DNA of 64,000 nucleotides, from assembly GCF_001888165.1 (NCBI RefSeq), contig NZ_CP015455.1:2040001-2104000 (forward strand), given 5' to 3'. Under the pieces are notes generated by a model. It worked only from the letters and a program-made list of their open reading frames with translations, was not told the DNA's origin and did no database searches. Source of the DNA: Syntrophotalea acetylenica. Lineage in GTDB: Bacteria; Desulfobacterota; Desulfuromonadia; Desulfuromonadales; Syntrophotaleaceae. The position numbers and the translations under genes were made by a program. Below, piece after piece: positions 1-64,000 of this stretch. Numbering within the stretch: position 1 is the first letter of the stretch; every line of letters starts with the position of its first letter.

Positions 1-507
1 GTATCGCCGGAGGTGCTCGGCCAGATAGAAAGCGCCCTGCAGCAGGAAATCCGTGTTGTGGCGCACAAGGAACAGCATCAGATCGGCGGCATCGGCAAGG
101 CGGTGGAGATCATCAATCACCTGGGCAGCGGCGCCGACCGCAGCATCCTTGTCAATATCGAAAAAACCGACCGCATGCTGGCGGAAAACATCCGCAAGCA
201 GATGTTCACCTTCGAGGATCTGGCGAAAATGGACGGCCGCACCATGCAGGTGCTGCTGCGCGAGGTCAACAACACACAGCTGACCATGGCCCTGAAATCG
301 GCGTCCGATGACCTCAAGGACAAGGTTTTCGACAACATCTCCGAACGCGCCGCGGAAATGATCCAGGACGACCTGGAAGCCATGGGTCCGGTACGTTTGT
401 CGGAGGTCGAGTCCATACAGCAGGAGATTGTCAAGATCGCCCTGCGGCTTGAAGAAGACGGCAAAATAGTGCTGCCGGGAAGAGGTGGGCAGGATGCTCT
501 TGTCTAG
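1..507 (+). CDS. fliG: Flagellar motor switch protein FliG (C-terminal part)
   Basis: The frame is open from the first base of the window, so the gene starts upstream; about 168 C-terminal residues are visible. FliG is the rotor protein of the flagellar C-ring that takes torque from the MotA stator and binds FliM. The visible part is the middle and C-terminal armadillo-like domains. It includes the family's FTFEDL stretch, which leads to a helix with 'LLREV', and a charged C-terminal helix ending in 'EIVKIALRLEEDGKIVLPG'. It is first in a tight operon with fliH, whose probable start overlaps its stop. Identification is firm; only the N-terminal length is unknown. Confidence 0.95.
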   Translation, partial: VSPEVLGQIESALQQEIRVVAHKEQHQIGGIGKAVEIINHLGSGADRSILVNIEKTDRMLAENIRKQMFTFEDLAKMDGRTMQVLLREVNNTQLTMALKSASDDLKDKVFDNISERAAEMIQDDLEAMGPVRLSEVESIQQEIVKIALRLEEDGKIVLPGRGGQDALV

Positions 508-1207
508 AATGATTCACCCCTGCGACGCCCGGGATCTCAAACGGCTGCAATTGCGGGATTTGGGCGAAGGCATGCCGGCGGACAATTTCGTCCCTTTCGA
601 GCCGGTCGTGGCGCCGGAAGCCGAAGCGGCCCGGCCATCGCACGCTCCCGCGCCCCCGATCGAGCCGCAGGAGCAGCGCGCGGCGGCTCCTGCATCGGAG
701 GAGGAGAACCGATGCGCCCTGGAGGCAGCCTATCGGCAGGGCCGCGAAGACGCCCTTCGCGAAGCCCGAGAACAATTCGGCCATGCCAGCGACATGCTGG
801 CCCAGGCCCTTGAGGAGGTCAGCCAGATGCGCGGCTCCCTGCTGCAGAACAGCAGCAACGACATGCTGCGGCTGGTGATGTCCATCGTGCGCCAGGTGCT
901 GCATGCCGAAATCAGCGTCAATCCGCGGATCATTGCCGAAACCATCGACAGAGCCCTCAAAATGGCAGTGCGGGCAGACTATTATCATGTGCGGGTGAAT
1001 CCGGCGGATCTGGAGGTTGTGACGGAGCGTAAACCTTTGTTTCTGGCCGCCATCAACGGTCTGCAAAACCTTTCCTTCCAGGCGGATCCGGCCGTCGGCC
1101 GTGGCGGCTGCCTGCTTGAATCGGAATTCGGCGACGTCGACGCCACCATCGACGGGCAGCTCGACCAGATTCATCGCAGCCTGCTCGCGACCCTGGATCA
1201 GAGCTGA
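485..1207 (+). CDS. fliH: Flagellar assembly protein FliH
   Basis: Product of about 240 residues between fliG and fliI, the normal fliH position. FliH is the peripheral stalk and negative regulator of the export ATPase FliI at the base of the flagellar type III apparatus. The N-terminal third is proline/alanine-rich and low in complexity. The centre is a predicted coiled coil (roughly residues 75-130), and the C-terminal third resembles the V-type ATPase E-subunit/FliH domain. The start is uncertain: GTG at 485 overlaps the fliG stop, while ATG codons at 494 and 509 are alternatives with purine-rich sequence upstream. The stop overlaps the fliI start (TGATGA), suggesting translational coupling. 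Confidence 0.88.
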   Translation: MGRMLLSRMIHPCDARDLKRLQLRDLGEGMPADNFVPFEPVVAPEAEAARPSHAPAPPIEPQEQRAAAPASEEENRCALEAAYRQGREDALREAREQFGHASDMLAQALEEVSQMRGSLLQNSSNDMLRLVMSIVRQVLHAEISVNPRIIAETIDRALKMAVRADYYHVRVNPADLEVVTERKPLFLAAINGLQNLSFQADPAVGRGGCLLESEFGDVDATIDGQLDQIHRSLLATLDQS

Positions 1208-2511
1208 TGAACCGCCTGCTGGAATGTCTCGACACGCTCGCCCCCATCCAGGTCAGCGGCAAGATAACCCAGATCGTCGGACTGGTGGTGGAAGGCTATT
1301 GCCCAGCCGCCTCCGTCGGCACCCTGTGCGAACTGATCCCGCGGGACGGTGGCCCGCCGGTGCCGGCGGAAGTGGTCGGTTTCCGCCAGTCGCGGGCACT
1401 GCTGATGCCTCTCGGCGAGCTGCGCGGGCTTGGCCCGGGCAGCCGCATCAGGGTGGTTTCCAACAGCGCCGCGCTGCCGGTGGGTCAGGGCCTGCTGGGA
1501 CGGGTGATCGATGCCATGGGCCAGCCCATCGACAATGGCCCGCCCCTGCCCCGCGACACCGAAATGCCCCTTTACGCCCTGCCGGCCGGGCCCATGGAGC
1601 GCGACACCATCGATCGCCCCCTCGATCTTGGCATTCGCGCCATCAATGGCCTGCTGACCTGCGGCCAGGGCCAGCGCATGGGCATCATGGCCGGCTCCGG
1701 CGTGGGCAAAAGCACTTTACTGGGGATGATCGCCCAGAATACCCTGGCCGATGTCAACGTCATCGCCCTGATCGGCGAACGCGGCCGCGAAGTGCGGGAA
1801 TTCATCGAGCGGGACCTTGGCGAAGAAGGGCTGGCGCGCAGCGTGGTGGTGGTGGCCACCTCCGACCAGTCGCCGCTGCTGCGCATGCGCGGCGCGTTTG
1901 TCGCCACCACCGTCGCCGAATATTTCTGCGGCCGGGGGCAAAACGTGCTGCTGATGATGGATTCGGTGACCCGCTTTGCCATGGGCATGCGGGAAGTGGG
2001 CCTGGCCGTCGGCGAACCGCCCACCACCAAAGGCTATACCCCGTCGGTGTTCGCCACCCTGCCCAAGCTGCTGGAGCGGGCTGGCAGTTTCCGCGACGGC
2101 GGCAGTATCACCGGGTTGTACACGGTGCTGGTGGAAGGCGACGACATGAACGAACCGATCGCCGACGCGGTGCGCTCGATTCTCGACGGTCACATTGTGC
2201 TGTCGCGCCGGCTGGCCGCCAAAAATCATTATCCCTGCATCGATATCCTGCATTCGGCCAGCCGCGTCATGAACGCCGTGACCGACCGGGAGCACCAGGA
2301 ACACGGCGGCCGGCTGCGGGAACTGCTGGCCACCTACCAGGAAGCCGAGGACCTCGTCAACATCGGCGCCTACAAAAAAGGCAGCAATCCCAAAATCGAT
2401 TTTGCGCTGGCCCATATCGACCGGGTTAACGGATTTTTGCGTCAGCGGGTCCACGAACCGGTGGATCTGCAAACCACCATCGCCCAGCTCAAGGAACTTC
2501 GTCTGTGCTAG
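1207..2511 (+). CDS. fliI: Flagellum-specific ATPase FliI
   Basis: This is the 434-residue ATPase of the flagellar type III export apparatus, homologous to the F1 beta subunit. A Walker A motif (AGSGVGKST) lies near residues 162-170, a Walker B region (VLLMMDS) near residue 245, and the FliI/YscN signature 'GYTPSVFATLPKLLERAG' near 275-295. Length is typical for the family. Start and stop are set by a 1-base overlap with fliH and a 65-base gap to fliJ. It is expected to work at the inner-membrane base of the flagellum with FliH and FliJ, unfolding and releasing export substrates. Confidence 0.97.
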   Translation: MNRLLECLDTLAPIQVSGKITQIVGLVVEGYCPAASVGTLCELIPRDGGPPVPAEVVGFRQSRALLMPLGELRGLGPGSRIRVVSNSAALPVGQGLLGRVIDAMGQPIDNGPPLPRDTEMPLYALPAGPMERDTIDRPLDLGIRAINGLLTCGQGQRMGIMAGSGVGKSTLLGMIAQNTLADVNVIALIGERGREVREFIERDLGEEGLARSVVVVATSDQSPLLRMRGAFVATTVAEYFCGRGQNVLLMMDSVTRFAMGMREVGLAVGEPPTTKGYTPSVFATLPKLLERAGSFRDGGSITGLYTVLVEGDDMNEPIADAVRSILDGHIVLSRRLAAKNHYPCIDILHSASRVMNAVTDREHQEHGGRLRELLATYQEAEDLVNIGAYKKGSNPKIDFALAHIDRVNGFLRQRVHEPVDLQTTIAQLKELRLC

Positions 2512-2576
2512 GGGTGCGCCGGGTCCCGGCCATGCCCTCAGTCACTTTGTAACGCCCGCCGCCGCGGGAGGCCGTC

Positions 2577-3017
2577 ATGTCTTTTACCTTCAAGCTGCAA
2601 CCGCTGCTCAAACATCGCACCCTGCTCGAAAACCAGGCGCGGCAGGCCCTTGCCGAAGCCCTGGCGGAAGAAGCCGCTCTGCAGCAGGTCATCGAAGAAC
2701 ACTGCCAGGCCCGGCAGGCGCTGCAACAGGAATTCGAGGATAAAAAGGCCCTTGGCATGGATTGGGCGGAACTGCTGATCTACGACCGCAGTCTCAAGCG
2801 CCGTGCGGCCAGGCTCAGGGAACTGCAGGCCCAGGCCAGGGAACTGCAAGCACAGAGCGAGCAGCGTCGCGCCTGCCTGACCGAGGCCAGCCGGGACAAA
2901 ACCCTGATGGAAAAACTCAGGACCAGAATGGAGGACGAGCACCGCCAGGAAATGCTTCGCCGGGAGATGGTACATCTGGACGAAGTTGCCCTGCGGCTCG
3001 GAAAAAATCGCCTATGA
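2577..3017 (+). CDS. fliJ: Flagellar export protein FliJ
   Basis: A 146-residue, highly charged, almost wholly alpha-helical coiled-coil protein ('FKLQPLLKHRTLLENQARQ' at the N terminus) directly after fliI. This is the position and composition of FliJ, the export-gate stalk protein that couples FliI to FlhA and carries chaperones. It starts MSFTFKL and is close to the usual FliJ length. The start has a GGGAGG Shine-Dalgarno upstream. Its stop overlaps the start of the next gene by 4 bases (ATGA). FliJ sequences are poorly conserved, so the call rests on context plus the coiled-coil pattern. Confidence 0.88.
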   Translation: MSFTFKLQPLLKHRTLLENQARQALAEALAEEAALQQVIEEHCQARQALQQEFEDKKALGMDWAELLIYDRSLKRRAARLRELQAQARELQAQSEQRRACLTEASRDKTLMEKLRTRMEDEHRQEMLRREMVHLDEVALRLGKNRL

Positions 3018-3529
3018 CCGTTTCACATCGGACACGCATCCTGTGGGCCGCCAGCCTTTTGTTTATCGGGTGGCCTGTTTTTACCCTGGCGGAAAACGCC
3101 TTCGCGCCGGAAACCGACAGCCCGCAAGGTTCTGTGGCCGAGCGCCGCATCGAAGCCGCCATCCAGATGGAACTGAAAAATCTCAAAACCCGCACCCAGG
3201 CGCTGGAAAAAAGGGAAATGGAGCTAAAGACCCTGAGGACCGAGGTCGATAAGAAACTGACCGAGCTTGAGAAGACCCGCGCCGAGGTCAGCCGCTTGCT
3301 GCAACGCAAAACCGCGCAGGAGGCGGTCAAGGCCAAAGCCCTCAGCAAGATTTACGAAAAAATGGATCCCGCCAATGCGGCATCCGTTCTTGCGGGACTG
3401 GAACTCGAGCTTGCGGTGGAAATCCTGCAAAACATGAAGGTCAAGGCCGCCGGCCGCATCCTGGACAACCTGGATGCGAAAACCGCCGCCAGGCTGAGCA
3501 CTTCCTTTCCCGCCCTGGCGCGGGATTGA
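3014..3529 (+). CDS. MotE-like protein with MgtE-N-type domain
   Basis: A 171-residue exported or membrane-anchored protein: an N-terminal signal/anchor (about residues 8-27, 'ILWAASLLFIGWPVF'), a charged coiled coil (about 50-105), then a C-terminal domain with the MgtE-N/MotE pattern (IYEKMDPANAASVLAGL and later ILDNLDAKTAARL). Such proteins sit between fliJ and fliK in many Desulfuromonadia and resemble MotE, the periplasmic chaperone of the stator protein MotC. The ATGA overlap with fliJ supports co-translation. The role in this organism is inferred; fold and location are well supported. Confidence 0.8.
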   Translation: MTVSHRTRILWAASLLFIGWPVFTLAENAFAPETDSPQGSVAERRIEAAIQMELKNLKTRTQALEKREMELKTLRTEVDKKLTELEKTRAEVSRLLQRKTAQEAVKAKALSKIYEKMDPANAASVLAGLELELAVEILQNMKVKAAGRILDNLDAKTAARLSTSFPALARD

Positions 3530-3599
3530 GCCCTCCCGCTGTTTGAGGCGGCCGGGCCGGGTTTCCACCACCAATCCTGAGGAAAGGAGGTGAAACCCC

Positions 3600-5618
3600 A
3601 TGCACATGCCAGCCGTCATTCTGTCCGAAAACGCTCCGGTGGCCACCGGCCCAAGAGCGACGGGAAGAAACGCCGGGAATGCATTCCGGAATCTGCTCGA
3701 GCGCACCGCGGACAGCCACGATCCCGGCACGGATCCCCTTGCCCGAGCCAGCGCCGCTGCGGCCGAAGAACCGGCTGCCGACGCGCACATCACCAATACC
3801 CCACAACCGGCATCCGCAGCTCAGCCGCAAAACCCGCAGCAGCAGGAGCTTGCGGTCATGGATGCGGCAAAACCCCTCAGCGACACGGAGGAACGGCCGG
3901 AAACACAACTTCCGGCCAAAGACCTCCAGAACCTCCAGGCCCCGGAACAGGAGCCCGACCCGGTGCCGAGCGGCGCCATGGCCTACGTTTTCACCGCGCC
4001 GGCAGCGACCGGGCAAGGCCCGGCCATAGCATCTGGCACAGGAAATGGCGACGACGCAGCCTCCATGGCGCTGCCGGCCGATGCGGCAAACGGATACCAA
4101 CCCGAACACCTGTCCACGCGCCGCCAGAACTCCGACAAACCTTTGCCGCCCGAGGCGCAAGCTTGCAGCGTCCCGAATCCGCCGCAGGCCGATGGCGTCC
4201 CGCAAAATGTCATGGCACGGATTGCGCCGGACGGCATGGCTGTCGCGTCCATCGCCGAGCAAAAAATCCGGGCCATGGCCGGGTCCGAACCACTGGCCGA
4301 GGCGCCTGCGGCAGCCGATCCTGACACCAGCGACGGTGCTTCGCGAAACACCATGACCGACCCTGAAGCTGCCATCCCTGCTTCCCGGCAGCCCGCGGAT
4401 AGGGCTCCGTCCGCCACCATCGCGGAACCCACCGTCACCGTCGGCAGCCAGGATACCGTGGTCGCCATGCAACATGCCAAGGCCAGGGTCCCGGCCACCC
4501 TGCGACAGGATATGCCGGTTCCCGCCCGTCTTGATGGGGACGGGCCCCAAAAAATCAGACAGCCCGCCGGCGCCGACGCGACAGCACCTGCCGAAGCGAC
4601 CCCGGCACCGCAAGCCCTGACAGACCCGGCCACGCCGCGACTCCGGACCATGGCAGCCGGCCACCCTTTTGCAGCAATCTCCAGCACCCCGGCACAGGGT
4701 CCGACAGCCCGATCCGCAGCACTGGAAGGCGAAGCAGCACCCCTCGGAGAAAGCCGCTTTGCGCAGCTTATGCCACGCGCTGCGACAGCGCCCTTCACTC
4801 AACAATCGCCTGTCGCGACGACAGGCATATTGGAACCGCACCTGAAGCAGCCGATGGAAACAACCGCGATGGACCCCGGGCCCGTGAGCACCGCAGGAAT
4901 CCTGAACGGCAAAAGCATCCGTCCGGCAGCTGTCGCCGAACAATCGTCCTTTGCAATGGCCACGCCGAGCGTGGTTGACGCGTCACCCCTGACGGCCGGA
5001 ACGATGGCGACACCGCCGGCCAGCGCAAATCTTGCCGCATCCGCGACGCTCCCGGGAAAAGCCCCGATTCTGGCCGGAGCCAATGAACAGGCGGCCATCG
5101 CCGGCAGCGTGTCCCTTGCAGCGTCCGCCGCGGCACCGTCAACTGCCGCACAGGTCACACCCACGGCCGCCGCCAGCCTCTTCAGCGTACCCGAAGCACC
5201 CGTCATCGAGCAGGTCATCGACAATGCATCGTTGCGGGACCTTGGCGAGAAACGGCAACTCACGATCGAACTGCACCCGGCGGAACTGGGACAGGTAAAA
5301 CTCGACCTGGTGCAGGAAAAGGACCGCCTCCAGCTGCATCTTCAGGCCGCGACCCACGAAGTCTGCGACATCCTCGAAAAACATCTGCCGCGGCTGCAGG
5401 AAGCGCTGCAGCAGCAGGGGCTGCGCCTGGACAGCGTCCAGGTCAGCGTCGACGGACAGCGCCAGCATCAGCAGGGCATGTTCGAACATCAGCAGCGGGC
5501 ACCGCAACACGGCCCATGGCAAAGATCCGGTGTTGCCAACCCGGACGCTACCGTTGCCCCCGCGACGGCAACGGCCGACCGGCCGTCAACGGCCTCCGGT
5601 CTCAGCTTAAGGGTTTAA
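3600..5618 (+). CDS. fliK: Flagellar hook-length control protein FliK
   Basis: This 672-residue protein has a very long, low-complexity Ala/Pro/Thr-rich N-terminal region (about residues 1-530). A compact C-terminal Flg_hook domain follows, with the hallmark 'LTIELHPAELGQVKLDL' (about 550-570) and a Gln-rich tail. FliK acts as a ruler during hook assembly and switches export specificity through FlhB. The start is clear: AAAGGAGGT sits 9 bases upstream of the ATG. The gene lies between the MotE-like gene and flgD, as expected. Long antisense frames over the repetitive part are composition artefacts. Confidence 0.93.
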   Translation: MHMPAVILSENAPVATGPRATGRNAGNAFRNLLERTADSHDPGTDPLARASAAAAEEPAADAHITNTPQPASAAQPQNPQQQELAVMDAAKPLSDTEERPETQLPAKDLQNLQAPEQEPDPVPSGAMAYVFTAPAATGQGPAIASGTGNGDDAASMALPADAANGYQPEHLSTRRQNSDKPLPPEAQACSVPNPPQADGVPQNVMARIAPDGMAVASIAEQKIRAMAGSEPLAEAPAAADPDTSDGASRNTMTDPEAAIPASRQPADRAPSATIAEPTVTVGSQDTVVAMQHAKARVPATLRQDMPVPARLDGDGPQKIRQPAGADATAPAEATPAPQALTDPATPRLRTMAAGHPFAAISSTPAQGPTARSAALEGEAAPLGESRFAQLMPRAATAPFTQQSPVATTGILEPHLKQPMETTAMDPGPVSTAGILNGKSIRPAAVAEQSSFAMATPSVVDASPLTAGTMATPPASANLAASATLPGKAPILAGANEQAAIAGSVSLAASAAAPSTAAQVTPTAAASLFSVPEAPVIEQVIDNASLRDLGEKRQLTIELHPAELGQVKLDLVQEKDRLQLHLQAATHEVCDILEKHLPRLQEALQQQGLRLDSVQVSVDGQRQHQQGMFEHQQRAPQHGPWQRSGVANPDATVAPATATADRPSTASGLSLRV

Positions 5619-5635
5619 CCAGAAAGGTCCGCACC

Positions 5636-6298
5636 ATGACAAGCATTTCCGGCATCAACCAGGCTGCCGCCAGCAGCGCCACCGGCAGCCTCACCGGCGG
5701 GAACAATCTGGGCAAGGATGATTTTCTGCTGCTGCTCGTCACCCAGTTGCAGAACCAGGATCCCCTCAACCCCCAGGACCCCACCGAATTCACCTCACAA
5801 CTGGCCCAGTACAGTTCGCTGGAGCAGCTGTTTACCGTCAATGACCAGTTGCAGCAACTGGAAACAGCCAACGGCAACGTGATGCAGCTTACCGCGCTGG
5901 GACTTATGGGGCGGGATGTGGTGGTGCAGTCCGACAACTTCACCCTTGGCAGCGAACCCGTCACCCTCGGCTATCGGCTTTCCGGCAACGTCGACGAGGT
6001 CCGGATCGCCGTGCAGAACGCCGACGGCCAGACCGTCGCCACCCTGCAGGGCACGGAGCTTTCCGCCGGCGAACATTTCATGACCTGGAACGGCGCCACC
6101 GCTGCCGGAGCGGCACTGCCTGCCGGCGATTATCAGTTCAACATCACCACCCGCCGCGATGGCGAGAGCACCGCTTCCGGCACGGCCCTGCTCAAGACCC
6201 GGGTCACCGGCGTCGATCTCGATGGCGGCGGCAGCACCTTGGCTACCGGCCTGGGGAACTACGGCCTCGGCAATATCACCAGCGTCAGGAACGGATAA
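5636..6298 (+). CDS. flgD: Flagellar hook assembly (capping) protein FlgD
   Basis: The product is 220 residues. The N-terminal FlgD motif 'DDFLLLLVTQLQNQDPLNP' (about residues 24-42) is followed by the conserved 'EFTSQLAQYSSLEQL'. After this come the FlgD Tudor-like and Ig-like domains ('FTLGSEPVTLGYRL', 'WNGATAAGAALPAGDY'). FlgD caps the growing hook and guides polymerisation of FlgE. The ATG at 5636 begins 17 bases after the fliK stop; the longer open frame upstream overlaps fliK and lacks a ribosome site. The downstream gene's ATG overlaps the FlgD stop region (TAACATG). Confidence 0.96.
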   Translation: MTSISGINQAAASSATGSLTGGNNLGKDDFLLLLVTQLQNQDPLNPQDPTEFTSQLAQYSSLEQLFTVNDQLQQLETANGNVMQLTALGLMGRDVVVQSDNFTLGSEPVTLGYRLSGNVDEVRIAVQNADGQTVATLQGTELSAGEHFMTWNGATAAGAALPAGDYQFNITTRRDGESTASGTALLKTRVTGVDLDGGGSTLATGLGNYGLGNITSVRNG

Positions 6299-6299
6299 C

Positions 6300-6680
6300 A
6301 TGGGCGAGCAGCTGACCATCATTCCGCAACCGGCCTGGCCGCTTTCCACCCCGGACAGAACCGCCAGGCCCGCAACCGGCAGCCCCGGCAAAGCGTTTGA
6401 ACAGGCCCTGTCCCGGCAGATGGCAAATCCGGTGGGGTTCAGCCGCCACGCCCTGGACCGCCTGGCCAGCCGCGACATAACCTTCTCCGACCAGGATGTC
6501 CAGCGACTCGGCGAAGCGGTCGATCAGCTGCAGGCCAAGGGCGGACGTGACGCCCTGGTGTTGATGGACACCACGGCGCTGGTGGTCAGCGTCAAAAACC
6601 GCCAGGTGGTCACGGTCATGAATCAGTCCCAGCTTAAAAACAACGTTTTTACCCATATCGACAGCGCTATTATCGCTTAA
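6300..6680 (+). CDS. Flagellar operon protein, TIGR02530-type
   Basis: A 126-residue protein between flgD and flgE with the sequence pattern of the small 'flagellar operon protein' family. It has 'FSRHALDRLASRDI', a helix with 'LGEAVDQLQAKGGRDALVLMD', and the ending 'VVTVMNQSQLKNNVFTHIDSAIIA'. Members occur at exactly this position in many firmicutes and deltaproteobacteria; the molecular role has not been settled to my knowledge. The ATG at 6300 immediately follows the FlgD stop. No signal peptide or membrane segment is visible. Confidence 0.85.
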   Translation: MGEQLTIIPQPAWPLSTPDRTARPATGSPGKAFEQALSRQMANPVGFSRHALDRLASRDITFSDQDVQRLGEAVDQLQAKGGRDALVLMDTTALVVSVKNRQVVTVMNQSQLKNNVFTHIDSAIIA

Positions 6681-6754
6681 CCGAACCGGTCCTTTCCAGG
6701 AGGTTCGCGGATCGCCGACCGACAGACGCGATCCCTTACAAAGGAGAGAAAAAA

Positions 6755-7996
6755 ATGGCCCTTTCAAGCGCACTTTACAGCGGCATCAGCGGCATGAACA
6801 CCAACGGCACGGCCATGTCCGTAATCGGCAACAACATCGCCAATACCAATACCGTCGGCTTCAAATCGAGCCGCACGGTGTTCTCCGACCTGCTGGCCAG
6901 TTCCGTCAATGGCTCCGGCGGCGCCTCCCAGGTCGGCCGCGGCACCGGCTTGTCGACCGTCGACAACCTGTTCAGCCAGGGCACCTTTGAAACCACCGAA
7001 TCCCAGACCGATCTGGCTATCGAGGGCGAGGGTCTGTTCGTGGTGCGCGAAGATGGCAGCCAGAGCCTGTATTACACCCGCGCCGGGTCCTTCAGTTTCG
7101 ACGGCGATGGCTACCTGACCAACGCTGAAGGCTACCGCGTGCAGGGCAAACCCTATGTCAACGGCCTGCTTTCCAGCGCCGGCGCCTCCGACATCCGGGT
7201 CGACATCAATGCCGGCATTCCGGCCAAAATGACCGACGAGATCACCCTCGCCACCAATCTGGATGCCAATTCGACCATCATTACCGCGCCCTTCGATCCG
7301 ACGGACACAGCAACCTACAATTATTCGAACTCGGCGACCATTTACGATTCGCTGGGCAACACCCACCTGCTGACCACCTATTTCACGAAAAGCGCCGACA
7401 ACACCTGGGACTGGAATGTCGTCGATGAAGGCAACAGCCTGGTCTATTCTTCCGCCAGCGCCGGCAACACCCTGATATTCGACACCAGCGGCGCACAGAT
7501 TTCCGGCGGCACCGCCACCCTCGGACCCCTCACTCTCGGAGCCGGTACCGCTCCCCAGACCATCAATTTCGCCCTGGAAAACACCACCCAGTTCGCCAAC
7601 GACTCCCAGGTCATCTCCCAGACCCAGAACGGTTATGGCGCCGGCAACCTGACCAATATCTCCATCGACAACGAAGGCAACGTGCTGGCCAAATATTCCA
7701 ACGGCGAGGAAATGGCGGTATCGCGCATCGTGCTGGCCAAATTCTCCAATTTCAGCGGCCTGCGCAAGGAAGGCGCCAGCCTGTTCTCCACTACCGGCGA
7801 ATCGGGCCCCCCGCGCATCGGCGTGCCCGGCAGCGAACTCGGCAATATCTTCACCAACGCCCTGGAGCAATCCACCGTCGACCTGGCCGCCGAATTCGTC
7901 AAGATGATCACCACCCAGCGCGGCTTCCAGGCCAACTCCAAGGTCATCACCACCACCGACGAAATGCTCAGCGAGCTGATCAACCTCAAGCGCTGA
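6755..7996 (+). CDS. flgE: Flagellar hook protein FlgE
   Basis: The product is 413 residues. The axial-protein N terminus contains 'ALYSGISGMNTNGTAMSVIGNNIANTNT' (the FlgBC/FlgE/FlgG signature), with a variable centre and a C-terminal helix containing 'VKMITTQRGFQANSKVITT'. FlgE builds the flagellar hook outside the outer membrane. The length and the substitution-tolerant middle domain fit FlgE rather than the shorter FlgG or FlgF. AAGGAGAG lies 6-13 bases before the ATG. It is the last gene of the visible flagellar operon and is followed by a terminator. Confidence 0.95.
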   Translation: MALSSALYSGISGMNTNGTAMSVIGNNIANTNTVGFKSSRTVFSDLLASSVNGSGGASQVGRGTGLSTVDNLFSQGTFETTESQTDLAIEGEGLFVVREDGSQSLYYTRAGSFSFDGDGYLTNAEGYRVQGKPYVNGLLSSAGASDIRVDINAGIPAKMTDEITLATNLDANSTIITAPFDPTDTATYNYSNSATIYDSLGNTHLLTTYFTKSADNTWDWNVVDEGNSLVYSSASAGNTLIFDTSGAQISGGTATLGPLTLGAGTAPQTINFALENTTQFANDSQVISQTQNGYGAGNLTNISIDNEGNVLAKYSNGEEMAVSRIVLAKFSNFSGLRKEGASLFSTTGESGPPRIGVPGSELGNIFTNALEQSTVDLAAEFVKMITTQRGFQANSKVITTTDEMLSELINLKR

Positions 7997-8025
7997 CGTA
8001 CCATCCCGCATAAAGTGTACATTTT

Positions 8026-8058
8026 AGCCCGGAACCTATCGAGTTTCCGGGCTTTTTC
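8026..8058 (+). terminator. Rho-independent terminator after flgE
   Basis: A 9-bp perfect stem AGCCCGGAA/TTCCGGGCT with a 10-base loop is followed by TTTTTCATTTTT. It ends the flagellar operon. The next 190 bases are AT-rich and hold no gene; they must contain the promoter of the lipid operon. Confidence 0.9.
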
Positions 8059-8252
8059 ATTTTTGAATTGTGAATTTTGAAAATGGCTCTTTTGAAAACC
8101 AAATAACCGAGCGGCTACTTGACCATTCTAATTAAGCAGTTAAATTTAAGGTTAAACGTACAAATACGGTCAAAATGCTATTATAAAGTCATGCATCCCT
8201 GATACCTGAAAAGAAAAAACTGCTTATCTTCCCCAACGCACTTGGAGGTTTC

Positions 8253-8669
8253 ATGAAGCTCCTTTTGCCCTTCGGCGTACTCTTCGCCATGTACATCGCT
8301 ATCATCATTCTCGATTACATCTGGCTCGGTATTCTTACCAAGAAATTTATTATAGACCAGTTCGGGTCGCTCATCTCGGTGAAGGATGGCTCTATCCAAA
8401 CCAACATTCCTGTCGGACTGCTGGCTTGGCTTGCCATAGCTGCCGGTGCCTACATCTTCGCGGTGGCGCCTGCGGGCTCTGCCGGCAGAGCAGCTTTTAT
8501 GGGAGCGGTTTTTGGCTTCATAGCCTACGCGATATATGACTTGACCAATCTTACCTTCATCACCAACTATCCGACTAAATTTGTGCTCGTCGACATTGCA
8601 TGGGGGACGTTCCTCTGCTCCGCTATCGCTTTTATTGGTTTCTTCACAAGGAGCCTATTCCTAAAATAA
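8253..8669 (+). CDS. DUF2177 family membrane protein
   Basis: This is a 138-residue integral membrane protein with four hydrophobic segments (about residues 4-28, 52-72, 78-97, 108-132). It shows the DUF2177 pattern: 'DYIWLG' near the N terminus and 'YAIYDLTNLTFITNYP' in the third helix. The biochemical function is unknown. The family is often found beside DUF1295, DUF1365, FAD oxidoreductase and cyclopropane-fatty-acid synthase genes, as here, which suggests a part in membrane-lipid modification. A GGAGG site precedes the ATG. The stop overlaps the next start (TAATG). Confidence 0.88.
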   Translation: MKLLLPFGVLFAMYIAIIILDYIWLGILTKKFIIDQFGSLISVKDGSIQTNIPVGLLAWLAIAAGAYIFAVAPAGSAGRAAFMGAVFGFIAYAIYDLTNLTFITNYPTKFVLVDIAWGTFLCSAIAFIGFFTRSLFLK

Positions 8670-9412
8670 TGATCGAAATCATCGCCGGCCTTTGTGTCAC
8701 CTATTCTTTGCTGTTCCTGCTATCTATCGTCCTCAAGGACAACTCGATAGCTGATGTCTTCTGGGGGATGGGCTTTTTGCAGGTTGCGCTCCACGCCATC
8801 TATCGCTCGGAGACGAGAACGCCTTCCCAGGTGCTGTTTACCATCCTTGTTGCGCTGTGGGCTATGCGGATTGTTTCCTATATACTTTCAAAAAAGTGGA
8901 TAAAAAAAGACGAAGATCCGCGCTATGCCAGGTGGCGTGAGCAATGGCAGCACTTTTATCTTCGCTCATTTTTCCAGATCTATGTGCTCCAGGGAGTGCT
9001 GGTAATGATCATCGCCATCCCGATTTTTCTCGTCAATAGCGCACCTCCTCCACTGGGTCTGGTCACCGCCGCCGGCACTGCTGTCGCGCTCTTCGGCCTG
9101 CTCTATGAGACGATCGGCGACCTGCAACTGCGCTCATTCATCAAGACCAGGGAGAAAGGGCAGATCATGACCCGGGGACTATGGAAATACTCCCGCCACC
9201 CAAATTATTTCGGCGAGAGCGCATTCTGGCTGGGCGCGAGTATCGTGGCGGCACAGGTTTCCTTATGGGCGTTCATAAGTTGGCTTCTGATCACCTTTCT
9301 GCTCCGATATGTCTCGGGGGTGCCGCCCGCGGAAGAACGATATGCAGACAACCAGGCATTTCAGGCTTATAAACGGGAGACTCCTGCGATGATACCCAGG
9401 TTTTTCAAATGA
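8669..9412 (+). CDS. DUF1295 family membrane protein (steroid-reductase-like fold)
   Basis: This 247-residue polytopic protein has the DUF1295 / steroid 5-alpha-reductase C-terminal pattern: 'DPRYARWREQW' near residue 85, 'GLWKYSRHPNYFGESAFWLG' near 170-190, and 'PPAEERYADNQAFQAYKRETPAMIPRF' at the C terminus. The 'SRHPNYFGE' segment is shared with integral-membrane reductases and isoprenylcysteine methyltransferases that bind NADPH or SAM. In this operon a lipid or fatty-acid reductase/methyltransferase role is plausible but unproven. The ATG overlaps the DUF2177 stop; the stop overlaps the next ATG (ATGA). Confidence 0.9.
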   Translation: MIEIIAGLCVTYSLLFLLSIVLKDNSIADVFWGMGFLQVALHAIYRSETRTPSQVLFTILVALWAMRIVSYILSKKWIKKDEDPRYARWREQWQHFYLRSFFQIYVLQGVLVMIIAIPIFLVNSAPPPLGLVTAAGTAVALFGLLYETIGDLQLRSFIKTREKGQIMTRGLWKYSRHPNYFGESAFWLGASIVAAQVSLWAFISWLLITFLLRYVSGVPPAEERYADNQAFQAYKRETPAMIPRFFK

Positions 9413-10045
9413 AGAGCCTCGTGCCCCTCTCAGGCCTTGTGGTTTATTCCGGGATTCTCATTCTTGAGAGATTGCAGATCATCCCGGACCCGGCATTCTT
9501 TTTACGGGTGCTGGACAGCGCTTACCAGGAATGGTCATTCCTGCTGCTGTTCCTGGTGATTTTGATCGAGAGCATCGCTATATGTCGGTTTTTATTTTCC
9601 GGGCCAGCTTTTCGCGGTGCTCATCGTACTGCTTAACGATTTTACCTGGGGCAATGTGATCGTACTGACCATGGTCTCCATTGTCGCGGTGACTATCTCT
9701 GCTGCACTCAATTACCTGCTCGGCTCATTGCGAGAGACGAAACAGAGGGACTTCCGGATCAAGGAGTTGTTGCTCGCCATGCTGCATATCAACCTGTTGG
9801 CCCTCTACATGTTTCAGCTCGGGGTCTCGCGTTCCCACAAGAAGGTAATCCTCTATGCCGGCCTGCTGAACATCCCGTATTACCTACTTCTCATCGCAGG
9901 AACATTCCTCATCCGCGACCAGATCATGATCATCACGGAAGACTCCTATTTCCTGTTCTTCCTGCTCTGTGTGTGGACTATTTTCACCGTCATCCTCGAC
10001 ATCAGGGAGCGTAGAAACAAGCGACGGGTGCGACCCATAAAATAA
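9409..10045 (+). pseudogene. Hydrophobic membrane protein split by a frameshift
   Basis: The first frame opens at ATG 9409 (overlapping the DUF1295 stop) and runs 75 codons with two membrane segments. The second frame (+1) covers about 9566-10045 and continues with hydrophobic helices. Dropping one base around 9575-9590 joins '..VILIESIA' to 'LYVGFYFPGQLFAVLIVLL..' and gives one protein of 211 residues with about six membrane segments and a basic tail. I do not recognise the family. Alternatives are two separate small genes or a sequencing error; a damaged single gene is favoured because the downstream frame has no good ribosome site of its own. Confidence 0.55.
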
Positions 10046-10066
10046 CCACCAACTAGAAAGAGCGCC

Positions 10067-11251
10067 ATGAAACTTGCAATCGTCGGATCCGGCATTTCAG
10101 CAATGACCTGCGCACACTACCTCAAAGGGAAGTACGACATCTCGATCTTCGAGAAAAACGACTACCTCGGCGGTCACACCCACACGCATCGCATGGACGG
10201 CTTTACCCTCGACACGGGATTCATAGTTTTCAATCTTCACACTTATCCGAATTTGCTCAAAATGTTCGAAGAGCTCGGTATAGAGCGCCGGAAAAGCGAC
10301 ATGTCTTTTGCTGTCCACAATCTTCGAACCGGCCTCCAATACACAGGGTATAAGCCCTTTGCGCAAAGGAGGAACCTCCTGTCGCCCAGGCACTGGAAAT
10401 TCCTGCGCGAAATCCAGACATTCTTCAGGGTCGGCCAGAGGGATCTGCAAAAGAATAATCCAGAATCGATCAGGGAATACTGCAAAAAGAACGGACTCTC
10501 CGATTACTTCCTCGAAAACTTCATTGTGCCGTTGTCCTCCGCTATCTGGTCAACCCCCGATACCAAGGAGTTTCCCATCGGGCTGCTCCTGCCTTTTTTC
10601 CACAACCACGGGTTGCTGAGTGCCCGCAAAAAATTCCAGTGGTACACGGTCAAGGGAGGGTCCGACACCTATACCAAAAAGATCGCCGCAGGACTCGACA
10701 TTCACCTCAATGAGCCGGTGCTATCGGTAAAAGAAGGTTCGGCCATGCAACTTGAAACAGCCAGGCAAGCGTATGTGTTCGACTATGTGATTTTGGCTTG
10801 CCATTCCGATGAAAGTCTGGCCATTGCCAAAGGGCTGCCTGAAAAGAAACAGGAACTGCTTAGCAAGTTCCGCTACAATAAGAACCTTGCCGTGCTCCAT
10901 TGTGACGAGGCTGTGATGCCTCCTGTGAGGGATGTCTGGTCAAGCTGGAATCACATCATCGATGGAGAAAAGACATCCACCGTATACTGGCTGAACATGC
11001 TTCAAGGACCAAAGACGCCGACCAACTATTTTGTTTCCATCAACCCTTTTCAAAAGATCCGGGAAGATAAGATCATCCGCACCATTCAATATGATCACCC
11101 TTTGTTCACCATCGAGAATTTCGAACTGCAGAAACGCCTGCAGGAACTGAACGAAGATACCAGGATATTTTTCGCCGGTGCCTATTTCCGACACGGTTTC
11201 CACGAGGACGGCTGCAAGTCCGGAATGGACGTGGTCAGGAGATTGCAATGA
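10067..11251 (+). CDS. FAD/NAD(P)-binding amine-oxidase-like oxidoreductase
   Basis: This 394-residue flavoprotein has an N-terminal dinucleotide-binding motif GSGISA (residues 7-12), an acidic residue at the end of beta-2 (FEKNDYLGGHTHT) and the C-terminal FAD motif 'IFFAGAYFRHGFHEDG'. This is the NAD(P)/FAD protein that accompanies DUF1365 and cyclopropane-fatty-acid synthase in many bacteria, where the set is implicated in modification of unsaturated membrane fatty acids. Its own substrate is unknown. The start has AGAAAGAG upstream, and the stop overlaps the DUF1365 start (ATGA). Confidence 0.88.
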   Translation: MKLAIVGSGISAMTCAHYLKGKYDISIFEKNDYLGGHTHTHRMDGFTLDTGFIVFNLHTYPNLLKMFEELGIERRKSDMSFAVHNLRTGLQYTGYKPFAQRRNLLSPRHWKFLREIQTFFRVGQRDLQKNNPESIREYCKKNGLSDYFLENFIVPLSSAIWSTPDTKEFPIGLLLPFFHNHGLLSARKKFQWYTVKGGSDTYTKKIAAGLDIHLNEPVLSVKEGSAMQLETARQAYVFDYVILACHSDESLAIAKGLPEKKQELLSKFRYNKNLAVLHCDEAVMPPVRDVWSSWNHIIDGEKTSTVYWLNMLQGPKTPTNYFVSINPFQKIREDKIIRTIQYDHPLFTIENFELQKRLQELNEDTRIFFAGAYFRHGFHEDGCKSGMDVVRRLQ

Positions 11252-12069
11252 ACTCGTGCGCCTATGTCTGCCGACTCAAGCACGACAGGCCAAATAAAAA
11301 CAGATTCGCCTACAAAATATACATGTTCTATCTCGACCTCGATGAAATCGACCTGTTGGCCGACCGTTTTAAACTTTTGGGCAAAAACCGCTGGAATCTC
11401 CTGAGCTTTTACGACGATGACCACTTTCTTTTCGTCCGCCAAAAAGGCAAGCGGGATCGCATAGCTCGCGCGACTTTCGATTACACCAGGGAATATTATG
11501 TTGGCAAGAGCACCAAGGAACGGGTGCGGGAGACTCTCGGGGAGCTGGGCTTCGATTTTGAACTCGGTAAGGTCTGCTTGCTGACCAGTCTCAGGAATCT
11601 CGGCTATATTTTCAATCCGGTGAGCTTCTACTATTGCTACGATGCGCAGGGCGAACTACGGGTTCTACTCTCAGAAGTCAACAACACCTACAGAGATCAG
11701 AAACTCTTTTATACGGCCTTAACTCCGGGCAACAAGAGACACCGCGACAAGCAGAAAAAAAACTTCTATGTCTCACCCTTTATCGATATGGACACCGAAA
11801 TCACCTGGTCTTTCGAAGAACCGGCAGAGACCTTGTTGATGGAGGTGAACTCGGTCAAAGACGGACAAGCCATACTCAAAACCTCTTTGGCCGGAGACCG
11901 TCGGCAGCTCAGCTCAACGTCGATCCTTTTGCTGTTCCTGCGCTACCCGATGGTGCCGCTCTTTACTATCATATTCATACACTGGCAGGCCTTGAAACTC
12001 TGGCTTAAAAAGGTCCGTTTCAGGGATAAAAGCACCAGCGATGATGAGATCATAAGAGGATTGAGATGA
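11248..12069 (+). CDS. DUF1365 family protein
   Basis: A 273-residue protein with the DUF1365 features: a start in 'VCRLKHDRP..NRFAYKIYMFYLDLDEID', the central 'RNLGYIFNPVSFYYCYD' and 'AEVNNTY'-like element, and a C-terminal hydrophobic helix ('YPMVPLFTIIFIHWQALKLWL') that may associate with the membrane. Members are almost always adjacent to an FAD oxidoreductase and a cyclopropane-fatty-acid synthase, both present here with 4-base overlaps on each side. The exact reaction is not known to me; a role in lipid modification follows from context. Confidence 0.92.
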   Translation: MNSCAYVCRLKHDRPNKNRFAYKIYMFYLDLDEIDLLADRFKLLGKNRWNLLSFYDDDHFLFVRQKGKRDRIARATFDYTREYYVGKSTKERVRETLGELGFDFELGKVCLLTSLRNLGYIFNPVSFYYCYDAQGELRVLLSEVNNTYRDQKLFYTALTPGNKRHRDKQKKNFYVSPFIDMDTEITWSFEEPAETLLMEVNSVKDGQAILKTSLAGDRRQLSSTSILLLFLRYPMVPLFTIIFIHWQALKLWLKKVRFRDKSTSDDEIIRGLR

Positions 12070-13218
12070 TATTCAAGCAGGTGTTCTTCAGTCTGTTCAA
12101 AGGCAAAGATCTCAAAGGTACCCTCGAGATAGACTATAAAGGTCTGCACACCTTTGGCGATGGGCCAAAAGTCCGCATAAAGGTCAAAAACAAACGCTTT
12201 TTCAGGCGGGTCATCCTCTATGGAGATACTGGATTCGGTGAATCTTACTTTCTCGGAGAATTTGAGACGGACAACCTCTACGGGCTACTGGCCTGGTTTA
12301 TTGAAAACAAGGACCAGCTTCCCTTGGACCACTCCCCCTTCTACCAAATGGAATGGGCGAAAATCATGGGAAGAATAAACCACGGCCTGAACAAGAACAC
12401 AAAAAATGGGAGCAGGCGCAATATCCAAAGCCATTACGACCTGTCTAATCAGTTCTATTCGCTCTGGCTGGATGAATCGATGACTTACTCCTGTGCAATG
12501 TTCGATGAGGGCATGACCCTTCAGGAAGCTCAGGAAAATAAGTATCACAGGATATGTGAGAAGCTTGATCTCAAGAAAACGGACCATGTTCTGGAAATAG
12601 GTACAGGCTGGGGAGGCTTCGCTGAATTTGCCCAGAAGCATTATGGCTGCAGGATCACTACCATTACAATTTCTTGGGAGCAGTACCACTATGCCAAGGA
12701 AAGGCTGCGGAATATCGATCTGCGCCTGGCTGACTACAGGGATATTACAGGGAGCTATGACAAGATTGTCTCCATCGAGATGATGGAAGCATTAGGGCAT
12801 AAATATGTTCCCCTGTTCATCGAACGATGCGAGGCCTCGCTGAAACCGAACGGCAGAATGGTCTACCAGATAATCACCATTCCCGATTCACAGTTCAGGC
12901 AATACCTCAGGAATCCCGGATTCATCAAAAAGCACATCTTTCCCGGGGGGAACTCCTTTCGTTAGGCCAGGTCAAGAAAGAGCTTGCCCGCAACAAACTC
13001 AAGTTGCAGGACATCGAGGACATCAGTGAAAGCTATGTAAAAACGCTCCTCGCCTGGCAAAAAAAGTTCCATTTAAAAAAGAAGAAATTTTGAGCCTCGG
13101 CTTCGATGAAGCCTTTTTGGGGAAATGGGATTATTACCTCACCTCTTGTGCCGTTGGGTTCGACACGAAATATATCAGCGACGTCCAACTGTCCATCGAA
13201 AAAACTTGCATTCGTTAG
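12066..13218 (+). pseudogene. Cyclopropane-fatty-acyl-phospholipid synthase, two frameshifts
   Basis: The N-terminal frame (299 residues) carries the SAM-binding motif 'VLEIGTGWGG' and the Cfa signature 'YDLSNQFYSLWLDESMTYSC'. It breaks at a run of six G (about 12946-12951). Adding one G continues it as 'GELLSLGQVKKELARNKL..'. That frame breaks again at a run of six A (about 13073-13078), and adding one A continues it as 'EEILSLGFDEAFLGKWDYYL..' to the TAG at 13216. The restored protein is about 384 residues, essentially the length of E. coli Cfa. The enzyme transfers a methylene from SAM to unsaturated acyl chains. Both breaks are one-base losses in homopolymers, so sequencing error is a real alternative to decay. 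Confidence 0.85.
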
Positions 13219-13280
13219 GCAGAAGTTTTTTGCCACTCGTTTTATGCACCTCCCTTTTTCTCAAATAACCTGGCCTATGA

Positions 13281-13313
13281 GAAAAACCCACCGGTTCGTT
13301 TGGTGGGTTTTTC
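13281..13313 (+). terminator. Terminator after the lipid operon
   Basis: The stem AAAACCCACC/GGTGGGTTTT with a 9-base loop ends in a T-rich tract. It follows the last remnant of the fatty-acid synthase and faces the minus-strand peptidase remnant, so it may act in both directions. Confidence 0.8.
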
Positions 13314-13337
13314 AAGTTTGATGATGGGTGAATTTTT

Positions 13338-13485
13338 TTACCGCCTGCTGAAGTAATCCCTGGAATAAGTCATCGCCTCCAGTCGCGCAATCCTCTCCTC
13401 CATCGGCGGATGAGTGGAAAAAAGCTTCAGCAGCGACGAGCCGGATAATGAATGGTGGCTAGCGGCTGGACTGAAAGGGCGCTAG
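13338..13485 (-). pseudogene. M48 metallopeptidase (HtpX-like) C-terminal remnant
   Basis: Read on the minus strand, 13338-13485 encodes the last ~47 residues of an M48 peptidase. It contains '[21 protein letters not shown]' split across the typical C-terminal region, ending in a stop at 13338. The FSTHPP..ERI.RL motif is the hallmark of the HtpX/M48 C terminus. Upstream there is an in-frame stop and no zinc motif (HExxH), so only a stub remains. It marks a deletion boundary at the left edge of the accessory region. Confidence 0.65.
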
Positions 13486-13497
13486 AGGCTGTGTCGG

Positions 13498-13797
13498 TCA
13501 GTGCCTCACCGGATCCTCAATAATTATCCGCAAACGCTTTCCAAGGGCAGCAGTGGCTTGTTCCAAGGTTTTGAGCGTGACGGCGGTGTTCTGTGGATCG
13601 AGAAGTCGGTTGACCGCCGCTCTGGAGGTATGCATTTTGGCCGCCATTTCGGTTTTGGTCAGGCTCTGGTTCTCCATCTCCTGCTGGATCTGGTAAGCCA
13701 AAACCCGCTTAGCCGCGGTCGCCTCGACCTCGCTCAGGATGCCTTCCTCGGCCAGGAAGTCATCAAAATCGGTGCCGATGTTTTTATGGGTTGCCAT
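13498..13797 (-). CDS. HigA-like XRE-family antitoxin
   Basis: A 99-residue protein with a helix-turn-helix of the XRE type in the second half ('SLTKTEMAAKMHTSRAAVNRLL', residues about 45-66) and the ending 'GKRLRIIIEDP' common in HigA-like antitoxins. It overlaps the upstream toxin gene by 14 bases, the toxin-first order seen in higBA modules. It is expected to neutralise the toxin and repress the shared promoter, probably through the palindrome at 14147-14162. Confidence 0.85.
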   Translation of the reverse strand: MATHKNIGTDFDDFLAEEGILSEVEATAAKRVLAYQIQQEMENQSLTKTEMAAKMHTSRAAVNRLLDPQNTAVTLKTLEQATAALGKRLRIIIEDPVRH

Positions 13798-14143
13798 CGA
13801 ATTCAGCCTTTCTTTTGCGTGCCAGTTTCATGTCGTCGGCCGGAGTCTGCTGAGTCTTCTTTATGAAGCCGTGAAGGAGGATGATCCGCGGGCCGTGGGT
13901 GCAAAAAAGAACGCGAGCGATGCGGTTTCCCAGCCTGGAGCGAACCTCAAAAAGCCCCTCTCCTAAAGGCCGCACCAAAGGCATGCCGAGAGGCCAGCCC
14001 CATTGCACCGTTTTGATGTCCTCACCAATGATCTTCCGCTCCTCCGGCGGCAAATCCTTCAGCCACTCGCGGACGGGCTCTCTTCCGCTGTCCTGCCGGA
14101 AAAAATTTACTTGTAGTGGCGTCGGAGTTTCCATGTCGGCCAT
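13784..14143 (-). CDS. RelE/HigB-family toxin (phage Gp49-like)
   Basis: A 119-residue basic protein with the Gp49/HigB pattern: 'REWLKDLPPEERKIIGEDI' near residues 24-42, 'GLFEVRSRLGNRIARVLFC' near 63-81, and 'ILLHGFIKKTQQTPADDM' near 88-105. Such toxins are ribosome-dependent mRNA interferases. The first ATG (14143) is used; a second Met lies three codons later. It is transcribed with the overlapping antitoxin and divergently from the resolvase. Confidence 0.87.
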   Translation of the reverse strand: MADMETPTPLQVNFFRQDSGREPVREWLKDLPPEERKIIGEDIKTVQWGWPLGMPLVRPLGEGLFEVRSRLGNRIARVLFCTHGPRIILLHGFIKKTQQTPADDMKLARKRKAEFDGNP

Positions 14144-14146
14144 ATT

Positions 14147-14162
14147 GTATCAAACTTGATAC
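14147..14162. promoter_or_regulatory. Palindromic operator between toxin-antitoxin and resolvase
   Basis: GTATCAAACTTGATAC: perfect 6-bp arms (GTATCA/TGATAC) around a 4-base centre, 4 bases upstream of the toxin start and 37 bases before the divergent resolvase. This is the expected place for the autoregulatory operator of the toxin-antitoxin pair; binding is inferred, not shown. Confidence 0.55.
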
Positions 14163-14198
14163 ATCTGGCAAGAAAAAACAACAAGGAAGGAGAAAGTC

Positions 14199-14768
14199 AT
14201 GGGAATGAGGATCGGATATGCACGGGTAAGTTCTGCTGGGCAAAAACTGGATGTTCAACTGGGTCGTTTGGCCGACTGCGATCGAATCTTCCATGAGAAG
14301 GCGTCTGGAGCAACCGCGAAGGATCGATCAGAGTTGCAAAAAGCGTTGGATTTTGTTCGGGATGAGGATGTTTTTGTGGTCACCAAGCTTGACCGCCTGG
14401 CACGGTCAGTCATTGATCTTGCTGGGATTGTCCAAAGGCTACAAGGGAAGAACGTCGATCTGGTTGTGCTAGACCAAGGGATCGACACTACAACCCTGTA
14501 CGGCCGGGTACAGTTCAACATTCTCGCCGCGATTGGAGAATTCGAGCGGGAGCTGATAAAAGAACGATCTATGGAAGGCCGCGAAAAGGCTCTTGCTCGC
14601 GGAGTAAAGTTTGGCGCCAAACCGAAACTGACCAAAAAGGAAACTATCGATCTCATCAGGGATTTTGAAGCTCCAGGTTGCAGCAAAACGGAGATTGCCG
14701 AGCATTACGGTATCAGCAGGTCATCGGTCTATCGACTGTATGCCGAGAACCGCGAAAAAAGTGTCTAA
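14199..14768 (+). CDS. Serine recombinase (resolvase/invertase family)
   Basis: This 189-residue small serine recombinase has an N-terminal catalytic domain with 'RIGYARVSSAGQ' (nucleophile Ser near residue 10), then 'DVFVVTKLDRLARS' and the conserved 'GEFERELIKERSMEGREKA'. A C-terminal HTH_7-type helix-turn-helix follows ('SKTEIAEHYGISRSSVYRL'). The length fits Tn3-type resolvases or DNA invertases. AAGGAGAAAG precedes the ATG. No transposase is next to it; a decayed copy of its C-terminal part lies at about 22.3 kb, so the pair may mark the ends of an old mobile element. Confidence 0.93.
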   Translation: MGMRIGYARVSSAGQKLDVQLGRLADCDRIFHEKASGATAKDRSELQKALDFVRDEDVFVVTKLDRLARSVIDLAGIVQRLQGKNVDLVVLDQGIDTTTLYGRVQFNILAAIGEFERELIKERSMEGREKALARGVKFGAKPKLTKKETIDLIRDFEAPGCSKTEIAEHYGISRSSVYRLYAENREKSV

Positions 14769-14790
14769 AAAACAGCGGTAAATCAGAAAA

Positions 14791-14816
14791 AGCCCCCGGT
14801 CACAAAATCGGGGGCT
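14791..14816. terminator. Bidirectional terminator between resolvase and hydrolase
   Basis: The stem AGCCCCCG/CGGGGGCT has a 10-base loop. On the minus strand it is followed by TTTTTCTG, a good terminator for the epoxide hydrolase gene; on the plus strand it closes the resolvase. A diverged counterpart follows the resolvase remnant at 22415. Confidence 0.75.
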
Positions 14817-14840
14817 ATTGCGTCTGAAAAAGAGTGATTT

Positions 14841-15812
14841 TCAAACAAACCTTCGTACCAGCCAATCGATGAGTAAACGGTTGACCTCGTCGGGTTTTTC
14901 GACCTGAGTCCAGTGACCGCATTCGGGGATCAGGCTTTTTTCCAGATCGGGAACGTATTTTTCCATACCCTCTGCTAATTCCGGAGGTAAAAAGATGTCG
15001 TCTTCTGCGGAAACCATGAGGCATGGAACGGATATCCTGTCACTGGTGCCGGCAAGAAGCTGGTTGTTCCTGTGCAGGTTGCGGTACCAGTTGATGGGGC
15101 CGGTCAATCCCCCGGCAGAAAAGGCTTCGACATAGACCTGCAAATCTTCCGGCGCCATCAATGGGCTGCCAGCCGGGTCCGGGTCCAGAGCGGCGGCCTG
15201 GATGAAATCCCATTCGAGATTGCGGACCGCCGGGGGTGCGTCGATAAATTCGGCCATGGTCAGGGGACGAGCTCTGAACAGCCCTCCCAGAAATCTGGGC
15301 AAAAGATCCGCCGTCAGTTCGTTCTCGATTCCTTTCTGCAGAAAAGCCAATCGGTAATTGCCGGCGCTAAAATGGTTGCGCACCCAGCCTGCCGGGTCTT
15401 CGCCCATTCTTCGAAAATAACGATGCGGCGTGTTGAGTCCGATGACTCCAGCCACTCGCTCAGGATGTAGAATCGGCATTTCCCAGACCACATGGCCACC
15501 CCAATCATGCCCGCAGAACACCGCCTTTTCCAGTTCCAGAGCATCCAGCACACCGATCAGGTCGTCTGCCAGGTGTGGGAGGTCGTACTCCGCTACCGAG
15601 TCGGGCTTATCGGACCTACCGTAGCCGCGCTGGTCGAGAGCAATGGCCCGAAATCCAGCGGCCGCCAGCGCAGGCAACTGATAGCGCCAAGAAAAAGCCA
15701 GTTCCGGAAAACCGTGGCAGAAAACCACCGGAAATCCGCCGCCCTGCTCATAAACGGCCAGGCGAATACCGTGGGCTCGGATAAAGTACGGTTCGGGGAA
15801 ATCAGTGCGCAT
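14841..15812 (-). CDS. Alpha/beta hydrolase, epoxide hydrolase-like
   Basis: This 323-residue soluble enzyme shows the epoxide-hydrolase arrangement. It has an oxyanion motif HGFPE (about residues 34-38), a nucleophile elbow GHDWGG (Asp near residue 101), a cap domain with 'INWYRNL' (family Tyr), and a C-terminal catalytic His in 'CGHWTQVEKPDEV' (about 300). Such enzymes open epoxides through an Asp-ester intermediate; haloalkane dehalogenases share the fold, but the NWYRN cap motif favours epoxide hydrolase. No physiological substrate can be inferred from its neighbours. Confidence 0.9.
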   Translation of the reverse strand: MRTDFPEPYFIRAHGIRLAVYEQGGGFPVVFCHGFPELAFSWRYQLPALAAAGFRAIALDQRGYGRSDKPDSVAEYDLPHLADDLIGVLDALELEKAVFCGHDWGGHVVWEMPILHPERVAGVIGLNTPHRYFRRMGEDPAGWVRNHFSAGNYRLAFLQKGIENELTADLLPRFLGGLFRARPLTMAEFIDAPPAVRNLEWDFIQAAALDPDPAGSPLMAPEDLQVYVEAFSAGGLTGPINWYRNLHRNNQLLAGTSDRISVPCLMVSAEDDIFLPPELAEGMEKYVPDLEKSLIPECGHWTQVEKPDEVNRLLIDWLVRRFV

Positions 15813-15897
15813 GGGCGGGCTCCCTGTTTGGTCAAATTATCATTGTGTGGTGGCCGTTTTTGAAATAGCCTCCTGCAAAGGGCCGGTCAGGCTTCGG

Positions 15898-16200
15898 CAG
15901 TCGGCTTATCCAGCGGCAGTGGCCTGTGCCGCCTCGATGTCCTTGGCCGTAAAGAGCCACTGGACGGCAATGGCAACCAATTGATCCGTGTCATAGCACC
16001 CCCCGACCTCTTTGCCGCCTGCACGGCCTCCTGGAGGCGCGCGGCGCCCGCCTCTTTCGAGTCGGAGACCACCCACTTCAGGGCCAGCAGGCGCCGGTCG
16101 AAAAGCCCCACGAGAAAATCGGCTTCATCCTCCTCAAAGAGGCAGGGCCTCTCTGAGGGCTCGTTCGGCGCGGGCGCTTCCCGCTGGAGGGCCCGCACCT
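15898..16200 (-). pseudogene. Possible XamI-type restriction endonuclease remnant
   Basis: On the minus strand a frame reads 'EEDEADFLVGLFDRRLLALK..VSDSK', then continues after a frameshift near 16000 with 'CYDTDQLVAIAVQWLFTAKDIEAAQATA'. The order of an acidic/hydrophobic strand, 'LLALxxxVSDS' and a final helix ending in AAQ.T resembles the C-terminal part of XamI-like endonucleases, where the strand normally reads ALECKVSNS. The catalytic Glu/Cys/Lys positions are degraded. No methyltransferase is nearby. The family call is tentative; that it is a broken gene is fairly clear. Confidence 0.4.
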
Positions 16201-16293
16201 TCTAAACGGGAAGGGCAGCGAGAAGCTGCGGCTGCGCTCGCCACCAGGGCCTCGCGCTGACCGGGAAAACCATCTGCCCTCTTCCGATAAATT

Positions 16294-16328
16294 AAGCAGC
16301 CCGCGGTTATGACTGCCGCAGGCTGCTT
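16294..16328 (-). terminator. Terminator after the outer-membrane barrel gene
   Basis: A long hairpin with outer arms AAGCAGCC/GGCTGCTT and an inner GCGG/CCGC-type stem lies just downstream (minus strand) of the barrel gene stop. Confidence 0.6.
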
Positions 16329-16343
16329 GCCTTCCTACTTTCC

Positions 16344-16934
16344 TTAGAAGCGAATACCGACGTAAATGTTGTGTCCTTCGTATTCGCCTGTGAAATTACC
16401 AAACTTGGGATTTTCAGCATCGAAATAGCGATAGCCGACGTCGAAAACCACCGATTGCATGGCGAAACTGAGACCGACCATGGCCTGCCAGGCAAAGACG
16501 TCATCGTCGTCGTCCACCCGCCCGAAACCCGTTACCGTGCCTAAATCGGCGTCAATGCTGGCCATGCCCACACCGAGGCCGATGAAGGGGCGGAACTGCA
16601 ACAAGTCGAAATCGAGGTAGGCATTGACCATGCCGCTCATGACCTCGACCTTGTCGCCTCTCCCCGCTTTGATGCCACCGATGCCGATGCCGTCGATATC
16701 ATTGCGGCGGTAAGCCACCTCGCCTTCCAGCCGGAACCGTTCAAACTGTTTGCCGACGGCAACAAATGCGCCCCAGCCATCGTCGAAAGCAACATCCCAG
16801 TCAGGGCCAGGTGCGCGAACATCGGCATCGCTCAAATCGACCCACATACCGCCCAGGCTGAGGTACGGTTTTGCCGAGGCGCTGCTGGCCGCAAAGAGCA
16901 GTGCCATGCAGATGAAGAAGATTCTTTTCGCCAT
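16344..16934 (-). CDS. Outer-membrane beta-barrel protein (porin-like family)
   Basis: A 196-residue exported protein: signal peptide MAKRIFFICMALLFAASSASA with cleavage before KPY, then alternating amphipathic strands typical of an eight-stranded OmpA/OmpW-like barrel ('FRLEGEVAYRRND', 'FRPFIGLGVGMASIDAD', 'VVFDVGYRYFDAE') and the C-terminal aromatic 'IYVGIRF' recognised by the Bam complex. The start at 16934 has GGAGG upstream; the longer open frame has no ribosome site. The function is unknown; small barrels of this kind are usually adhesins, channels or structural proteins. Confidence 0.85.
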   Translation of the reverse strand: MAKRIFFICMALLFAASSASAKPYLSLGGMWVDLSDADVRAPGPDWDVAFDDGWGAFVAVGKQFERFRLEGEVAYRRNDIDGIGIGGIKAGRGDKVEVMSGMVNAYLDFDLLQFRPFIGLGVGMASIDADLGTVTGFGRVDDDDDVFAWQAMVGLSFAMQSVVFDVGYRYFDAENPKFGNFTGEYEGHNIYVGIRF

Positions 16935-17226
16935 GATTGCCTCCGTTGGTGAGAGTACATACTTCCCAGTTGCTGCACCCCTTTTCAGCAACGCGGGAAA
17001 CCCACACATGGTGTAGTTCTAAAAGAAGGTTTACCAGTCGCAGAAGATTATTCAATCGTCTGCCGAAGGAAGCGAAGGGGTGGGACAGGAGAATGGCGGC
17101 TGCGGAGAAGGGGGCAGTCGGGCAAATCACCTACCCTTTGCATAAATACCCCCGACATCGGCTGAAGTCGGGTTAAAAGGTTCCTTGTGTCCTTAGGTGG
17201 GGAGGGCACAAGGTTCTCTCTTCGGA

Positions 17227-17460
17227 TTAAAGGTGGGAATCCGATAGATTCTGGGCGTCCTGCGTTCGACAGGCACGACACTGAAAGACCTTGACTCGTC
17301 CCCGCCAGTAGGAGGAATGGGTCTTGCTCATACATTTCGGACACTGAAACCCTTGGGGTTAGCGGGAGTTTTCGAGGGCGGCCTCGCACTGGGCCTCATC
17401 ACCACAATTGGTGAGAAACTGGTTCAAGCTCATTCCTGCTTGAAACTGGATTCGATTCAT
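17227..17460 (-). pseudogene. IS1595 (ISXO2-like) transposase N-terminal remnant
   Basis: The minus strand from ATG 17460 reads MNRIQFQAGMSL then 'NCGDEAQCEAALENSR', a stop, and 'PQGFQCPKCMSKTHSSYWRG' followed by 'VKVFQCRACRTQ'. This is the zinc-ribbon N terminus (CPKC...CRAC) of ISXO2-type transposases. It has an in-frame stop after residue 34 and ends at a second stop near 17227; the DDE domain is gone. A well-formed GGAGG site remains upstream of the ATG. Nothing else coding is visible in 16.94-17.23 kb. Confidence 0.8.
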
Positions 17461-17662
17461 CTTCACGGCATACCTCCCTGAGAGTGATGCCGTGAGGTTA
17501 GGCCGGCGCCGTGTCAGAATATGTCACACTGTCTCGGCGGAAGATTGGTGCTAATCAGATTTAAGAATAAGGGGCGGATTCCTGGATGGAGAGACCCGCC
17601 CCTCCATGAATTCAGGACGTTTTCCAGGAGTAATCGATCTTGCTCCTTTCTCTATACTCATT

Positions 17663-17730
17663 CCCCTCGAGAAGCGTCTTGTAGAGCGTCATCAGGTTGC
17701 TAAGCCGTGTCAGGGTCGCTTCTGCAAACA
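17663..17730 (-). pseudogene. Efflux outer-membrane factor (NodT-type) C-terminal scrap
   Basis: The minus-strand frame encodes 'ATLTRLSNLMTLYKTLLEG', matching the C-terminal helix of NodT/OprM-type outer membrane efflux proteins (usually ..NLVxLYKALGGGW). Only about 22 residues survive. A similar scrap lies at 19589. It sits directly behind the NHLP-like gene. Confidence 0.4.
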
Positions 17731-17744
17731 GCTGAAAAATGACG

Positions 17745-18077
17745 CTAATCAGGCTTGATTTTATATGTCGTGACCTCAAAATCCCAATCCATATCTTCAC
17801 TTTCGGTAGCAGTTACAAACGACCGCGTTTCATCCCTGAATTCACTCAGGATTTCCGTGTTAAACCATTGGTAAAAATCTGCCCGGACAAACATCGCTTC
17901 CACTGTTTCCTGGTAATTCCTGTCATCACCGGGAGAACCCGGAATGACAAAACCAAATTGGCCGAGCGCCTCAGGGGGATTGTCAAATAACATTTTTCTA
18001 AACTCCATGTCCCCTCTGGCTTTATTCTTAACCTCCGCCACAACATCATCTCGGATAAACTTTTTTTCGTCGCTCAT
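17745..18077 (-). CDS. Small acidic protein with NHLP-like leader pattern
   Basis: A 110-residue acidic protein. The first half ('VVAEVKNKARGDMEFRKMLFDNPPEALGQFGFVIPG', residues about 12-47, quoted only to show the pattern E.R..L..NP..AL...G..IP) resembles the nitrile-hydratase-like leader peptide (NHLP) used by RiPP precursors. The second half is rich in aromatic and acidic residues with no Cys. AGAGAGGTAG precedes the ATG. No RiPP maturase is visible in the window. It follows the MATE gene in the same direction with a 62-base gap and might be co-transcribed. It could equally be an orphan nitrile-hydratase-alpha-like protein. Confidence 0.6.
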   Translation of the reverse strand: MSDEKKFIRDDVVAEVKNKARGDMEFRKMLFDNPPEALGQFGFVIPGSPGDDRNYQETVEAMFVRADFYQWFNTEILSEFRDETRSFVTATESEDMDWDFEVTTYKIKPD

Positions 18078-18139
18078 AATCTACCTCTCTTGGTATTTGA
18101 TGTAATAGGGTTGATATCCCCCTCCGCCTCCATCTCCAA

Positions 18140-19564
18140 CTATTCCGCGTTGCCGACTTGAGCGAGAGTCTGGTTTGCAGGACGCTGGCTCCAGGCGCCA
18201 CCTAGCATGGCTGCTGCCGTTAGAAGGCCGTAAGCGGCTGCGGCCAGCGCGACGATCTGGAACAGGGTCGAAAGGCCTGCGCCGAACCAGATGACCACCG
18301 ACCAGCCGATGAAGGCTGCAATGATCATGCGTACGGTGCCGGCCAGGACGGGCAACAGGACACGCTTCGCCCCTTGGCTTGCAAAGTAGAGCGCCAAGCC
18401 CAATCCGATGGCCCCGTAGGCGGGTGCGACGTTCCGCAAATAGAGCGCGCCCAGCGCCAACACCTGAGGCTCATCACTGAACAGGCCAACCCAGGCATGC
18501 GGGAAGATCGCGGCAGCGAGGCCGATGAGCTCAGTCACTCCGAAGGCAAGTGCGGCGCCGATCCAGGCGATGCGGCGCGCCCGCGCCATCTGCTTGGCCC
18601 CGATATTGATGCCAACCATGGTTACGATGGCGGTACCAAGGCCGAAGATCAGCGGAATCAGCATGTAATCGAGGCGCGAGGCGATGCCGTACCCGGCAAT
18701 GGCGTCAGCGCCGAACCGGCCGACGGCGGCGGTGACGAAGGCGACCGTGAGATTGACTTGGACCGTGCCGATCACAGACAGCAGGCCGACGCCCAGGATG
18801 TCTTTAAACAGGCAGAGGCGCAGAGGAACGATCCTGAGTTTCAGGAGGCTGCATGGCGATCGAAGATACAGCATCAGCATAAGCACGGCGAATACGTAAT
18901 AGATGACAACCGCGATCCCGCCTCCGACAACTCCGAGCTGCGGAAAGGGCCCCCAGCCAAAGATTAAGGCCGGCGACAAGGGAATAAGGATGACGGCGCC
19001 GGAAAAGATCACGAGTGCCGGTGCCTTTACATCCCCGGCGCCGCGAAGGGCTGATGACAGCAAAGCAGTAATCCATATCGGAATGGAGCCTGCGAACACG
19101 GCGCCTGAATAGGTGAGTGCTGCCGTCAGCGACGGTCCCATTCCGCCCATCGCCCGATATAGGATCGGTCCACCCAGAATAACCGCTGCCATGAAGATGA
19201 AGCCGAATGCGCAGGCGAGGAGGATCGCATGCCAGATCAGGGCGTCGGCATACGCGCGGCGTTTGGCCCCTAAAGCCCGCGCAACGGCCGAGGAGACACC
19301 CCCGCCGATGCCGCCGTTCGACATCATCTGCATGAGCATGAGAACCGGAAAGACCAGGGTGACTCCGGCGAGCGCGTCGGTTCCAAGAAAGCTGACAAAA
19401 TAGGTTTCAGCCACCCCGACAAGCGTTTGGATAACGAGCACAACAATCGTAGGCAATGCAAGGCGAAGCATCGTCGTTGTGATCGGGCCGGCGAGAACGC
19501 CAGGTGGCACCCGGTACGCAGGCGATAAGACCGTTGGAGCCTCCGGACGGGACGCGTCAGTCAT
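18140..19564 (-). CDS. MATE family multidrug/Na+ efflux transporter
   Basis: A 474-residue inner-membrane protein with about twelve hydrophobic segments and two pseudo-symmetric halves, beginning 'TTTMLRLALPTIVVLVIQTLVGVAETYFVSFLG' (MATE motif, quoted in part). 'GGGVSSAVARALGAKR' lies near residue 95 and 'GIASRLDYMLIPLIFGLGTA' in the second half. MATE transporters expel cationic drugs using Na+ or H+ gradients. The start at 19564 is chosen for its GAAAGGAG site. The longer frame upstream is a fused remnant of other efflux genes, not an extension. Confidence 0.92.
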   Translation of the reverse strand: MTDASRPEAPTVLSPAYRVPPGVLAGPITTTMLRLALPTIVVLVIQTLVGVAETYFVSFLGTDALAGVTLVFPVLMLMQMMSNGGIGGGVSSAVARALGAKRRAYADALIWHAILLACAFGFIFMAAVILGGPILYRAMGGMGPSLTAALTYSGAVFAGSIPIWITALLSSALRGAGDVKAPALVIFSGAVILIPLSPALIFGWGPFPQLGVVGGGIAVVIYYVFAVLMLMLYLRSPCSLLKLRIVPLRLCLFKDILGVGLLSVIGTVQVNLTVAFVTAAVGRFGADAIAGYGIASRLDYMLIPLIFGLGTAIVTMVGINIGAKQMARARRIAWIGAALAFGVTELIGLAAAIFPHAWVGLFSDEPQVLALGALYLRNVAPAYGAIGLGLALYFASQGAKRVLLPVLAGTVRMIIAAFIGWSVVIWFGAGLSTLFQIVALAAAAYGLLTAAAMLGGAWSQRPANQTLAQVGNAE

Positions 19565-19588
19565 CGATTGCTCCTTTCTCGTCTCGCT

Positions 19589-19732
19589 CCCTCCGCCCAG
19601 AGCCTTGAAGAGGGTGACCATATTGGTTAGTCGCGTGAAATTCACGCCAATATTTTTCCTGTCGGCATGATCGCTGAGCCGTCCCAACGGAAAGCAGAAC
19701 AGCCCGGCGGTCAGGAAAAAGGCTGCATTGAT
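19589..19732 (-). pseudogene. Fused scraps of an MFS pump and a NodT-type efflux protein
   Basis: Upstream of and in frame with the MATE gene, the minus strand encodes 'FFLTAGLFCFPLGRLSDHADRKN' in part (MFS drug-transporter loop 2-3 pattern, PxGRLxDxxxRK). It joins directly to 'NFTRLTNMVTLFKALGGG', the C-terminal helix of a NodT/OprM outer-membrane factor. The two belong to different proteins of an EmrAB/NodT-like efflux operon, so a deletion has joined the start of one gene to the end of another. Confidence 0.55.
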
Positions 19733-19768
19733 GCGCCTGTGCCCATGGGGCTGATGCCCTCTGCAGTA

Positions 19769-20869
19769 TCAGCCCAAGACCGGGGCTTGCTTTAGGGCAC
19801 AGGAAACTCCCTTGCCGGACAGTGCCGGTCCGAAACAGGCGTTTTCTGATTGGCAGCCGCTCGGTTCCCGCTGGCCTGCTGACCAACGTTTGATGAGATC
19901 CGGCTCGTGGATTAAGGGCCGACACATGCTAATGTAGTCGGCTTCATTCTGCGCCAGCAGTTCTTCAGCGACATTCAGAGAACGGATGCCCCCCACCAGC
20001 ATGACCGGGACCTGCAGCCGCGCTTTGGCGAGTCTGGCCGCTTCGCGATAATAGGCCTCGCTGGCCAGAGCCGCCTTTCCGGAGCGCACCGCATGATGCC
20101 GGCTCGGCCCCCAGATGGTGCCGCCGCTGATTTCGATAGCGTCGATACCGGTTTCTTGCAGCAGCTCCGCCACCCGGAGCATGTCGCTAACCGTCAGGCC
20201 GCCTTCGATGAAGTCGTCGGAATTGATCTTGACCATGACGGCAAAATCTTCGCCCACAGCCTGCCGGATCTCCGCCAGTACCTCAAGGACCATGCGGCCG
20301 CGGTTTTCGACGCTGCCGCCATACTCATCCTCTCGGTGGTTGTAATAGGGCGAGAGGAACTGACTGAGCAGATATCCATGAGCGGCATGAATTTGCACAG
20401 CGTCGAAACCAGCCCGCTTTGCCAACGCAGCAGCCTTCCCGAAGGCGGCCACAACTCGCCGAATGTCGTTCCTGGTCATCGCCTGGCATTTTTCCCCTTC
20501 CTGATTGGCCATAGCCGAGGGGCCTATCGCCTGTCCCGGCACCACGCCGTAGACACCGCCGTGGGACAGCTGCATGGCAATGCAACCGCCTGCGGCATGA
20601 ACCGCCTGCGGCATCAGCGCCAGTTTCGGCAACAACTCTTCGCTATGCGCTCCCATCTGCCAGGGGGCTGCCTGGCCTTCGGGACTGACATAGGCATGGC
20701 CTGTAATGATTAGCCCCACTTTGCCATGGGCCAGATCTGCCATCAGCTTGTTCAGATCGGAAGTCGGCGCCCCCTGGTCGTCAGACATCCCCTCCCAGGT
20801 TGCCGAACGCACAAAACGGTTGCGCAAATCGAGATTTTTTATCATCGTTCTCTCAAACAGTCTGGTCAT
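19769..20869 (-). CDS. NADH:flavin oxidoreductase (old yellow enzyme family)
   Basis: This 366-residue TIM-barrel FMN enzyme has an N-terminal 'LRNRFVRSATWEG', 'QLSHGG' near residue 104, 'GFDAVQIHAAHGYLLSQFLSP' (active-site HAAH near 163-166) and 'NREDEYGGSVENR' type binding elements, plus C-terminal 'YISMCRPLIHEPDL'. Such enzymes reduce activated C=C bonds or nitro groups of electrophiles with NAD(P)H. AAAGGAG precedes the ATG. The TetR gene upstream and a palindrome at 21536 suggest NemR/NemA-like control by a toxic electrophile. Confidence 0.93.
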   Translation of the reverse strand: MTRLFERTMIKNLDLRNRFVRSATWEGMSDDQGAPTSDLNKLMADLAHGKVGLIITGHAYVSPEGQAAPWQMGAHSEELLPKLALMPQAVHAAGGCIAMQLSHGGVYGVVPGQAIGPSAMANQEGEKCQAMTRNDIRRVVAAFGKAAALAKRAGFDAVQIHAAHGYLLSQFLSPYYNHREDEYGGSVENRGRMVLEVLAEIRQAVGEDFAVMVKINSDDFIEGGLTVSDMLRVAELLQETGIDAIEISGGTIWGPSRHHAVRSGKAALASEAYYREAARLAKARLQVPVMLVGGIRSLNVAEELLAQNEADYISMCRPLIHEPDLIKRWSAGQREPSGCQSENACFGPALSGKGVSCALKQAPVLG

Positions 20870-20923
20870 CGCTACCGCTCCTTTAAATCCTGTATAAGTT
20901 TCAATTCATGAGATTTGCCAAGC

Positions 20924-21157
20924 TCAATTATCGACCACATGCGCGCCGAGGTGGTTTTTGATGGCCTTGTGATCCGCGCGGCCGATGCCGGTCTCTGCAA
21001 CAGCCATTTCGGCAAGCTATTGCTCGTTCGCCACGCTCGCCTTATCCATGGCCGCAGTAATCTCGTCAACCTGCTTTTGGGTGAAGGTTTTGAATACGCC
21101 CGCGGCTTTTCTGGCTTTGGCTGCCAACTGATCGATTTGTTGATTGGCACTGAACAT
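20924..21157 (-). pseudogene. AdhE-type acetaldehyde dehydrogenase N-terminal remnant
   Basis: From ATG 21157 (with GAGAGGAG upstream) the minus strand encodes about 46 residues of an acetylating aldehyde dehydrogenase/AdhE N terminus ('KQVDEITAAMDKASVANEQ'), an in-frame TAG, then 'LAEMAVAETGIGRADHKAIK' and 'NHLGAHVVDN', ending at a stop at 20924. The pattern LAxMAVxETGxGRxxxKxxKN is diagnostic for this family. It lies between the regulator's operator and the old yellow enzyme, so that promoter probably once drove an aldehyde dehydrogenase gene. Confidence 0.75.
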
Positions 21158-21230
21158 GATCGCTCTCCTCTCTGTTTGGATAATCTCGCATGTCGAGTTC
21201 CGCCTTACCGATTAAGGCGGGACCCAATTA

Positions 21231-21406
21231 GTATCCATCCGGAAACTCCGGATGGATACAGCGTAGTTTTCATATGGGAAACGAGCAATTTTTCGTTGTG
21301 GCAAGAAAATCAAGGGGTTGCGCGGAGGCGTACATCGGTACGCCGCACAAGCAAGCCTGCGGATTGACGCCGCCACGGCGGAAAAGGACCGTTTCCGGAT
21401 GAAAAC
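21231..21406 (+). repeat. 176-bp dispersed repeat, copy A
   Basis: The element opens with GTATCCATCCGG..CCGGATGGATAC, a self-complementary end hairpin, and closes with GTTTCCGGATGAAAAC. It is about 95% identical by eye to copy B (29240-29415, inverted) and clearly related to copy C (31846-32021); all three are 176 bp. A 43-codon open frame inside survives in each copy but changes freely in sequence. Copy A separates the TetR-type operator at 21536 from the AdhE remnant and old yellow enzyme. Confidence 0.9.
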
Positions 21407-21535
21407 CAATTAACATCGGGAGGTTTTCCATATTATTTCTCCTGCCAAGCTTCTCTCCCGTCTAAGGGCGACAACTGCCTTTCTCCATAGCTGTTTGCTA
21501 AGGTCGCCCACAGAAAAAAAAAGTCAATCAGATCC

Positions 21536-21549
21536 ATACCGGTCGGTAT
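21536..21549. promoter_or_regulatory. Probable TetR operator for the minus-strand oxidoreductase unit
   Basis: ATACCGGTCGGTAT: perfect arms ATACCG/CGGTAT with a 2-base centre. On the minus strand it lies inside a possible promoter (TTGCTC, 17 bases, TATGGA). A one-mismatch copy overlaps the start of the adjacent TetR gene, which strongly suggests both are sites for that repressor. Confidence 0.65.
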
Positions 21550-21570
21550 TTTTGTGAGCAAAAAAAGTGG

Positions 21571-22176
21571 TTATTCGCGACGCAACGTTTCCAGATAATC
21601 GATGAGCGCCTCGGCACTGGCCTCCAACACCGCATGGTTCTGACAGGTTTTGGCCAGGCTACGGATCCCGGCGATGGACGCGACAATAAAGGTCGCCACC
21701 TTGAACGGGTCGATAGAGCGCCTGACACTGCCACTGCCCTGCCCGCGGGCGAGGATTGCAGCTAGGGCCTGCGTCCATCGGTCATAGACAAATTCCACCC
21801 GCCGGCGAAACCCTTCGTCGATGGGCGACATTTCCAAGGCCAGATTGTTCAGAGGACAGCCGAGCAAAAGATCTTGTTCGGTCATGTCTTTGAACCGGCT
21901 GGCGATCATCCCCTGCAAGCAGTCAACGGGGTCGGCACACTGCTCTAAAGGGCTGACCCAGGTTTTCCGCCCTTCAACAGCAATCACTTCTTCCAGCACG
22001 GCGTAACCAAGGGCCTGTTTGTTAGGAAAATGATGGTATAATGCCCCCTTGGTTAATCCGGTCGTGGCCAAAATGCGGCTCAGACTGGCCGCCTGAAAAC
22101 CATGGAGGTGGATTTCCTGGGCGGCCGCCTCCAGAATTGTGTGACGCGTATGGTCTGGATCTCTTTGTTGTTTCAT
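21571..22176 (-). CDS. TetR/AcrR family transcriptional repressor
   Basis: A 201-residue protein with an N-terminal TetR helix-turn-helix ('ILEAAAQEIHLHGFQAASLSRILATTGLTKGALYHHFPNK', about residues 14-54; key pattern G..A.S...I....G.TKGALYHHF.NK) and a C-terminal ligand domain of the NemR/TetR_C type ('LLGCPLNNLALEMSPIDEGF'). The start at 22176 is chosen over an upstream in-frame codon because the repressor's likely operator overlaps it. The neighbouring old yellow enzyme and AdhE remnant suggest control by reactive aldehydes or quinones. Confidence 0.92.
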   Translation of the reverse strand: MKQQRDPDHTRHTILEAAAQEIHLHGFQAASLSRILATTGLTKGALYHHFPNKQALGYAVLEEVIAVEGRKTWVSPLEQCADPVDCLQGMIASRFKDMTEQDLLLGCPLNNLALEMSPIDEGFRRRVEFVYDRWTQALAAILARGQGSGSVRRSIDPFKVATFIVASIAGIRSLAKTCQNHAVLEASAEALIDYLETLRRE

Positions 22177-22188
22177 ACCGATCAGTAT
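22175..22188. promoter_or_regulatory. Autoregulatory operator of the TetR gene
   Basis: ATACCGATCAGTAT matches the 21536 palindrome in 12 of 14 positions and overlaps the repressor's start codon, implying autoregulation. Confidence 0.6.
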
Positions 22189-22230
22189 GCACATGATCTT
22201 GTTGTTTGTCAAGACCACAACTCATGATTG

Positions 22231-22389
22231 AATAAGAAGGCGACCGACGAGCTGATCAGGGATTTGAAGGCACCAGGTTGAAGCAAACCGGACATTGCGC
22301 GCGCCGCGGCGGCCGAGCATTAGGTATAAGCCAGGCATCGGTCTACACCATATACGCCGAGAACTGGGAAAAATCGTTTGAAAAAATAG
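22231..22389 (+). pseudogene. Decayed C-terminal copy of the serine resolvase
   Basis: The plus strand encodes 'KKATDELIRDLKAPG', stop, 'SKPDIA', a short insertion, then 'GISQASVYTIYAENWEKSF' after a one-base shift. This aligns with the last ~45 residues of the intact resolvase at 14199 (KKETIDLIRDFEAPG..SKTEIA..GISRSSVYRLYAENREKS). Its terminator is also preserved downstream. Only the DNA-binding end remains. Confidence 0.85.
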
Positions 22390-22414
22390 TGATCAATCAG
22401 CAAAAGCCGCTATA

Positions 22415-22449
22415 CAAAAGCCCCTGGTTAAGGAATCAAAGGGCTTTTG
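22415..22449 (+). terminator. Terminator behind the resolvase remnant
   Basis: CAAAAGCCC/GGGCTTTTG arms around a 17-base loop; it occupies the same position as the terminator after the intact resolvase. Confidence 0.65.
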
Positions 22450-22615
22450 CATTATGAAAGCATGAAGAACAGTCAATCACTGTCATGTTCCAAAAAGTTG
22501 TCCTACTGAAAATTTGGTATTCATTGAAGGGGGTAGTTGATAATCTTAAAATTACTCATAAATAGAAAAGACCCAGCCTGTTGCCAAGTGGTTTTTTGGC
22601 CGTGCGAAATATCAT

Positions 22616-23611
22616 TCATGTTTGTAAAGCAAGCAGAAGTGGCTCCACAGTACCCAGAAGCCTGGCCTCGATTCCCTCTGGTGATTGTGGTTCGGTCCCG
22701 AGAAGCTTTCGCAGGGAAGTCGTAACATCTACTACCTCCTCCTTCCCACCTTTTCTGGAAATCTGATAGTTTTTGATTTCCAATCTGTCACTTAATTGTC
22801 CAGCAACCTGCTTGAGTTGACTGATCACTGCCTTGATTTTGCCGTCATTTGGTGTCACTCGAAAAAGAAAACGATCAAATTTGGCGGGAGAAATAAAAAT
22901 CCATGATGCCAGAGACGAAGAATTGTTCGATAGGTAAAGTTCCACAATTGATCCAGTGGTAACTTTCCATCCTAGGGAATGTGCAGCAGATCGTGTACTC
23001 TGCCACAGTTTGGCGAAATTTTTGCGGTTGGCCAGGTTAATTTCTTCATCTGGCCCTGACATTTCACCTACAGAGGGATGCGGTGGAGTAAACCCAAGCC
23101 GCTCGAAACCGTCGCGCAACCAGTCAAGAATTACATGTGTTTCGCAGGAGAGCAGAGGGAAAAAGTCTCGCCAGAGGAAATGTTCTCGACCTTTTGGTCG
23201 AATGTACTTTGGATGATTAATCACTTCAGAACTGGGAGGCTTCCATAAAGTTCGTACGTACAACAATCCGTCAATTGGAAGATCAAGATACCGCCTGAGT
23301 TGGGCACGTGGGTCTTTTTCTGGGCCCATTGTTTCGAGAGCATCGAGCTTGTGCTCACACGCAATTTTTCTACCATCAGAAAGGGTAAGGAGCATGTCAG
23401 GGCAGCATGTTGTACCTGGAAAGCTGGCCTGGGTCTTCACTTCCTGAATCATTGGCATGGCCCTACCGCTTAATTTCGAAAAATCGCCAAGAATACACTC
23501 AGTGTAGGCCGTACGGAAAGGCCCGGAGTTCTCAATCGCGGCTGCAAGAAATTCGGTGAGGTGGTCTTCTCTTGCTGCCGTTAAAGCTCGTGTGGACCAG
23601 AACAAATTCAT
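22616..23611 (-). CDS. PD-(D/E)XK nuclease-superfamily protein
   Basis: A 331-residue soluble protein. Residues about 70-92 carry the nuclease-fold core 'CCPDMLLTLSDGRKIACEHKLDA', with the PD...(E)xK arrangement (Asp in CPD, Glu-His-Lys in ACEHK). The rest matches no family I recognise; the N terminus ('REDHLTEFLAAAIE') resembles proteins that pair this fold with defence or repair roles. AAGGAGGC precedes the ATG. It stands alone between the resolvase remnant and a repeat, in a setting typical of defence cargo, but that role is an inference. Confidence 0.7.
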   Translation of the reverse strand: MNLFWSTRALTAAREDHLTEFLAAAIENSGPFRTAYTECILGDFSKLSGRAMPMIQEVKTQASFPGTTCCPDMLLTLSDGRKIACEHKLDALETMGPEKDPRAQLRRYLDLPIDGLLYVRTLWKPPSSEVINHPKYIRPKGREHFLWRDFFPLLSCETHVILDWLRDGFERLGFTPPHPSVGEMSGPDEEINLANRKNFAKLWQSTRSAAHSLGWKVTTGSIVELYLSNNSSSLASWIFISPAKFDRFLFRVTPNDGKIKAVISQLKQVAGQLSDRLEIKNYQISRKGGKEEVVDVTTSLRKLLGTEPQSPEGIEARLLGTVEPLLLALQT

Positions 23612-23733
23612 AGTAGCCTCCTTCGTATCGATACTTCAAACTATCCTCGTATATCTATTAGCATGTATGAACAAGATTCCCATTTTCTCATGGAGGTTAT
23701 TTTCAGTTCCTTTGCAGATCCGTAGAGCAAGGG

Positions 23734-23910
23734 TTTTGAGGGTTGAGGAGGTTTGCTGCATATAGAGATCGGGGCCGGGAACAGGGATTTTTTGTTGACC
23801 GTTCTCATGAAGGGGTGATAAGTTCGCAAGCAGGGTTGCGGTCGTCGCAGGGGGCCGATTTTGGCGCCGGCTCCGCCGACCCTGAAAAGGCAATTTCTTA
23901 TCACCATCAC
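23734..23910 (+). repeat. Dispersed repeat family 2, copy 1
   Basis: The segment starts TTTTGAGGGTTGAGGA and includes TTTTTTGTTGACCG and AGGGGTGATAAGTTC. It matches 46795-46975 in the same orientation at roughly two thirds identity by eye. It contains no convincing gene. Just downstream (about 23898-24006) a short frame 'ITESIERNANHGSTV..LGYWFFSVDLP' ends in a stop and looks like the tail of a lost gene I cannot name. Confidence 0.5.
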
Positions 23911-24033
23911 CGAGAGCATCGAACGCAACGCCAACCATGGTTCAACTGTCTCGGACACCGCGGCGCTTGAGCTGGGCTACTGGTTTTTCAGTGTGGATCT
24001 GCCCTAGCGCAGAAATTGCAAAGGGAGAACCTC

Positions 24034-24807
24034 TTGCGACTCAAAGACAAAGTCGCCATCGTCACAGGCGCCAGCCAGGGCATCGGACAGGTGATCGCCA
24101 CGCGAATGGCCGAAGAAGGCGCCAAAGTGGTGCTCGTGGCCCGCTCCAAGGCCAATCTCGAGGAAACGGCCAAGCAGATCGCGGATAAGGGCGGTACCTG
24201 CCTGATCCTTCCCACGGACATCACCGCCGAGAGCGCGGTCAGCCAGATGGTGGGGGACACCCTCTCGGCCTACGGCACCATCGACATCCTCGTCAACAAC
24301 TCGGGTGTGGCTGGAGAGATGGGGCCCCTCGAAGAGATCTCCATGGATGGCTGGGAGGATTGCTTCCGGGTGAATGTGACCGGCATGTTCCTCTGCTGCA
24401 AGCACGTGGTGCCCATCATGAAGGAAAGCCGCGCGGGCCGGATCGTGAACATCAGCTCCATAACCGGCAAGCGCCCTCTCGTCCACCGTTCCCCCTACGC
24501 CGCCTCCAAGATGGCCGTCCTTGGCCTCACGCGCACCCTCGCGTTTGAGGTCGGTGAGTACGGCATCACCGTGAACACGGTCTGCCCGGGCGCGACCGAG
24601 GGCCCGCGTATCCGCAAAGTGATTGCCAACGAGGCCCAGGCTCTGGGCATCTCCCTCAAGGACGCCGAGAAGAATTTTACAGGCCCCCTCAACACCCTGG
24701 TCGAACCTGAGGATACCGCCAACATGTGCATCTACCTCTGCTCCGAGGAGGCCGCGCACATGACCGGCCAGGATATTAACGTCACGGGCGGGCTTTGTTG
24801 GTATTGA
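24034..24807 (+). CDS. Short-chain dehydrogenase/reductase
   Basis: A classical SDR of 257 residues from the TTG start: cofactor motif TGASQGIG (about residues 11-18), NNSG (about 89-92), catalytic Ser in 'NISSITG' (about 141), YxxxK as 'YAASK' (about 156-160) and a C-terminal 'MTGQDINVTGGLCWY'. It probably oxidises or reduces a hydroxy/keto substrate with NAD(P). AAGGGA sits 7 bases before the TTG, preferred to an upstream TTG at 24016 that has no site. No neighbouring pathway suggests the substrate. Confidence 0.92.
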   Translation: MRLKDKVAIVTGASQGIGQVIATRMAEEGAKVVLVARSKANLEETAKQIADKGGTCLILPTDITAESAVSQMVGDTLSAYGTIDILVNNSGVAGEMGPLEEISMDGWEDCFRVNVTGMFLCCKHVVPIMKESRAGRIVNISSITGKRPLVHRSPYAASKMAVLGLTRTLAFEVGEYGITVNTVCPGATEGPRIRKVIANEAQALGISLKDAEKNFTGPLNTLVEPEDTANMCIYLCSEEAAHMTGQDINVTGGLCWY

Positions 24808-24863
24808 GGCCCGCGTTCCTGTTCGTCTCCAGACCCCTCTGTTCCATTTCTGAGTCATCCACC

Positions 24864-24968
24864 ATGCACATGAAAAACAAGACCGCGACCTTGGCCGGTG
24901 CGAGCCGAGGCATAAGCCGCGTGATCGCCAGATTCTCGACCCCCCCCACATATGGGAGGGGCCCATAA
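24864..24968 (+). pseudogene. N-terminal scrap of a second SDR
   Basis: 'MKNKTATLAGASRGISRVIA' is the Rossmann start of an SDR (normally ALVTGASRGIG) and runs straight into non-homologous sequence and a stop about 15 codons later. It lies 57 bases after the intact SDR. Confidence 0.6.
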
Positions 24969-25085
24969 AGCTTTGTATTGAAAAATTATGTTTGCGACTT
25001 GGAAGTCTTCTTTTTTCTTTTATAAATTAGAGGTAGAGCCTTTTTGCACTATCAAACATCTGCGTTTCGAAAGGGAGAGACTGCG

Positions 25086-26090
25086 ATGTCGGTGAAAACT
25101 TTTTCAGCTTTTATTGTTGAAGAAAAAGAACCAAAAAACTTTTCCATGAAAGTCGGCACAAGATCTGTGCAGGATCTACCGATTGGAGAGCTTTTGGTAA
25201 AGGTCCACTACTCATCTTTGAATTATAAAGATGCTTTGTCCGCTACTGGCCAATTCGGCATAACCAAGAAGTATCCTCATACTCCGGGTATCGACGCTGC
25301 GGGCGAGGTGGTTGAATCCGCCGTCAGCGCCTTCAAGCCGGGTGACAAAGTAATTGTGACAAGCTATGACCTGGGCATGGACACCCCGGGCGCCTTTGGC
25401 CAGTATATTCGTGTCCCGTCCGCATGGGCACTGCCTCTGCCAGAAGGTCTTTCTCTGAAAGAAAGTATGATTTTGGGTACGGCGGGCTTAACCGCCGGGA
25501 TGATGATTCGGAAGCTAATTGGTAACGGTGTAAAACCTGAGGAAGGTGATATCCTCGTTACCGGCGCTACAGGTGGCGTGGGGAGCATAGCTGTGGCGAT
25601 ACTGGCCAAGCTGGGATTCCAGGTCGTAGCAGCGACCGGCAAAGCGTCGGAGAAGGGGTTTCTCACTGGCCTTGGCGCTTCCAGGATCATTGGCAGGGAA
25701 GAAGTTCTTGCCGGGCTGGATCAACCCCTGATGGAGGAGCGGTGGTCCGGCGTTGTGGACGTAGTGGGTGGCGACATGCTGGCCGCCGCGATCAAGTCGA
25801 CCCGTTATAACGGGTCCGTGGCATGCTGCGGACTGGTCGGTTCCCTTGAGTTGCCTCTCAATGTCTTGCCGTTCATCCTAAGGGGGGTCAGCCTGCTGGG
25901 GGTCGATTCGGTACAGTGTCCCATGGGGCCACGCAAACTGGCATGGGAGAAGCTTGCCGGCGAATGGAAACCGAACCATCTGGAGAGCATCAGCATGGAA
26001 TGCACTCTCAAGAACCTTGAGCAGGAAATCCATGCCATCCTTAAAGGTGCTTTGCGAGGTCGCATCGTAATCAACTTACTTAGTAGCTAA
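25086..26090 (+). CDS. YhdH/AcuI-type NADPH quinone or acryloyl-CoA reductase
   Basis: A 334-residue MDR-family enzyme without the zinc-binding Cys/His set: 'YSSLNYKDALSATG' near residues 42-55, 'PGIDAAGEV' near 71-79, and the NADPH loop 'VTGATGGVGSIAVAIL' near 157-172. These are features of YhdH/AcuI, which reduce acryloyl-CoA, and of related quinone reductases. The start at 25086 has GGGAGA upstream. It is a single gene between the SDR scrap and repeat copy D; acryloyl-CoA detoxification is the best guess. Confidence 0.87.
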   Translation: MSVKTFSAFIVEEKEPKNFSMKVGTRSVQDLPIGELLVKVHYSSLNYKDALSATGQFGITKKYPHTPGIDAAGEVVESAVSAFKPGDKVIVTSYDLGMDTPGAFGQYIRVPSAWALPLPEGLSLKESMILGTAGLTAGMMIRKLIGNGVKPEEGDILVTGATGGVGSIAVAILAKLGFQVVAATGKASEKGFLTGLGASRIIGREEVLAGLDQPLMEERWSGVVDVVGGDMLAAAIKSTRYNGSVACCGLVGSLELPLNVLPFILRGVSLLGVDSVQCPMGPRKLAWEKLAGEWKPNHLESISMECTLKNLEQEIHAILKGALRGRIVINLLSS

Positions 26091-26199
26091 AACTGTAAGC
26101 GCCACGGGTAAGTAATTAAGGACTGAGCGACCTCTGCCTTTTGCTCCCTGATTCTTAATTGTTGAGTGCTGAAACACCTTGGGCAGAAAAACATAGGTG

Positions 26200-26228
26200 G
26201 TTTTCATCCGGAGTTTCCGGATGGATAC
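26200..26228 (+). repeat. 29-bp short form of the 176-bp repeat (copy D)
   Basis: It begins GTTTTCATCCGGAG and ends CCGGATGGATAC; it is identical to copy E (46577-46605). It consists of the two ends of the 176-bp element joined at the direct repeat CATCCGGA, 54 bases upstream of the selenoprotein start. Confidence 0.85.
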
Positions 26229-26281
26229 TAGGCTGAGATTAAACGGTCATTTTCTCTACTACGAGCGAAAGGAGACGGGCG

Positions 26282-26869
26282 ATGGCCGAGATCAGGTGGG
26301 AGAAAGATTTCAGCGCCGTGCAGAAGCGGGCAAAGGCAGAAAAAAAGCCGATTTTTCTCGATTTCTGGTTCGATGGGTGACTGGGCTGCATCGCCATGAA
26401 TACGGGTCCGTATTCCAGCCAGGAAGTACAGAAATCCATAGAACAGCGGTTCATCCCGTTGAAAAGCGAATGTTTCTGGGACAAGCGAACCGACCTCATG
26501 AATCGGTTCCTGGTCAAGTGGACACCCACTCTGCTGATTCTCGACGCCGAAGGTAAGGAACACCATCGGATGGTGGGGTACATCCCCGATGACGACTTTC
26601 TTGCCCACCTGGAGTTGGGCTTGGGAAAGATCGCCTTCAACGAGGACCGATATGCCGAGGCGGGGGACCATTTTCAGGCGGTAGTCAACCGGCACCCGAA
26701 AGCGGGAGCGGTCCCTGAAGCGGTTTTCTTGAACGGCGTGGCCGGCTACAGAAGGCTCCAAGACCCCAAGCCTTTGCGCTTGGCCTATGAATCCCTGTCG
26801 GAAAGGTATCCACAGAGCGAATGGGCGCGAAGATCAAAGCCCTATGCTCAAATTCCCCTGGATGAATAG
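26282..26869 (+). CDS. Thioredoxin-fold selenoprotein (in-frame TGA as Sec)
   Basis: Read through the TGA at 26378-26380, the frame gives one 195-residue protein; without readthrough it stops after 32 codons. Residues 1-32 start a thioredoxin fold (KKPIFLDFWFDG). The TGA then falls exactly at the first redox position of U-L-G-C, i.e. UxxC at residues 33-36. The same frame continues with 'FLVKWTPTLLILD', holding the thioredoxin cis-Pro, and a helical TPR-like tail (AEAGDHFQAVVNRHP). AAAGGAGA lies 8 bases before the ATG. Immediately 3' of the TGA is a SECIS-like hairpin. It probably acts as a cytosolic thiol/selenol oxidoreductase. The alternative, a pseudogene with one nonsense change, is less likely given motif position and hairpin. 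Confidence 0.85.
26378..26420 (+). promoter_or_regulatory. SECIS-like selenocysteine insertion element
   Basis: The hairpin AATACG-GGTC-CGTATT (26399-26414) presents the apical GGUC loop also found in the E. coli fdhF SECIS. The loop begins 24 nt after the UGA, within the bacterial range. Flanking GGCTG (26384-26388) and CAGCC (26416-26420) can pair below, leaving a bulge. Recognition by SelB is inferred. Confidence 0.75.
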
Positions 26870-26884
26870 AGTCCAATCGAGCAG

Positions 26885-27458
26885 GATGAGGTGAGTTGAT
26901 CAATACTCACCTCATCCCTCTCACAGAACCGTGCGTACGGGCCTCGTACACGGCTCCTGTCCATTCTTCTCTCAATATTCTTGAGGCAGATAACCCGTTT
27001 TCACTCTGCTCAAATCAAATAATCCCAGCTCTTCAAGCCAGCTGTTGGGTATCGCATAGTTGGCCAAGGAACTTGCGGCATTACGCCACGATTGCATCCT
27101 GATCGCCTTGAACTCGCTTTGATAACCTAAGTTGCCGGAGTCTACGATGGAGCCGTTGCGGCTTTCTCCACAACGCCAACTGCTTGGCTCGCAGGCGCCT
27201 GCGGACCCAACGGGCCAGCTCCTGGAACTGTTTGCAGCAGTGCGCTACCCGGAGGGAGTTGGCGAATCCCCGCAGAACCGGGTTCAGATCTTTGATCACC
27301 TGTTCCAGATTGACCGGGGAGTTGCGCCGGGTTATGCGCCTGACCTTGTCTTTGAACTGCTGAACCTTGTCACTGCGGATGCGGGTGTAGCAGCTCTCGA
27401 TGGTGACGCCAAGTGGTCGAGGGCCTTTGGTGTCTGACAGATGGTGATTCTTGTTCAA
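26885..27458 (-). pseudogene. Group II intron remnant: maturase C terminus plus domain V
   Basis: On the minus strand 27458-27081 encodes 125 residues of the C-terminal part of a group II intron reverse transcriptase/maturase ('PLGVTIESCYTRIRSDKVQQF', 'LEQVIKDLNPVLRGFANS'-type maturase domain). The catalytic RT domain (YADD) and the HNH end are missing. About 125 bases further on, 26956-26926 folds as intron domain V (GAGCCGTG...CGCACGGTTC), followed by TGTGAGAGG. A perfect 11-bp inverted repeat GATGAGGTGAG/CTCACCTCATC (26885-26915) marks the 3' end region. The 5' two thirds of the intron is absent, so it cannot be mobile. Confidence 0.85.
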
Positions 27459-27575
27459 AAGATAGATCCTCCTTTATTAAATTAAGCTCAATTGCAAAAT
27501 GCGTTTTTATTGGTAGTATTTTTACAAATTGGCTAAAAATGGTTTTTCATTTCAGACGTTAATTCGTTGATTTAT

Positions 27576-27600
27576 TGTTAGAGTCCAACCAAGTGGCGTA
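27576..27600 (+). repeat. 25-bp repeat, copy 1 (possible insertion-sequence end)
   Basis: TGTTAGAGTCCAACCAAGTG followed by GCGTA; it matches 29446-29470 in 23 of 25 positions. The related string AGAGTCCAATCGAG occurs at 26869, beside the intron remnant. No transposase accompanies it. Confidence 0.5.
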
Positions 27601-27664
27601 AGAAGACCTATAAATAAATTGAAAAACCCCGTTTTTGCAGTGCCGGGATGAAAAGGAGGATGGT

Positions 27665-28084
27665 ATGCAAGTTCGCACTTCTAACGCTGAATGGAAAGGC
27701 ACATTGGAAAAAGGTAGCGGTACCATGTCTCTGGCCAGCGGGACATACGAGGGGCCTTATACATTTGCCTCCCGGTTTGAGAACGGTCCAGGAACGAATC
27801 CAGAAGAGCTTATCGGGGCTGCAATTGCTGGCTGTTACTCGATGTTCCTGTCGGCACTTCTTTCCAACGCCGGTTTTGAGCCGACGCGCATCACGACTTC
27901 CGCTGCTGTTGTTCTGGGTGATGGGCCCGCCATTACCTCGATTACCCTTGAAACTGAGGGAGTGGTGCCGAATCTCACGGAGCAGGTCTTTCAGGACAAG
28001 GCCGAAGAGGCTAAAAGAAACTGCCCGGTCTCTAAGGCGCTGGCCGGGACTGAAATAAGGCTGGTCGCCAGGTTTTCAGAGTAA
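27665..28084 (+). CDS. OsmC/Ohr family peroxidase-like protein
   Basis: A 139-residue OsmC-fold protein with the two redox cysteines of the family: 'AAIAGCYSMFLSALL' (Cys near residue 55) and 'AKRNCPVSKAL' (Cys near 120). The N terminus 'AEWKGTLEKGSGTMSLASG' is OsmC-like. OsmC proteins reduce organic hydroperoxides using lipoylated or thiol donors. AAAAGGAGG lies 5-13 bases before the ATG, and a strong terminator follows, so it is a single-gene unit. Confidence 0.93.
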   Translation: MQVRTSNAEWKGTLEKGSGTMSLASGTYEGPYTFASRFENGPGTNPEELIGAAIAGCYSMFLSALLSNAGFEPTRITTSAAVVLGDGPAITSITLETEGVVPNLTEQVFQDKAEEAKRNCPVSKALAGTEIRLVARFSE

Positions 28085-28106
28085 CCTCTTTCTGCTGGTT
28101 TATGTG

Positions 28107-28138
28107 AAAGCCCCCAATGGAGATGATTGGGGGCTTTT
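28107..28138 (+). terminator. Terminator after osmC-like gene
   Basis: AAAGCCCCCAA/TTGGGGGCTTT arms, 9-base loop, then TTTTGG. Confidence 0.88.
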
Positions 28139-28193
28139 GGTGTCTGAGAAGTGTTGATTTATGGGACTTTAGCTCGATGGGAATAAACAAGAG

Positions 28194-28727
28194 TCATAGC
28201 TTTCCAAGTGACCATTCTTGAATATCTCGTGCCTCACTCTCCTGGATACCTAGAGACAACAAAAATTCATGATGTGCTTCCGATGCGCGTCGCTCAAATT
28301 CAGCATGCCAAGCTTTCCTGGACTCTTCGTTCATTCCCGCAGCCTCAAGCATTTTTATCCACATTTTTTTGTCAATCACAGTGACACACTTATGACTGGT
28401 CATGTTTTTAAGCATGGCAGCAATCGAGTGTTGCTGGTTTCTGAGGAAGAGGATCTCGTCGCCAAGCTCTCCCAAACGTTTTTCAAGGATTGCTACACTT
28501 GGGCCGGAATCACCTGAGAGCATTCGTTCCACATCAGCAAGGGATAGCCCTGCTCCACGAAGCATGCATATACGCTCCAGGTACTTTCGATCGTTCTCTG
28601 AATAGCGACGATAACCAGCGGCGGTTCTCTTTGCCGCACGCAACAATCCGATACGGTCGTAGTAGAGAAGCGTGCTTTGCGACAGCCCAAATGCGCGAGC
28701 CAACTGTGAGATGGAATAGGTTTTCAT
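28194..28727 (-). CDS. MerR family transcriptional regulator
   Basis: A 177-residue protein: N-terminal MerR winged helix ('YSISQLARAFGLSQSTLLYYDRIGLL', residues about 3-28; 'GYRRYSENDRKYLERI' about 38-53), a dimerisation coiled coil (about 80-110) and a C-terminal effector domain of ~55 residues ('WIKMLEAAGMNEESRKAWHAEFE'). That effector domain recurs as the separate small protein encoded immediately upstream in the same direction. No metal-binding Cys cluster of the MerR/CueR kind is present; a TipA-like small-molecule sensor is more likely. Confidence 0.9.
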   Translation of the reverse strand: MKTYSISQLARAFGLSQSTLLYYDRIGLLRAAKRTAAGYRRYSENDRKYLERICMLRGAGLSLADVERMLSGDSGPSVAILEKRLGELGDEILFLRNQQHSIAAMLKNMTSHKCVTVIDKKMWIKMLEAAGMNEESRKAWHAEFERRASEAHHEFLLSLGIQESEARDIQEWSLGKL

Positions 28728-28786
28728 GTTTTGTGTGTCATTCCATGTCGGTGGCTACGCTTGCAGCCACCGACATAAAGCCTCTG

Positions 28787-28969
28787 TTAGCAGCAAGTGC
28801 GAATGTTGGCGATCTTATCGGGCGAGAGCCCAAGCCACTTCAGGAATTCGGCATGAGCTTCCGGATGACGCTTCTCAAATATCTGGTGCCATTGTTTCAT
28901 GGCATCATCATCTAGTCCAACCTCCTTGAACATAGCTACCCAGTCTTCTTTGCCCACATTTTTTTGCAT
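28787..28969 (-). CDS. Stand-alone copy of the MerR effector domain
   Basis: This protein of about 60 residues ('VGKEDWVAMFKEVGLDDDAMKQWHQIFE') aligns with the last 60 residues of the adjacent MerR regulator: W...M.....L..D...+.WH..FE+R.PEAH.EFL..LG. It ends in RTCC, which the regulator lacks. AAGGAG lies just before the start; an in-frame codon two residues upstream (28975) is an alternative. The promoter region 29000-29055 contains TTGACC, a 19-base spacer and TACAAC, the over-long spacing typical of MerR-regulated promoters. It may buffer or compete for the regulator's ligand. Confidence 0.7.
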   Translation of the reverse strand: MQKNVGKEDWVAMFKEVGLDDDAMKQWHQIFEKRHPEAHAEFLKWLGLSPDKIANIRTCC

Positions 28970-29239
28970 TGTCAATCTCCTTGGAAAAGGGTTTTTATCT
29001 CTGTCACGGCCCTGACAATGCCTGTTGTAAACTGTAAACCAATAGACGGGTCAATCCAAAAAACCAGATGAAGGAACTATTTTCCCATCCCCAATTCTTT
29101 CTTTGCCCGGTATCAAAACCGGGTTTCTTCACAAATCGAGAAACCCACCAGAGGGATTTGGCATCTGTTTGCCAGAATTTTTACTATTCGGATTCTCAAT
29201 CCGAAGGGGGATTACCATGTCTAAATTATCCCTTACCTT

Positions 29240-29415
29240 GTTTTCATCCGGAAACAGCCCTTTTCCGCCGTGGCGGCGTCAATCCGCAGGCTTGCTTGTG
29301 CGGCGTACCGATGTGCGCCTCCGCGCAACCCCTTGATTTCCTTGCCACAACGAAAAATAGCTCGTTTCCCATATGAAAACCACGATGTATCCATCCGGAG
29401 TTTCCGGATGGATAC
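29240..29415 (-). repeat. 176-bp dispersed repeat, copy B (inverted)
   Basis: Reverse-complement of copy A with about 95% identity by eye over the full 176 bp, including both end sequences. The rest of 28.98-29.5 kb holds only AT-rich spacer and the second 25-bp repeat. Confidence 0.9.
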
Positions 29416-29445
29416 TACCTTGCCCGAACTGGGCTGGAGTCATTT

Positions 29446-29470
29446 TGTTAGAGTCCAATCAAGTGGTGTA
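29446..29470 (+). repeat. 25-bp repeat, copy 2
   Basis: TGTTAGAGTCCAATCAAGTG followed by GTGTA; see copy at 27576. It lies 31 bases beyond repeat copy B. Confidence 0.5.
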
Positions 29471-29506
29471 ACAGGGCAGCACTCTTGAAAAAAGAAGGCC
29501 ATCGCG

Positions 29507-29944
29507 TCATTCTCCAATATCTTCATTCCACAGGTCTTGATTTTCTTTGATGAATTCTTCCATGAGCTGTTTGCACTCCCTGCTGTCGACCACGACAAGT
29601 TCCACCCCATTGGATTTCAAATACTCCTCCGGGCCCTTAAAGGTTGCATTCTCACCGATCACTACCTTGGGAATGCCATAGAGGAGGACAGCTCCACTGC
29701 ACATATCACATGGAGACAGCGTCGTGTAGAGAACGGACCTTTTATAGTCAACAGCCTTCAAGCGGCCCGCATTTTCCAGACAGTCCATTTCCGCATGCAG
29801 TACCACACTTCCTTTTTGAACCCGCTGATTATGTCCGCGGCCGACGATTTTTCCGTCCAGGACCAATACGGATCCAATCGGAATACCGCCGCACGCCAAA
29901 CCCTTCTTAGCTTCTTCTAAAGCGGCCTGCATATATTCATCCAT
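29507..29944 (-). CDS. Cytosine deaminase, fungal Fcy1-like type
   Basis: A 145-residue zinc-dependent deaminase with HAE in 'VVLHAEMDCLENAGRL' (about residues 60-75) and PCxxC in 'YTTLSPCDMCSGAVLLYGI' (about 84-102). It resembles yeast cytosine deaminase throughout ('GGIPIGSVL', 'GRGHNQR.QKGS', 'VVVDSRECKQLM', ending EDIGE) rather than the large TIM-barrel CodA of E. coli. It deaminates cytosine to uracil in pyrimidine salvage. The start at 29944 has AAGGAGG upstream. Confidence 0.9.
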   Translation of the reverse strand: MDEYMQAALEEAKKGLACGGIPIGSVLVLDGKIVGRGHNQRVQKGSVVLHAEMDCLENAGRLKAVDYKRSVLYTTLSPCDMCSGAVLLYGIPKVVIGENATFKGPEEYLKSNGVELVVVDSRECKQLMEEFIKENQDLWNEDIGE

Positions 29945-30055
29945 CTCATACCTCCTTGTCCCCGAACCCGACTCGCTGCTGCACGCTCCAATTTCAGGCC
30001 GTCCAAAAGCATGCTTTATCGATGGCACTGGCTGTTGCGCCTCACGTCGTTCAAA

Positions 30056-31609
30056 TCACGCCAGAACCGCCTCAATCAGGCTGGGACCACGCTCGGCGAA
30101 CGAACGCAGGAGCGCGTCGGCGAACTCGCCGTCGGTGCGCACGCTGCAACCCGGCACACCAAACCCCTTCGCCAGCGCAGGCCAGTCGACCACGGGTCGC
30201 GTGAGATCAGTGAGAGCCTGCGCCTTGGGTCCGGGCTCTATGACACCGGCGCGTGCGAGTTCGGCCTGCAAAATGCGGTAGCGGCGATTCGCGCACACCA
30301 CGACGGTCACGTCTGCGTTCTTCCGCGCCATCGACCAGAGGGCCTGCAGCGTGTACAGACCGCTTCCGTCGGCCTGGAACGCAATGACGCGCCGGTCCGG
30401 ACAAGCGAGCGCGGCGCCTAGGGCATTGGGCAGGCCCTGGCCGATCGCCCCGCCCGTGATGAAGAGCATGGTGTGCGGCGCTGCATTGGAAGCGTGAACT
30501 GCGTTCCAGGTTAAGCTGGTGGTGGCCGCTTCGTTAACGACGATCGCATTCTCAGGCGTAAACGCTGCCAGGGCGCGACACAAGGCATCCGGGGTGAGGG
30601 GCTGGCCACCTGGCACAAAAGCTGGCATGGTCCGTGGCAGCATGGCAACCGCTGGCGCGTCCAGTTCCTGCGCGAGCGCCTCCAGCGCAAGTGCGGCATC
30701 GACACCGGTCTCCGGGTCCGTCAGGGTGCAAAGCGCTGCGCCTTCGGGCAGCAACCGTGAAGGCTGATCCGGATAGGCGAAGAAGGCGACCGGATCGCGC
30801 GTCCCCGCCAGCACCAGGCTTGCGACGTTCGCCAGTGCCTCGGTGGCCTGCTCCGGGAAATAGGGCAAAGCGGGAAAAAGAGGCACATGGCGGCCACACT
30901 CCTGGCGCGCCGGGAAGGTCTCGACCCAGACTCCGCAAGCTGTTGCAGCCGCCACCCGCGCGGCGGCGCGCAGGCCGCGTTCGGTAAGCGCATTGCCCCC
31001 GAGCAGGATGCCCCCTCGCCCCTTGCGTAGCAGGCGGGCCGCCTCTTGGGGCGCGGGATTGCAGGTTTCACGCAGCGCGGACGACAGGGGCGCGGAGAGG
31101 GGCTCAGGTCCCGGTTCCCACTGGCAGTCAGCCGGGATGATCAGTGACGCCACGCGTCCCGGTGGTCCGAGTGCCGCCTCGACGGCTGCGAGGCTCGCTT
31201 CCGCCATCTCGTGTGCCGACTTGACTGTACGTGTCCAGCCGACACTGCCGGCAAGGGCCGCGATGTCTGAAGTCAGAGGCGCATCAAAAACGAGATGTCT
31301 TGCAGGGTGATCGCCGATCCAGTTGATGACCGGGGTGCGTGCGCGCCGGGCATTGTGCAGGTTCGCGATTCCATTGGCAAAGCCGGGCCCGAGGTGCAGC
31401 AGCGTCGCAGCTGGCCGTCCCGTCATGCGGGCCCATCCGTCGGCAGCGCCGGTACAAACGCCCTCGAACAGCCCGAGCACGACACGCATTCCAGACACGC
31501 GGTCGAGGGCCACCACAATCGGCATCTCGGTGGTGCCGGGGTTTGCGAAGCAGATCTCCACGCCCGCGCGCAGCGCAGTGACGACAAGGCTGAATGCACC
31601 TGTGTTCAT
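30056..31609 (-). CDS. ThDP-dependent enzyme, acetolactate synthase/benzoylformate decarboxylase-like
   Basis: A 517-residue three-domain ThDP enzyme: N-terminal PYR domain with 'FANPGTTEMPIV' and the catalytic Glu in 'LGLFEGVCTGAADGWARM' (near residue 50), central domain, and C-terminal PP domain with 'GGAIGQGLPNALGAALA' and a metal motif 'QADGSGLYTLQALW..(N)RRY' (about 430-470). The annotation level is family only; substrate specificity cannot be read. The region is visibly richer in G+C than its flanks, and no amino-acid biosynthesis gene is adjacent, so recent acquisition is likely. Confidence 0.85.
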   Translation of the reverse strand: MNTGAFSLVVTALRAGVEICFANPGTTEMPIVVALDRVSGMRVVLGLFEGVCTGAADGWARMTGRPAATLLHLGPGFANGIANLHNARRARTPVINWIGDHPARHLVFDAPLTSDIAALAGSVGWTRTVKSAHEMAEASLAAVEAALGPPGRVASLIIPADCQWEPGPEPLSAPLSSALRETCNPAPQEAARLLRKGRGGILLGGNALTERGLRAAARVAAATACGVWVETFPARQECGRHVPLFPALPYFPEQATEALANVASLVLAGTRDPVAFFAYPDQPSRLLPEGAALCTLTDPETGVDAALALEALAQELDAPAVAMLPRTMPAFVPGGQPLTPDALCRALAAFTPENAIVVNEAATTSLTWNAVHASNAAPHTMLFITGGAIGQGLPNALGAALACPDRRVIAFQADGSGLYTLQALWSMARKNADVTVVVCANRRYRILQAELARAGVIEPGPKAQALTDLTRPVVDWPALAKGFGVPGCSVRTDGEFADALLRSFAERGPSLIEAVLA

Positions 31610-31845
31610 TCGCTTCTCTCCTCTGGCTTGCTGTGGTTGGTTCCGCCGCGGCCCATGATCGGTCCTTGGCGCCCGCATAGGTCTAATCAGCTCCCCTCCC
31701 CAACCTATTGATGACCAATTAAATCAGCATTTATACCAGGGACAAAGGCTTCAGCTTCCAATAGAACATTTATCAGATACCGGGATATCTGCAATTCAAC
31801 GTCATTCTGAAGTATTTGAACCACCCACCTGCGGAAGTTTGTTGG

Positions 31846-32021
31846 TATCCATCCGGGAATTCCGGGTGGATACCGCGTAGTTTTCATATGGGAAACGAGC
31901 TATTTCCCATCGTGCCAAGGAAATCAATGGGTTGCGTGGAGACATACAACGATACGCTGCACAAGCAAGCCTGCGAGTTGACGCCGCCATGGCGAAAAAG
32001 GGCTGTTTCCCTATAAAAAAT
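31846..32021 (+). repeat. 176-bp dispersed repeat, copy C
   Basis: Same orientation and length as copy A but more diverged (about 80% by eye), with the ends GTATCCATCCGG and TTTCCCTATAAAAAA. It finishes 8 bases before the -35 of the riboswitch promoter. The interval 31.61-31.84 kb shows no feature. Confidence 0.85.
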
Positions 32022-32028
32022 GATAAGT

Positions 32029-32056
32029 TGACAACCAAAATCTGGAGGATATCTTT
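32029..32056 (+). promoter_or_regulatory. Promoter of the first riboswitch transcript
   Basis: TTGACA, 16-base spacer, TATCTT, located 25-30 bases before the aptamer. The second riboswitch has the same TTGACA with a 16-base spacer. Confidence 0.5.
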
Positions 32057-32079
32057 TTACAATATGACAAGTGAGTGAG

Positions 32080-32160
32080 CCATAGTCAAAGCTAAACCCC
32101 TCGTGAGGGGGGACGGAAAGCGGCGGGTCTTCCCGAAGAAGACGGCCGAGCTGCCAAAGG
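32080..32160 (+). ncRNA. GEMM-I cyclic dinucleotide riboswitch (c-di-GMP type predicted)
   Basis: The order of conserved pieces matches GEMM aptamers: GCUAAACC, a GUGA-capped hairpin (CCCCUCGUGAGGGG), GACGGAAAGC, then GGGUCUUC...GAAGAC and GCCGAGCUGCC. This is nearly the layout of the Geobacter cGAMP riboswitch of known structure. At the position equivalent to Vc2 residue 20 (two bases before the U preceding AAACC) the base is G, which in this family favours c-di-GMP. The 3' strand is also the 5' arm of the downstream terminator. Confidence 0.85.
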
Positions 32161-32189
32161 TTCTTTTTTGGCAGTTCGGCCGTTTTTTT
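32143..32189 (+). terminator. Riboswitch-overlapping terminator
   Basis: CGGCCGAGCTGCCAAA pairs with the downstream TTTTGGCAGTTCGGCCG, followed by seven T. The 5' arm is part of the aptamer, so ligand binding should prevent terminator formation and turn expression on. Confidence 0.85.
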
Positions 32190-32283
32190 ATTGGAAAAAA
32201 TCGAAGGAAAAGAGTCTGGCTGCCGGCATTCATTCGAACCAGACCTCCAGACTTCGGCCCCTGATTCGAAAGGAGATGACAAA

Positions 32284-33864
32284 ATGATCGCTCATGGAAA
32301 GAATCTCGTCCGTTTTCTGTTCGTTTTCGCCCTCTTTTTTGGAATCGCAGGGGCCAATGCATGGGGCGCCAGCGTCATGTCCCAGAACAAGGTCCCCGGG
32401 CAGGTCGAGAGCAAGGCCCGCCGCCTGATGCACGACCTGAGGAAGGAGGGTTTCGAGGTCGCCCGAGGCTATTTCAAAATCTGGTCGATCGAGGAATGCG
32501 AATACACGTTCCAGAAAATGGGCATGTGCTACGGCAACAATCCCGCCGCGCCCTACATCACCTTCGCCGTCCCCCCCTGGCCGGAGGAATTCGTCGATCC
32601 CGTCACCAGCACCATGTGGGGGCCCTCCGAGCCGGGATACATCGACGTCTATCGCTTCGACCCGCGCGAGGCAATCGTCATCCTCGGCCAGCTGCCTCCC
32701 CCGGCCAGCTATTTCAGCGAGATGACGTACCTCTTTTCGCGGTGGGGGACCATTGTCGAAGACAATCCCCGATACCGGGAAATCGAGGAGGATCTGGGCG
32801 ATTTCGTCCATATCTTTTTCCAGCAGGTCCCTTCCGCTCCCGAACGCTATCAGGCCGTTTCCAGTCTGAGCAATGCCGTCAACAACGTGGTCATCGAACA
32901 ATCGTCCGGCTCAGCCTTCGGTCAGATCCGCCATATCATCATCACCCCGGACAAGTTCATGGACAGGGCGGTGCGCAAGTCCTTCGCCCGCATCTCGGTC
33001 AAGGACGAGGAGGTTTTCACCGAGCAGATCCCCTCCGACATGAATATCGGCCTCTACGAGGATGCGGATGATTTTTTCACGTTCTTCCGCTATGCCCACC
33101 CGGACCCGGACGAGACAATCGCTGCGGATGACTGGAGGAAAGAGCTGCCGATGGTCGTTCTGCGGGTCAGGGATTCCCGGACCAACCGTCACCCTGAAAC
33201 CTATCCGCCGGTCGAACTGGAAGAGAGAACGGCGGAGGACGAACACTGGCTCGAGCCCGACGTGGGGAGGCTTCTGGAGGCAGTCGCCGAAAAGTGGGGT
33301 CAGCCCTGCGCCGAAGAGGGTTGTACGGACCGGGCGGAGAACTTCCGGGACGTGCAGAATGCGCCCATCCATCTCATCGGTTCGCTCTGCAACGAGTACA
33401 ACCAGGACTGCATCGGCGACAACTGGGACGCCGCCTATCAGCTCCTCCTGCCCAAGTCCCTCGACGACGGCCAGATCTACGCCGTCGCCGGCACCCTGGG
33501 CACGGAAACAGGGAATGCGACCTACGTCGCCCTCAGCATCAATCAGAGATCGCACTTCAAAGGGATCAAGAACATCCCCCATGAAGAGATCACAGGCAGC
33601 GCGAACGGGTACAGCCCAGATGTGGACAACACCGACAAGCTCTTTCTGGTCTATTTCACCCGGGACTGCTCCGACCTGAAGGACCTGACGGATGGCCATT
33701 GCGTCGAGATCCCTACGACGCTGATCCCGGTGGGAGACAGCATCGTCCTCGCGGTGCGCGACTACATCAAGCCCGGCACCCGACGGGGCCCTAACTCCTC
33801 ACTCGTTCTGCCGTCAAGAATGCTTCAACTGGAAAGGCCAACAGAGGAAGGAGAAATCCCATGA
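32284..33864 (+). CDS. Exported protein of unknown family, first gene of the riboswitch locus
   Basis: This 526-residue protein has a signal peptide (about residues 1-29, 'FLFVFALFFGIAGANAWGA'). There is no recognised domain. Notable conserved pieces shared with the paralogue at 39957 are 'NPAAPYI', 'YRFDPREAIVILGQLPPP', 'LSNAVNNVVIEQSSG..FGQIRHIIITP', 'TEQIPSDM', a Cys-containing 'CNEYNQDCIGDNWDAAY', 'DNTDKLFLVYFTRDC' and 'DYIKPG.RRGPNSSLVLPSR'. Several paired cysteines fit a periplasmic or extracellular protein. AAAGGAGATG precedes the ATG. The stop overlaps the next gene (ATGA). Confidence 0.85.
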   Translation: MIAHGKNLVRFLFVFALFFGIAGANAWGASVMSQNKVPGQVESKARRLMHDLRKEGFEVARGYFKIWSIEECEYTFQKMGMCYGNNPAAPYITFAVPPWPEEFVDPVTSTMWGPSEPGYIDVYRFDPREAIVILGQLPPPASYFSEMTYLFSRWGTIVEDNPRYREIEEDLGDFVHIFFQQVPSAPERYQAVSSLSNAVNNVVIEQSSGSAFGQIRHIIITPDKFMDRAVRKSFARISVKDEEVFTEQIPSDMNIGLYEDADDFFTFFRYAHPDPDETIAADDWRKELPMVVLRVRDSRTNRHPETYPPVELEERTAEDEHWLEPDVGRLLEAVAEKWGQPCAEEGCTDRAENFRDVQNAPIHLIGSLCNEYNQDCIGDNWDAAYQLLLPKSLDDGQIYAVAGTLGTETGNATYVALSINQRSHFKGIKNIPHEEITGSANGYSPDVDNTDKLFLVYFTRDCSDLKDLTDGHCVEIPTTLIPVGDSIVLAVRDYIKPGTRRGPNSSLVLPSRMLQLERPTEEGEIP

Positions 33865-35522
33865 AGGGACAATGGTTTCAGGTGCTGATGCTTCTGGCAA
33901 TCTTTTATCCCCAGACGGCATTGGCCGGAGATAAGGCGGAGAAAGCGCCCGGGCTCACGACCTACACCCTTGACGCCCATGCCTCGGGAACGATCGAAAC
34001 AATCAACAACATCGTCAACATGACGGTGGTTTCCAGGGACACCAACGACCTGAAAGCCGAGTACCGGGCCGGGTTCGTCCAGGGCAAACTCCAGGGAGAA
34101 ACCATCCTGTCGGCCCGGGACAATGCCTGGGACAACGCCTACCTGATCGACCCTTCCCACTCCTTTCCCAAACAGCCCGGCCCCAGCCTGAATGAATTGG
34201 AAGAAGCGGGTGGACTGCTGAACGCCAATTATGCTGCATTTCTCGATTATCTCGAAAATCCGGAGACCAACGCAGCCGTGGCCTGGCGCCTGAAGAGACT
34301 GCTGTTCAGGATGCTCGGCATCTATCACGGGGTGGTGCTCGACCGGCCGGCCAATCTCGACTTTTCCGGGAACTGGCTTCCCGACGGCATTTATTTTCAG
34401 CCCTGGGAGCTTGCGCTGGGATATGAAGCCGAGGACCTCACCTTTTTGGATCTCTATTTCGTGAACGCCTTCTGCGACCTGCTGGACGTCATCTCCTTCT
34501 CGCCGGAACTGGCGCCCGGCGGCGCGCGGCTCACCGATCATCCGGAAAAATGCTCCGCCTTCCTGAAGCGCGTCGGCAGCGAAGTCATCCTCACCCACAA
34601 CACCTGGTCGGGTTTTCTCTCCCAGACCATGATTCAGACCCTCGCCGTCAACGACGACCTGTTGACCTTCAACGCCGTGAGCCCCGGCCTGATCGGCTCG
34701 AACACCGATTTTGGCTACAACAACAAGGGCATCATGTTCAACGAGACCACCCACAGGGCGTCCTACAGCCAGGTCAAGCCCCTGGGGCTGTGGGTCTTCT
34801 GGCGAGCAGCCCTGGCAGAACAGTTCTCACGCTCCATTGACGATTTCTTTGCTTACATCTCCCTGGACAATACCGGCACCTACCAGAACGGCTACATGCT
34901 GGCGGATGCCAACACCGGCGAAACCGGTCTGGTGGAGATGTCCCATCGCTGCTTCATCTTTTACCGCTCGACCGGCGGCCCTTACACGGTCACCAGCCTG
35001 TCGCTGGACGGCGGCGCCTGCTCCACCGAATACGACGGCGAGATGGTCACGCCGGAATACCTGATGGGCATCAACTATCCGGCTTCGCTGCAGGTGCGCC
35101 AGGATCTTCAATCCACCGACAACCGTCCCGCCCGCAGGGTGCAGTTCGCGAAGCTGCTCCCCCATGTCAATAACGTACAGAGGGCCAAACAGGTCATCAC
35201 CTACACCGATCCGAACAATCCCCTATCGATTTTCGGGCGATGGGATCCGGGTTATGGGGAGACCGATTATCCCAAGCAGATCCCGGACGGGGCCCTCGAT
35301 GCGAAGGTCGGGTCGACGGAAATGGTGCGTGCCTTCATGGATTTATCCGGCGAGCTCGATCTTTCGTCACAAAATACCGGTTTCTGGATGCTCTTCGGCA
35401 CCCCCCGGATCCATGGCAAGCCCTTCATCTGGAGCGAATCCATGTGGTCCTGGCAGCCCTTGCGGGACGTTCCTGACCGGCTGGACGGCAAATTTACGTT
35501 GATGCCTTTGTACTTGAAGTGA
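33861..35522 (+). CDS. Exported phospholipase B-like Ntn hydrolase
   Basis: A 553-residue exported protein (signal peptide about 1-22). The pattern matches phospholipase B-like (laminin-ancestor/PLBD, PF04916) proteins: Cys231 in 'EKCSAFLKRV', corresponding to the self-cleavage nucleophile Cys, then 'LTHNTWSGFLSQTM', 'VSPGLIGSNTDFGY', 'NNKGIMFNETTHR', 'DNTGTYQNGYMLAD', 'ARRVQFAKLL' and 'DGALDAKVGSTEMV'. Eukaryotic members are lysosomal amidases/phospholipases activated by autocatalytic cleavage before the Cys. If active, it would hydrolyse lipid acyl chains or amides outside the cytoplasm. It is coupled to the preceding gene by a 4-base overlap. No second family fits as well. Confidence 0.8.
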   Translation: MKGQWFQVLMLLAIFYPQTALAGDKAEKAPGLTTYTLDAHASGTIETINNIVNMTVVSRDTNDLKAEYRAGFVQGKLQGETILSARDNAWDNAYLIDPSHSFPKQPGPSLNELEEAGGLLNANYAAFLDYLENPETNAAVAWRLKRLLFRMLGIYHGVVLDRPANLDFSGNWLPDGIYFQPWELALGYEAEDLTFLDLYFVNAFCDLLDVISFSPELAPGGARLTDHPEKCSAFLKRVGSEVILTHNTWSGFLSQTMIQTLAVNDDLLTFNAVSPGLIGSNTDFGYNNKGIMFNETTHRASYSQVKPLGLWVFWRAALAEQFSRSIDDFFAYISLDNTGTYQNGYMLADANTGETGLVEMSHRCFIFYRSTGGPYTVTSLSLDGGACSTEYDGEMVTPEYLMGINYPASLQVRQDLQSTDNRPARRVQFAKLLPHVNNVQRAKQVITYTDPNNPLSIFGRWDPGYGETDYPKQIPDGALDAKVGSTEMVRAFMDLSGELDLSSQNTGFWMLFGTPRIHGKPFIWSESMWSWQPLRDVPDRLDGKFTLMPLYLK

Positions 35523-35589
35523 CGTGATCAACCGTAATCCCTTTCCTCTCAAAGCGACGGACATTCAACCCTCAATAATGGAGGTGCCG

Positions 35590-37047
35590 ATGCTTCGCAA
35601 AAACAGAGTTGCTTGCCTGTCTGTTCTTGCCGCTGTTCTCCTGTCAGCAGCCTTGTGGTTCGGGGAAGCTGCCGGGATAGACGCAGTCACGATGCAAACC
35701 CCTGCCCACTCCGACACGCTGGAAACCGCCATCGATGCCTACATCTACGGCTATCCGCTGGTACTGATCGAATTCACCCGGCAGATCATGCTGACGTCCG
35801 GGCAGCTGCAGGCGATGAATCAATTCACCCATACCTGCCAGCTACTGACTCCCGACGATACGAGCGTCAGGCGCCCCAACAACGACACCCTCTACTCATC
35901 AGCCTTCCTGGATCTGCGAACCGAGCCCATTATCCTGCACGTTCCGGATACTGCGGGTTTTTATTACGTCATGCAGATCATGGATGCCTGGACCAATACG
36001 TTCGCCGCCCCCGGCACACGAACCACAGGTTCTTCCGCCCAGAACTTCGCCATCGTCGGGCCGGACTGGAAGGGACAACTGCCGCGGCCCATCAAGGTCA
36101 TCAAATCCCCCACCAACATGGTCTGGATCATCGGCCGCACCCAGGTGAATACCGGCGTACCGCCGGAAGGGACGTGTTTGTCCATTGACTATTCCGACGT
36201 GCATGACATCCAGCAGCAGTATACGCTCACACCATTGAGCCAGTGGCCCGCAGAAGAGGCGCCTCCTTTCGAATGTCCGTCTCCAGTCCCCTCCATCACT
36301 CCTCCCGAACGGGTGGCGCAGCTGTCGGGGGTCGAGTTCTTCCAGATGCTCTCCGATCTCATGTGGGACAATCCTGCCGCCGGCCAGGACATGCCGGCAC
36401 TGAAGAGTTTCGAAGCGATCGGCTTCGTTCCGGGCGAACCCTTCAATCCTCCCGCGAACATGGTGGCGGACATCAATGCCGCCCCGCACGCCGCCGTCCT
36501 GCTTATGAGCGATCGATTCCTGAATCTGGGGGAGACAGTGAATGGCTGGCGAGTGACAGTGTCCGATATCGGCACCTACGGCACGAACTACCTGAACCGC
36601 GCGACCATCGCCTGGGGAGCACCGGGCGCGAACCTCCCGGAAGATGGCTTTTATCCAACCACGAACAATGCCGTGGTCGATGAGAACCTGGTCCAGCTGG
36701 ACAGCTCGCAGAACTATGTCATCCATTTCGACCCGGCACCGCCGGCCAACGCGTTCTGGTCCGTAACGGTTTACGACAAGGGCGGCTACCTGGTGGACAA
36801 CCCCATCTGCCGTTACGCAATCCACAGCACTGACCAGGCGATTATCGGACAAACCGCCGTGGACATCCTGCTGCAGCCGGATCCGCCGCCGGACTCCAGT
36901 CAGCTGGGTTTCTGGCTCCCCACGCCTGTGGCTGACCCTGATGTCCCGAACTCGGGCAATTACAGTCTCACCCTGCGGATGTACTGGCCGGACAAGGCCG
37001 CCCTGAAGGGAAAGTGGGTACCGCCTCCGGTTCAGATCCAGGAATAA
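35590..37047 (+). CDS. Exported DUF1254/DUF1214 protein
   Basis: A 485-residue exported protein: signal peptide about residues 1-29, then DUF1254 ('AIDAYIYGYPLVLIEFTRQ', 'RRPNNDTLYSSAFLDLRTEP', 'YYVMQIMDAWTNTFAAPGTRT', 'WIIGRTQVN') and a C-terminal DUF1214 ('AFWSVTVYDKGGYLVDN', ending in a barrel strand 'NYSLTLRMYWPD'). The catalytic role of these domains is not established to my knowledge. The start at 35590 has GGAGG 7 bases upstream; the longer frame begins right after the previous stop but lacks a site. It is followed by a 13-bp tandem repeat. Confidence 0.92.
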   Translation: MLRKNRVACLSVLAAVLLSAALWFGEAAGIDAVTMQTPAHSDTLETAIDAYIYGYPLVLIEFTRQIMLTSGQLQAMNQFTHTCQLLTPDDTSVRRPNNDTLYSSAFLDLRTEPIILHVPDTAGFYYVMQIMDAWTNTFAAPGTRTTGSSAQNFAIVGPDWKGQLPRPIKVIKSPTNMVWIIGRTQVNTGVPPEGTCLSIDYSDVHDIQQQYTLTPLSQWPAEEAPPFECPSPVPSITPPERVAQLSGVEFFQMLSDLMWDNPAAGQDMPALKSFEAIGFVPGEPFNPPANMVADINAAPHAAVLLMSDRFLNLGETVNGWRVTVSDIGTYGTNYLNRATIAWGAPGANLPEDGFYPTTNNAVVDENLVQLDSSQNYVIHFDPAPPANAFWSVTVYDKGGYLVDNPICRYAIHSTDQAIIGQTAVDILLQPDPPPDSSQLGFWLPTPVADPDVPNSGNYSLTLRMYWPDKAALKGKWVPPPVQIQE

Positions 37048-37052
37048 TCACC

Positions 37053-37105
37053 TTGAGATGAAACCATGAGATGAAACCATGAGATGAAACCATGAGATGC
37101 AAACC
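37053..37105 (+). repeat. Four tandem copies of a 13-bp unit
   Basis: ATGAGATGAAACC is repeated with minor variation (first copy TTGAGATGAAACC, last ATGAGATGCAAACC). It fills the gap between the DUF1254 gene and the racemase and adds short ATG frames there. Confidence 0.85.
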
Positions 37106-37133
37106 TTACCCCGTTGGCCAAAAGGAAAAAATC

Positions 37134-37796
37134 ATGAAACAGATGTTGATGCGTAGCTGGTTGTGCATTCTCCTTCTGTTGATTATGACGATAGGCGGAT
37201 GCGCCGTGCCTCCTGCGCGGGATTTAGACAAAGATAGTGCGCGCATACACGACCTTTCTATTGCCAATGTCTCGGAAAAACGTCCCATCAAAACCATCGG
37301 CATCATCGGCGGGGTCAGCTGGGCGTCCTCGATCGAGTACTACCGCATCATGAACGAACTTGCCCGTGACCGGCTGGGCGGCCTGAGTTCCGCGCAGATC
37401 CTGATGTACTCCATCGAATTCGGCGAATTTTCCAAGCAGGAGCGACTGGCAGACAAAGGCGACTGGACGCTGATGACCCGAACCATTCTTGACGCCGCAC
37501 GGCGGCTGGAGCGGGGCGGCGCGGATTTCATCGTCATCGCTTCCAACACGATTAACTCGCTTGCAGGCGCCGTCGAACAGGAAGTCGGCCTTCCCGTCCT
37601 GCATATCGCCGATGCGACAGGAGAGGCGATCCAAAAAAAAGGCCTGCGCACCGTTGCGTTGCTGGGAACCAAATACACCATGGAGCAGCCTTTTTACCGG
37701 GATCGCCTCAAGAAATATGGGGTCGAGGCACCCGGGATTGTTCCGGCCTGCAAGACATTACGGACGACCACTGCGTCGAACTCCCGATCACGATGA
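37134..37796 (+). pseudogene. Lipoprotein aspartate/glutamate racemase, 3' truncated
   Basis: A 220-codon frame: lipoprotein signal ending in the lipobox IGGC (about residues 20-23), then an Asp/Glu racemase N-terminal half ('KTIGIIGGVSWASSIEYYRIMNE', quoted in pattern GxxGGxSWxSSxxYYRxxN) and the first catalytic Cys position replaced by Thr ('VIASNTINSL'; active racemases have NTxH or CNTxH here). Homology stops near residue 205, at about 37740, where the DNA becomes the 3' end of another gene read out of frame. The second half with the second catalytic Cys is missing, so activity is unlikely. Export of such an enzyme is itself unusual. Confidence 0.75.
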
Positions 37797-37918
37797 TCCC
37801 GGAAGGAGACAGTATCGTGGTTGGGGTGCGCGACTATATCAAGCCGGACACACAGCGGGCACCCGACTCGGCTCTTGTTTTGCCTTCGAGGGCGCTCCGG
37901 CTGCAGCGGCCCGATTGA
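37744..37918 (+). pseudogene. 3' end of a third copy of the 32284/39957 exported family
   Basis: In the frame opening at 37744 the DNA reads 'LQDITDDHCVELPITMIPEG', 'DSIVVGVRDYIKPDTQRAP', 'DSALVLPSRALRLQRPD', stop. This aligns residue by residue with the C terminus of the gene at 32284 (LKDLTDGHCVEIPTTLIPVG.. DYIKPGTRRGPNSSLVLPSR). It has no start and is fused to the truncated racemase. Confidence 0.85.
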
Positions 37919-38251
37919 CGCAATCCACCTACACCGATCCGTATACTCCCCTCTGGATTTTCGGGCGGTGGGATTGCGGTTATGGCGAAACCGATTATCC
38001 CAGGCAACTCCCGGACGGGGCGCTCGCCGCGAAGGTGGGGTCGACTGAAAAGGTGCGTGTTTTCATGACATTGCGTGGAGAGCTGGACACTTACTCCAAG
38101 AATACAGGCTTCTGGATGCTCTCTACGGCACCCCCGGGTCGAGGGGAAACCGTTCATCTGGAGTGAGTCGATATGGTCATGGCAGCCGTTGCGTGATGTC
38201 CCGGACAGATTGGACGGCAAATTTAGGTTGATGCCTCTACATCTGAGGTAA
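37919..38251 (+). pseudogene. 3' end of a second phospholipase B-like gene
   Basis: Directly after the preceding remnant the frame encodes 'YTDPYTPLWIFGRWDCGYG' and 'PDGALAAKVGSTEKVRVFM', then after a frameshift near 38140 'GKPFIWSESIWSWQPLRDVP' and 'DRLDGKFRLMPLHLR'. These match the last ~110 residues of the phospholipase B-like protein at 33861. The order [exported family - PLB] is the same as in the intact pair, so a whole gene pair was once duplicated. Confidence 0.87.
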
Positions 38252-38310
38252 TCGATAAAAACGGAGTCGAATTTTCCTGAAACGGAATTTTACCGGCAGA
38301 GGAGGATCCC

Positions 38311-39882
38311 ATGAAGGTCTCAATCGTCGCAAGGGCTTCTGCAGTAATTGTGTCATTATTTATTCTGGCATCGGGATATTCATCGGCGATAGCTGAAAGT
38401 ATCTATCCCGTTGCCGCGCTTCCGATACCGAACAGTTCCATCCTTCCCAATCAGAAAATTTCTCCTGTCCCGATGTTCATCGGTGAAACGGTAACGGCGA
38501 AAGCGGTGACGGGCACGACGCCTGTCCCGCAGAACCCATTTATGGCCGAAAATCCTTGGAACTGCATGCACAACGACAGTTACCAGAGCGATGTCTATCC
38601 GACCCCGGGCCCGCTCGGTAGTAATCCTGTCGTTTCATCGACCTGGCTGGGGCCCCCGGACGGCATCCAGGCGATCGTTGTCGGCATGACATTCGACAGG
38701 GCAAACAATCTTTTGATTGCGGCCTCCATCAAGGTGTTGAGAGAGCAGGGATTTGCCTTTGTTCAACTGACCCTGATCGATGCCACAACCCTGGCGACCC
38801 TGGCCCGATTCGACCTTCCCAGGGAGACCTTGACCGGAACCGGCTTCCGGCCGGCAGGGACCTATTTCTACATGGCCCAAGACAACCGAATCGTTATCGG
38901 AACCAAGGACCGTACCATCTGGCTGGTCTCCTACTCCTTTGATAGCCCGACGGGGCTGTGGTCCTTTCATCATGACAATGAAGCGGCTCCGTGGGATCTG
39001 ACCGCCCATATTCCTCAAGGCGACTCGATCCAGGGATTGCAGCCCGATTGGTCGGGGCTTCTCTGGTTTACCAGCAAGGGCGGTGTTGTGGGCACACTCG
39101 ACATGGATACGGGTCTGGTGATCGATTCTCTGCAGCTCCCGGGTGAGCGGATCGTGAACGGCCACGCCGCCGGGGAAGAAGGAGGCGTTTACATTGCCTC
39201 CACCCTGGCAATGTATCGTTTTGATGCAGACTCCGACGGAGCACCCTCCATCTCCTGGAGGAAAACATATGACGCCGGGACCCATATCAAAGAAGGACAG
39301 ACGGATATCGGGACGGGAACGACCCCGACTCTGATGGGCGACAGATTCGTAACCATTACCGATAACGGACAGCCGCAAATGCATGTGCTGGTGTACGACC
39401 GTGCAGATGGACATTTGGTGTGCTCCGAGCCGGTATTCCAGCCCGGTCAGGCCTCCAACGAAAATTCGCTGGTTGCCACCGACACCTCGATCATCGTGGA
39501 AAACAATTTTGGCTACAAGAACGCGCTGAAGGATACGACCCACGGACGAACCACCACCCCGGGCCTCGCCCGGATCGATGTGGAGAATGACGCATGCCGA
39601 ACGGTGTGGACGAATGAATCCGAGAGCATTCCTACCCTGATCACGAAGATGTCGCTGGCCACCGGTCTCATTTACACCTATACCAAGCCGAAGGGGCCCG
39701 CAGCCACCGATCCCTGGTATTTCACGGCCATCGATTTTGAAACCGGCGAGACCGTCTGGAAGATTCTCGCCGGGGTGGGAGTCCTCTACAACAATCATTA
39801 TGCCGGAGCGTACCTGGGCCCCGACGGAACGCTATATGTAGGTGTTCTGGGCGGCATTGTCGCAGTGCGTGACGGAGAGTAA
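38311..39882 (+). CDS. Exported beta-propeller (PQQ-like repeat) protein
   Basis: This 523-residue protein has a signal peptide (about residues 1-28). Repeating blades of about 45 residues follow, with signatures such as 'RIVIGTKDRTIWLVSY', 'WSGLLWFTSKGGVVGTLDMDTG', 'GGVYIASTLAMYRFDAD', 'WYFTAIDFETGETVWKI' and 'AYLGPDGTLYVGVLGGIVAV'. The blade tryptophans resemble PQQ-binding-like propellers, but no catalytic PQQ ligands are evident. It probably acts as a scaffold or binding protein outside the cytoplasm. GAGGAGGATCCC precedes the ATG. It lies between the remnant pair and the paralogous exported gene in the same direction. Confidence 0.82.
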   Translation: MKVSIVARASAVIVSLFILASGYSSAIAESIYPVAALPIPNSSILPNQKISPVPMFIGETVTAKAVTGTTPVPQNPFMAENPWNCMHNDSYQSDVYPTPGPLGSNPVVSSTWLGPPDGIQAIVVGMTFDRANNLLIAASIKVLREQGFAFVQLTLIDATTLATLARFDLPRETLTGTGFRPAGTYFYMAQDNRIVIGTKDRTIWLVSYSFDSPTGLWSFHHDNEAAPWDLTAHIPQGDSIQGLQPDWSGLLWFTSKGGVVGTLDMDTGLVIDSLQLPGERIVNGHAAGEEGGVYIASTLAMYRFDADSDGAPSISWRKTYDAGTHIKEGQTDIGTGTTPTLMGDRFVTITDNGQPQMHVLVYDRADGHLVCSEPVFQPGQASNENSLVATDTSIIVENNFGYKNALKDTTHGRTTTPGLARIDVENDACRTVWTNESESIPTLITKMSLATGLIYTYTKPKGPAATDPWYFTAIDFETGETVWKILAGVGVLYNNHYAGAYLGPDGTLYVGVLGGIVAVRDGE

Positions 39883-39956
39883 GCAGGGATTGGGATCCTG
39901 CGCACGGGGCAGGAAAAATTTTTAGCCATTACACCCACGAGAAAGGGGGGGCGATT

Positions 39957-41603
39957 ATGACCGGGACAATGTCGGATCTCCGATATCTGCTGGTAGCTGC
40001 GCTTCTTTTTGGCGGACTTGCGTTCGCACCTCCGGCGCTAAGCAGCACTGCGGCCAAAACGGACAAACAGTCGGCAAACAGGGTCATTGTATCGGAAATT
40101 GAGACCGATGCCTTCACCGGGGCGCTCATCGCCGACCTCGAGGCCGGCGGATTTCGGGTCAGTCAGGGCTATGCAGCGCTTTACACCCAGCAGGACTGTT
40201 ACGACCGTACCTACCCGGTCCTGAAGAACTGCTTTCAAGCCAACCCCGCGGCCCCCTACGTTCTGCCGGTCGTGAAATTATGGCCGGACGAGTATGTTGA
40301 CCCTGCTTCGGTGAATGCGTTCGTCGAAACGGATCCCGGGTACAGCGTCACCTACCGCCTCGACCAACGCGAGGCGCTGGTGATCTACGGCGAGATGCCG
40401 CCCCCGGGCCGCTACATGGGACTGCAGACATTTGCATTCAGTGGGCACGGGCTCTGGAAGACCAAGGATTACGAAATGTGGGCGAACACGCCGGATCTGC
40501 CTTTCCCCATGCAGTACCTGTTCTCCACGATCCCGCCCGATAATCCCGGGTCGCACCGCATCATCACTCTTTCCTCTCTCGGGGATGTCGTCAATAACAT
40601 GGTTATGGAGCGGCAGTCGGGCTACCCCTTCGGGGAAATGCGGTATTTCATCGTCACCCCGAGCGCGGCGACGGACCGGGCGGTTCGCGAAGCCTTGCAG
40701 GCACAGGGGGTTGCGGACAACCACATCTTTACCGAGCAGATCCCCCGCCAGGATGAGTTCGGTCCTATCGGCCCGCTTGGCATGGGTAAAAATGCCATCG
40801 ACTTTTTCACCGCCTTCCGTTACGCCGTCCCCGACGACAATGTTGCCGCAGAGATCTGGCGGGCGAATCCTCCGCTGAAAGTGCTGCGCGTACGGGCCCA
40901 AGAATCCCTAGGGCCGGCGCAGCGCTACGGGTCGCTTTTCTATGCACCGAGAACGGCGAACAGCGAGCTCGACATGGAAGCGGATCTGGAAGACCTCGTC
41001 GCTGCGGTGTGCGAGAGCGTCAGCAATAATACGGACCTCACCAGTCCCGACTGTGCACAGCTCCCGCCGGATTCGTCCTTCCTCGCAAATCTTGTGAGTG
41101 ACTACGGCTGGACCGGACCGTACTGCCGCGATATCGGCATGGACTGCCTGGGAGACCAGCAGGAGGCGGCCTACTACTTCTCAACGCCCCGCCCGACCGG
41201 TTCCGGGGAGGTCTATGCCGTGGTCGCCACCCTGGCGACGGAAACGGATAACGCCGTCTATGTCGGCTTGTCGGCCAACGACGCGTCGATCATGGGGGGC
41301 GTCCCGAACGGGACCCTTCTGGACACGCAACTAAAAGGATCCGCGGACGTCTACGCATCCACCGTGGCCAACACCGACAAGTTCTTTGTCCGCTACTTTA
41401 CCGACAACTGCGCCGCACTTGAGGACGTGCCTGGCGGCATGGAGAACTGCACCGAGATCAGCGGCATGTCCACCCAGGGAGATCCGGCCCTGCAGGGAAT
41501 GATCATTATCAGCCTGCGCAACTACATCGCCCCCGGAACCACCAGCGGCCCGGATCCATCCAAACTCCTGACCCCGCGAATCCTCACGTTCACGGCGCCG
41601 TAG
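39957..41603 (+). CDS. Exported protein, paralogue of the 32284 product
   Basis: A 548-residue protein with a signal peptide (about residues 1-31). It aligns along its length with the 32284 product: 'NPAAPYVLPVVKLWPDEYVDP', 'YRLDQREALVIYGEMPPPGRY', 'LGDVVNNMVMERQSGYPFGEMRYFIVTP' (in part), 'TEQIPRQDEFG', 'CRDIGMDCLGDQQEAAYYF', 'NTDKFFVRYFTDNC' and 'NYIAPGTTSGPDPSKLLTPR'. The conserved cysteines suggest disulfides. No known enzyme motif was recognised. It is the last gene of the presumed riboswitch-controlled unit and is followed by a terminator. Confidence 0.85.
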   Translation: MTGTMSDLRYLLVAALLFGGLAFAPPALSSTAAKTDKQSANRVIVSEIETDAFTGALIADLEAGGFRVSQGYAALYTQQDCYDRTYPVLKNCFQANPAAPYVLPVVKLWPDEYVDPASVNAFVETDPGYSVTYRLDQREALVIYGEMPPPGRYMGLQTFAFSGHGLWKTKDYEMWANTPDLPFPMQYLFSTIPPDNPGSHRIITLSSLGDVVNNMVMERQSGYPFGEMRYFIVTPSAATDRAVREALQAQGVADNHIFTEQIPRQDEFGPIGPLGMGKNAIDFFTAFRYAVPDDNVAAEIWRANPPLKVLRVRAQESLGPAQRYGSLFYAPRTANSELDMEADLEDLVAAVCESVSNNTDLTSPDCAQLPPDSSFLANLVSDYGWTGPYCRDIGMDCLGDQQEAAYYFSTPRPTGSGEVYAVVATLATETDNAVYVGLSANDASIMGGVPNGTLLDTQLKGSADVYASTVANTDKFFVRYFTDNCAALEDVPGGMENCTEISGMSTQGDPALQGMIIISLRNYIAPGTTSGPDPSKLLTPRILTFTAP

Positions 41604-41619
41604 CCGGTTGTTTCGGTGA

Positions 41620-41663
41620 AAATGCCGCCCCGGCTGCACTTATGCTGGCCGGGCGGCATTTTC
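41620..41663 (+). terminator. Terminator ending the exported-protein unit
   Basis: AAAATGCCGCCC/GGGCGGCATTTT with an inner CGGC/GGCC continuation and a TTTTCGATT tail; it is the first obvious terminator after the riboswitch at 32080. Confidence 0.85.
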
Positions 41664-41777
41664 GATTGTCATTGCTGGCACGGCTGAGCATATTCAAAAA
41701 TCTGCAGAAGCGGCAGGAAAGGAAAAAATAAATTCCAAAGGATATCGCGGCATCAGAAAGGTAAATTTTTCCCCCTG

Positions 41778-41805
41778 TTGACAAGCTGTCTCCAAGGGGA
41801 ATAAT
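41778..41805 (+). promoter_or_regulatory. Promoter of the second riboswitch transcript
   Basis: TTGACA, 16-base spacer, AATAAT, ending a few bases before the aptamer. Confidence 0.65.
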
Positions 41806-41806
41806 T

Positions 41807-41900
41807 GATTACAATCAAACCCTCGAAAAAGCCAGAACTTTTGCGAGAAAGTGACGGAAAGCCGCGGGTCTTCCGGGAGGAAGATGGCCGAGCTGCCGAA
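41807..41900 (+). ncRNA. GEMM-I riboswitch (cGAMP type predicted)
   Basis: Conserved pieces in order: UUACAAUCAAACC, a long variable hairpin (CUCGAAAAAG...CUUUUGCGAG), GUGACGGAAAGCC, GGGUCUUCC...GGAAGAUGGCC and GAGCUGCCGAAGG. The base equivalent to Vc2 position 20 reads A here, which in Geobacter GEMM-Ib aptamers marks cGAMP recognition; alignment around this position is shorter than in copy 1, so the specificity call is tentative. The aptamer itself is well supported. Confidence 0.83.
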
Positions 41901-41932
41901 GGTTTACTTCGGTGCAGCTCGGCCTTTTTCTT
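41885..41932 (+). terminator. Terminator overlapping the second riboswitch
   Basis: GGCCGAGCTGCCGAAG pairs with CTTCGGTGCAGCTCGGCC, then TTTTTCTTT. As in copy 1, the 5' arm is the aptamer's 3' strand, predicting ligand-dependent antitermination. Confidence 0.83.
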
Positions 41933-42021
41933 TATGGATTAAACCTTGCGAATACGGGCAGCCAGATTAACAAAAGACCCGAGGAAACCAATTTTCAGGC
42001 ATTTGTGAAGGGAGGGAGAGT

Positions 42022-43818
42022 ATGAAACGCATTGCGCTCGGCTTTTCATTGGCTCTGGCGATAGCTCTGAGTCTCGTCCCCGCGATAAAAGCGGACCCCT
42101 TAAAGCATGAAAGATATATCGTCGTTTTCCATGATTGGGTGGCTTCCCCTGCGCAAGAAGCCAGGCAGATCTCCGCAAAGCTTGGTGGTCAAATGGGATT
42201 CGTTTATGAGCACGCACTCAAGGGGTTTTCCATAGCAGTACCAGCCCAGGCGCTGCCCGCCCTGAAACAAAACCCCAAGGTCAACTATGTGGCGACGGAT
42301 GATGTCCGCTATGCTTTTGCCCAATCCCTTCCCACGGGAATTGCGCGAATTTACGCCGATCTTAACAATACTATCGACATTGACGGCGTCGATGATTGGC
42401 GGGTCGATGTCGACGTGGCCGTCATCGATACGGGCGTGGACTTTCAGCATCCGGACCTGAATGTAGTGGGCGGAATAAACTGCAGCGGCGGCAACCCGAT
42501 TAAAGCAAAATGCGAGACGGGAGGCGACGACGACCATTATCATGGCACCCACGTGGCGGGCACCATCGGCGCATTGGATAATGGCATCGGCGTTGTCGGC
42601 GTCGCACCCGGGGCGCGCCTGTGGGCGGTCAAGGTCCTGAATTCCAGTGGATCCGGTTATACTTCCTGGATCGTTGCCGGCATCGACTGGGTCGCCGCCA
42701 ACGCAGACAAGATCGAAGTGGCGAACATGAGCCTCGGCGGTAGCGGGTGGAACCAGGCCGAATACGATGCCATCCAGGGAGCCGTCAAGAAGGGGGTGGC
42801 CTTCGCCGTGGCCGCCGGCAATTCCGGCGCCGATGCGAACAACTACAGCCCGGCCGCTTTTGACAATGTGCTGACGGTCAGCGCGTTGGCTGATTTCGAT
42901 GGGCTGGAGGGCGGCTATGGCGATCCGACCTGCCGCGTCGACCTGGACGACACCCTGGCCGATTTCAGCAACTGGGGTTCGGCTGTCAACCTGGCTGCCC
43001 CGGGCGTCTGCATTCTGTCCACCTTTCCCCTGGAGCAGGGAGAATACGGCACCATCAGCGGCACTTCCATGGCCAGCCCTCATGTCGCGGGGGCGCTGGC
43101 TTTGCTGGCGAGCAGGAACAACCCCGACAACGCGACGGATGTTGCCACCCTTTACAACCAGGTAATCAGCCAGGGCAACTTCAATTGGAGCGATGACTCC
43201 GGCGACGGTGTCCAGGAAGCGCTTCTTGATGTCGGCGATTCAAGTGTCTTTGCTCCCTTGCTGGTTGCTGGGAGCGGTAGCGGCCCTGCTCCAACCAATA
43301 ATCCTCCTACCGCCGATATCGCTAATCCGACCGATGGGGCTTCGTTCGACTCTGGCGCTACCATAACCTTCACCGGCACAGCATCCGACACGGAAGACGG
43401 AGACCTCACCGACACTTTGAGCTGGGCCTCCGATGTGGACGGACCGATCGGTACGGGTGGCTCTTTCAGCGCGATCCTTAGCGGCGGCTTACACACCATC
43501 ACCGCTTCTGTGGCCGATTCCGGCGGCTTAACCGGCAGCACCAGTATTGCGATCACCGTTGATGGCAGCGGGGGCGATACCATTGTGCTCAACGTTGCCG
43601 CTTACAAAGTCAGAGGCACCCAATATGCGGACCTGACCTGGAACGGCGCGGCCTCAAGCAACGTGGATGTCTACCGCAACGGCGACAAAATCACCACCAC
43701 CCCTAACGATGAGGCGTACACGGACGGTCCTTTGGGCAAAGGAGGCGGTTCAGCCACCTACCAGGTATGCGAGAGTGACACATTGACATGCTCAAACATA
43801 GTGCCCGTAATATGGTGA
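42022..43818 (+). CDS. Secreted subtilisin-like serine protease (S8)
   Basis: This 598-residue preproprotein has a signal peptide (about 1-25) and an I9-type propeptide ('ERYIVVFHDWV' to about residue 95). The catalytic domain carries the D-H-S triad: 'VAVIDTGVD' (Asp near 137), 'HGTHVAGTIGA' (His near 175), oxyanion Asn in 'AAGNSG' and 'GTSMASPHVAGA' (Ser near 346). C-terminal Ig-like/PKD-type (about 430-515) and fibronectin-like ('VRGTQYADLTWNG') modules follow. It is preceded by GGAGGGAGAG and the second riboswitch, so protease export is probably controlled by a cyclic dinucleotide. It may process or degrade proteins at the cell surface. Confidence 0.95.
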   Translation: MKRIALGFSLALAIALSLVPAIKADPLKHERYIVVFHDWVASPAQEARQISAKLGGQMGFVYEHALKGFSIAVPAQALPALKQNPKVNYVATDDVRYAFAQSLPTGIARIYADLNNTIDIDGVDDWRVDVDVAVIDTGVDFQHPDLNVVGGINCSGGNPIKAKCETGGDDDHYHGTHVAGTIGALDNGIGVVGVAPGARLWAVKVLNSSGSGYTSWIVAGIDWVAANADKIEVANMSLGGSGWNQAEYDAIQGAVKKGVAFAVAAGNSGADANNYSPAAFDNVLTVSALADFDGLEGGYGDPTCRVDLDDTLADFSNWGSAVNLAAPGVCILSTFPLEQGEYGTISGTSMASPHVAGALALLASRNNPDNATDVATLYNQVISQGNFNWSDDSGDGVQEALLDVGDSSVFAPLLVAGSGSGPAPTNNPPTADIANPTDGASFDSGATITFTGTASDTEDGDLTDTLSWASDVDGPIGTGGSFSAILSGGLHTITASVADSGGLTGSTSIAITVDGSGGDTIVLNVAAYKVRGTQYADLTWNGAASSNVDVYRNGDKITTTPNDEAYTDGPLGKGGGSATYQVCESDTLTCSNIVPVIW

Positions 43819-43842
43819 TAAGCGAACTCTTGTGAAATGACC

Positions 43843-43873
43843 AAGGCCGGGAGTTCACTCCCGGCCTTCTTTT
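43843..43873 (+). terminator. Terminator after the protease gene
   Basis: AAGGCCGGGAG/CTCCCGGCCTT with a 4-base loop, then CTTTTGG. Confidence 0.88.
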
Positions 43874-43922
43874 GGCATATGTCCCGACCGGATTTTGCTG
43901 TTTTGCCAGCAGATGTCATTGA

Positions 43923-44789
43923 TTAATTGAGACGTTTATCATTTATCAGCTCATGCAACCTGCCTGTGTTCGGGGACCGCTGGTAAAGAGGACGACTATC
44001 GTGCCTGTATGCCGCCAAATGTTCTTCGAAGGTTTTTCTTTTTGAATCACGATAAAAAATGCCGAGAGGAAGTCGCTCGGTTTCGCAGGCCCGAGCGAAG
44101 GCTGCCTGACGATCCTCCGGGTCATGTCCCTCTTCCAAAAAATAGCAGTGTTCTTCAAACCACTCATAGGTATTGAGCCGATTGAAACTGACGCAGGGCT
44201 GCAGAATATCGACCAATGCATAGCCGTGATGGCGGAGGGCCGCTTTCAGAACGGTCACCGCGTGTGCAACGGCGCCGACGTATATGCGCGCCACGAAACT
44301 GGCGTTCAGGGCGATAGCGACGCTCAGGGGGTTGAAGGGTTCCTGGCAGACGCCGTCGACCTGCAGGGGGGTGACGAATCCCGGCTGGCTGGTCGGCGAG
44401 GCCTGCCCCTTGGTCAGACCGTAAACCATATTGTCGTGCACCAGGTGTGTCAGATCGGGGTTGCGTCGGATGGCATGCAAAAAGTGGTTTCCCCCCTCGC
44501 CGTACATGTCCCCGTCGCCCCCTTGAGCGATGACCGTCAATTGCGGGTTACCTGCCTTGATGGCGGTAGCGGCTGGCAGAGCCCGGCCATGCAGGCCGTT
44601 GAACACGTGGGATTTCAGATAATGAGGGGTTTTGGCGGCCTGCCCTATCCCCGAAGCGATGACAAGTTGCCGGGGCTCTATCGAAAGTTCCGCCAAGGCC
44701 TTCTTGAGTAGCGTTAGAATGCCAAAATTGCCGCATCCGGGGCACCAGGCGATATCCAAATCGGGCAGCTCGTAATCCTGGGGCATCAT
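43923..44789 (-). CDS. korB: 2-oxoacid:ferredoxin oxidoreductase, beta subunit
   Basis: A 288-residue ThDP subunit: '[14 protein letters not shown]' near residues 15-28, '[27 protein letters not shown]' (quoted in part: GIGQ...[10 protein letters not shown]), the ThDP/Mg motif '[17 protein letters not shown]' and later '[16 protein letters not shown]'. These are features of KorB/OorB-type beta subunits that decarboxylate 2-oxoacids and reduce ferredoxin. ATGATG at 44789 overlaps the alpha-subunit stop, so the two are translationally coupled. 2-Oxoglutarate is the likeliest substrate but others (2-oxoisovalerate, pyruvate) cannot be excluded. Confidence 0.9.
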
Positions 44790-46534
44790 ATACCACCTTC
44801 CTGGTCTGTTTGGTCCGGCAGATCGAGCGCGGCCCGCAATCGGGCGACAAGGTCCTCCACGGTAAAAGGCAGTCCGTCGTACTTCAATATCCGATGATCG
44901 ATGCGGCAACCGGCAGCCTGCTCAAGCAGATCGGCAAACTGCCCGGTGGCGTTGCATTCCACCACCACCAGTTGTTCGGCCCGCAGCAGCCATTGTTCGG
45001 ACTGAGGCGGTAATGGATAAACCTGGCTGAAATGGAGCCCGGCCACCGGCTGTTCCCCGAGGGTTTCCAAAGCCTCCCGAAGGACATGACAGGTGGATCC
45101 CCAGCCGATCACAAGGGTGTGATAATCGCTGCTCCCCAAAAGCTTCGGAGCAATGGCGTCATTCAATAACTCACCGCCTTTGCGCAAGCGTTTTTCCGTC
45201 ATAGTGCGGCGCAACGCAAGGTCTTCGCTGATGTGTCCCGACTCATCGTGCTCATCGCTGTCGAGACAGACCATCCCTTCGCCGTAGCCGGGTAAAGCCC
45301 GGGGCGATATGCCGCTGGCGGTAACCTGGTAACGGGCATAATCGGCCTCGGATTTTATGAAATGATGCTTAACTTGCAGGTCAATGATATCGAGGTCCGG
45401 AATATTGCCGAATGAATCGACCAGAAACTGGTCGGTGAGAATGATCACCGGAACCTGGTATTTGTCAGCGAGGTGAAACGCCTGGCGGGTCAGGGCAAAG
45501 GCTTCCTGCAGGCCGCCGGGGGCCAGAAGAAGCCGCGGGAACTCGCCGTGACCGCTGTGGAGTGCCAAGAGCAGATCACCCTGCTCGGTGCGGGTGGGCA
45601 GCCCGGTGGCCGGCCCGGGGCGTTGGGCAAGATGGACAACCAGCGGCGATTCAATCATACCCGCAAGGCTGAGTCCCTCGGCCATAAGATCGAATCCGCC
45701 TCCGGAGGTGGAAACCAGCCCGCGCGCACCGGCGAACCAGGCACCGAGCGCCATATTGACGGCGGCGATTTCATCTTCGGCCTGATCGACCACCAGGCCA
45801 AAATCGGCCGCCTGCCTGGCCAGGAAAGTCAGCACAGCCGTAGCTGGCGACATCGGGTAGGACGAGATAAAGTTACAGCCTCCGGCCAGGGCGCCGAGTC
45901 CAACCGCCTCACTGCCGTTCAGAAGCAGGTCATTGGATACGCCTGGAGAGGATTGCAGCGCTATCTGCACCCGGCCGTTTTCCACCAAATTGCGACCGGC
46001 TTCATAGCCTGCGGTTGCTGCCGCCTGGTTACCTTCGATCACCTTTTCTGGCTGGTCAACATAACGCTGGCACAAGAAGTCATTCATCAGATTCGGACAA
46101 ACGCCCAAGAGGCCCATAACCGCACCAATGGCCACACTGTTGGCATAGCGGCTGTCGCCGGCTTTTTCAGCCAGGGCTGCTAGCGGCATATCGACAAGCC
46201 CTGGATGACTCGGTAGCCGAGACCGATCGCCGAGAACCAGACTGGCAGAAGTCAGTCTTGGCGAGTAGCGTATAAAAGCCGCCTCGTCAAGGGGAATAAA
46301 AAGGTCGATTCGATCCAGGGGGGCGGCAATCGGATGAGAAGCGATACGGATCTGCGTAGAATTGCTGCCGCCACGAATGCGGGACATGTACTCTTTGGTG
46401 GCAAAGACATGAAACCCGGCCTGTTTCAGCAATCGGGTCACCCCCTGTTCAATGGTCTGTATGCCTTGACCTGCTGCACCGGCGAGCACCATGTTAACGT
46501 TAGTTTCCCACCTATACTCGGAAGACATGCTCAT
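44786..46534 (-). CDS. korA: 2-oxoacid:ferredoxin oxidoreductase, fused gamma/alpha subunit
   Basis: A 582-residue fusion: an N-terminal gamma domain ('[20 protein letters not shown]', '[16 protein letters not shown]') and a C-terminal alpha/PYR domain ('[20 protein letters not shown]', '[17 protein letters not shown]', '[17 protein letters not shown]'). The fused arrangement is common in Desulfuromonadia. With korB it forms the enzyme that converts a 2-oxoacid plus CoA to acyl-CoA, CO2 and reduced ferredoxin. Repeat copy E lies 43 bases upstream of its start, in the promoter region. Confidence 0.9.
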
Positions 46535-46576
46535 ATCCTTAGTTTTGGCAAGCAGAATTTATCGTCCTTATAGCTT

Positions 46577-46605
46577 GTTTTCATCCGGAGTTTCCGGATG
46601 GATAC
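46577..46605 (+). repeat. 29-bp short form of the 176-bp repeat (copy E)
   Basis: Identical to copy D at 26200, in the same orientation; it is located between korA and the 17-bp tandem repeat. Confidence 0.85.
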
Positions 46606-46704
46606 TAGCGTGTACAGCCCGTCGATTTCGAAATTTCTTTCAAACGGAATCAATAGAAATCCTACTGCCGCTAGAAAAAACCGCAACTCGAAAACAAACA
46701 GAAA

Positions 46705-46738
46705 CAGTGTCATTGGGGTCGCAGTGTCATTGGGGTCG
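46705..46738 (+). repeat. Tandem pair of a 17-bp unit
   Basis: CAGTGTCATTGGGGTCG occurs twice head to tail. Nothing coding is seen from 46.54 to 47.20 kb apart from this, copy E and repeat family 2. Confidence 0.85.
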
Positions 46739-46794
46739 TGTCTACAGAATTCATTTTTTGGACTCTGTAAAGCCACCTTCAGGTAATTTAACGG

Positions 46795-46975
46795 ATTTTG
46801 AGGGTTGAGGAAGCGTGCTGGCCGTAGAGCGGAGCCGGCATGAGGATTTTTCGTTGACCGGCCAAATGCAGGGGTGATAGGTTCTCGAATATGGATGCGA
46901 GCGCCGCCGGTTGCCGATTTCGGGCGCCTGCGGCGATGACCTGTCACCCTTAGCAGCTCATCACCTTTCAGACGC
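46795..46975 (+). repeat. Dispersed repeat family 2, copy 2
   Basis: ATTTTGAGGGTTGAGGAA at the start and GGATTTTTCGTTGACCG, AGGGGTGATAGGTTC inside align with 23734-23910; divergence is high but the order of blocks is the same. Confidence 0.5.
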
Positions 46976-47200
46976 CTGCCCGGCCCCGATAAATCAAATT
47001 CTTGTCACTTCATCTGAATTGAAAGTCGCGCGGCGCAAGCACAGGTGTCTCCCCGTTGGCCCGGTTTGACATCGAAAAACAGGTTTTGCAGGTTGTGGAT
47101 TCGGTTTAGAATCGTTTCCATTTTTTCCCTTGATCCAGATGTGAATCTGTGTCGGAAAAGGGATTTCACACCCCGAATGCCCTTATTTTTTGGAGGAAGC

Positions 47201-47800
47201 ATGGCCAAATGTGTTATCGATTGCCGGGGATTGCCCTGCCCGCAGCCCGTGGTGAAGACCAAAAAGGCGATGGAGGCGTCGCCGGACGGAGAGATCGAAG
47301 TGCTGCTGAACGACGACATCGCCTTCGAGAACGTTTCGCGACTTGCCGCCGGCCGTCAGTGGGCGGTTGTCGACGTGACCCGCAAGGGGAGCGATATTCA
47401 TCTTCTGCTGAGAGCGGAGAATGCCGCCATCGGGGAGCCTCGACCGAGTTCTGCCGCGGAGCAGGATGCGACCCTGGTCTATTGTGTGTCGGACAGGATC
47501 GGCAGCGGGGACGATAAGCTGGGAGAGTTGCTGATGCAGAGTTTCATCAAATCGCTCCTCGACATGCCGCCGCTGCCGAAACGGATGATTTTCCTCAACA
47601 GCGCCGTGCGCCTGGCGACGGAAGGTTCCGCGGTTCTCGAGACCCTGCAGCACCTGGAAAAACAGGGGGTGGAAATCTTTTCCTGTGGAACCTGCCTCGA
47701 TTTTTTCGGTCTCAAGGAACAGCTGCGGGTCGGTAAAGCCACCAACATGTTCGATGTCATCACGTCATTGCGCACCTTCGAGCGGGTGGTGCAGCCATGA
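47201..47800 (+). CDS. yedF: Sulfurtransferase-like selenium metabolism protein YedF
   Basis: A 199-residue two-domain protein: an N-terminal TusA/SirA-like domain ('IDCRGLPCPQPVVKTKKAM', CPxP with the active Cys near residue 13) and a C-terminal DsrE-like domain ('MIFLNSAVRLATEGSAVLETL', 'FSCGTCLDFFGL'). This architecture is the YedF type that co-occurs with selenium use. TGGAGGAAGC precedes the ATG. It overlaps the next gene by 4 bases. The role is probably handling of persulfide or selenide for selenophosphate-dependent pathways. Confidence 0.9.
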   Translation: MAKCVIDCRGLPCPQPVVKTKKAMEASPDGEIEVLLNDDIAFENVSRLAAGRQWAVVDVTRKGSDIHLLLRAENAAIGEPRPSSAAEQDATLVYCVSDRIGSGDDKLGELLMQSFIKSLLDMPPLPKRMIFLNSAVRLATEGSAVLETLQHLEKQGVEIFSCGTCLDFFGLKEQLRVGKATNMFDVITSLRTFERVVQP

Positions 47801-48942
47801 TCTATCTCGACAATGCCGCGACCACTTTCCCCAAGCCGGATTCGGTCTGGGAAGCGGTTGTCGATTGCGGCAGGAACAGTTGCGGCAACCCCGGACGCAG
47901 CGGCCATCCGCTGGCTGCGGCGGCAGCCCGCGAGATATTCGCCGCCCGCGAGGCTCTGGCGGAATTCTTTAATGCCGGGGATTCCTCCCGCATCGTCTTC
48001 ACCTGCAATGCCACCATGGCCCTCAACACGGCCCTCTACGGCTACCTGACCGATGGTGGACACGTCATCACCTCCTCCATGGAGCACAATTCGGTGATGC
48101 GGCCGCTGCACACCCTGCAGCAGCAAGGGCGGATCACCCTGACGGTGGTGCCCTGCAGCCCGCGGGGCGAGCTCGATCCGGACGATGTGAAGCGGGCCGT
48201 GCAAGCCGACACCAGGCTTGTGGTCCTTACCCACGCCTCCAATGTCTGCGGCACGATCTTTCCTGTCGCCGACGTGAAGCAGCGTCTGCCCGAGGTACCG
48301 CTGCTGGTCGATGCGGCGCAGACAGCGGGTGCCCTGCCCATCGATATCGTGCAATCCGGCATCGACATGCTGGCCTTCGCCGGTCACAAGGGATTGCTTG
48401 GGCCGATGGGGACCGGCGGCCTGTATGTCGCTCCGTCGCTGCGCCTTGCGCCTGTGATGCAGGGTGGAACGGGCAGCCGTTCGGAGGACCTGGCCCATCC
48501 CGGTTTTATGCCCGATGCACTGGAAGCCGGCACACCCAATGTGCCTGGAGTATGCGGATTGCATGCGGGAGTACGGTTTCTGCAGGAGACGGGGGTCGCA
48601 ACGGTCAGGGCGCACGAAATGTCCCTGACCCGGTTGTTGATCGACGGCCTTGCCGGACACGACAGGATCCGCATTCACGGCCCGGCGGATCCGGCAAGGC
48701 AGACCGCGGTGGTATCCGTCACCATCAACGGCCGGGATCCCGGTGCCATCGCCCGGTCCCTGGACCGGGATTTCGGTATCGCCTGTCGGGCCAGCCTGCA
48801 TTGCGCCCCGCTGGCTCACCAGACCCTGGGAACCTGCCCCGAGGGGACAGTACGGCTTTCCATGAGCTATTTCAACACGTTAGACGATATGCAGCAAGCC
48901 GTTCGGGCTCTGCATGCGATAGCCGAGCAGGAGGAAGCATGA
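47797..48942 (+). CDS. Cysteine desulfurase family protein (class V aminotransferase)
   Basis: A 381-residue PLP enzyme: start 'MIYLDNAATTFPKPDSVW', PLP Lys in 'AFAGHKGLLGPMGTGGLY' (about residue 195), 'LVLTHASNVCGTIFPV' and 'RLSMSYFNTLDDM' at the end. It belongs to the csd-like group found next to yedF and DUF3343. It would remove sulfur or selenium from (seleno)cysteine to a carrier thiol. Coupled by ATGA overlaps to both neighbours, it is the core of a three-gene selenium/sulfur unit. Confidence 0.9.
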   Translation: MIYLDNAATTFPKPDSVWEAVVDCGRNSCGNPGRSGHPLAAAAAREIFAAREALAEFFNAGDSSRIVFTCNATMALNTALYGYLTDGGHVITSSMEHNSVMRPLHTLQQQGRITLTVVPCSPRGELDPDDVKRAVQADTRLVVLTHASNVCGTIFPVADVKQRLPEVPLLVDAAQTAGALPIDIVQSGIDMLAFAGHKGLLGPMGTGGLYVAPSLRLAPVMQGGTGSRSEDLAHPGFMPDALEAGTPNVPGVCGLHAGVRFLQETGVATVRAHEMSLTRLLIDGLAGHDRIRIHGPADPARQTAVVSVTINGRDPGAIARSLDRDFGIACRASLHCAPLAHQTLGTCPEGTVRLSMSYFNTLDDMQQAVRALHAIAEQEEA

Positions 48943-49220
48943 AAAAAGAGGGCTTTTACGTACTGATTCTTCCCTCGATCCATCACATCCTGAAGGTTGA
49001 AAAGGGAGCGAAGACCCAGGGGATTCCCGTAGAATTGATTCCGACGCCCCGACAGATTTCCTCCGATTGCGGCATGGCGGTGGAATTCCACCCTGATGTT
49101 CTCGAACGCCTGTTGGCGATGGTTGCCGGAACCGGTATTCCGGAGTGGGAGCTGTATCGCCGGGAAGGCGGGGATTATCAGACCATTAAGGGTTACGATG
49201 AGACCGGCAGCCGGGTTTAA
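48939..49220 (+). CDS. DUF3343 protein
   Basis: A 93-residue protein with the DUF3343 pattern: 'GFYVLILPSIHHILKVEKGAK', 'VELIPTPRQISSDCGMAVEF' with one central Cys, and a short charged tail. The family, sometimes called a putative Se/S-carrier protein, travels with yedF and cysteine desulfurases; direct biochemical proof is limited. ATGA overlap with the desulfurase gene. Confidence 0.88.
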   Translation: MKKEGFYVLILPSIHHILKVEKGAKTQGIPVELIPTPRQISSDCGMAVEFHPDVLERLLAMVAGTGIPEWELYRREGGDYQTIKGYDETGSRV

Positions 49221-49505
49221 CACTGTCTGAAAAGGCTGGATTCAGCCTGCTGGCAGTTTTCCATCACACTGAAGCCGACCTGGCGAATCGGCAACCGGCC
49301 GCGACGCCGACTTATCCCCTTGCCCCCCCCTCCCAAAAGCGCATCGCCGCTATCCGCCGCACCAAACAAACAAAAACACTTTTTGAGACAGTTTTTTCCC
49401 TGCCGGACGCGGCCGTTCCCGCAACCCACAACCCGAGGGTTCCAGCGAGCAAGGCCAAACCGAAAAGGAGTCGCATCACCCTCTGCTTCCCTGGACATAT
49501 GGAGT

Positions 49506-49522
49506 ATACCGCTTGACGGTAT
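49506..49522. promoter_or_regulatory. Inverted repeat upstream of the ABC/corrinoid cluster
   Basis: ATACCGCTTGACGGTAT: perfect 6-bp arms with a 5-base centre, ending 22 bases before the -35 of the predicted promoter. It is a candidate activator or repressor site. The half-sites equal those of the TetR operators at 21.5 kb, but the spacing differs. Confidence 0.4.
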
Positions 49523-49544
49523 CGCTTTTATAGGAATTATCCAT

Positions 49545-49573
49545 TTGACACCCCTCATGCCGCCTTTTATCAT
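49545..49573 (+). promoter_or_regulatory. Predicted promoter of the ABC/corrinoid cluster
   Basis: TTGACA, 17-base spacer, TATCAT, 50 bases before the first start codon; the best sigma-70-type match in the 400-base gap after DUF3343. The rest of 49.22-49.5 kb shows no gene or recognised riboswitch. Confidence 0.6.
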
Positions 49574-49622
49574 GCCCGTGTTCATTGGACTTCTCATTAA
49601 ATGAAAAGGGGGCCGTTTCATC

Positions 49623-50741
49623 ATGCAATCAACAACCACCCGTCTCGTAAACACCGTTTTTTCCCTTCTGGCCATCCTCGGCGCGCTGAGCTTGGCGCCG
49701 ACTCTTTCCGGCGCGGCCGGTCCGGCCGTTCCGACTATCCGTTTCGGCTACATTTATACCACCCATCACATGCCGCTGATCGCCGCCCTGGCCAAAGGCA
49801 AGGCTTTTGAAAATACCGGCGCCTATTTCAAGGAAGTGCTGCCCAGGGAAAAATACGAACTGTATGCCGACGGCAGAAAACTGGCCCGGATCGACCTTGT
49901 TCTGAACAAGAGCGGATCGGAGACCGCCACCATGTTCGCCATGAAGCGTCTGGACATGGCCATGGCTTCCGTGACCGCCATCATGTCAGGCATCGACCGG
50001 GGGGCGCAGGTCAAAATCCTCTGTCCCACCCATGTGGACGGCATGGCCCTGGTCGCTCCGAAGGGCAGCAACCTCTCTACATGGGACGCTTTCATCGACC
50101 GGGCTAAAAAATCGCCGCGCCCTCTGACTATTGGCTATCACTCGCCGACCAGCGCGCCGAAAATCATCCTTGAAAGCGCCCTGGCAGGCACCGATATCAA
50201 GGTTACGGAAAACCCCAACGATGCCACGGCGGATATTCTGCTGGTCGACATCAAATCCACCGCGAACTTCATTCCCGCCCTCACCAGCCGCCAGGTGGAC
50301 GGCGTCGTGGCGCCCGCCCCCTTCCCCGAGATGATCGAACTTAAAGGGGTAGGCACAATTGTCACCGACCTGCGCGACCTGCCGCCCGCAGGCGCATGGC
50401 ACAACTTCCCCTGTTGCGTCATGGCAGCCAGGGAGGAGACGCTGGCCACCAACGCCGAAGCGGTGGAGAAGCTGGTGAAGCTCATGGCCGCCAGTGCCTC
50501 GTGGAGCAACAGTCACAAACAGGAGGTCGCCGCCATCGCGGAAAAATGGATGGGCACCCCGACCGCGGCGGTCGAGAAATCGACCATCATCTACACCGTG
50601 CAGCCCTCGCAAAACTGGATGCGCGGCGCCGCCACCTATCTGGACATGCTGAACCGGCTCCACAAGCTCTCCGGTCCCCTGGCCGGCAAAAACCTCGAGG
50701 AGGCCAAGGGTCGTCTGTTCGAATTTGACTACCTGCCCTGA
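49623..50741 (+). CDS. ABC transporter substrate-binding protein (NitT/TauA type)
   Basis: A 372-residue exported protein with a signal peptide (about 1-31) and the type 2 periplasmic-binding fold of SsuA/TauA/NMT1 proteins: 'FGYIYTTHHMPLIAALAKGK' at the start, 'MFAMKRLDMAMASVTAIMSG', 'DGVVAPAPFPEMIEL' and 'AREETLATNAEAVEKLVK'. It delivers a small ligand to the permease/ATPase encoded next. The ligand cannot be read; sulfonates, pyrimidines, aromatic acids and amines are all known for this group. Confidence 0.88.
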   Translation: MQSTTTRLVNTVFSLLAILGALSLAPTLSGAAGPAVPTIRFGYIYTTHHMPLIAALAKGKAFENTGAYFKEVLPREKYELYADGRKLARIDLVLNKSGSETATMFAMKRLDMAMASVTAIMSGIDRGAQVKILCPTHVDGMALVAPKGSNLSTWDAFIDRAKKSPRPLTIGYHSPTSAPKIILESALAGTDIKVTENPNDATADILLVDIKSTANFIPALTSRQVDGVVAPAPFPEMIELKGVGTIVTDLRDLPPAGAWHNFPCCVMAAREETLATNAEAVEKLVKLMAASASWSNSHKQEVAAIAEKWMGTPTAAVEKSTIIYTVQPSQNWMRGAATYLDMLNRLHKLSGPLAGKNLEEAKGRLFEFDYLP

Positions 50742-50898
50742 TTGCCCGCACACACTTCCGGCCTGGCCGGTGCCGCCGCATCCGTACCGCCTCCCTGACG
50801 CATGCGGCGGCACCGGCCGGGCCCAAACGATTTACCTGGCCGGGCGGACATCCCTGCAAATCACCGCAAAGCAGGGAAAGCTCGGCCACCTGGCCGCC

Positions 50899-51735
50899 AT
50901 GAAAGATAAAGCAATCAAATACACCATCCCGATCATTGCACCGCTGCTGTTGCTGTTGTGCTGGCAGTGTCTCGCGCCGTATATCGACAACGAGATCATT
51001 CTGCCCTCGCCGGACAGCGTCTTCGCCATTCTCGTCCACCCGGACCGGGACCTCATCAGCATGGGATCGCTGCTGGGGAACATCATCGTGAGCCTGGCAC
51101 GGGTGGCGTCCGGATATTTCACGGCGGTACTCGTGGCCGTGCCCCTCGGCATTCTCATGGGGTACTACGGCACGGTCAACCGGTTTTTCAGCAACTTTCT
51201 TGGAATTTTCAGGCCCATCCCTCCTCTGGCCTGGGTGCCCCTGGTGCTCGCCTGGTTCGGCGTCGCAAGCCTGGCAACCCTGTTGGAAGTCGAGCCGGGC
51301 CAATATTACCTGTATCTGAACAACCTGAAATTCTCCATGATTTTCATCATCTTCATCGGCGGCTTCTACCCGGTACTCACCAGCACCATCACCGGGGTGC
51401 GGAGCGTGCGCAAGACCCTGATCGATTCTGCCCGCGTGCTCGGCGCGCGCAAACGCGACATCTTTCTCAAGGTGCTCCTGCCGGGCGCCGCGCCGGGCAT
51501 CGTCATCGGCATGCGTATCGGCCTGGGCGTTTCATGGATGTGCCTGGTGTCGGCGGAAATGCTACCCGGCAGCATGTCCGGCGTCGGGTACCTGATCACC
51601 CATGCCTTTACCATCGCCCGCACCGACGTGGTCATCGCCGGCATGATCAGTATCGGTACCGTGGGCGCCCTGCTCGACCTCGGCTTCCGCTGGTTTGAAG
51701 ACAAAAAATTTACATGGCAGGCACTTGGCCGTTGA
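50899..51735 (+). CDS. ABC transporter permease (NitT/TauA type)
   Basis: A 278-residue inner-membrane permease with six membrane segments and the EAA loop 'SARVLGARKRDIFLKVLLPGAAPGIV' (about residues 175-200; core GA....I...VLLP.A.P.I). The start at 50899 gives the normal N terminus 'IPIIAPLLLLLCWQ'; the upstream extension has no membrane segment. It works with the neighbouring binding protein and ATPase. Confidence 0.9.
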   Translation: MKDKAIKYTIPIIAPLLLLLCWQCLAPYIDNEIILPSPDSVFAILVHPDRDLISMGSLLGNIIVSLARVASGYFTAVLVAVPLGILMGYYGTVNRFFSNFLGIFRPIPPLAWVPLVLAWFGVASLATLLEVEPGQYYLYLNNLKFSMIFIIFIGGFYPVLTSTITGVRSVRKTLIDSARVLGARKRDIFLKVLLPGAAPGIVIGMRIGLGVSWMCLVSAEMLPGSMSGVGYLITHAFTIARTDVVIAGMISIGTVGALLDLGFRWFEDKKFTWQALGR

Positions 51736-51743
51736 GGGGTTCC

Positions 51744-52514
51744 ATGGAACAGGTCATCCGGGTCACCAAAACCCAAAAGAGCTTCATCACGGAAAAAGGG
51801 CAATGCGTCCAGGCTCTGAAGGATATCAACTTTGAGGTCGGCGCCCATGAATTCATCTGCCTCGTCGGTCCCTCCGGCTGCGGCAAATCGACCCTGCTGC
51901 GGATCATCGCCGGTCTTGAGCAGGCCAGCTCGGGCAGCGTCATGTATCAGGATACCCCGATCAGGGCGCCCCATCGTCAGATCGGCATGGTCTTTCAGGA
52001 ATATTCGCTGTTCCCGTGGCGCACGGTCCTGGACAACGTTGCGACAGGCATGGAATTCGCCGGCTACGAACGAAGGAACAGGGAACGGCGGGCCCTCGAC
52101 TACCTGCAACTGGTAGGGCTGGAATCATTCACCCAGGCCTTTCCCTACGAGTTGTCCGGCGGCATGCAGCAGCGGGTCGCCATCGCCCGCGCCCTGGCCA
52201 CCGATCCCGATGTTTTGCTGATGGACGAGCCTTTCGGCGCGCTGGACGCCTATACGCGCATCGTGCTGCAGAAGGAACTGCTGCGCATCTGGCAGACCAA
52301 CCGCAAAACCATCCTGTTCGTCACTCACAGCGTCGACGAGGCGATCTTTCTCGCCGACCGCATCTTTGTCATGTCCGCCACCCCCGGCATGATCCGGGAA
52401 ATCATCGATGTCCCCATGCCCCGTCCGCGCGACCGGGCCAACCCGCGCTACGGCGCCCTGGCGGTACACATCCTCGCCCGGCTTGAACAGGAGACGGTCC
52501 ATGCCGCCCAATGA
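51744..52514 (+). CDS. ABC transporter ATP-binding protein (NitT/TauA type)
   Basis: A 256-residue ATPase: Walker A 'GPSGCGKST' (about residues 44-52), Q-loop 'FQEYSLFPW', signature 'LSGGMQQRVAIARAL', Walker B 'VLLMDEPFGALD', H-loop 'FVTHSVDEA'. It energises the importer of the two preceding genes. Its stop overlaps the start of the activase gene by 14 bases, linking import to the reductase module. Confidence 0.95.
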   Translation: MEQVIRVTKTQKSFITEKGQCVQALKDINFEVGAHEFICLVGPSGCGKSTLLRIIAGLEQASSGSVMYQDTPIRAPHRQIGMVFQEYSLFPWRTVLDNVATGMEFAGYERRNRERRALDYLQLVGLESFTQAFPYELSGGMQQRVAIARALATDPDVLLMDEPFGALDAYTRIVLQKELLRIWQTNRKTILFVTHSVDEAIFLADRIFVMSATPGMIREIIDVPMPRPRDRANPRYGALAVHILARLEQETVHAAQ

Positions 52515-53304
52515 CCAAGGCCCCATAAGCGTCGGCATCGACATCGGCTCCACCGCCACCAAGGCGGTGGTGCTGACCGACAGGGTTCTCGGCCAGGCCG
52601 TCACACCCACCGGCTGGGACCCTAAAAAAGCCGGCCTGCAGGTGCTGGACGAAGCCCTGGAGGCCGCCGGCGTGGCACAGGACCGGGTGGGCGCCATCAT
52701 CGGCACCGGTTACGGACGCATCTCCCTGCCCATCTTCACCCGCCGGGTCACGGAGATCACCTGTCACGCCCTGGGCGCCCATTTTCTCCACCCCGCGACC
52801 CGCACGGTGATCGACATCGGCGGGCAGGACTGCAAGGTCATCGCCCTCGACGAGCAGGGTGCGGTGTCCGACTTCATTATGAACGACAAGTGCGCCGCCG
52901 GTACGGGCCGTTTTCTTCAGGTCATGGCGGCGAGCCTGGATGTCAGCCTGGACGAACTCGGCGCCCTGGCGGCTACGGCCGAACCGGTGCCCCTCTCCAG
53001 CATGTGCACGGTCTTCGCGGAGTCGGAGGTCATCGGCCTGCTGGCGCGCGGCGTCGAAAAAGCAGGCATCGCCGCCGGCATCATCGACACCATTGCCCGG
53101 CGGCTCCACTGTCTCGCCGGCAAAGTGCCCCTGCGGGATTCCGTCATTTTTACCGGTGGCATCGCCCAGAACTGCGATATCTGTGAAAAAATCGCCGCAA
53201 GCCTCAGTACAGAACTGCACGTTCCTGCCTGCCCCCAGTTTGTCGGGGCCCTGGGCGCAGCGTTGATCGGCCATGAAATCACGACCTCCTTTTCACCCGA
53301 ATGA
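52501..53304 (+). CDS. BadF/HgdC-type ATPase activator
   Basis: A 267-residue ASKHA ATPase: 'GIDIGSTATKAVVL' (phosphate 1), 'VIDIGGQDCKVIALD' (about residues 103-117), the Cys ligands of a subunit-bridging 4Fe-4S cluster in 'NDKCAAGTGRFL' and 'SSMCTVFAESEV', and 'FTGGIAQN' (adenosine motif). Such proteins use ATP hydrolysis to drive an electron into a dehydratase or double-cubane reductase. The partner is encoded next with an ATGA overlap. Confidence 0.93.
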   Translation: MPPNDQGPISVGIDIGSTATKAVVLTDRVLGQAVTPTGWDPKKAGLQVLDEALEAAGVAQDRVGAIIGTGYGRISLPIFTRRVTEITCHALGAHFLHPATRTVIDIGGQDCKVIALDEQGAVSDFIMNDKCAAGTGRFLQVMAASLDVSLDELGALAATAEPVPLSSMCTVFAESEVIGLLARGVEKAGIAAGIIDTIARRLHCLAGKVPLRDSVIFTGGIAQNCDICEKIAASLSTELHVPACPQFVGALGAALIGHEITTSFSPE

Positions 53305-54473
53305 GAACCTTTCCCATGATAAAAACAGAAACCTTTGCCGAAATATCCACATTGCGCGAAAGAAATCCGCTGGTCTTGAAAGAAGCCCGGGAAAATGGAC
53401 TGCGCGTGGTCGGAACCTACTGTCTCTACTCCCCGGTGGAACTGGTCGTGGCGGCAGGGGCCGTTGCCGTATCCCTCTGCGGCACAAGCCAGACCCCGAT
53501 CCCGGCAGCGGAAAAGATCCTGCCGCGCAATCTGTGCCCGCTCATCAAATCCAGCTACGGCTTTGCCGTCACCGATACCTGCCCGTACTTCCATTTTGCA
53601 GACCTTATACTGGCCGAAACGACCTGTGACGGTAAAAAGAAGATGTATGAACTGCTCAGCGCCATGAAACCGCTGCACGTCATGCAGCTGCCGCAGACGC
53701 AGGACGACACGGCGCTGACCTATTGGACCGGCGAAATGCTGCGCCTTAAGCGTCGGCTTGAAGAGATGTTCGGCGTAGAGATAACTGAAGAGAAACTGCG
53801 CGAAGCCATCCGCCTGATGAACGACGAACGGCGCTCCCTGCAAGCACTGCAGGATGTCTGCCGGCATGTGCCCGCACCCATCAGCGGGCTGGACATGCTC
53901 ACCGTACTTCATAACCGCGGGTTTTCCTGCGACAAGCGCGAAGTCATCGAGCTGGTGGACCGGCTCACGGCCGAACTGCAGGACATGGCTACGGCAGGAC
54001 GGTCGCCCTACACGCCGGCAACTCCGCGCATTCTGCTCAGCGGCGTACCCATCGGCATCGGCTCGGACAAGGTGGTGCGGATCATCGAGGACTGCGGTGC
54101 CAGCGTCGTCTGCTTCGAAAGCTGCACTGCCTACAAGAAGGTTGACCCGGTTGCCAGTGACGGCGATCCGCTCGCCGCCCTGGCCGAACGTTACCTGCGC
54201 GTACCCTGTTCATGCATGTCACCCAACCAGGGACGCATGGAACTGGTCGAGAAACTTGTCCGCGATTTCCGGGCGGACGGTGTCGTCGATCTCACCTGGC
54301 AGGCCTGTCACACCTACAACATCGAGTCTGCCAGTCTGAAAAACCATGTGCGGAACACCTCGAAAGTGCCCTTTCTGCAGATCGAAACCGACTACTCTGC
54401 ATCGGATACCGAACAGCTCAAGGTGCGCATCGAGGCATTCATCGAAATGATCTGCCGCAAAAAAATCGCCTGA
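53301..54473 (+). CDS. Double-cubane-cluster reductase (2-hydroxyacyl-CoA dehydratase D-like)
   Basis: A 390-residue single-subunit relative of 2-hydroxyacyl-CoA dehydratase: 'RVVGTYCLYSPVELVVAAGA' (about 31-50), cysteines in 'LPRNLCPLIKSSYGF', 'DTCPYFHFADLILAETTCDGKKKMYE' (split: TCPY, ETTCDGKKK), 'CSCMSPNQGR' and 'LTWQACHTYN', matching the double-cubane [8Fe-9S] protein pattern rather than a two-subunit dehydratase. Family members reduce small recalcitrant molecules (acetylene, azide, hydrazine) in vitro. ATG at 53301 overlaps the activase stop; ATG 53316 is an alternative. The natural substrate is unknown. Confidence 0.85.
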   Translation: MRTFPMIKTETFAEISTLRERNPLVLKEARENGLRVVGTYCLYSPVELVVAAGAVAVSLCGTSQTPIPAAEKILPRNLCPLIKSSYGFAVTDTCPYFHFADLILAETTCDGKKKMYELLSAMKPLHVMQLPQTQDDTALTYWTGEMLRLKRRLEEMFGVEITEEKLREAIRLMNDERRSLQALQDVCRHVPAPISGLDMLTVLHNRGFSCDKREVIELVDRLTAELQDMATAGRSPYTPATPRILLSGVPIGIGSDKVVRIIEDCGASVVCFESCTAYKKVDPVASDGDPLAALAERYLRVPCSCMSPNQGRMELVEKLVRDFRADGVVDLTWQACHTYNIESASLKNHVRNTSKVPFLQIETDYSASDTEQLKVRIEAFIEMICRKKIA

Positions 54474-54727
54474 CCGGGAAACCGCGAGCAGTCCTTATTC
54501 TCACGAAGCCGGCGTTGTTTCGGCCGTCAACCCGCCGTCAAGATCCGGGTTCATCAGGCAACATAAGCGCCTATTTCGCCCTCCGCCGACGTGCGGACCC
54601 GACGAAACCCGCTCTGATCATGCCCTTTCAGCAGGCATTGGAGCGGTTTTTTTCTGACCATAAATCGTTTTCCGTGCGTAACGGAACGAGAAGTTTATTC
54701 ATTCAGTACAGTGGAAGGAGGCTGCAG

Positions 54728-55390
54728 ATGGCTAGATCACGGGAAGAAATTCTCAAGGATTTGGCGGAGGGAGTGCTCAACATGGATGAGGATCTGGCCG
54801 TGGCGGTGGCCAGGGAGGCGATTGATATCGGCCTGGACGCGTTTGATGCCATCACCAACGGTCTGGTGGTGGGAATGAACAGGGCCGGCGAACTCTACGA
54901 TCAGGAGGAATATTTCGTGCCCGAACTGCTGATCTGTTCGGATGCCCTGTATGCCGGTCTGGAGGTCCTCAAACCCCACATCAAAAAGGATAACGCGCGA
55001 AGCAGGATCGGCTGCGTGATCGGGGTCGTCGAGGGCGACACCCACGACATCGGCAAAAACCTGGTCAAAATCATGCTCGATGTCGCCGGATTCGAAATTT
55101 ACGATCTCGGCCGCAATGTTCCCCTGGCCGACTTCGTGCGCAAGGCGCAGGAGGTCGGCGCCCGGCTGATCTGCCTCTCAACCCTGATGACCACGACCAT
55201 GGACAGCATGGCCGCGATCATCCGCATGCTCGAGCAGGAGGGCATCCGCGACCAGTTCAAGGTGCTGATCGGCGGCGGACCGATCTCGCAGGCCTTTGCC
55301 GACCGCATCGGAGCGGACGGCTACGCCGACAACGCCGCCAGCGCGGTGCGGGTCGCCAACCAGCTCTTCGCCGACGTCAAGGCCGCCTGA
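54728..55390 (+). CDS. Corrinoid (methyl-carrier) protein, MtbC/MttC-like
   Basis: A 220-residue cobalamin-binding protein: N-terminal helical cap ('VGMNRAGELYDQEEYFVPELLICSDAL', pattern VG..F..G...LP.LL..A.A), then a Rossmann B12 domain with the lower-ligand motif DxHxxG as 'EGDTHDIGKNLV' (His near residue 105) and 'LIGGGPISQAFADRIGADGYA'. It carries the methyl group between the substrate-side and acceptor-side methyltransferases. GTGGAAGGAGG lies upstream of the ATG. The 255-base gap before it holds no gene. Confidence 0.95.
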   Translation: MARSREEILKDLAEGVLNMDEDLAVAVAREAIDIGLDAFDAITNGLVVGMNRAGELYDQEEYFVPELLICSDALYAGLEVLKPHIKKDNARSRIGCVIGVVEGDTHDIGKNLVKIMLDVAGFEIYDLGRNVPLADFVRKAQEVGARLICLSTLMTTTMDSMAAIIRMLEQEGIRDQFKVLIGGGPISQAFADRIGADGYADNAASAVRVANQLFADVKAA

Positions 55391-55475
55391 CCCGGACCGA
55401 TGCCGGCAACCCGGCATGTCAGGCCCGACCGGCCGCCATGCCTGTTTTTTATCCTCCCAGGAGAACGGAAAGCTC

Positions 55476-56543
55476 ATGAACAAGGATCAAATGACACCGA
55501 TGGAGCGGTTTTCCGCCTATGACAAGGGCGAGCCGTTGGATCGTCTGCCCTGCGTGCCCGTGGTCGGCAATGGCGCGGCCCGGGTTCTGGGATGCAAAAT
55601 TTCCGAATTTCGCGACAACGGACCGCTCATCGCCGAAGCCCACCTGGCGGCCTACCGGCGTTTCGGCTACGACACGGTCCGGATATTCACCGACCTCTAC
55701 GTGCTGGCCGAGGCCATGGGAGCGAATGTCTGCTATCCCCCCGACGAAACCGCCCACCTGGAAAACTCGGCCATCGACGACATCGCCCATATCGGGCGTC
55801 TGCAGCCCGTCGATCCCCGGCGGGACGGCAACCTGCCGGCTCTGCTGCAGGCTCTGGAAATCGCCCATGAGCGGGTTGGCCACGAGGTGCCGGTGGCGGG
55901 CGCGGTGGTCTGCCCCTTGACCACCGCCTCGTTTCTGATCGGCACCGACAACCTGGTCCGCATGATGCACCGCAACCCCGAAGGGGTCCACAGCCTGTGC
56001 GAAATCGCGCTGGCCTCGGCCCTCAACTACGCCCGGGCGGTGCTGGACATCGGCTGCACCTTCGGCCTGACCGAACCGGTCTCCAGCAGCACCATTATCA
56101 GTCCAGCCCACTTCGAGAAATTCTCCTATCCCTACCTGAAGCGCCTGTGCGACTTCATGCATGAGCACAGCAAACCGGTCACGCTGCATATCTGCGGAAA
56201 GACCGAACGCATCTGGCCGCTGATGGCCGACGCCGGCGCCGACTGCATCAGCATCGACGAAATGGAGGATTTGCGCAAAACCAAGGAATCCGTCGGCCAC
56301 CGGGTGCGGGTCATGGGCAACGTGGCCACGGCCGAAACCCTGCTCCAGGGCAGTCCCGCGGATGTGCGGGCGGAAACCCTGGACTGCATCCGCAAAGCTC
56401 ACGACAACCCGCGTGGATTCATCGTCGCCTCGGGCTGCAGCCTGCCGACCGAGGTGCCCTTCGCCAACATCGACGCCATGCTCGACACGGTGCGGGAAGT
56501 CGGCTGGCCCGTCACCGTGGCCAAGCTCGACTCCATGACCTGA
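55476..56543 (+). CDS. UroD-family corrinoid methyltransferase 1
   Basis: A 355-residue TIM-barrel protein of the uroporphyrinogen decarboxylase/MtbA-MtaA family: 'MERFSAYDKGEPLDRLPCVP' at the start, 'DTVRIFTDLYVLAEAMGA', 'VSSSTIISPAHFEKFSYPYLKRL' and the zinc motif 'VTLHICGKTERIWPLM' (HxC near residue 235) with 'VASGCSLP' (second Cys near 330). Such enzymes transfer methyl groups to or from corrinoid proteins. The usual acceptor is CoM, H4folate or another thiol; some members are substrate demethylases. AGGAGAACGG precedes the start. Confidence 0.9.
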   Translation: MNKDQMTPMERFSAYDKGEPLDRLPCVPVVGNGAARVLGCKISEFRDNGPLIAEAHLAAYRRFGYDTVRIFTDLYVLAEAMGANVCYPPDETAHLENSAIDDIAHIGRLQPVDPRRDGNLPALLQALEIAHERVGHEVPVAGAVVCPLTTASFLIGTDNLVRMMHRNPEGVHSLCEIALASALNYARAVLDIGCTFGLTEPVSSSTIISPAHFEKFSYPYLKRLCDFMHEHSKPVTLHICGKTERIWPLMADAGADCISIDEMEDLRKTKESVGHRVRVMGNVATAETLLQGSPADVRAETLDCIRKAHDNPRGFIVASGCSLPTEVPFANIDAMLDTVREVGWPVTVAKLDSMT

Positions 56544-56689
56544 TCGTCCAGACAGGCGATCGGTTTTGCCAGTGCGGCCGGCTCCCGCGGATTCAGGATA
56601 ACCGTTCACGCCGTAAGGCGCATCTGCAATATACTGCACGGCCATCGAACACAACTTCGCTGGGCCGAACATCTCTCAAGGAGGAAACA

Positions 56690-57766
56690 ATGATGAAAAA
56701 GTGGTTTTCGGTGGCAGCGCTGATCTGTCTGTCCGCCGGCATTCTGCTCACGGGATGCGACAACAAGAAAGATGCCGCCGTCGATGGCGCGGCATCCGCC
56801 AAAAAACTCGACAAGGTGAATGTCGGCTACCTGGCCTCGCCGGAGCACCTGCTCTATTTCGTGGCCAAGGAGAAGGGTTTCTTCGAACAAGAGGGCATCG
56901 ACGCCGAGCTGTTCCTGTTCACCAATTCGGCAGAGGGACTGAACGCCACCATCGCCAACAAGCTCGATGTCGGCAGCTTCGGCGTCTCGGCACCGCTGGC
57001 GTTCGTGGCCAAGGGCGCGGACGTGGTGGTCATCGGCGGGCAGAACTCCGGTGCGTGCGCCCTGGTGTGCGCGCCCGAGCGCTATGACGAATTGAAGGAT
57101 ATCCGCAATTACCGCGGCAAGAAGATCGCCAGTGTCAGGCTCTCCACGGCCGACGTGATCTTCCGGGGGGCGCTGATCGATGCCGGCATCGACTGGCGCA
57201 AGGGGGACGCAACCATCACCGAGATGGAATCGCCGGCCGCTACCATGGAAGCCTTGAAAAAAGGCACCGTCGACGCCGCCCTGATCTGGACGCCGTTCGT
57301 CGCCATGGCGGAAGACATGGGCGTGAAGGTCGCCATGTACATCACCGAACTGTTCGAAAACAACGTCTGCTGCCGACAGGCCGTCATGCGCTCCAACCTG
57401 GAGCAAAACCCGGAACTCTGGCAGCGCTTCATGGCCGCCCTGATCAAGGCCTACGATTTCTATCAAACCAACCATGAAGAAACCATCGATATCACCGCCA
57501 AATACGTCAAGGTCGACAAGAAATATCTCGACAAGGAAACCTACGCGGCCGATGCCACCATGGTCTGCAGCCCCGACCCCCTGAAAAAATCCGTCAACAG
57601 ATACTGGGACATCATGAAAAACACGGGCTTCATCAAAACAGCTATCGATATCAACGCTCACATCGATACGCGTGTCTACCAGGCCGCGCTGGATCGCCTG
57701 ATCAAGGAAGACCCCGGCAACAAAAACTACGCCCGGCTTGCCACGGAATTCACGGCCAACAACTGA
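56690..57766 (+). CDS. ABC transporter substrate-binding lipoprotein (NitT/TauA type)
   Basis: A 358-residue lipoprotein: signal ending in the lipobox LTGC (Cys near residue 23), then 'VGYLASPEHLLYFVAKEKGFFEQEGID' (pattern typical of SsuA/ThiY), 'IANKLDVGSFGVSAPLAF', 'ASVRLSTADVIFRGALIDAGID' and 'ALIWTPFVAMAED'. It is distinct in sequence from the first binding protein, so the cluster imports two ligands or has two affinities for one. AAGGAGGAAAC precedes the ATG. Confidence 0.9.
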   Translation: MMKKWFSVAALICLSAGILLTGCDNKKDAAVDGAASAKKLDKVNVGYLASPEHLLYFVAKEKGFFEQEGIDAELFLFTNSAEGLNATIANKLDVGSFGVSAPLAFVAKGADVVVIGGQNSGACALVCAPERYDELKDIRNYRGKKIASVRLSTADVIFRGALIDAGIDWRKGDATITEMESPAATMEALKKGTVDAALIWTPFVAMAEDMGVKVAMYITELFENNVCCRQAVMRSNLEQNPELWQRFMAALIKAYDFYQTNHEETIDITAKYVKVDKKYLDKETYAADATMVCSPDPLKKSVNRYWDIMKNTGFIKTAIDINAHIDTRVYQAALDRLIKEDPGNKNYARLATEFTANN

Positions 57767-57854
57767 CCGCCGCGGTTGCCGGTTTAATTCAATGGATCGC
57801 AACGGTTCCGCCCGCCGGAAATCCGGCGGGCGGAACCATGATATGGGGGAGAGG

Positions 57855-58652
57855 ATGGGAAAGATCAGATTGGAGAACGTCACGTTCTCCTACCAGCAAC
57901 AGGGAGTGGCCGGCCCGGTGGTCGAGGATGTGAGCCTGACCATCCGCGAGGGTGAGTTCGTCAGCTTCATCGGCCCCAGCGGATGCGGCAAAAGCACGGT
58001 GCTGCGACTGCTTTCGGGACTGAGCCGTCCCAGCGGGGGGCGCATTCTGCTCAATGGCCGGGAAATCGCGGGGACAGGCCATGAGCGCGGGGTGGTTTTT
58101 CAACATTACGCCCTGTTCCCATGGATGACGGCCCGCGACAACGTTATTTTCGGCCTGCGGCAATGCCCCGGCGGCATGACCAGAAAAAACGTCTCGGCCA
58201 TGGCCGACCGCTATCTTGACCTGGTGGGCTTGCATGATGTCGGAGACAAGTATCCCAACCAGCTGTCCGGCGGCATGCAGCAGCGGGTGACTATCGCCAG
58301 GGCGTTCGCCATGGATACTGACATCCTGCTGATGGACGAACCTTTCAGTGCGGTCGACGCCCGCAACAGGATGAAACTGCAGGAGTTGCTTCTGGAACTG
58401 TGGCGCAAGGGCGAAAAGAAAAAGACCGTGGTCTTCGTCACCCATGACGTGGATGAAGCCATCCTGCTTTCCGACCGCATCGTGGTACTGTCCGCCTGCT
58501 CCAAAGGGATCAAAGAGCAGATCGAGGTGGGGCTGTCCCGCCCCCGCAACTGGTCGCTGCTGGCCAACACGGCAACCTATACCGCGCTTCGAAACCGGCT
58601 GATCGGCCTGTTGTTCACCGATCTGGTGGAGGAAACGAAGCTTGCCATATGA
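57855..58652 (+). CDS. ABC transporter ATP-binding protein 2 (NitT/TauA type)
   Basis: A 265-residue ATPase: Walker A 'GPSGCGKST' (about 40-48), Q-loop 'FQHYALFPW', signature 'LSGGMQQRVTIARAF', Walker B 'ILLMDEPFSAVD', H-loop 'FVTHDVDEA'. The ATG at 57855 has AGAGG just upstream; an in-frame ATG at 57843 is less well placed. The stop overlaps the permease start by 4 bases. Confidence 0.94.
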   Translation: MGKIRLENVTFSYQQQGVAGPVVEDVSLTIREGEFVSFIGPSGCGKSTVLRLLSGLSRPSGGRILLNGREIAGTGHERGVVFQHYALFPWMTARDNVIFGLRQCPGGMTRKNVSAMADRYLDLVGLHDVGDKYPNQLSGGMQQRVTIARAFAMDTDILLMDEPFSAVDARNRMKLQELLLELWRKGEKKKTVVFVTHDVDEAILLSDRIVVLSACSKGIKEQIEVGLSRPRNWSLLANTATYTALRNRLIGLLFTDLVEETKLAI

Positions 58653-59665
58653 CAGGTTCTGACATGGATAACACAGCCAGAAACATCGACATCCCTCGGA
58701 AGGAGCCGCAGGAGCAAGAGCTGCAAAAAGACCGGTCCCGGCAGGCATGCGCGCACCTGCTGAACCATGCCAACATCCTGTTCGGCATCGCGTTGCTGCT
58801 GATGGCCGTGCCGGGCAAACGCCCGGTCGCCGACATCCACACCTGGCATCTGGCCGGATTTCTGCTGTTCGTGGAGGCCCTGTACGGCGCATCGGTTCTT
58901 TGCCGGGCCCGCAGCGAAATGAAAAGAAGATCCGCCACGGACCTCACGGCCATCGTCCTGGCCGGGATCATCCTCTGGGAATTGACCACGAGCAAACTGG
59001 ATCTTTTCGAACGGCTCATCTTCCCCGTGCCGGGCAAGGTCATCGCGGTGTTCATCGAGGAAATACCCATGTTCATGAAATGCCTGGCCAGCTCTCTGCA
59101 ACTGCTGGGCGCGGGATTCAGCCTGGCGCTGGTCACGGCCATCCCCCTGGCGCTGCTCATCGGCTGGCGCAAGCGGCTGTTTGCCGTGGTCAACCCCATG
59201 ACCAAGGTGCTGGGGCCGATTCCGCCCATCGTCTACATTCCCTATTCCATCGCCATCTTTCCGACCTTCAAATGTTCCTCGATTTTCATCATCTTCATCG
59301 GGGCGTTCTGGCCGATCTTCATCAATACCCTGAACGGCACCTTCAACATTGAACCGAAGATCATCGATTCCGCCAGGGTGCTCAACGTCAGGGAGAAAAC
59401 CCTGCTGTTCCGCATCATCCTGCCGGCCATCCTGCCGGCCATCATCAGCGGCGCCACCCTCGGTCTGGTATTTTCCTTCATTCTGCTCACGGCCGCGGAG
59501 ATGATCGGCTCCTCCTCGGGGCTGGGCTGGTACGTCAAGTACTTCTCCGATTTCGCGGATTATCCCCGGGTGGTGGCCGGCATCATCTTCATCGGCATGG
59601 TCGTCACGGCAATCACGTTTTTCTTTGAAATGATCGAGAAGAAGCTGCTGCGCTGGCGCAGCTGA
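58649..59665 (+). CDS. ABC transporter permease 2 (NitT/TauA type)
   Basis: This 338-residue permease has an N-terminal extension of about 90 residues that contributes two extra membrane segments. The standard BPD_transp_1 part follows, with 'VPGKVIAVFIEE' and the EAA loop 'SARVLNVREKTLLFRIILPAILPAI' (about residues 245-270). It pairs with ATPase 2 and the lipoprotein. The extra N-terminal helices are not usual for the NitT/TauA group. Confidence 0.9.
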   Translation: MTGSDMDNTARNIDIPRKEPQEQELQKDRSRQACAHLLNHANILFGIALLLMAVPGKRPVADIHTWHLAGFLLFVEALYGASVLCRARSEMKRRSATDLTAIVLAGIILWELTTSKLDLFERLIFPVPGKVIAVFIEEIPMFMKCLASSLQLLGAGFSLALVTAIPLALLIGWRKRLFAVVNPMTKVLGPIPPIVYIPYSIAIFPTFKCSSIFIIFIGAFWPIFINTLNGTFNIEPKIIDSARVLNVREKTLLFRIILPAILPAIISGATLGLVFSFILLTAAEMIGSSSGLGWYVKYFSDFADYPRVVAGIIFIGMVVTAITFFFEMIEKKLLRWRS

Positions 59666-59687
59666 GCCACCGGAAAGAGGAGACACC

Positions 59688-60713
59688 ATGACCCAGAAAG
59701 AACGCCTGATCAATACGCTGGCCGGCCGGGCGGTGGACGGCGCGCCCTTCATCTGCCCCGGCGGCATGATGACCATGGTCGTCACCGAGGTGATGCACGC
59801 AGTGGAAACCTTCTGGCCCGAGGCGCACAGCGACCCGGCCAGAATGGCTGAACTCACCCTCGGCGCCAACCGTCTGAGCGGCGTCGAAAACCTCGGCCTG
59901 CCCTTCTGCATGACGGTAGAGGCCGAAGCCATGGGCGCCACGGTGGATATGGGCGGCAAAAACAGCGAACCGCGCGTGACCGCCTACGTCATGGACAACC
60001 TGACGCAGTTGGACCGCCTCGGCGCGATCGACGTCACCCGGGGCCGGGCCAAGGTCTGCGCCGAGGCCGTCGGCCTGCTCAAGGAGCGGGCGCCCGACGT
60101 GCCGATCATCGCCAACCTGAGCGGCCCGGTCAGCCTGGCGACCTCCCTGGTCGATCCGCTGTTGTACTACCGCGCCATGCGCCGCGACCAGCAGGCCGCC
60201 CACGCCCTCAACGAGCGCGCGGTGGAAAACACCCTGGCGCTGGGGGATGCCCTCGTGGAGGCGGGCGCGGACCTGGTCTGCATCGCCGACCCGAGCGCCA
60301 CCGGCGAACTGATCGGGCGCCGCGCCTTCGAGGAATTCGTGCTGCCCTGTCTCAACCGCATGGCGGACCACTTCCGCCGGCGCCACGCCCGGCCAACCAT
60401 CGTGCACATCTGCGGCGATGTCAAGAGCCTGGGCACCGCCCTGCGGCAGTTGAGCGCCGCGGCCGTCAGCGTCGATTCGGTGGTCGGCATCCCCCAGCTT
60501 CGGAGCCTCGCGCCCGGCAAGGTGACCATGGGTAACATCAGCACCTTTCTGCTGGAGCGCGGCACACCGGAAAAGCTGGCCAGGGTCAGCGGGCAATGCC
60601 TGAAGCATGGCGTCGACATCCTGGCTCCGGCCTGCGGCATCGGCCCCGGAACCCCCATGAAAAACCTGCAGGCCGTATCCGAAACGGTGCGCCGGCACCG
60701 TTCGGCGGCCTGA
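59688..60713 (+). CDS. UroD-family corrinoid methyltransferase 2
   Basis: A 341-residue UroD/MtaA-fold protein: 'TQKERLINTLAGRAVDGAPF', 'VENLGLPFCMTVEAEAMGATVDMG', 'ANLSGPVSLATSLVDP', the zinc motif 'TIVHICGDVKSLGTAL' (HxC near residue 238) and 'ILAPACGIGPGTPMKNLQA' (Cys near 320). It is clearly distinct from the first UroD-type gene. One may act on the substrate side and the other on the acceptor side of the corrinoid protein. AAAGAGGAGA lies before the ATG. Confidence 0.9.
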   Translation: MTQKERLINTLAGRAVDGAPFICPGGMMTMVVTEVMHAVETFWPEAHSDPARMAELTLGANRLSGVENLGLPFCMTVEAEAMGATVDMGGKNSEPRVTAYVMDNLTQLDRLGAIDVTRGRAKVCAEAVGLLKERAPDVPIIANLSGPVSLATSLVDPLLYYRAMRRDQQAAHALNERAVENTLALGDALVEAGADLVCIADPSATGELIGRRAFEEFVLPCLNRMADHFRRRHARPTIVHICGDVKSLGTALRQLSAAAVSVDSVVGIPQLRSLAPGKVTMGNISTFLLERGTPEKLARVSGQCLKHGVDILAPACGIGPGTPMKNLQAVSETVRRHRSAA

Positions 60714-60731
60714 CGCGAGGACAGGAACACC

Positions 60732-62408
60732 ATGTTTACCGTCCGTTTTCTCCCCGGCCTGCAGTCCGTGGCCGTCGCCCCGGGCACCACCATTCTCGAG
60801 GCAGCCCGCCGGGCAGGCGTCATGCTCGAATCGCCCTGCAACGGGGTCGGCACCTGCGGCAAATGCACGGTGCGCCTTGATGTCGAATCATTGTGGCAGG
60901 TGAACATCCGGGGCGCCCGCCCCGCCCCCCACGGCGCCGCCGGCCCGGTCGAGATTCTGTCCTGCCAGGCGGAGGTGCATGGCGACGTCACCGTGGAAAT
61001 CCCGACCGGCGAACAGCACGACACCCTCCAGGTGCTGAGCCACGGCGAGGCCGGCGCCATCGAGCTGGCCCCCTGCATCCGCAAGGTCTACCTGGAAGAA
61101 AAGCAGGCCACCAGCGTGTTCGCAGGGGAACGGCTGCTGGCCACCGAGGCGGGGGACACGCGCCCCCATCATGCCGGCATGGTGGTCGACATCGGCACCA
61201 CCACCTTGGTTGCCGCCCTCGTCGATCTTACCAGCGGACGGGAAATCGCCACAGCCGCGGCCCTCAACCCCCAGAGCCGCCAGGCTCAGGACGTGCTCTC
61301 GCGCATCCACTTCGCCTCCGAAGAAACCGGCCTGCAGACCATGCACGCGGACCTGGTCGAGGAGATCAACCGGCTGACCGCGGACCTGTCGCGGCAGTCG
61401 GGGCTGGACAGCCGCCACATCTACGAGATTGTCTACAGCGGCAACACCTGCATGCTTCACCTGGCCACCGGCACCAGCCCCGCTTCCCTGGGGCGCTACC
61501 CCTACACCCCGCTCCTGCGTGGCAGCCAGCATGTGACCGCCGCAGGGCAGGGGCTGCATATTGCGGACAGCGGCCTGATCTACCTGCCGCCAGTCATCTC
61601 TGGCTATGTCGGAGCCGACCTGACTTCCGGCATTGTTGCCACCGGCCTCCATCGGCGCGAAGGCACCACCCTGCTGGTGGACATCGGCACCAACGGCGAG
61701 ATGATCCTGGCCCGCAACGGCGAACTGCGCGCCACCTCCACCGCTGCCGGACCCGCCTTCGAAGGCATGAACATCTCCTGCGGCATGCGTGCCAGCCGGG
61801 GCGCCGTGGAATACTTCGCCGTGGACGGTGACGGCAGCCTGACCATCCGCACTATCGGCAACGCCAGAGCGACCGGCCTGTGCGGCAGCGGTCTGCTCGA
61901 TATCGTCGGCGAGCTGGTCGCGCACGGCGTCATCGGCGGCAACGGCCGGTTCCTCGCCCCCGACCGTGCGCCCCACCTGCCCGTTTCCCTCCTGGAAAGG
62001 CTGGTCCCGCGCGAAGGCAAAACTGCCTTTCAGGTGACTGAAGACGTGTTTCTTTCGCAGAAGGATATCCGCCAGGTGCAGCTGGCCAAGGGAGCGATCC
62101 GGGCCGGCATCGAATTCTTGCTGCAGAACAGCGGCATAGCTGCCGTGCAGGTGGACCGGGTGCTGATCGCCGGTTCCTTCGGCTACCATCTGCAGGAACA
62201 AAGCCTGCTCAACCTCGGGCTGCTGCCCAGGGAATTCGCCGGCAGAGTCGACTTCGTCGGCAACACCTCGAAAACCGGTGGCCAGGCCCTGCTGCTCAAC
62301 CAAAACCTGCGCAATGAAATGACCGCCCTGGTCTCGGCTGTCGAAGTCATCGAACTGGCCAATTTTCCGGACTTCGACCGGGTTTTCGTGAAATGCCTCG
62401 GCTTCTGA
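60732..62408 (+). CDS. Corrinoid-activating 2Fe-2S/ASKHA protein (RACE type)
   Basis: A 558-residue reductive activator of corrinoid enzymes: an N-terminal plant-type 2Fe-2S ferredoxin domain with 'SPCNGVGTCGKCTV' (about residues 36-49) and a later 'LSCQAEV', a linker, then an ASKHA ATPase domain with 'VVDIGTTTLVAALVDL', 'VYSGNTCMLHLATG', 'LLVDIGTNGEMILA', 'SGLLDIVGELVAHGVI' and 'IAGSFGYHL'. It rereduces accidentally oxidised Co(II) to Co(I). It pairs naturally with the corrinoid protein at 54728. Confidence 0.93.
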   Translation: MFTVRFLPGLQSVAVAPGTTILEAARRAGVMLESPCNGVGTCGKCTVRLDVESLWQVNIRGARPAPHGAAGPVEILSCQAEVHGDVTVEIPTGEQHDTLQVLSHGEAGAIELAPCIRKVYLEEKQATSVFAGERLLATEAGDTRPHHAGMVVDIGTTTLVAALVDLTSGREIATAAALNPQSRQAQDVLSRIHFASEETGLQTMHADLVEEINRLTADLSRQSGLDSRHIYEIVYSGNTCMLHLATGTSPASLGRYPYTPLLRGSQHVTAAGQGLHIADSGLIYLPPVISGYVGADLTSGIVATGLHRREGTTLLVDIGTNGEMILARNGELRATSTAAGPAFEGMNISCGMRASRGAVEYFAVDGDGSLTIRTIGNARATGLCGSGLLDIVGELVAHGVIGGNGRFLAPDRAPHLPVSLLERLVPREGKTAFQVTEDVFLSQKDIRQVQLAKGAIRAGIEFLLQNSGIAAVQVDRVLIAGSFGYHLQEQSLLNLGLLPREFAGRVDFVGNTSKTGGQALLLNQNLRNEMTALVSAVEVIELANFPDFDRVFVKCLGF

Positions 62409-62443
62409 TCCCGGCAATGGACAGCGAACCACGAGAAGAGCCC

Positions 62444-63142
62444 ATGCGGCTGGGCGTCATTGCCTGCACCGCCCTCAAGCCCGAACTCGAGCGCCTGCTG
62501 GCGCCGCTACCGGAGGTGAGCCGGGTCATCTACCTCGAAGCCGCCCTGCACAACCATCCGCAAAACATGCGGCAGCGGCTCAAGGCGGAGATCCGCGCCC
62601 TGGCGCCCCTGGTGGACGCGATCTTCCTCGGCTACGGCTTCTGCCGCTCCCTGCGCGGCTTGGAGCGTGAATTCGACGTGCCCGTCATCCTGCCGCAAAT
62701 CGACGACTGCATCTCGTTGCTGCTGACCCCGCAGCGCCACGCCGAGGAAATCCGCCGCGAGGCCGGCACCTGGTTCATGCCGCCCGGCTACGCCGAGGTA
62801 AGCGCCCAGATGGTGATCGAGGCTCTCAACCTGGACCGCCTCGCCCGCCACGGCAAGGACCCCATGGCCATGGCGCGGCGTCTGTTCACCCATTACCGGC
62901 GGGGGCTCTTCATCGACACCGGCGTGGGCGACCGACAGGCGCTGCTGGCCGGAGCGCGTCGATTCTGCGAGGACTTCAACCTCACCCTCGAAACCACCAC
63001 GGCCAATACCCGCTTGCTGGAATTCTGGCTGGGCAAGGCCCGAGCGGCGGCCGCTCAGGCGGCCAAAGGTCGCCGCGCCGGACAAAGTGCAGCTGGAAAA
63101 GATGGGCCGGCCCTGCCGGGCGTCGGCGACGTTTCATTCTGA
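62444..63142 (+). CDS. DUF1638 protein
   Basis: A 232-residue soluble protein: 'RLGVIACTALKPELERLL' at the start, 'VDAIFLGYGFCRSLRGLE' (about residues 59-76), 'DDCISLLLTPQRH' and 'TWFMPPGYAE'. DUF1638 genes often accompany corrinoid methyltransferase (MttB-like) clusters; the function is unknown, and the conserved Cys residues suggest metal or cofactor binding. The ATG at 62444 is chosen because homologues begin at this point and GAGAAGAG lies upstream; an ATG at 62393 overlapping the previous gene is possible. The C terminus is Ala/Gly-rich and poorly conserved. Confidence 0.85.
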   Translation: MRLGVIACTALKPELERLLAPLPEVSRVIYLEAALHNHPQNMRQRLKAEIRALAPLVDAIFLGYGFCRSLRGLEREFDVPVILPQIDDCISLLLTPQRHAEEIRREAGTWFMPPGYAEVSAQMVIEALNLDRLARHGKDPMAMARRLFTHYRRGLFIDTGVGDRQALLAGARRFCEDFNLTLETTTANTRLLEFWLGKARAAAAQAAKGRRAGQSAAGKDGPALPGVGDVSF

Positions 63143-63172
63143 TGGCATGGATTCAAAGGAGGAGATGGACCG

Positions 63173-64000
63173 ATGTGGCGCAAAAAAGGCATGGCCTGGG
63201 TCTACCTGGCCGGCGTATTGCTGGCCATCCGGTGGCTGGCCAATCATTTCATCACGGACCGACTGCTGCAAGACAAGGTGGCGCTGTTTTACCTGGCGGC
63301 CATATTTCTCGGCAGTCTGGTCATCGTCGGCGGTCGAAAAGGCCTGAAAACGATCGTCACCCTGTCGGTGACGGTCCTGCTCATCCTCAAGGTGCTGCTA
63401 CCCCTGATCCTGGCGGGATACAACCCGGCCCTGGTCGCCATCCTGACCTGCGAGGTCATCACCGTCATGGCCCTGCTGTTCGTAAGCGGCTTCAACCACA
63501 AGACCCTGGCCGCCATTATCGGAACCAGCGGCGGCATAGGCGTCGCGGGCTTGCTGGCCTTTGCCATCGGTTCCATGGCCCACCTCACCGGCCTGGGCAA
63601 CGACGAAGCCATCCATTTGATCCTCTATAGCCGCAACCTCGATTTCAGGGGACTGCTGTTCGCGGGCATCATCATCGGCGCCATGGGAGCCGTTATGGAT
63701 GTGGGTATTTCCATATCCTCGTCCATCCACGAAATCAGGACCACCAACCCCGGCATGGCGACGGGCAGCCTGGTGAGTGCGGGCATGAATGTCGGGCGGG
63801 ACATCATGGGCACCATGTCGAACACCCTGATACTTGCCTATGTCGGCAGCAGCCTCAACCTGCTGCTTTTGTTCACCACCTACGATATCCCCCTGAACGA
63901 AATCATCGGACGCGACAACCTCGCCGCGGAAATCGTCCGGGCCCTGGCCGGCAGCGTCGGGCTCATTGCCACCATTCCCATTACCGCTCTCACGGCGGGA
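63173..64000 (+). CDS. YibE/F family membrane protein (5' part)
   Basis: The frame is open from ATG 63173 to the end of the window (276 codons). AAAGGAGGAGA is just upstream. It encodes about seven hydrophobic segments with the YibE/F pattern: 'GRKGLKTIVTLSVTVLLILKVLLP' (in part), 'GAMGAVMDVGISISSSIHEI', 'GMNVGRDIMGTMSNTLILAYVGSSL'. The function is unknown; the family is often beside amino-acid or amine metabolism genes. It probably is the membrane partner at the end of the demethylation cluster. Confidence 0.88.
   Translation, partial: MWRKKGMAWVYLAGVLLAIRWLANHFITDRLLQDKVALFYLAAIFLGSLVIVGGRKGLKTIVTLSVTVLLILKVLLPLILAGYNPALVAILTCEVITVMALLFVSGFNHKTLAAIIGTSGGIGVAGLLAFAIGSMAHLTGLGNDEAIHLILYSRNLDFRGLLFAGIIIGAMGAVMDVGISISSSIHEIRTTNPGMATGSLVSAGMNVGRDIMGTMSNTLILAYVGSSLNLLLLFTTYDIPLNEIIGRDNLAAEIVRALAGSVGLIATIPITALTAG

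Follow-up and report, generated by a model that had tools for sequence, protein, structure and literature searches.

A Predicted UxxC Selenoprotein with Thioredoxin and TPR-Like Domains in Syntrophotalea acetylenica

The window—the whole 64-kb stretch of Syntrophotalea acetylenica DNA analyzed here—carries on its forward strand a gene for a predicted selenoprotein of 195 residues (positions 26282–26869), conserved in relatives over its whole frame. Comparative evidence makes it near-certain that the in-frame UGA at codon 33 is decoded as selenocysteine (Sec). A preliminary description made from sequence alone had proposed this decoding, and it is supported by the Sec machinery of the genome, homologues with Sec or Cys at this position, covariation in a downstream hairpin, and the absence of that hairpin from most Cys forms. 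A redox enzyme with Sec at UGA33 is the best explanation of the locus as a whole, with a probability that we place at about 95%.

Reading Frame and Active Site

Translation would start at an ATG preceded at 7 nt by AGGAG, a Shine–Dalgarno-like element read in the sequence (26270–26274, + strand). The frame closes with a TAG codon at 26867–26869, and UGA33 (26378–26380) is the only other stop codon within it. As first described, UGA33 occupies the first redox position of a U-L-G-C motif; Cys36 (26387–26389), the predicted resolving residue of the UxxC site, is invariant among 47 aligned members. The 162 residues that follow UGA33 include the expected thioredoxin cis-proline segment, WTPT (26519–26530), with the proline at residue 82 and with W80, T81, and P82 invariant in the same alignment.

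Under translation table 11, the single ORF at the locus spans 26396–26869 (157 aa), which is the split product that an automatic caller had been expected to give. Gene callers would probably truncate the gene in this way, and its annotation would probably be that of the 157-residue product, which lacks the active site. Given this probable misannotation and the lack of an NCBIfam model for the family, dozens of related genes may be miscalled. One TGA-x-x-Cys frame of comparable size is found in the 64-kb window, compared with ~1.3 expected in Markov-1 random sequence. Neither the TGA-frame pattern nor a single hairpin goes beyond chance when taken alone; conservation among homologues decides the question.

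Fold and Probable Function

Residues 1–110 (26282–26611) form a DsbD-γ-like thioredoxin-fold domain. Pfam assigns Thioredoxin_2 (PF13098, 5e-11; 43.2 bits against a cutoff of 27) as well as Thioredoxin_7, and an AlphaFold model (47 sequences; pLDDT 95, pTM 0.91) matches DsbD-γ structures with Z 14–15. A C-terminal helical TPR-like domain follows (residues 103–190, 26588–26851), all-helical in the model with helices at 103–120, 124–137, 144–159, and 163–175; its weak TPR_6 match (E 3e-4) lies below the Pfam cutoff, and TPR_6 matches occur in 26 of the 47 members. No signal peptide was seen by eye in the window protein, suggesting that it is probably cytosolic.

The protein is most likely a thiol:disulfide oxidoreductase that depends on Sec and would bind a partner through its TPR part. 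During its synthesis, the ribosome would pause at UGA33, SelB with Sec-tRNA(Sec) would bind the GGUC-loop hairpin just 3′ in the same mRNA, and Sec would be inserted as the nucleophile of the U-L-G-C active site within the DsbD-γ-type thioredoxin fold. The selenolate would attack a substrate disulfide and Cys36 would resolve the mixed selenenylsulfide, while the C-terminal TPR-like domain would most likely hold the client or redox partner. The frame, the Sec/Cys exchange, the Sec machinery, the RNA element, and the fold are computational results; the direction of the redox chemistry, the cytosolic location, the role of the TPR-like part, and Sec in the protein itself are what we infer.

Other roles for a selenoprotein of this architecture deserve consideration, and we regard them as unlikely, though well short of negligible: It could work as a CnoX/YbbN-like holdase under redox control, or could serve in peroxide or metal handling, rather than act as a disulfide reductase. 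A thioredoxin domain combined with TPR-like helices would suit such a role, and YbbN-type structures rank third and tenth in the Foldseek search; the YbbN alignment over both domains is loose, however (rmsd 11–13 Å), and the YbbN active site is SxxC. An OsmC gene 0.8 kb downstream also points in this direction, but with no gene neighbor conserved among relatives its presence is probably incidental.

Homologues and Sec/Cys Exchange

The family comprises 69 distinct members, drawn from 98 relatives searched, a GTDB genome scan, and 277 genomes of the class. Codon 33 is TGA in 49 of them and a Cys codon in the other 20 (TGC in 13, TGT in 7), with nothing else observed; the Cys homologues anticipated in the preliminary description are therefore present, and none of the 69 members lacks a redox residue (Sec or Cys) here. 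Position 33 is the only in-frame TGA in 48 of the TGA forms; L135, the remaining one, carries another in the late part of its frame. Frame identity is 57–81% within the clade of the window gene and 33–43% across the family.

These comparisons make it highly improbable that UGA33 is a true stop, with the 32-codon stub as a leader or decay product and a restart at ATG 26396 yielding 157 residues without the active site. Table 11 does predict the ORF from 26396, and the Met39 at which it starts does not vary across the alignment of 47 members. That residue is internal to the helix bearing the active site, however, so a protein restarted there would lack the first strand and the first helix of the thioredoxin fold. 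Codons 1–32 are conserved as protein and are continuous with that fold, and 20 relatives encode Cys at position 33 with no break in the frame.

All 20 Cys forms, including those of Geomonas silvestris and G. limicola, fall on one side of a branch with support 97 and are nested among TGA forms. Because selA is kept by every Cys-form genome, the simplest reading is that Cys replaced Sec once and that the Sec machinery was retained. The family would then constitute a clean natural experiment, in which the RNA hairpin disappeared after a single Sec-to-Cys replacement in a lineage still equipped with the Sec machinery.

Eight members, the window gene among them, form a clade with support 100 that sits on a long branch, is marked by an NTGPYS motif, and is ~33–43% identical to the larger sister group. 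This clade is found in several families, and its distribution is patchy: Only two of six genomes searched from the window organism's own genus carry the gene. Both subfamilies occur together in one genome (G189), and a UGA-form member (L100) was found in another (G186; 5,136,364 bp). Plasmid records gave matches only to thioredoxin-family proteins at 23–32% identity. We offer as a tentative and rather doubtful proposal that the clade (ULGC-x-AMNTGPYS) may represent a functionally distinct subfamily of stand-alone, probably cytosolic Sec-dependent thioredoxin–TPR proteins—perhaps CnoX-like, selenium-based redox chaperones—whose distribution across deltaproteobacterial families is patchy and whose SECIS loop is displaced by one nucleotide from that of most sister-group members.

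Predicted SECIS Hairpin

The candidate SECIS upper stem–loop, GAATACG-GGUC-CGUAUUC (26398–26415, + strand), folds with an apical GGUC loop at 26405–26408, the presumed SelB contact. With the U of UGA numbered 1, the stem comprises nt 21–27/32–38 and the loop nt 28–31; the locus thus has the features of a bacterial SECIS, namely a stem–loop shortly 3′ of UGA with G in its apical loop. The GGUC-loop SECIS of the preliminary description has held up, with covariation in its favor and absence from most Cys-coding homologues. Its placement needs one adjustment: The distance of 24 nt after the TGA is correct for the start of the GGTC loop, whereas the stem begins at 17 nt.

In the single sequence, folding stability is ordinary relative to dinucleotide shuffles (z −0.6), and we rejected this nonsignificant measure as evidence. 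Compared with synonymous recodings, the hairpin lies in the best 3%. Nine relatives, picked for their shared register, show pairing in 100% of cells and both-sided changes at three of six pairs (G-C/A-U, A-U/G-C, and U-A/A-U), against at most 60% pairing when one strand is slid by 1–3 columns as a control. A second pair register, 23–34 to 26–31, was observed in the GGACGCGGUCGCGUACC group; pooling all 23 sequences mixes the two registers and weakens the pair count, with 75% of cells pairing. Synonymous-site identity is 0.90 in codons 34–44 versus 0.60 elsewhere (permutation 25/200000), and every other 11-codon block is lower.

A predicted hairpin with a G-first, GU-containing loop occurs in 48 of 49 TGA forms versus 2 of 20 Cys forms; the associated Fisher value of 2e-13 is indicative only, as the criterion (such a loop starting at nt 25–29) was set after inspecting the sequences and the relatives are not independent. 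The loop region encodes Thr-Gly-Pro in the window clade versus Ala-Val-Ala/Ser/Thr in the sister group, meaning that different amino acids underlie similar RNA motifs; for most of the sister group, GGUC is offset by one nucleotide from its place in the window clade.

Within the window clade, members with only 60–62% protein identity have the 18-nt hairpin in common letter for letter, with one exception. Pelobacter sp. UBA6093 has a second copy of the gene (L053, 2973–3038), and in this paralogue a G-to-C substitution breaks pair 26–33, removing one SECIS stem pair. Either the change is tolerated, or the RNA adopts another folding register, or Sec insertion is being lost in this copy.

It is scarcely credible that UGA33 is read as Trp or Cys by suppression or marks a decaying pseudogene: Near-cognate UGA read-through exists in bacteria, but Trp occurs in none of the 69 distinct homologues, UGA is kept across the family down to 33–43% identity with hairpin pairing held by both-sided changes, and the frame of the window gene contains no further stop.

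Sec Machinery

Sec decoding at UGA33 would depend on selA, selB, selC, and selD, and the 3.2-Mb genome of the window proved to contain them all: tRNA-Sec (79 bits; anticodon TCA, read as UCA), adjoining selA (616 bits) and selB (368 bits) genes at C1:1975005–1978514, and selD (358 bits). The selD gene (L018; G000:C1:686329–687273, − strand) is itself a selenoprotein gene, with an in-frame TGA in GUAAKLGP.

Across the class, selA is present in 233 of 277 genomes, and 20 of 20 Cys-form genomes have it; we rejected its presence as a discriminator of UGA and Cys forms because it is near-universal. Two of 37 UGA-form genomes gave no selA match, one with selB above cutoff (G199) and the other 53% complete (G268).

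Genomic Context

Neighboring genes differ in every relative examined, and none is conserved, either within the window clade or across 14 sister-group loci. We therefore rejected gene neighborhood as a functional clue, and the changing neighbors suggest that the selenoprotein gene is transcribed on its own. In the window, a gene for a zinc-binding-dehydrogenase-type oxidoreductase lies upstream. Directly 3′ of the selenoprotein gene is a group II intron remnant (26890–27458, − strand), identified from a match to Rfam RF00029 together with a GIIM maturase domain, and beyond it lies the OsmC gene.

Several other elements were observed in the window. A dispersed palindromic repeat, TCATCCGGAGTTTCCGGATGGATAC, occurs four times, each copy with no more than one mismatch (26204–26228, 29391–29415, and 46581–46605, + strand; 21231–21255, − strand), none being expected by chance; one copy is found a short way 5′ of the selenoprotein gene. 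Two c-di-GMP-I class riboswitches (41822–41901 and 32081–32158, + strand), one of the GGC subtype (RF03167), and a Moco-II RNA motif (RF01713; 54564–54612, + strand; 45 bits) were also found.

Comparison with Known Systems

No NCBIfam model reaches its cutoff for the window protein, and the same models are the best matches across the 47 members. The top match, the TsoB rhodanese/DsbD-fusion selenoprotein (NF045694), covers the DsbD-γ-like part only, and membership was rejected at 46.7 bits against a cutoff of 805 and 195 residues against 572 model positions. We likewise rejected DsbD (NF001419; 41.3 versus 330 bits, with the 195 residues matching the last 108 model positions only), thioredoxin TrxA (TIGR01068; 26.3 bits versus an equivalog cutoff of 96.8), and the VPGUxxT model, whose score is far below cutoff.

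The closest well-characterized solved fold is DsbD-γ, which matches the model over about 110 residues (rmsd mostly 1.8–2.8 Å; Z 14–15; 24–27% identity) and has its redox motif in the same place. Unlike DsbD-γ, the window protein is stand-alone, with no membrane part and no signal peptide seen, would have Sec for the first Cys, and has an added C-terminal helical domain. CnoX/YbbN shares the order of a thioredoxin domain followed by TPR-like helices, and its Foldseek match extends over about 200 columns and both domains, if loosely (rmsd 10.7–13 Å); the window protein differs in its shorter helical part, in the domain arrangement seen in that alignment, and in its UxxC active site.

The nearest published counterpart is a family of predicted selenoproteins. 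In 2006, three selenoproteins designated "thiol:disulfide interchange protein" were reported in Syntrophus aciditrophicus, Geobacter metallireducens, and G. uraniumreducens (PMC1794560). The family is also described as PF13098 with UxxC, with WP_011366075.1 as an example (PMC13188914), as "Trx-like 2 (Thiol disulfide interchange protein)" with cd02953 and UxxC (PMC2398784), and as a predicted "Thiol:disulfide interchange protein" family with PF13098 and UxxC (PMC9312934). The novelty implied in the preliminary description was thus overstated, since predictions of PF13098 UxxC selenoproteins in Geobacter and Syntrophus date back to 2006 (PMC1794560, PMC13188914); our literature search found no paper naming this gene in Pelobacter.

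The window protein combines a PF13098 match above the Pfam cutoff (43.2 bits versus 27) with ULGC as its UxxC motif, and it shares with the published family Sec as the first residue of that motif, a downstream bacterial SECIS, and deltaproteobacterial hosts. Matched by family description, the gene is likely orthologous to the published thiol:disulfide interchange protein (WP_011366075.1). It differs in its placement in the separate eight-member NTGPYS clade, ~33–43% identical to the larger group, and it fits as a further selenoprotein of the kind already predicted in 2006.
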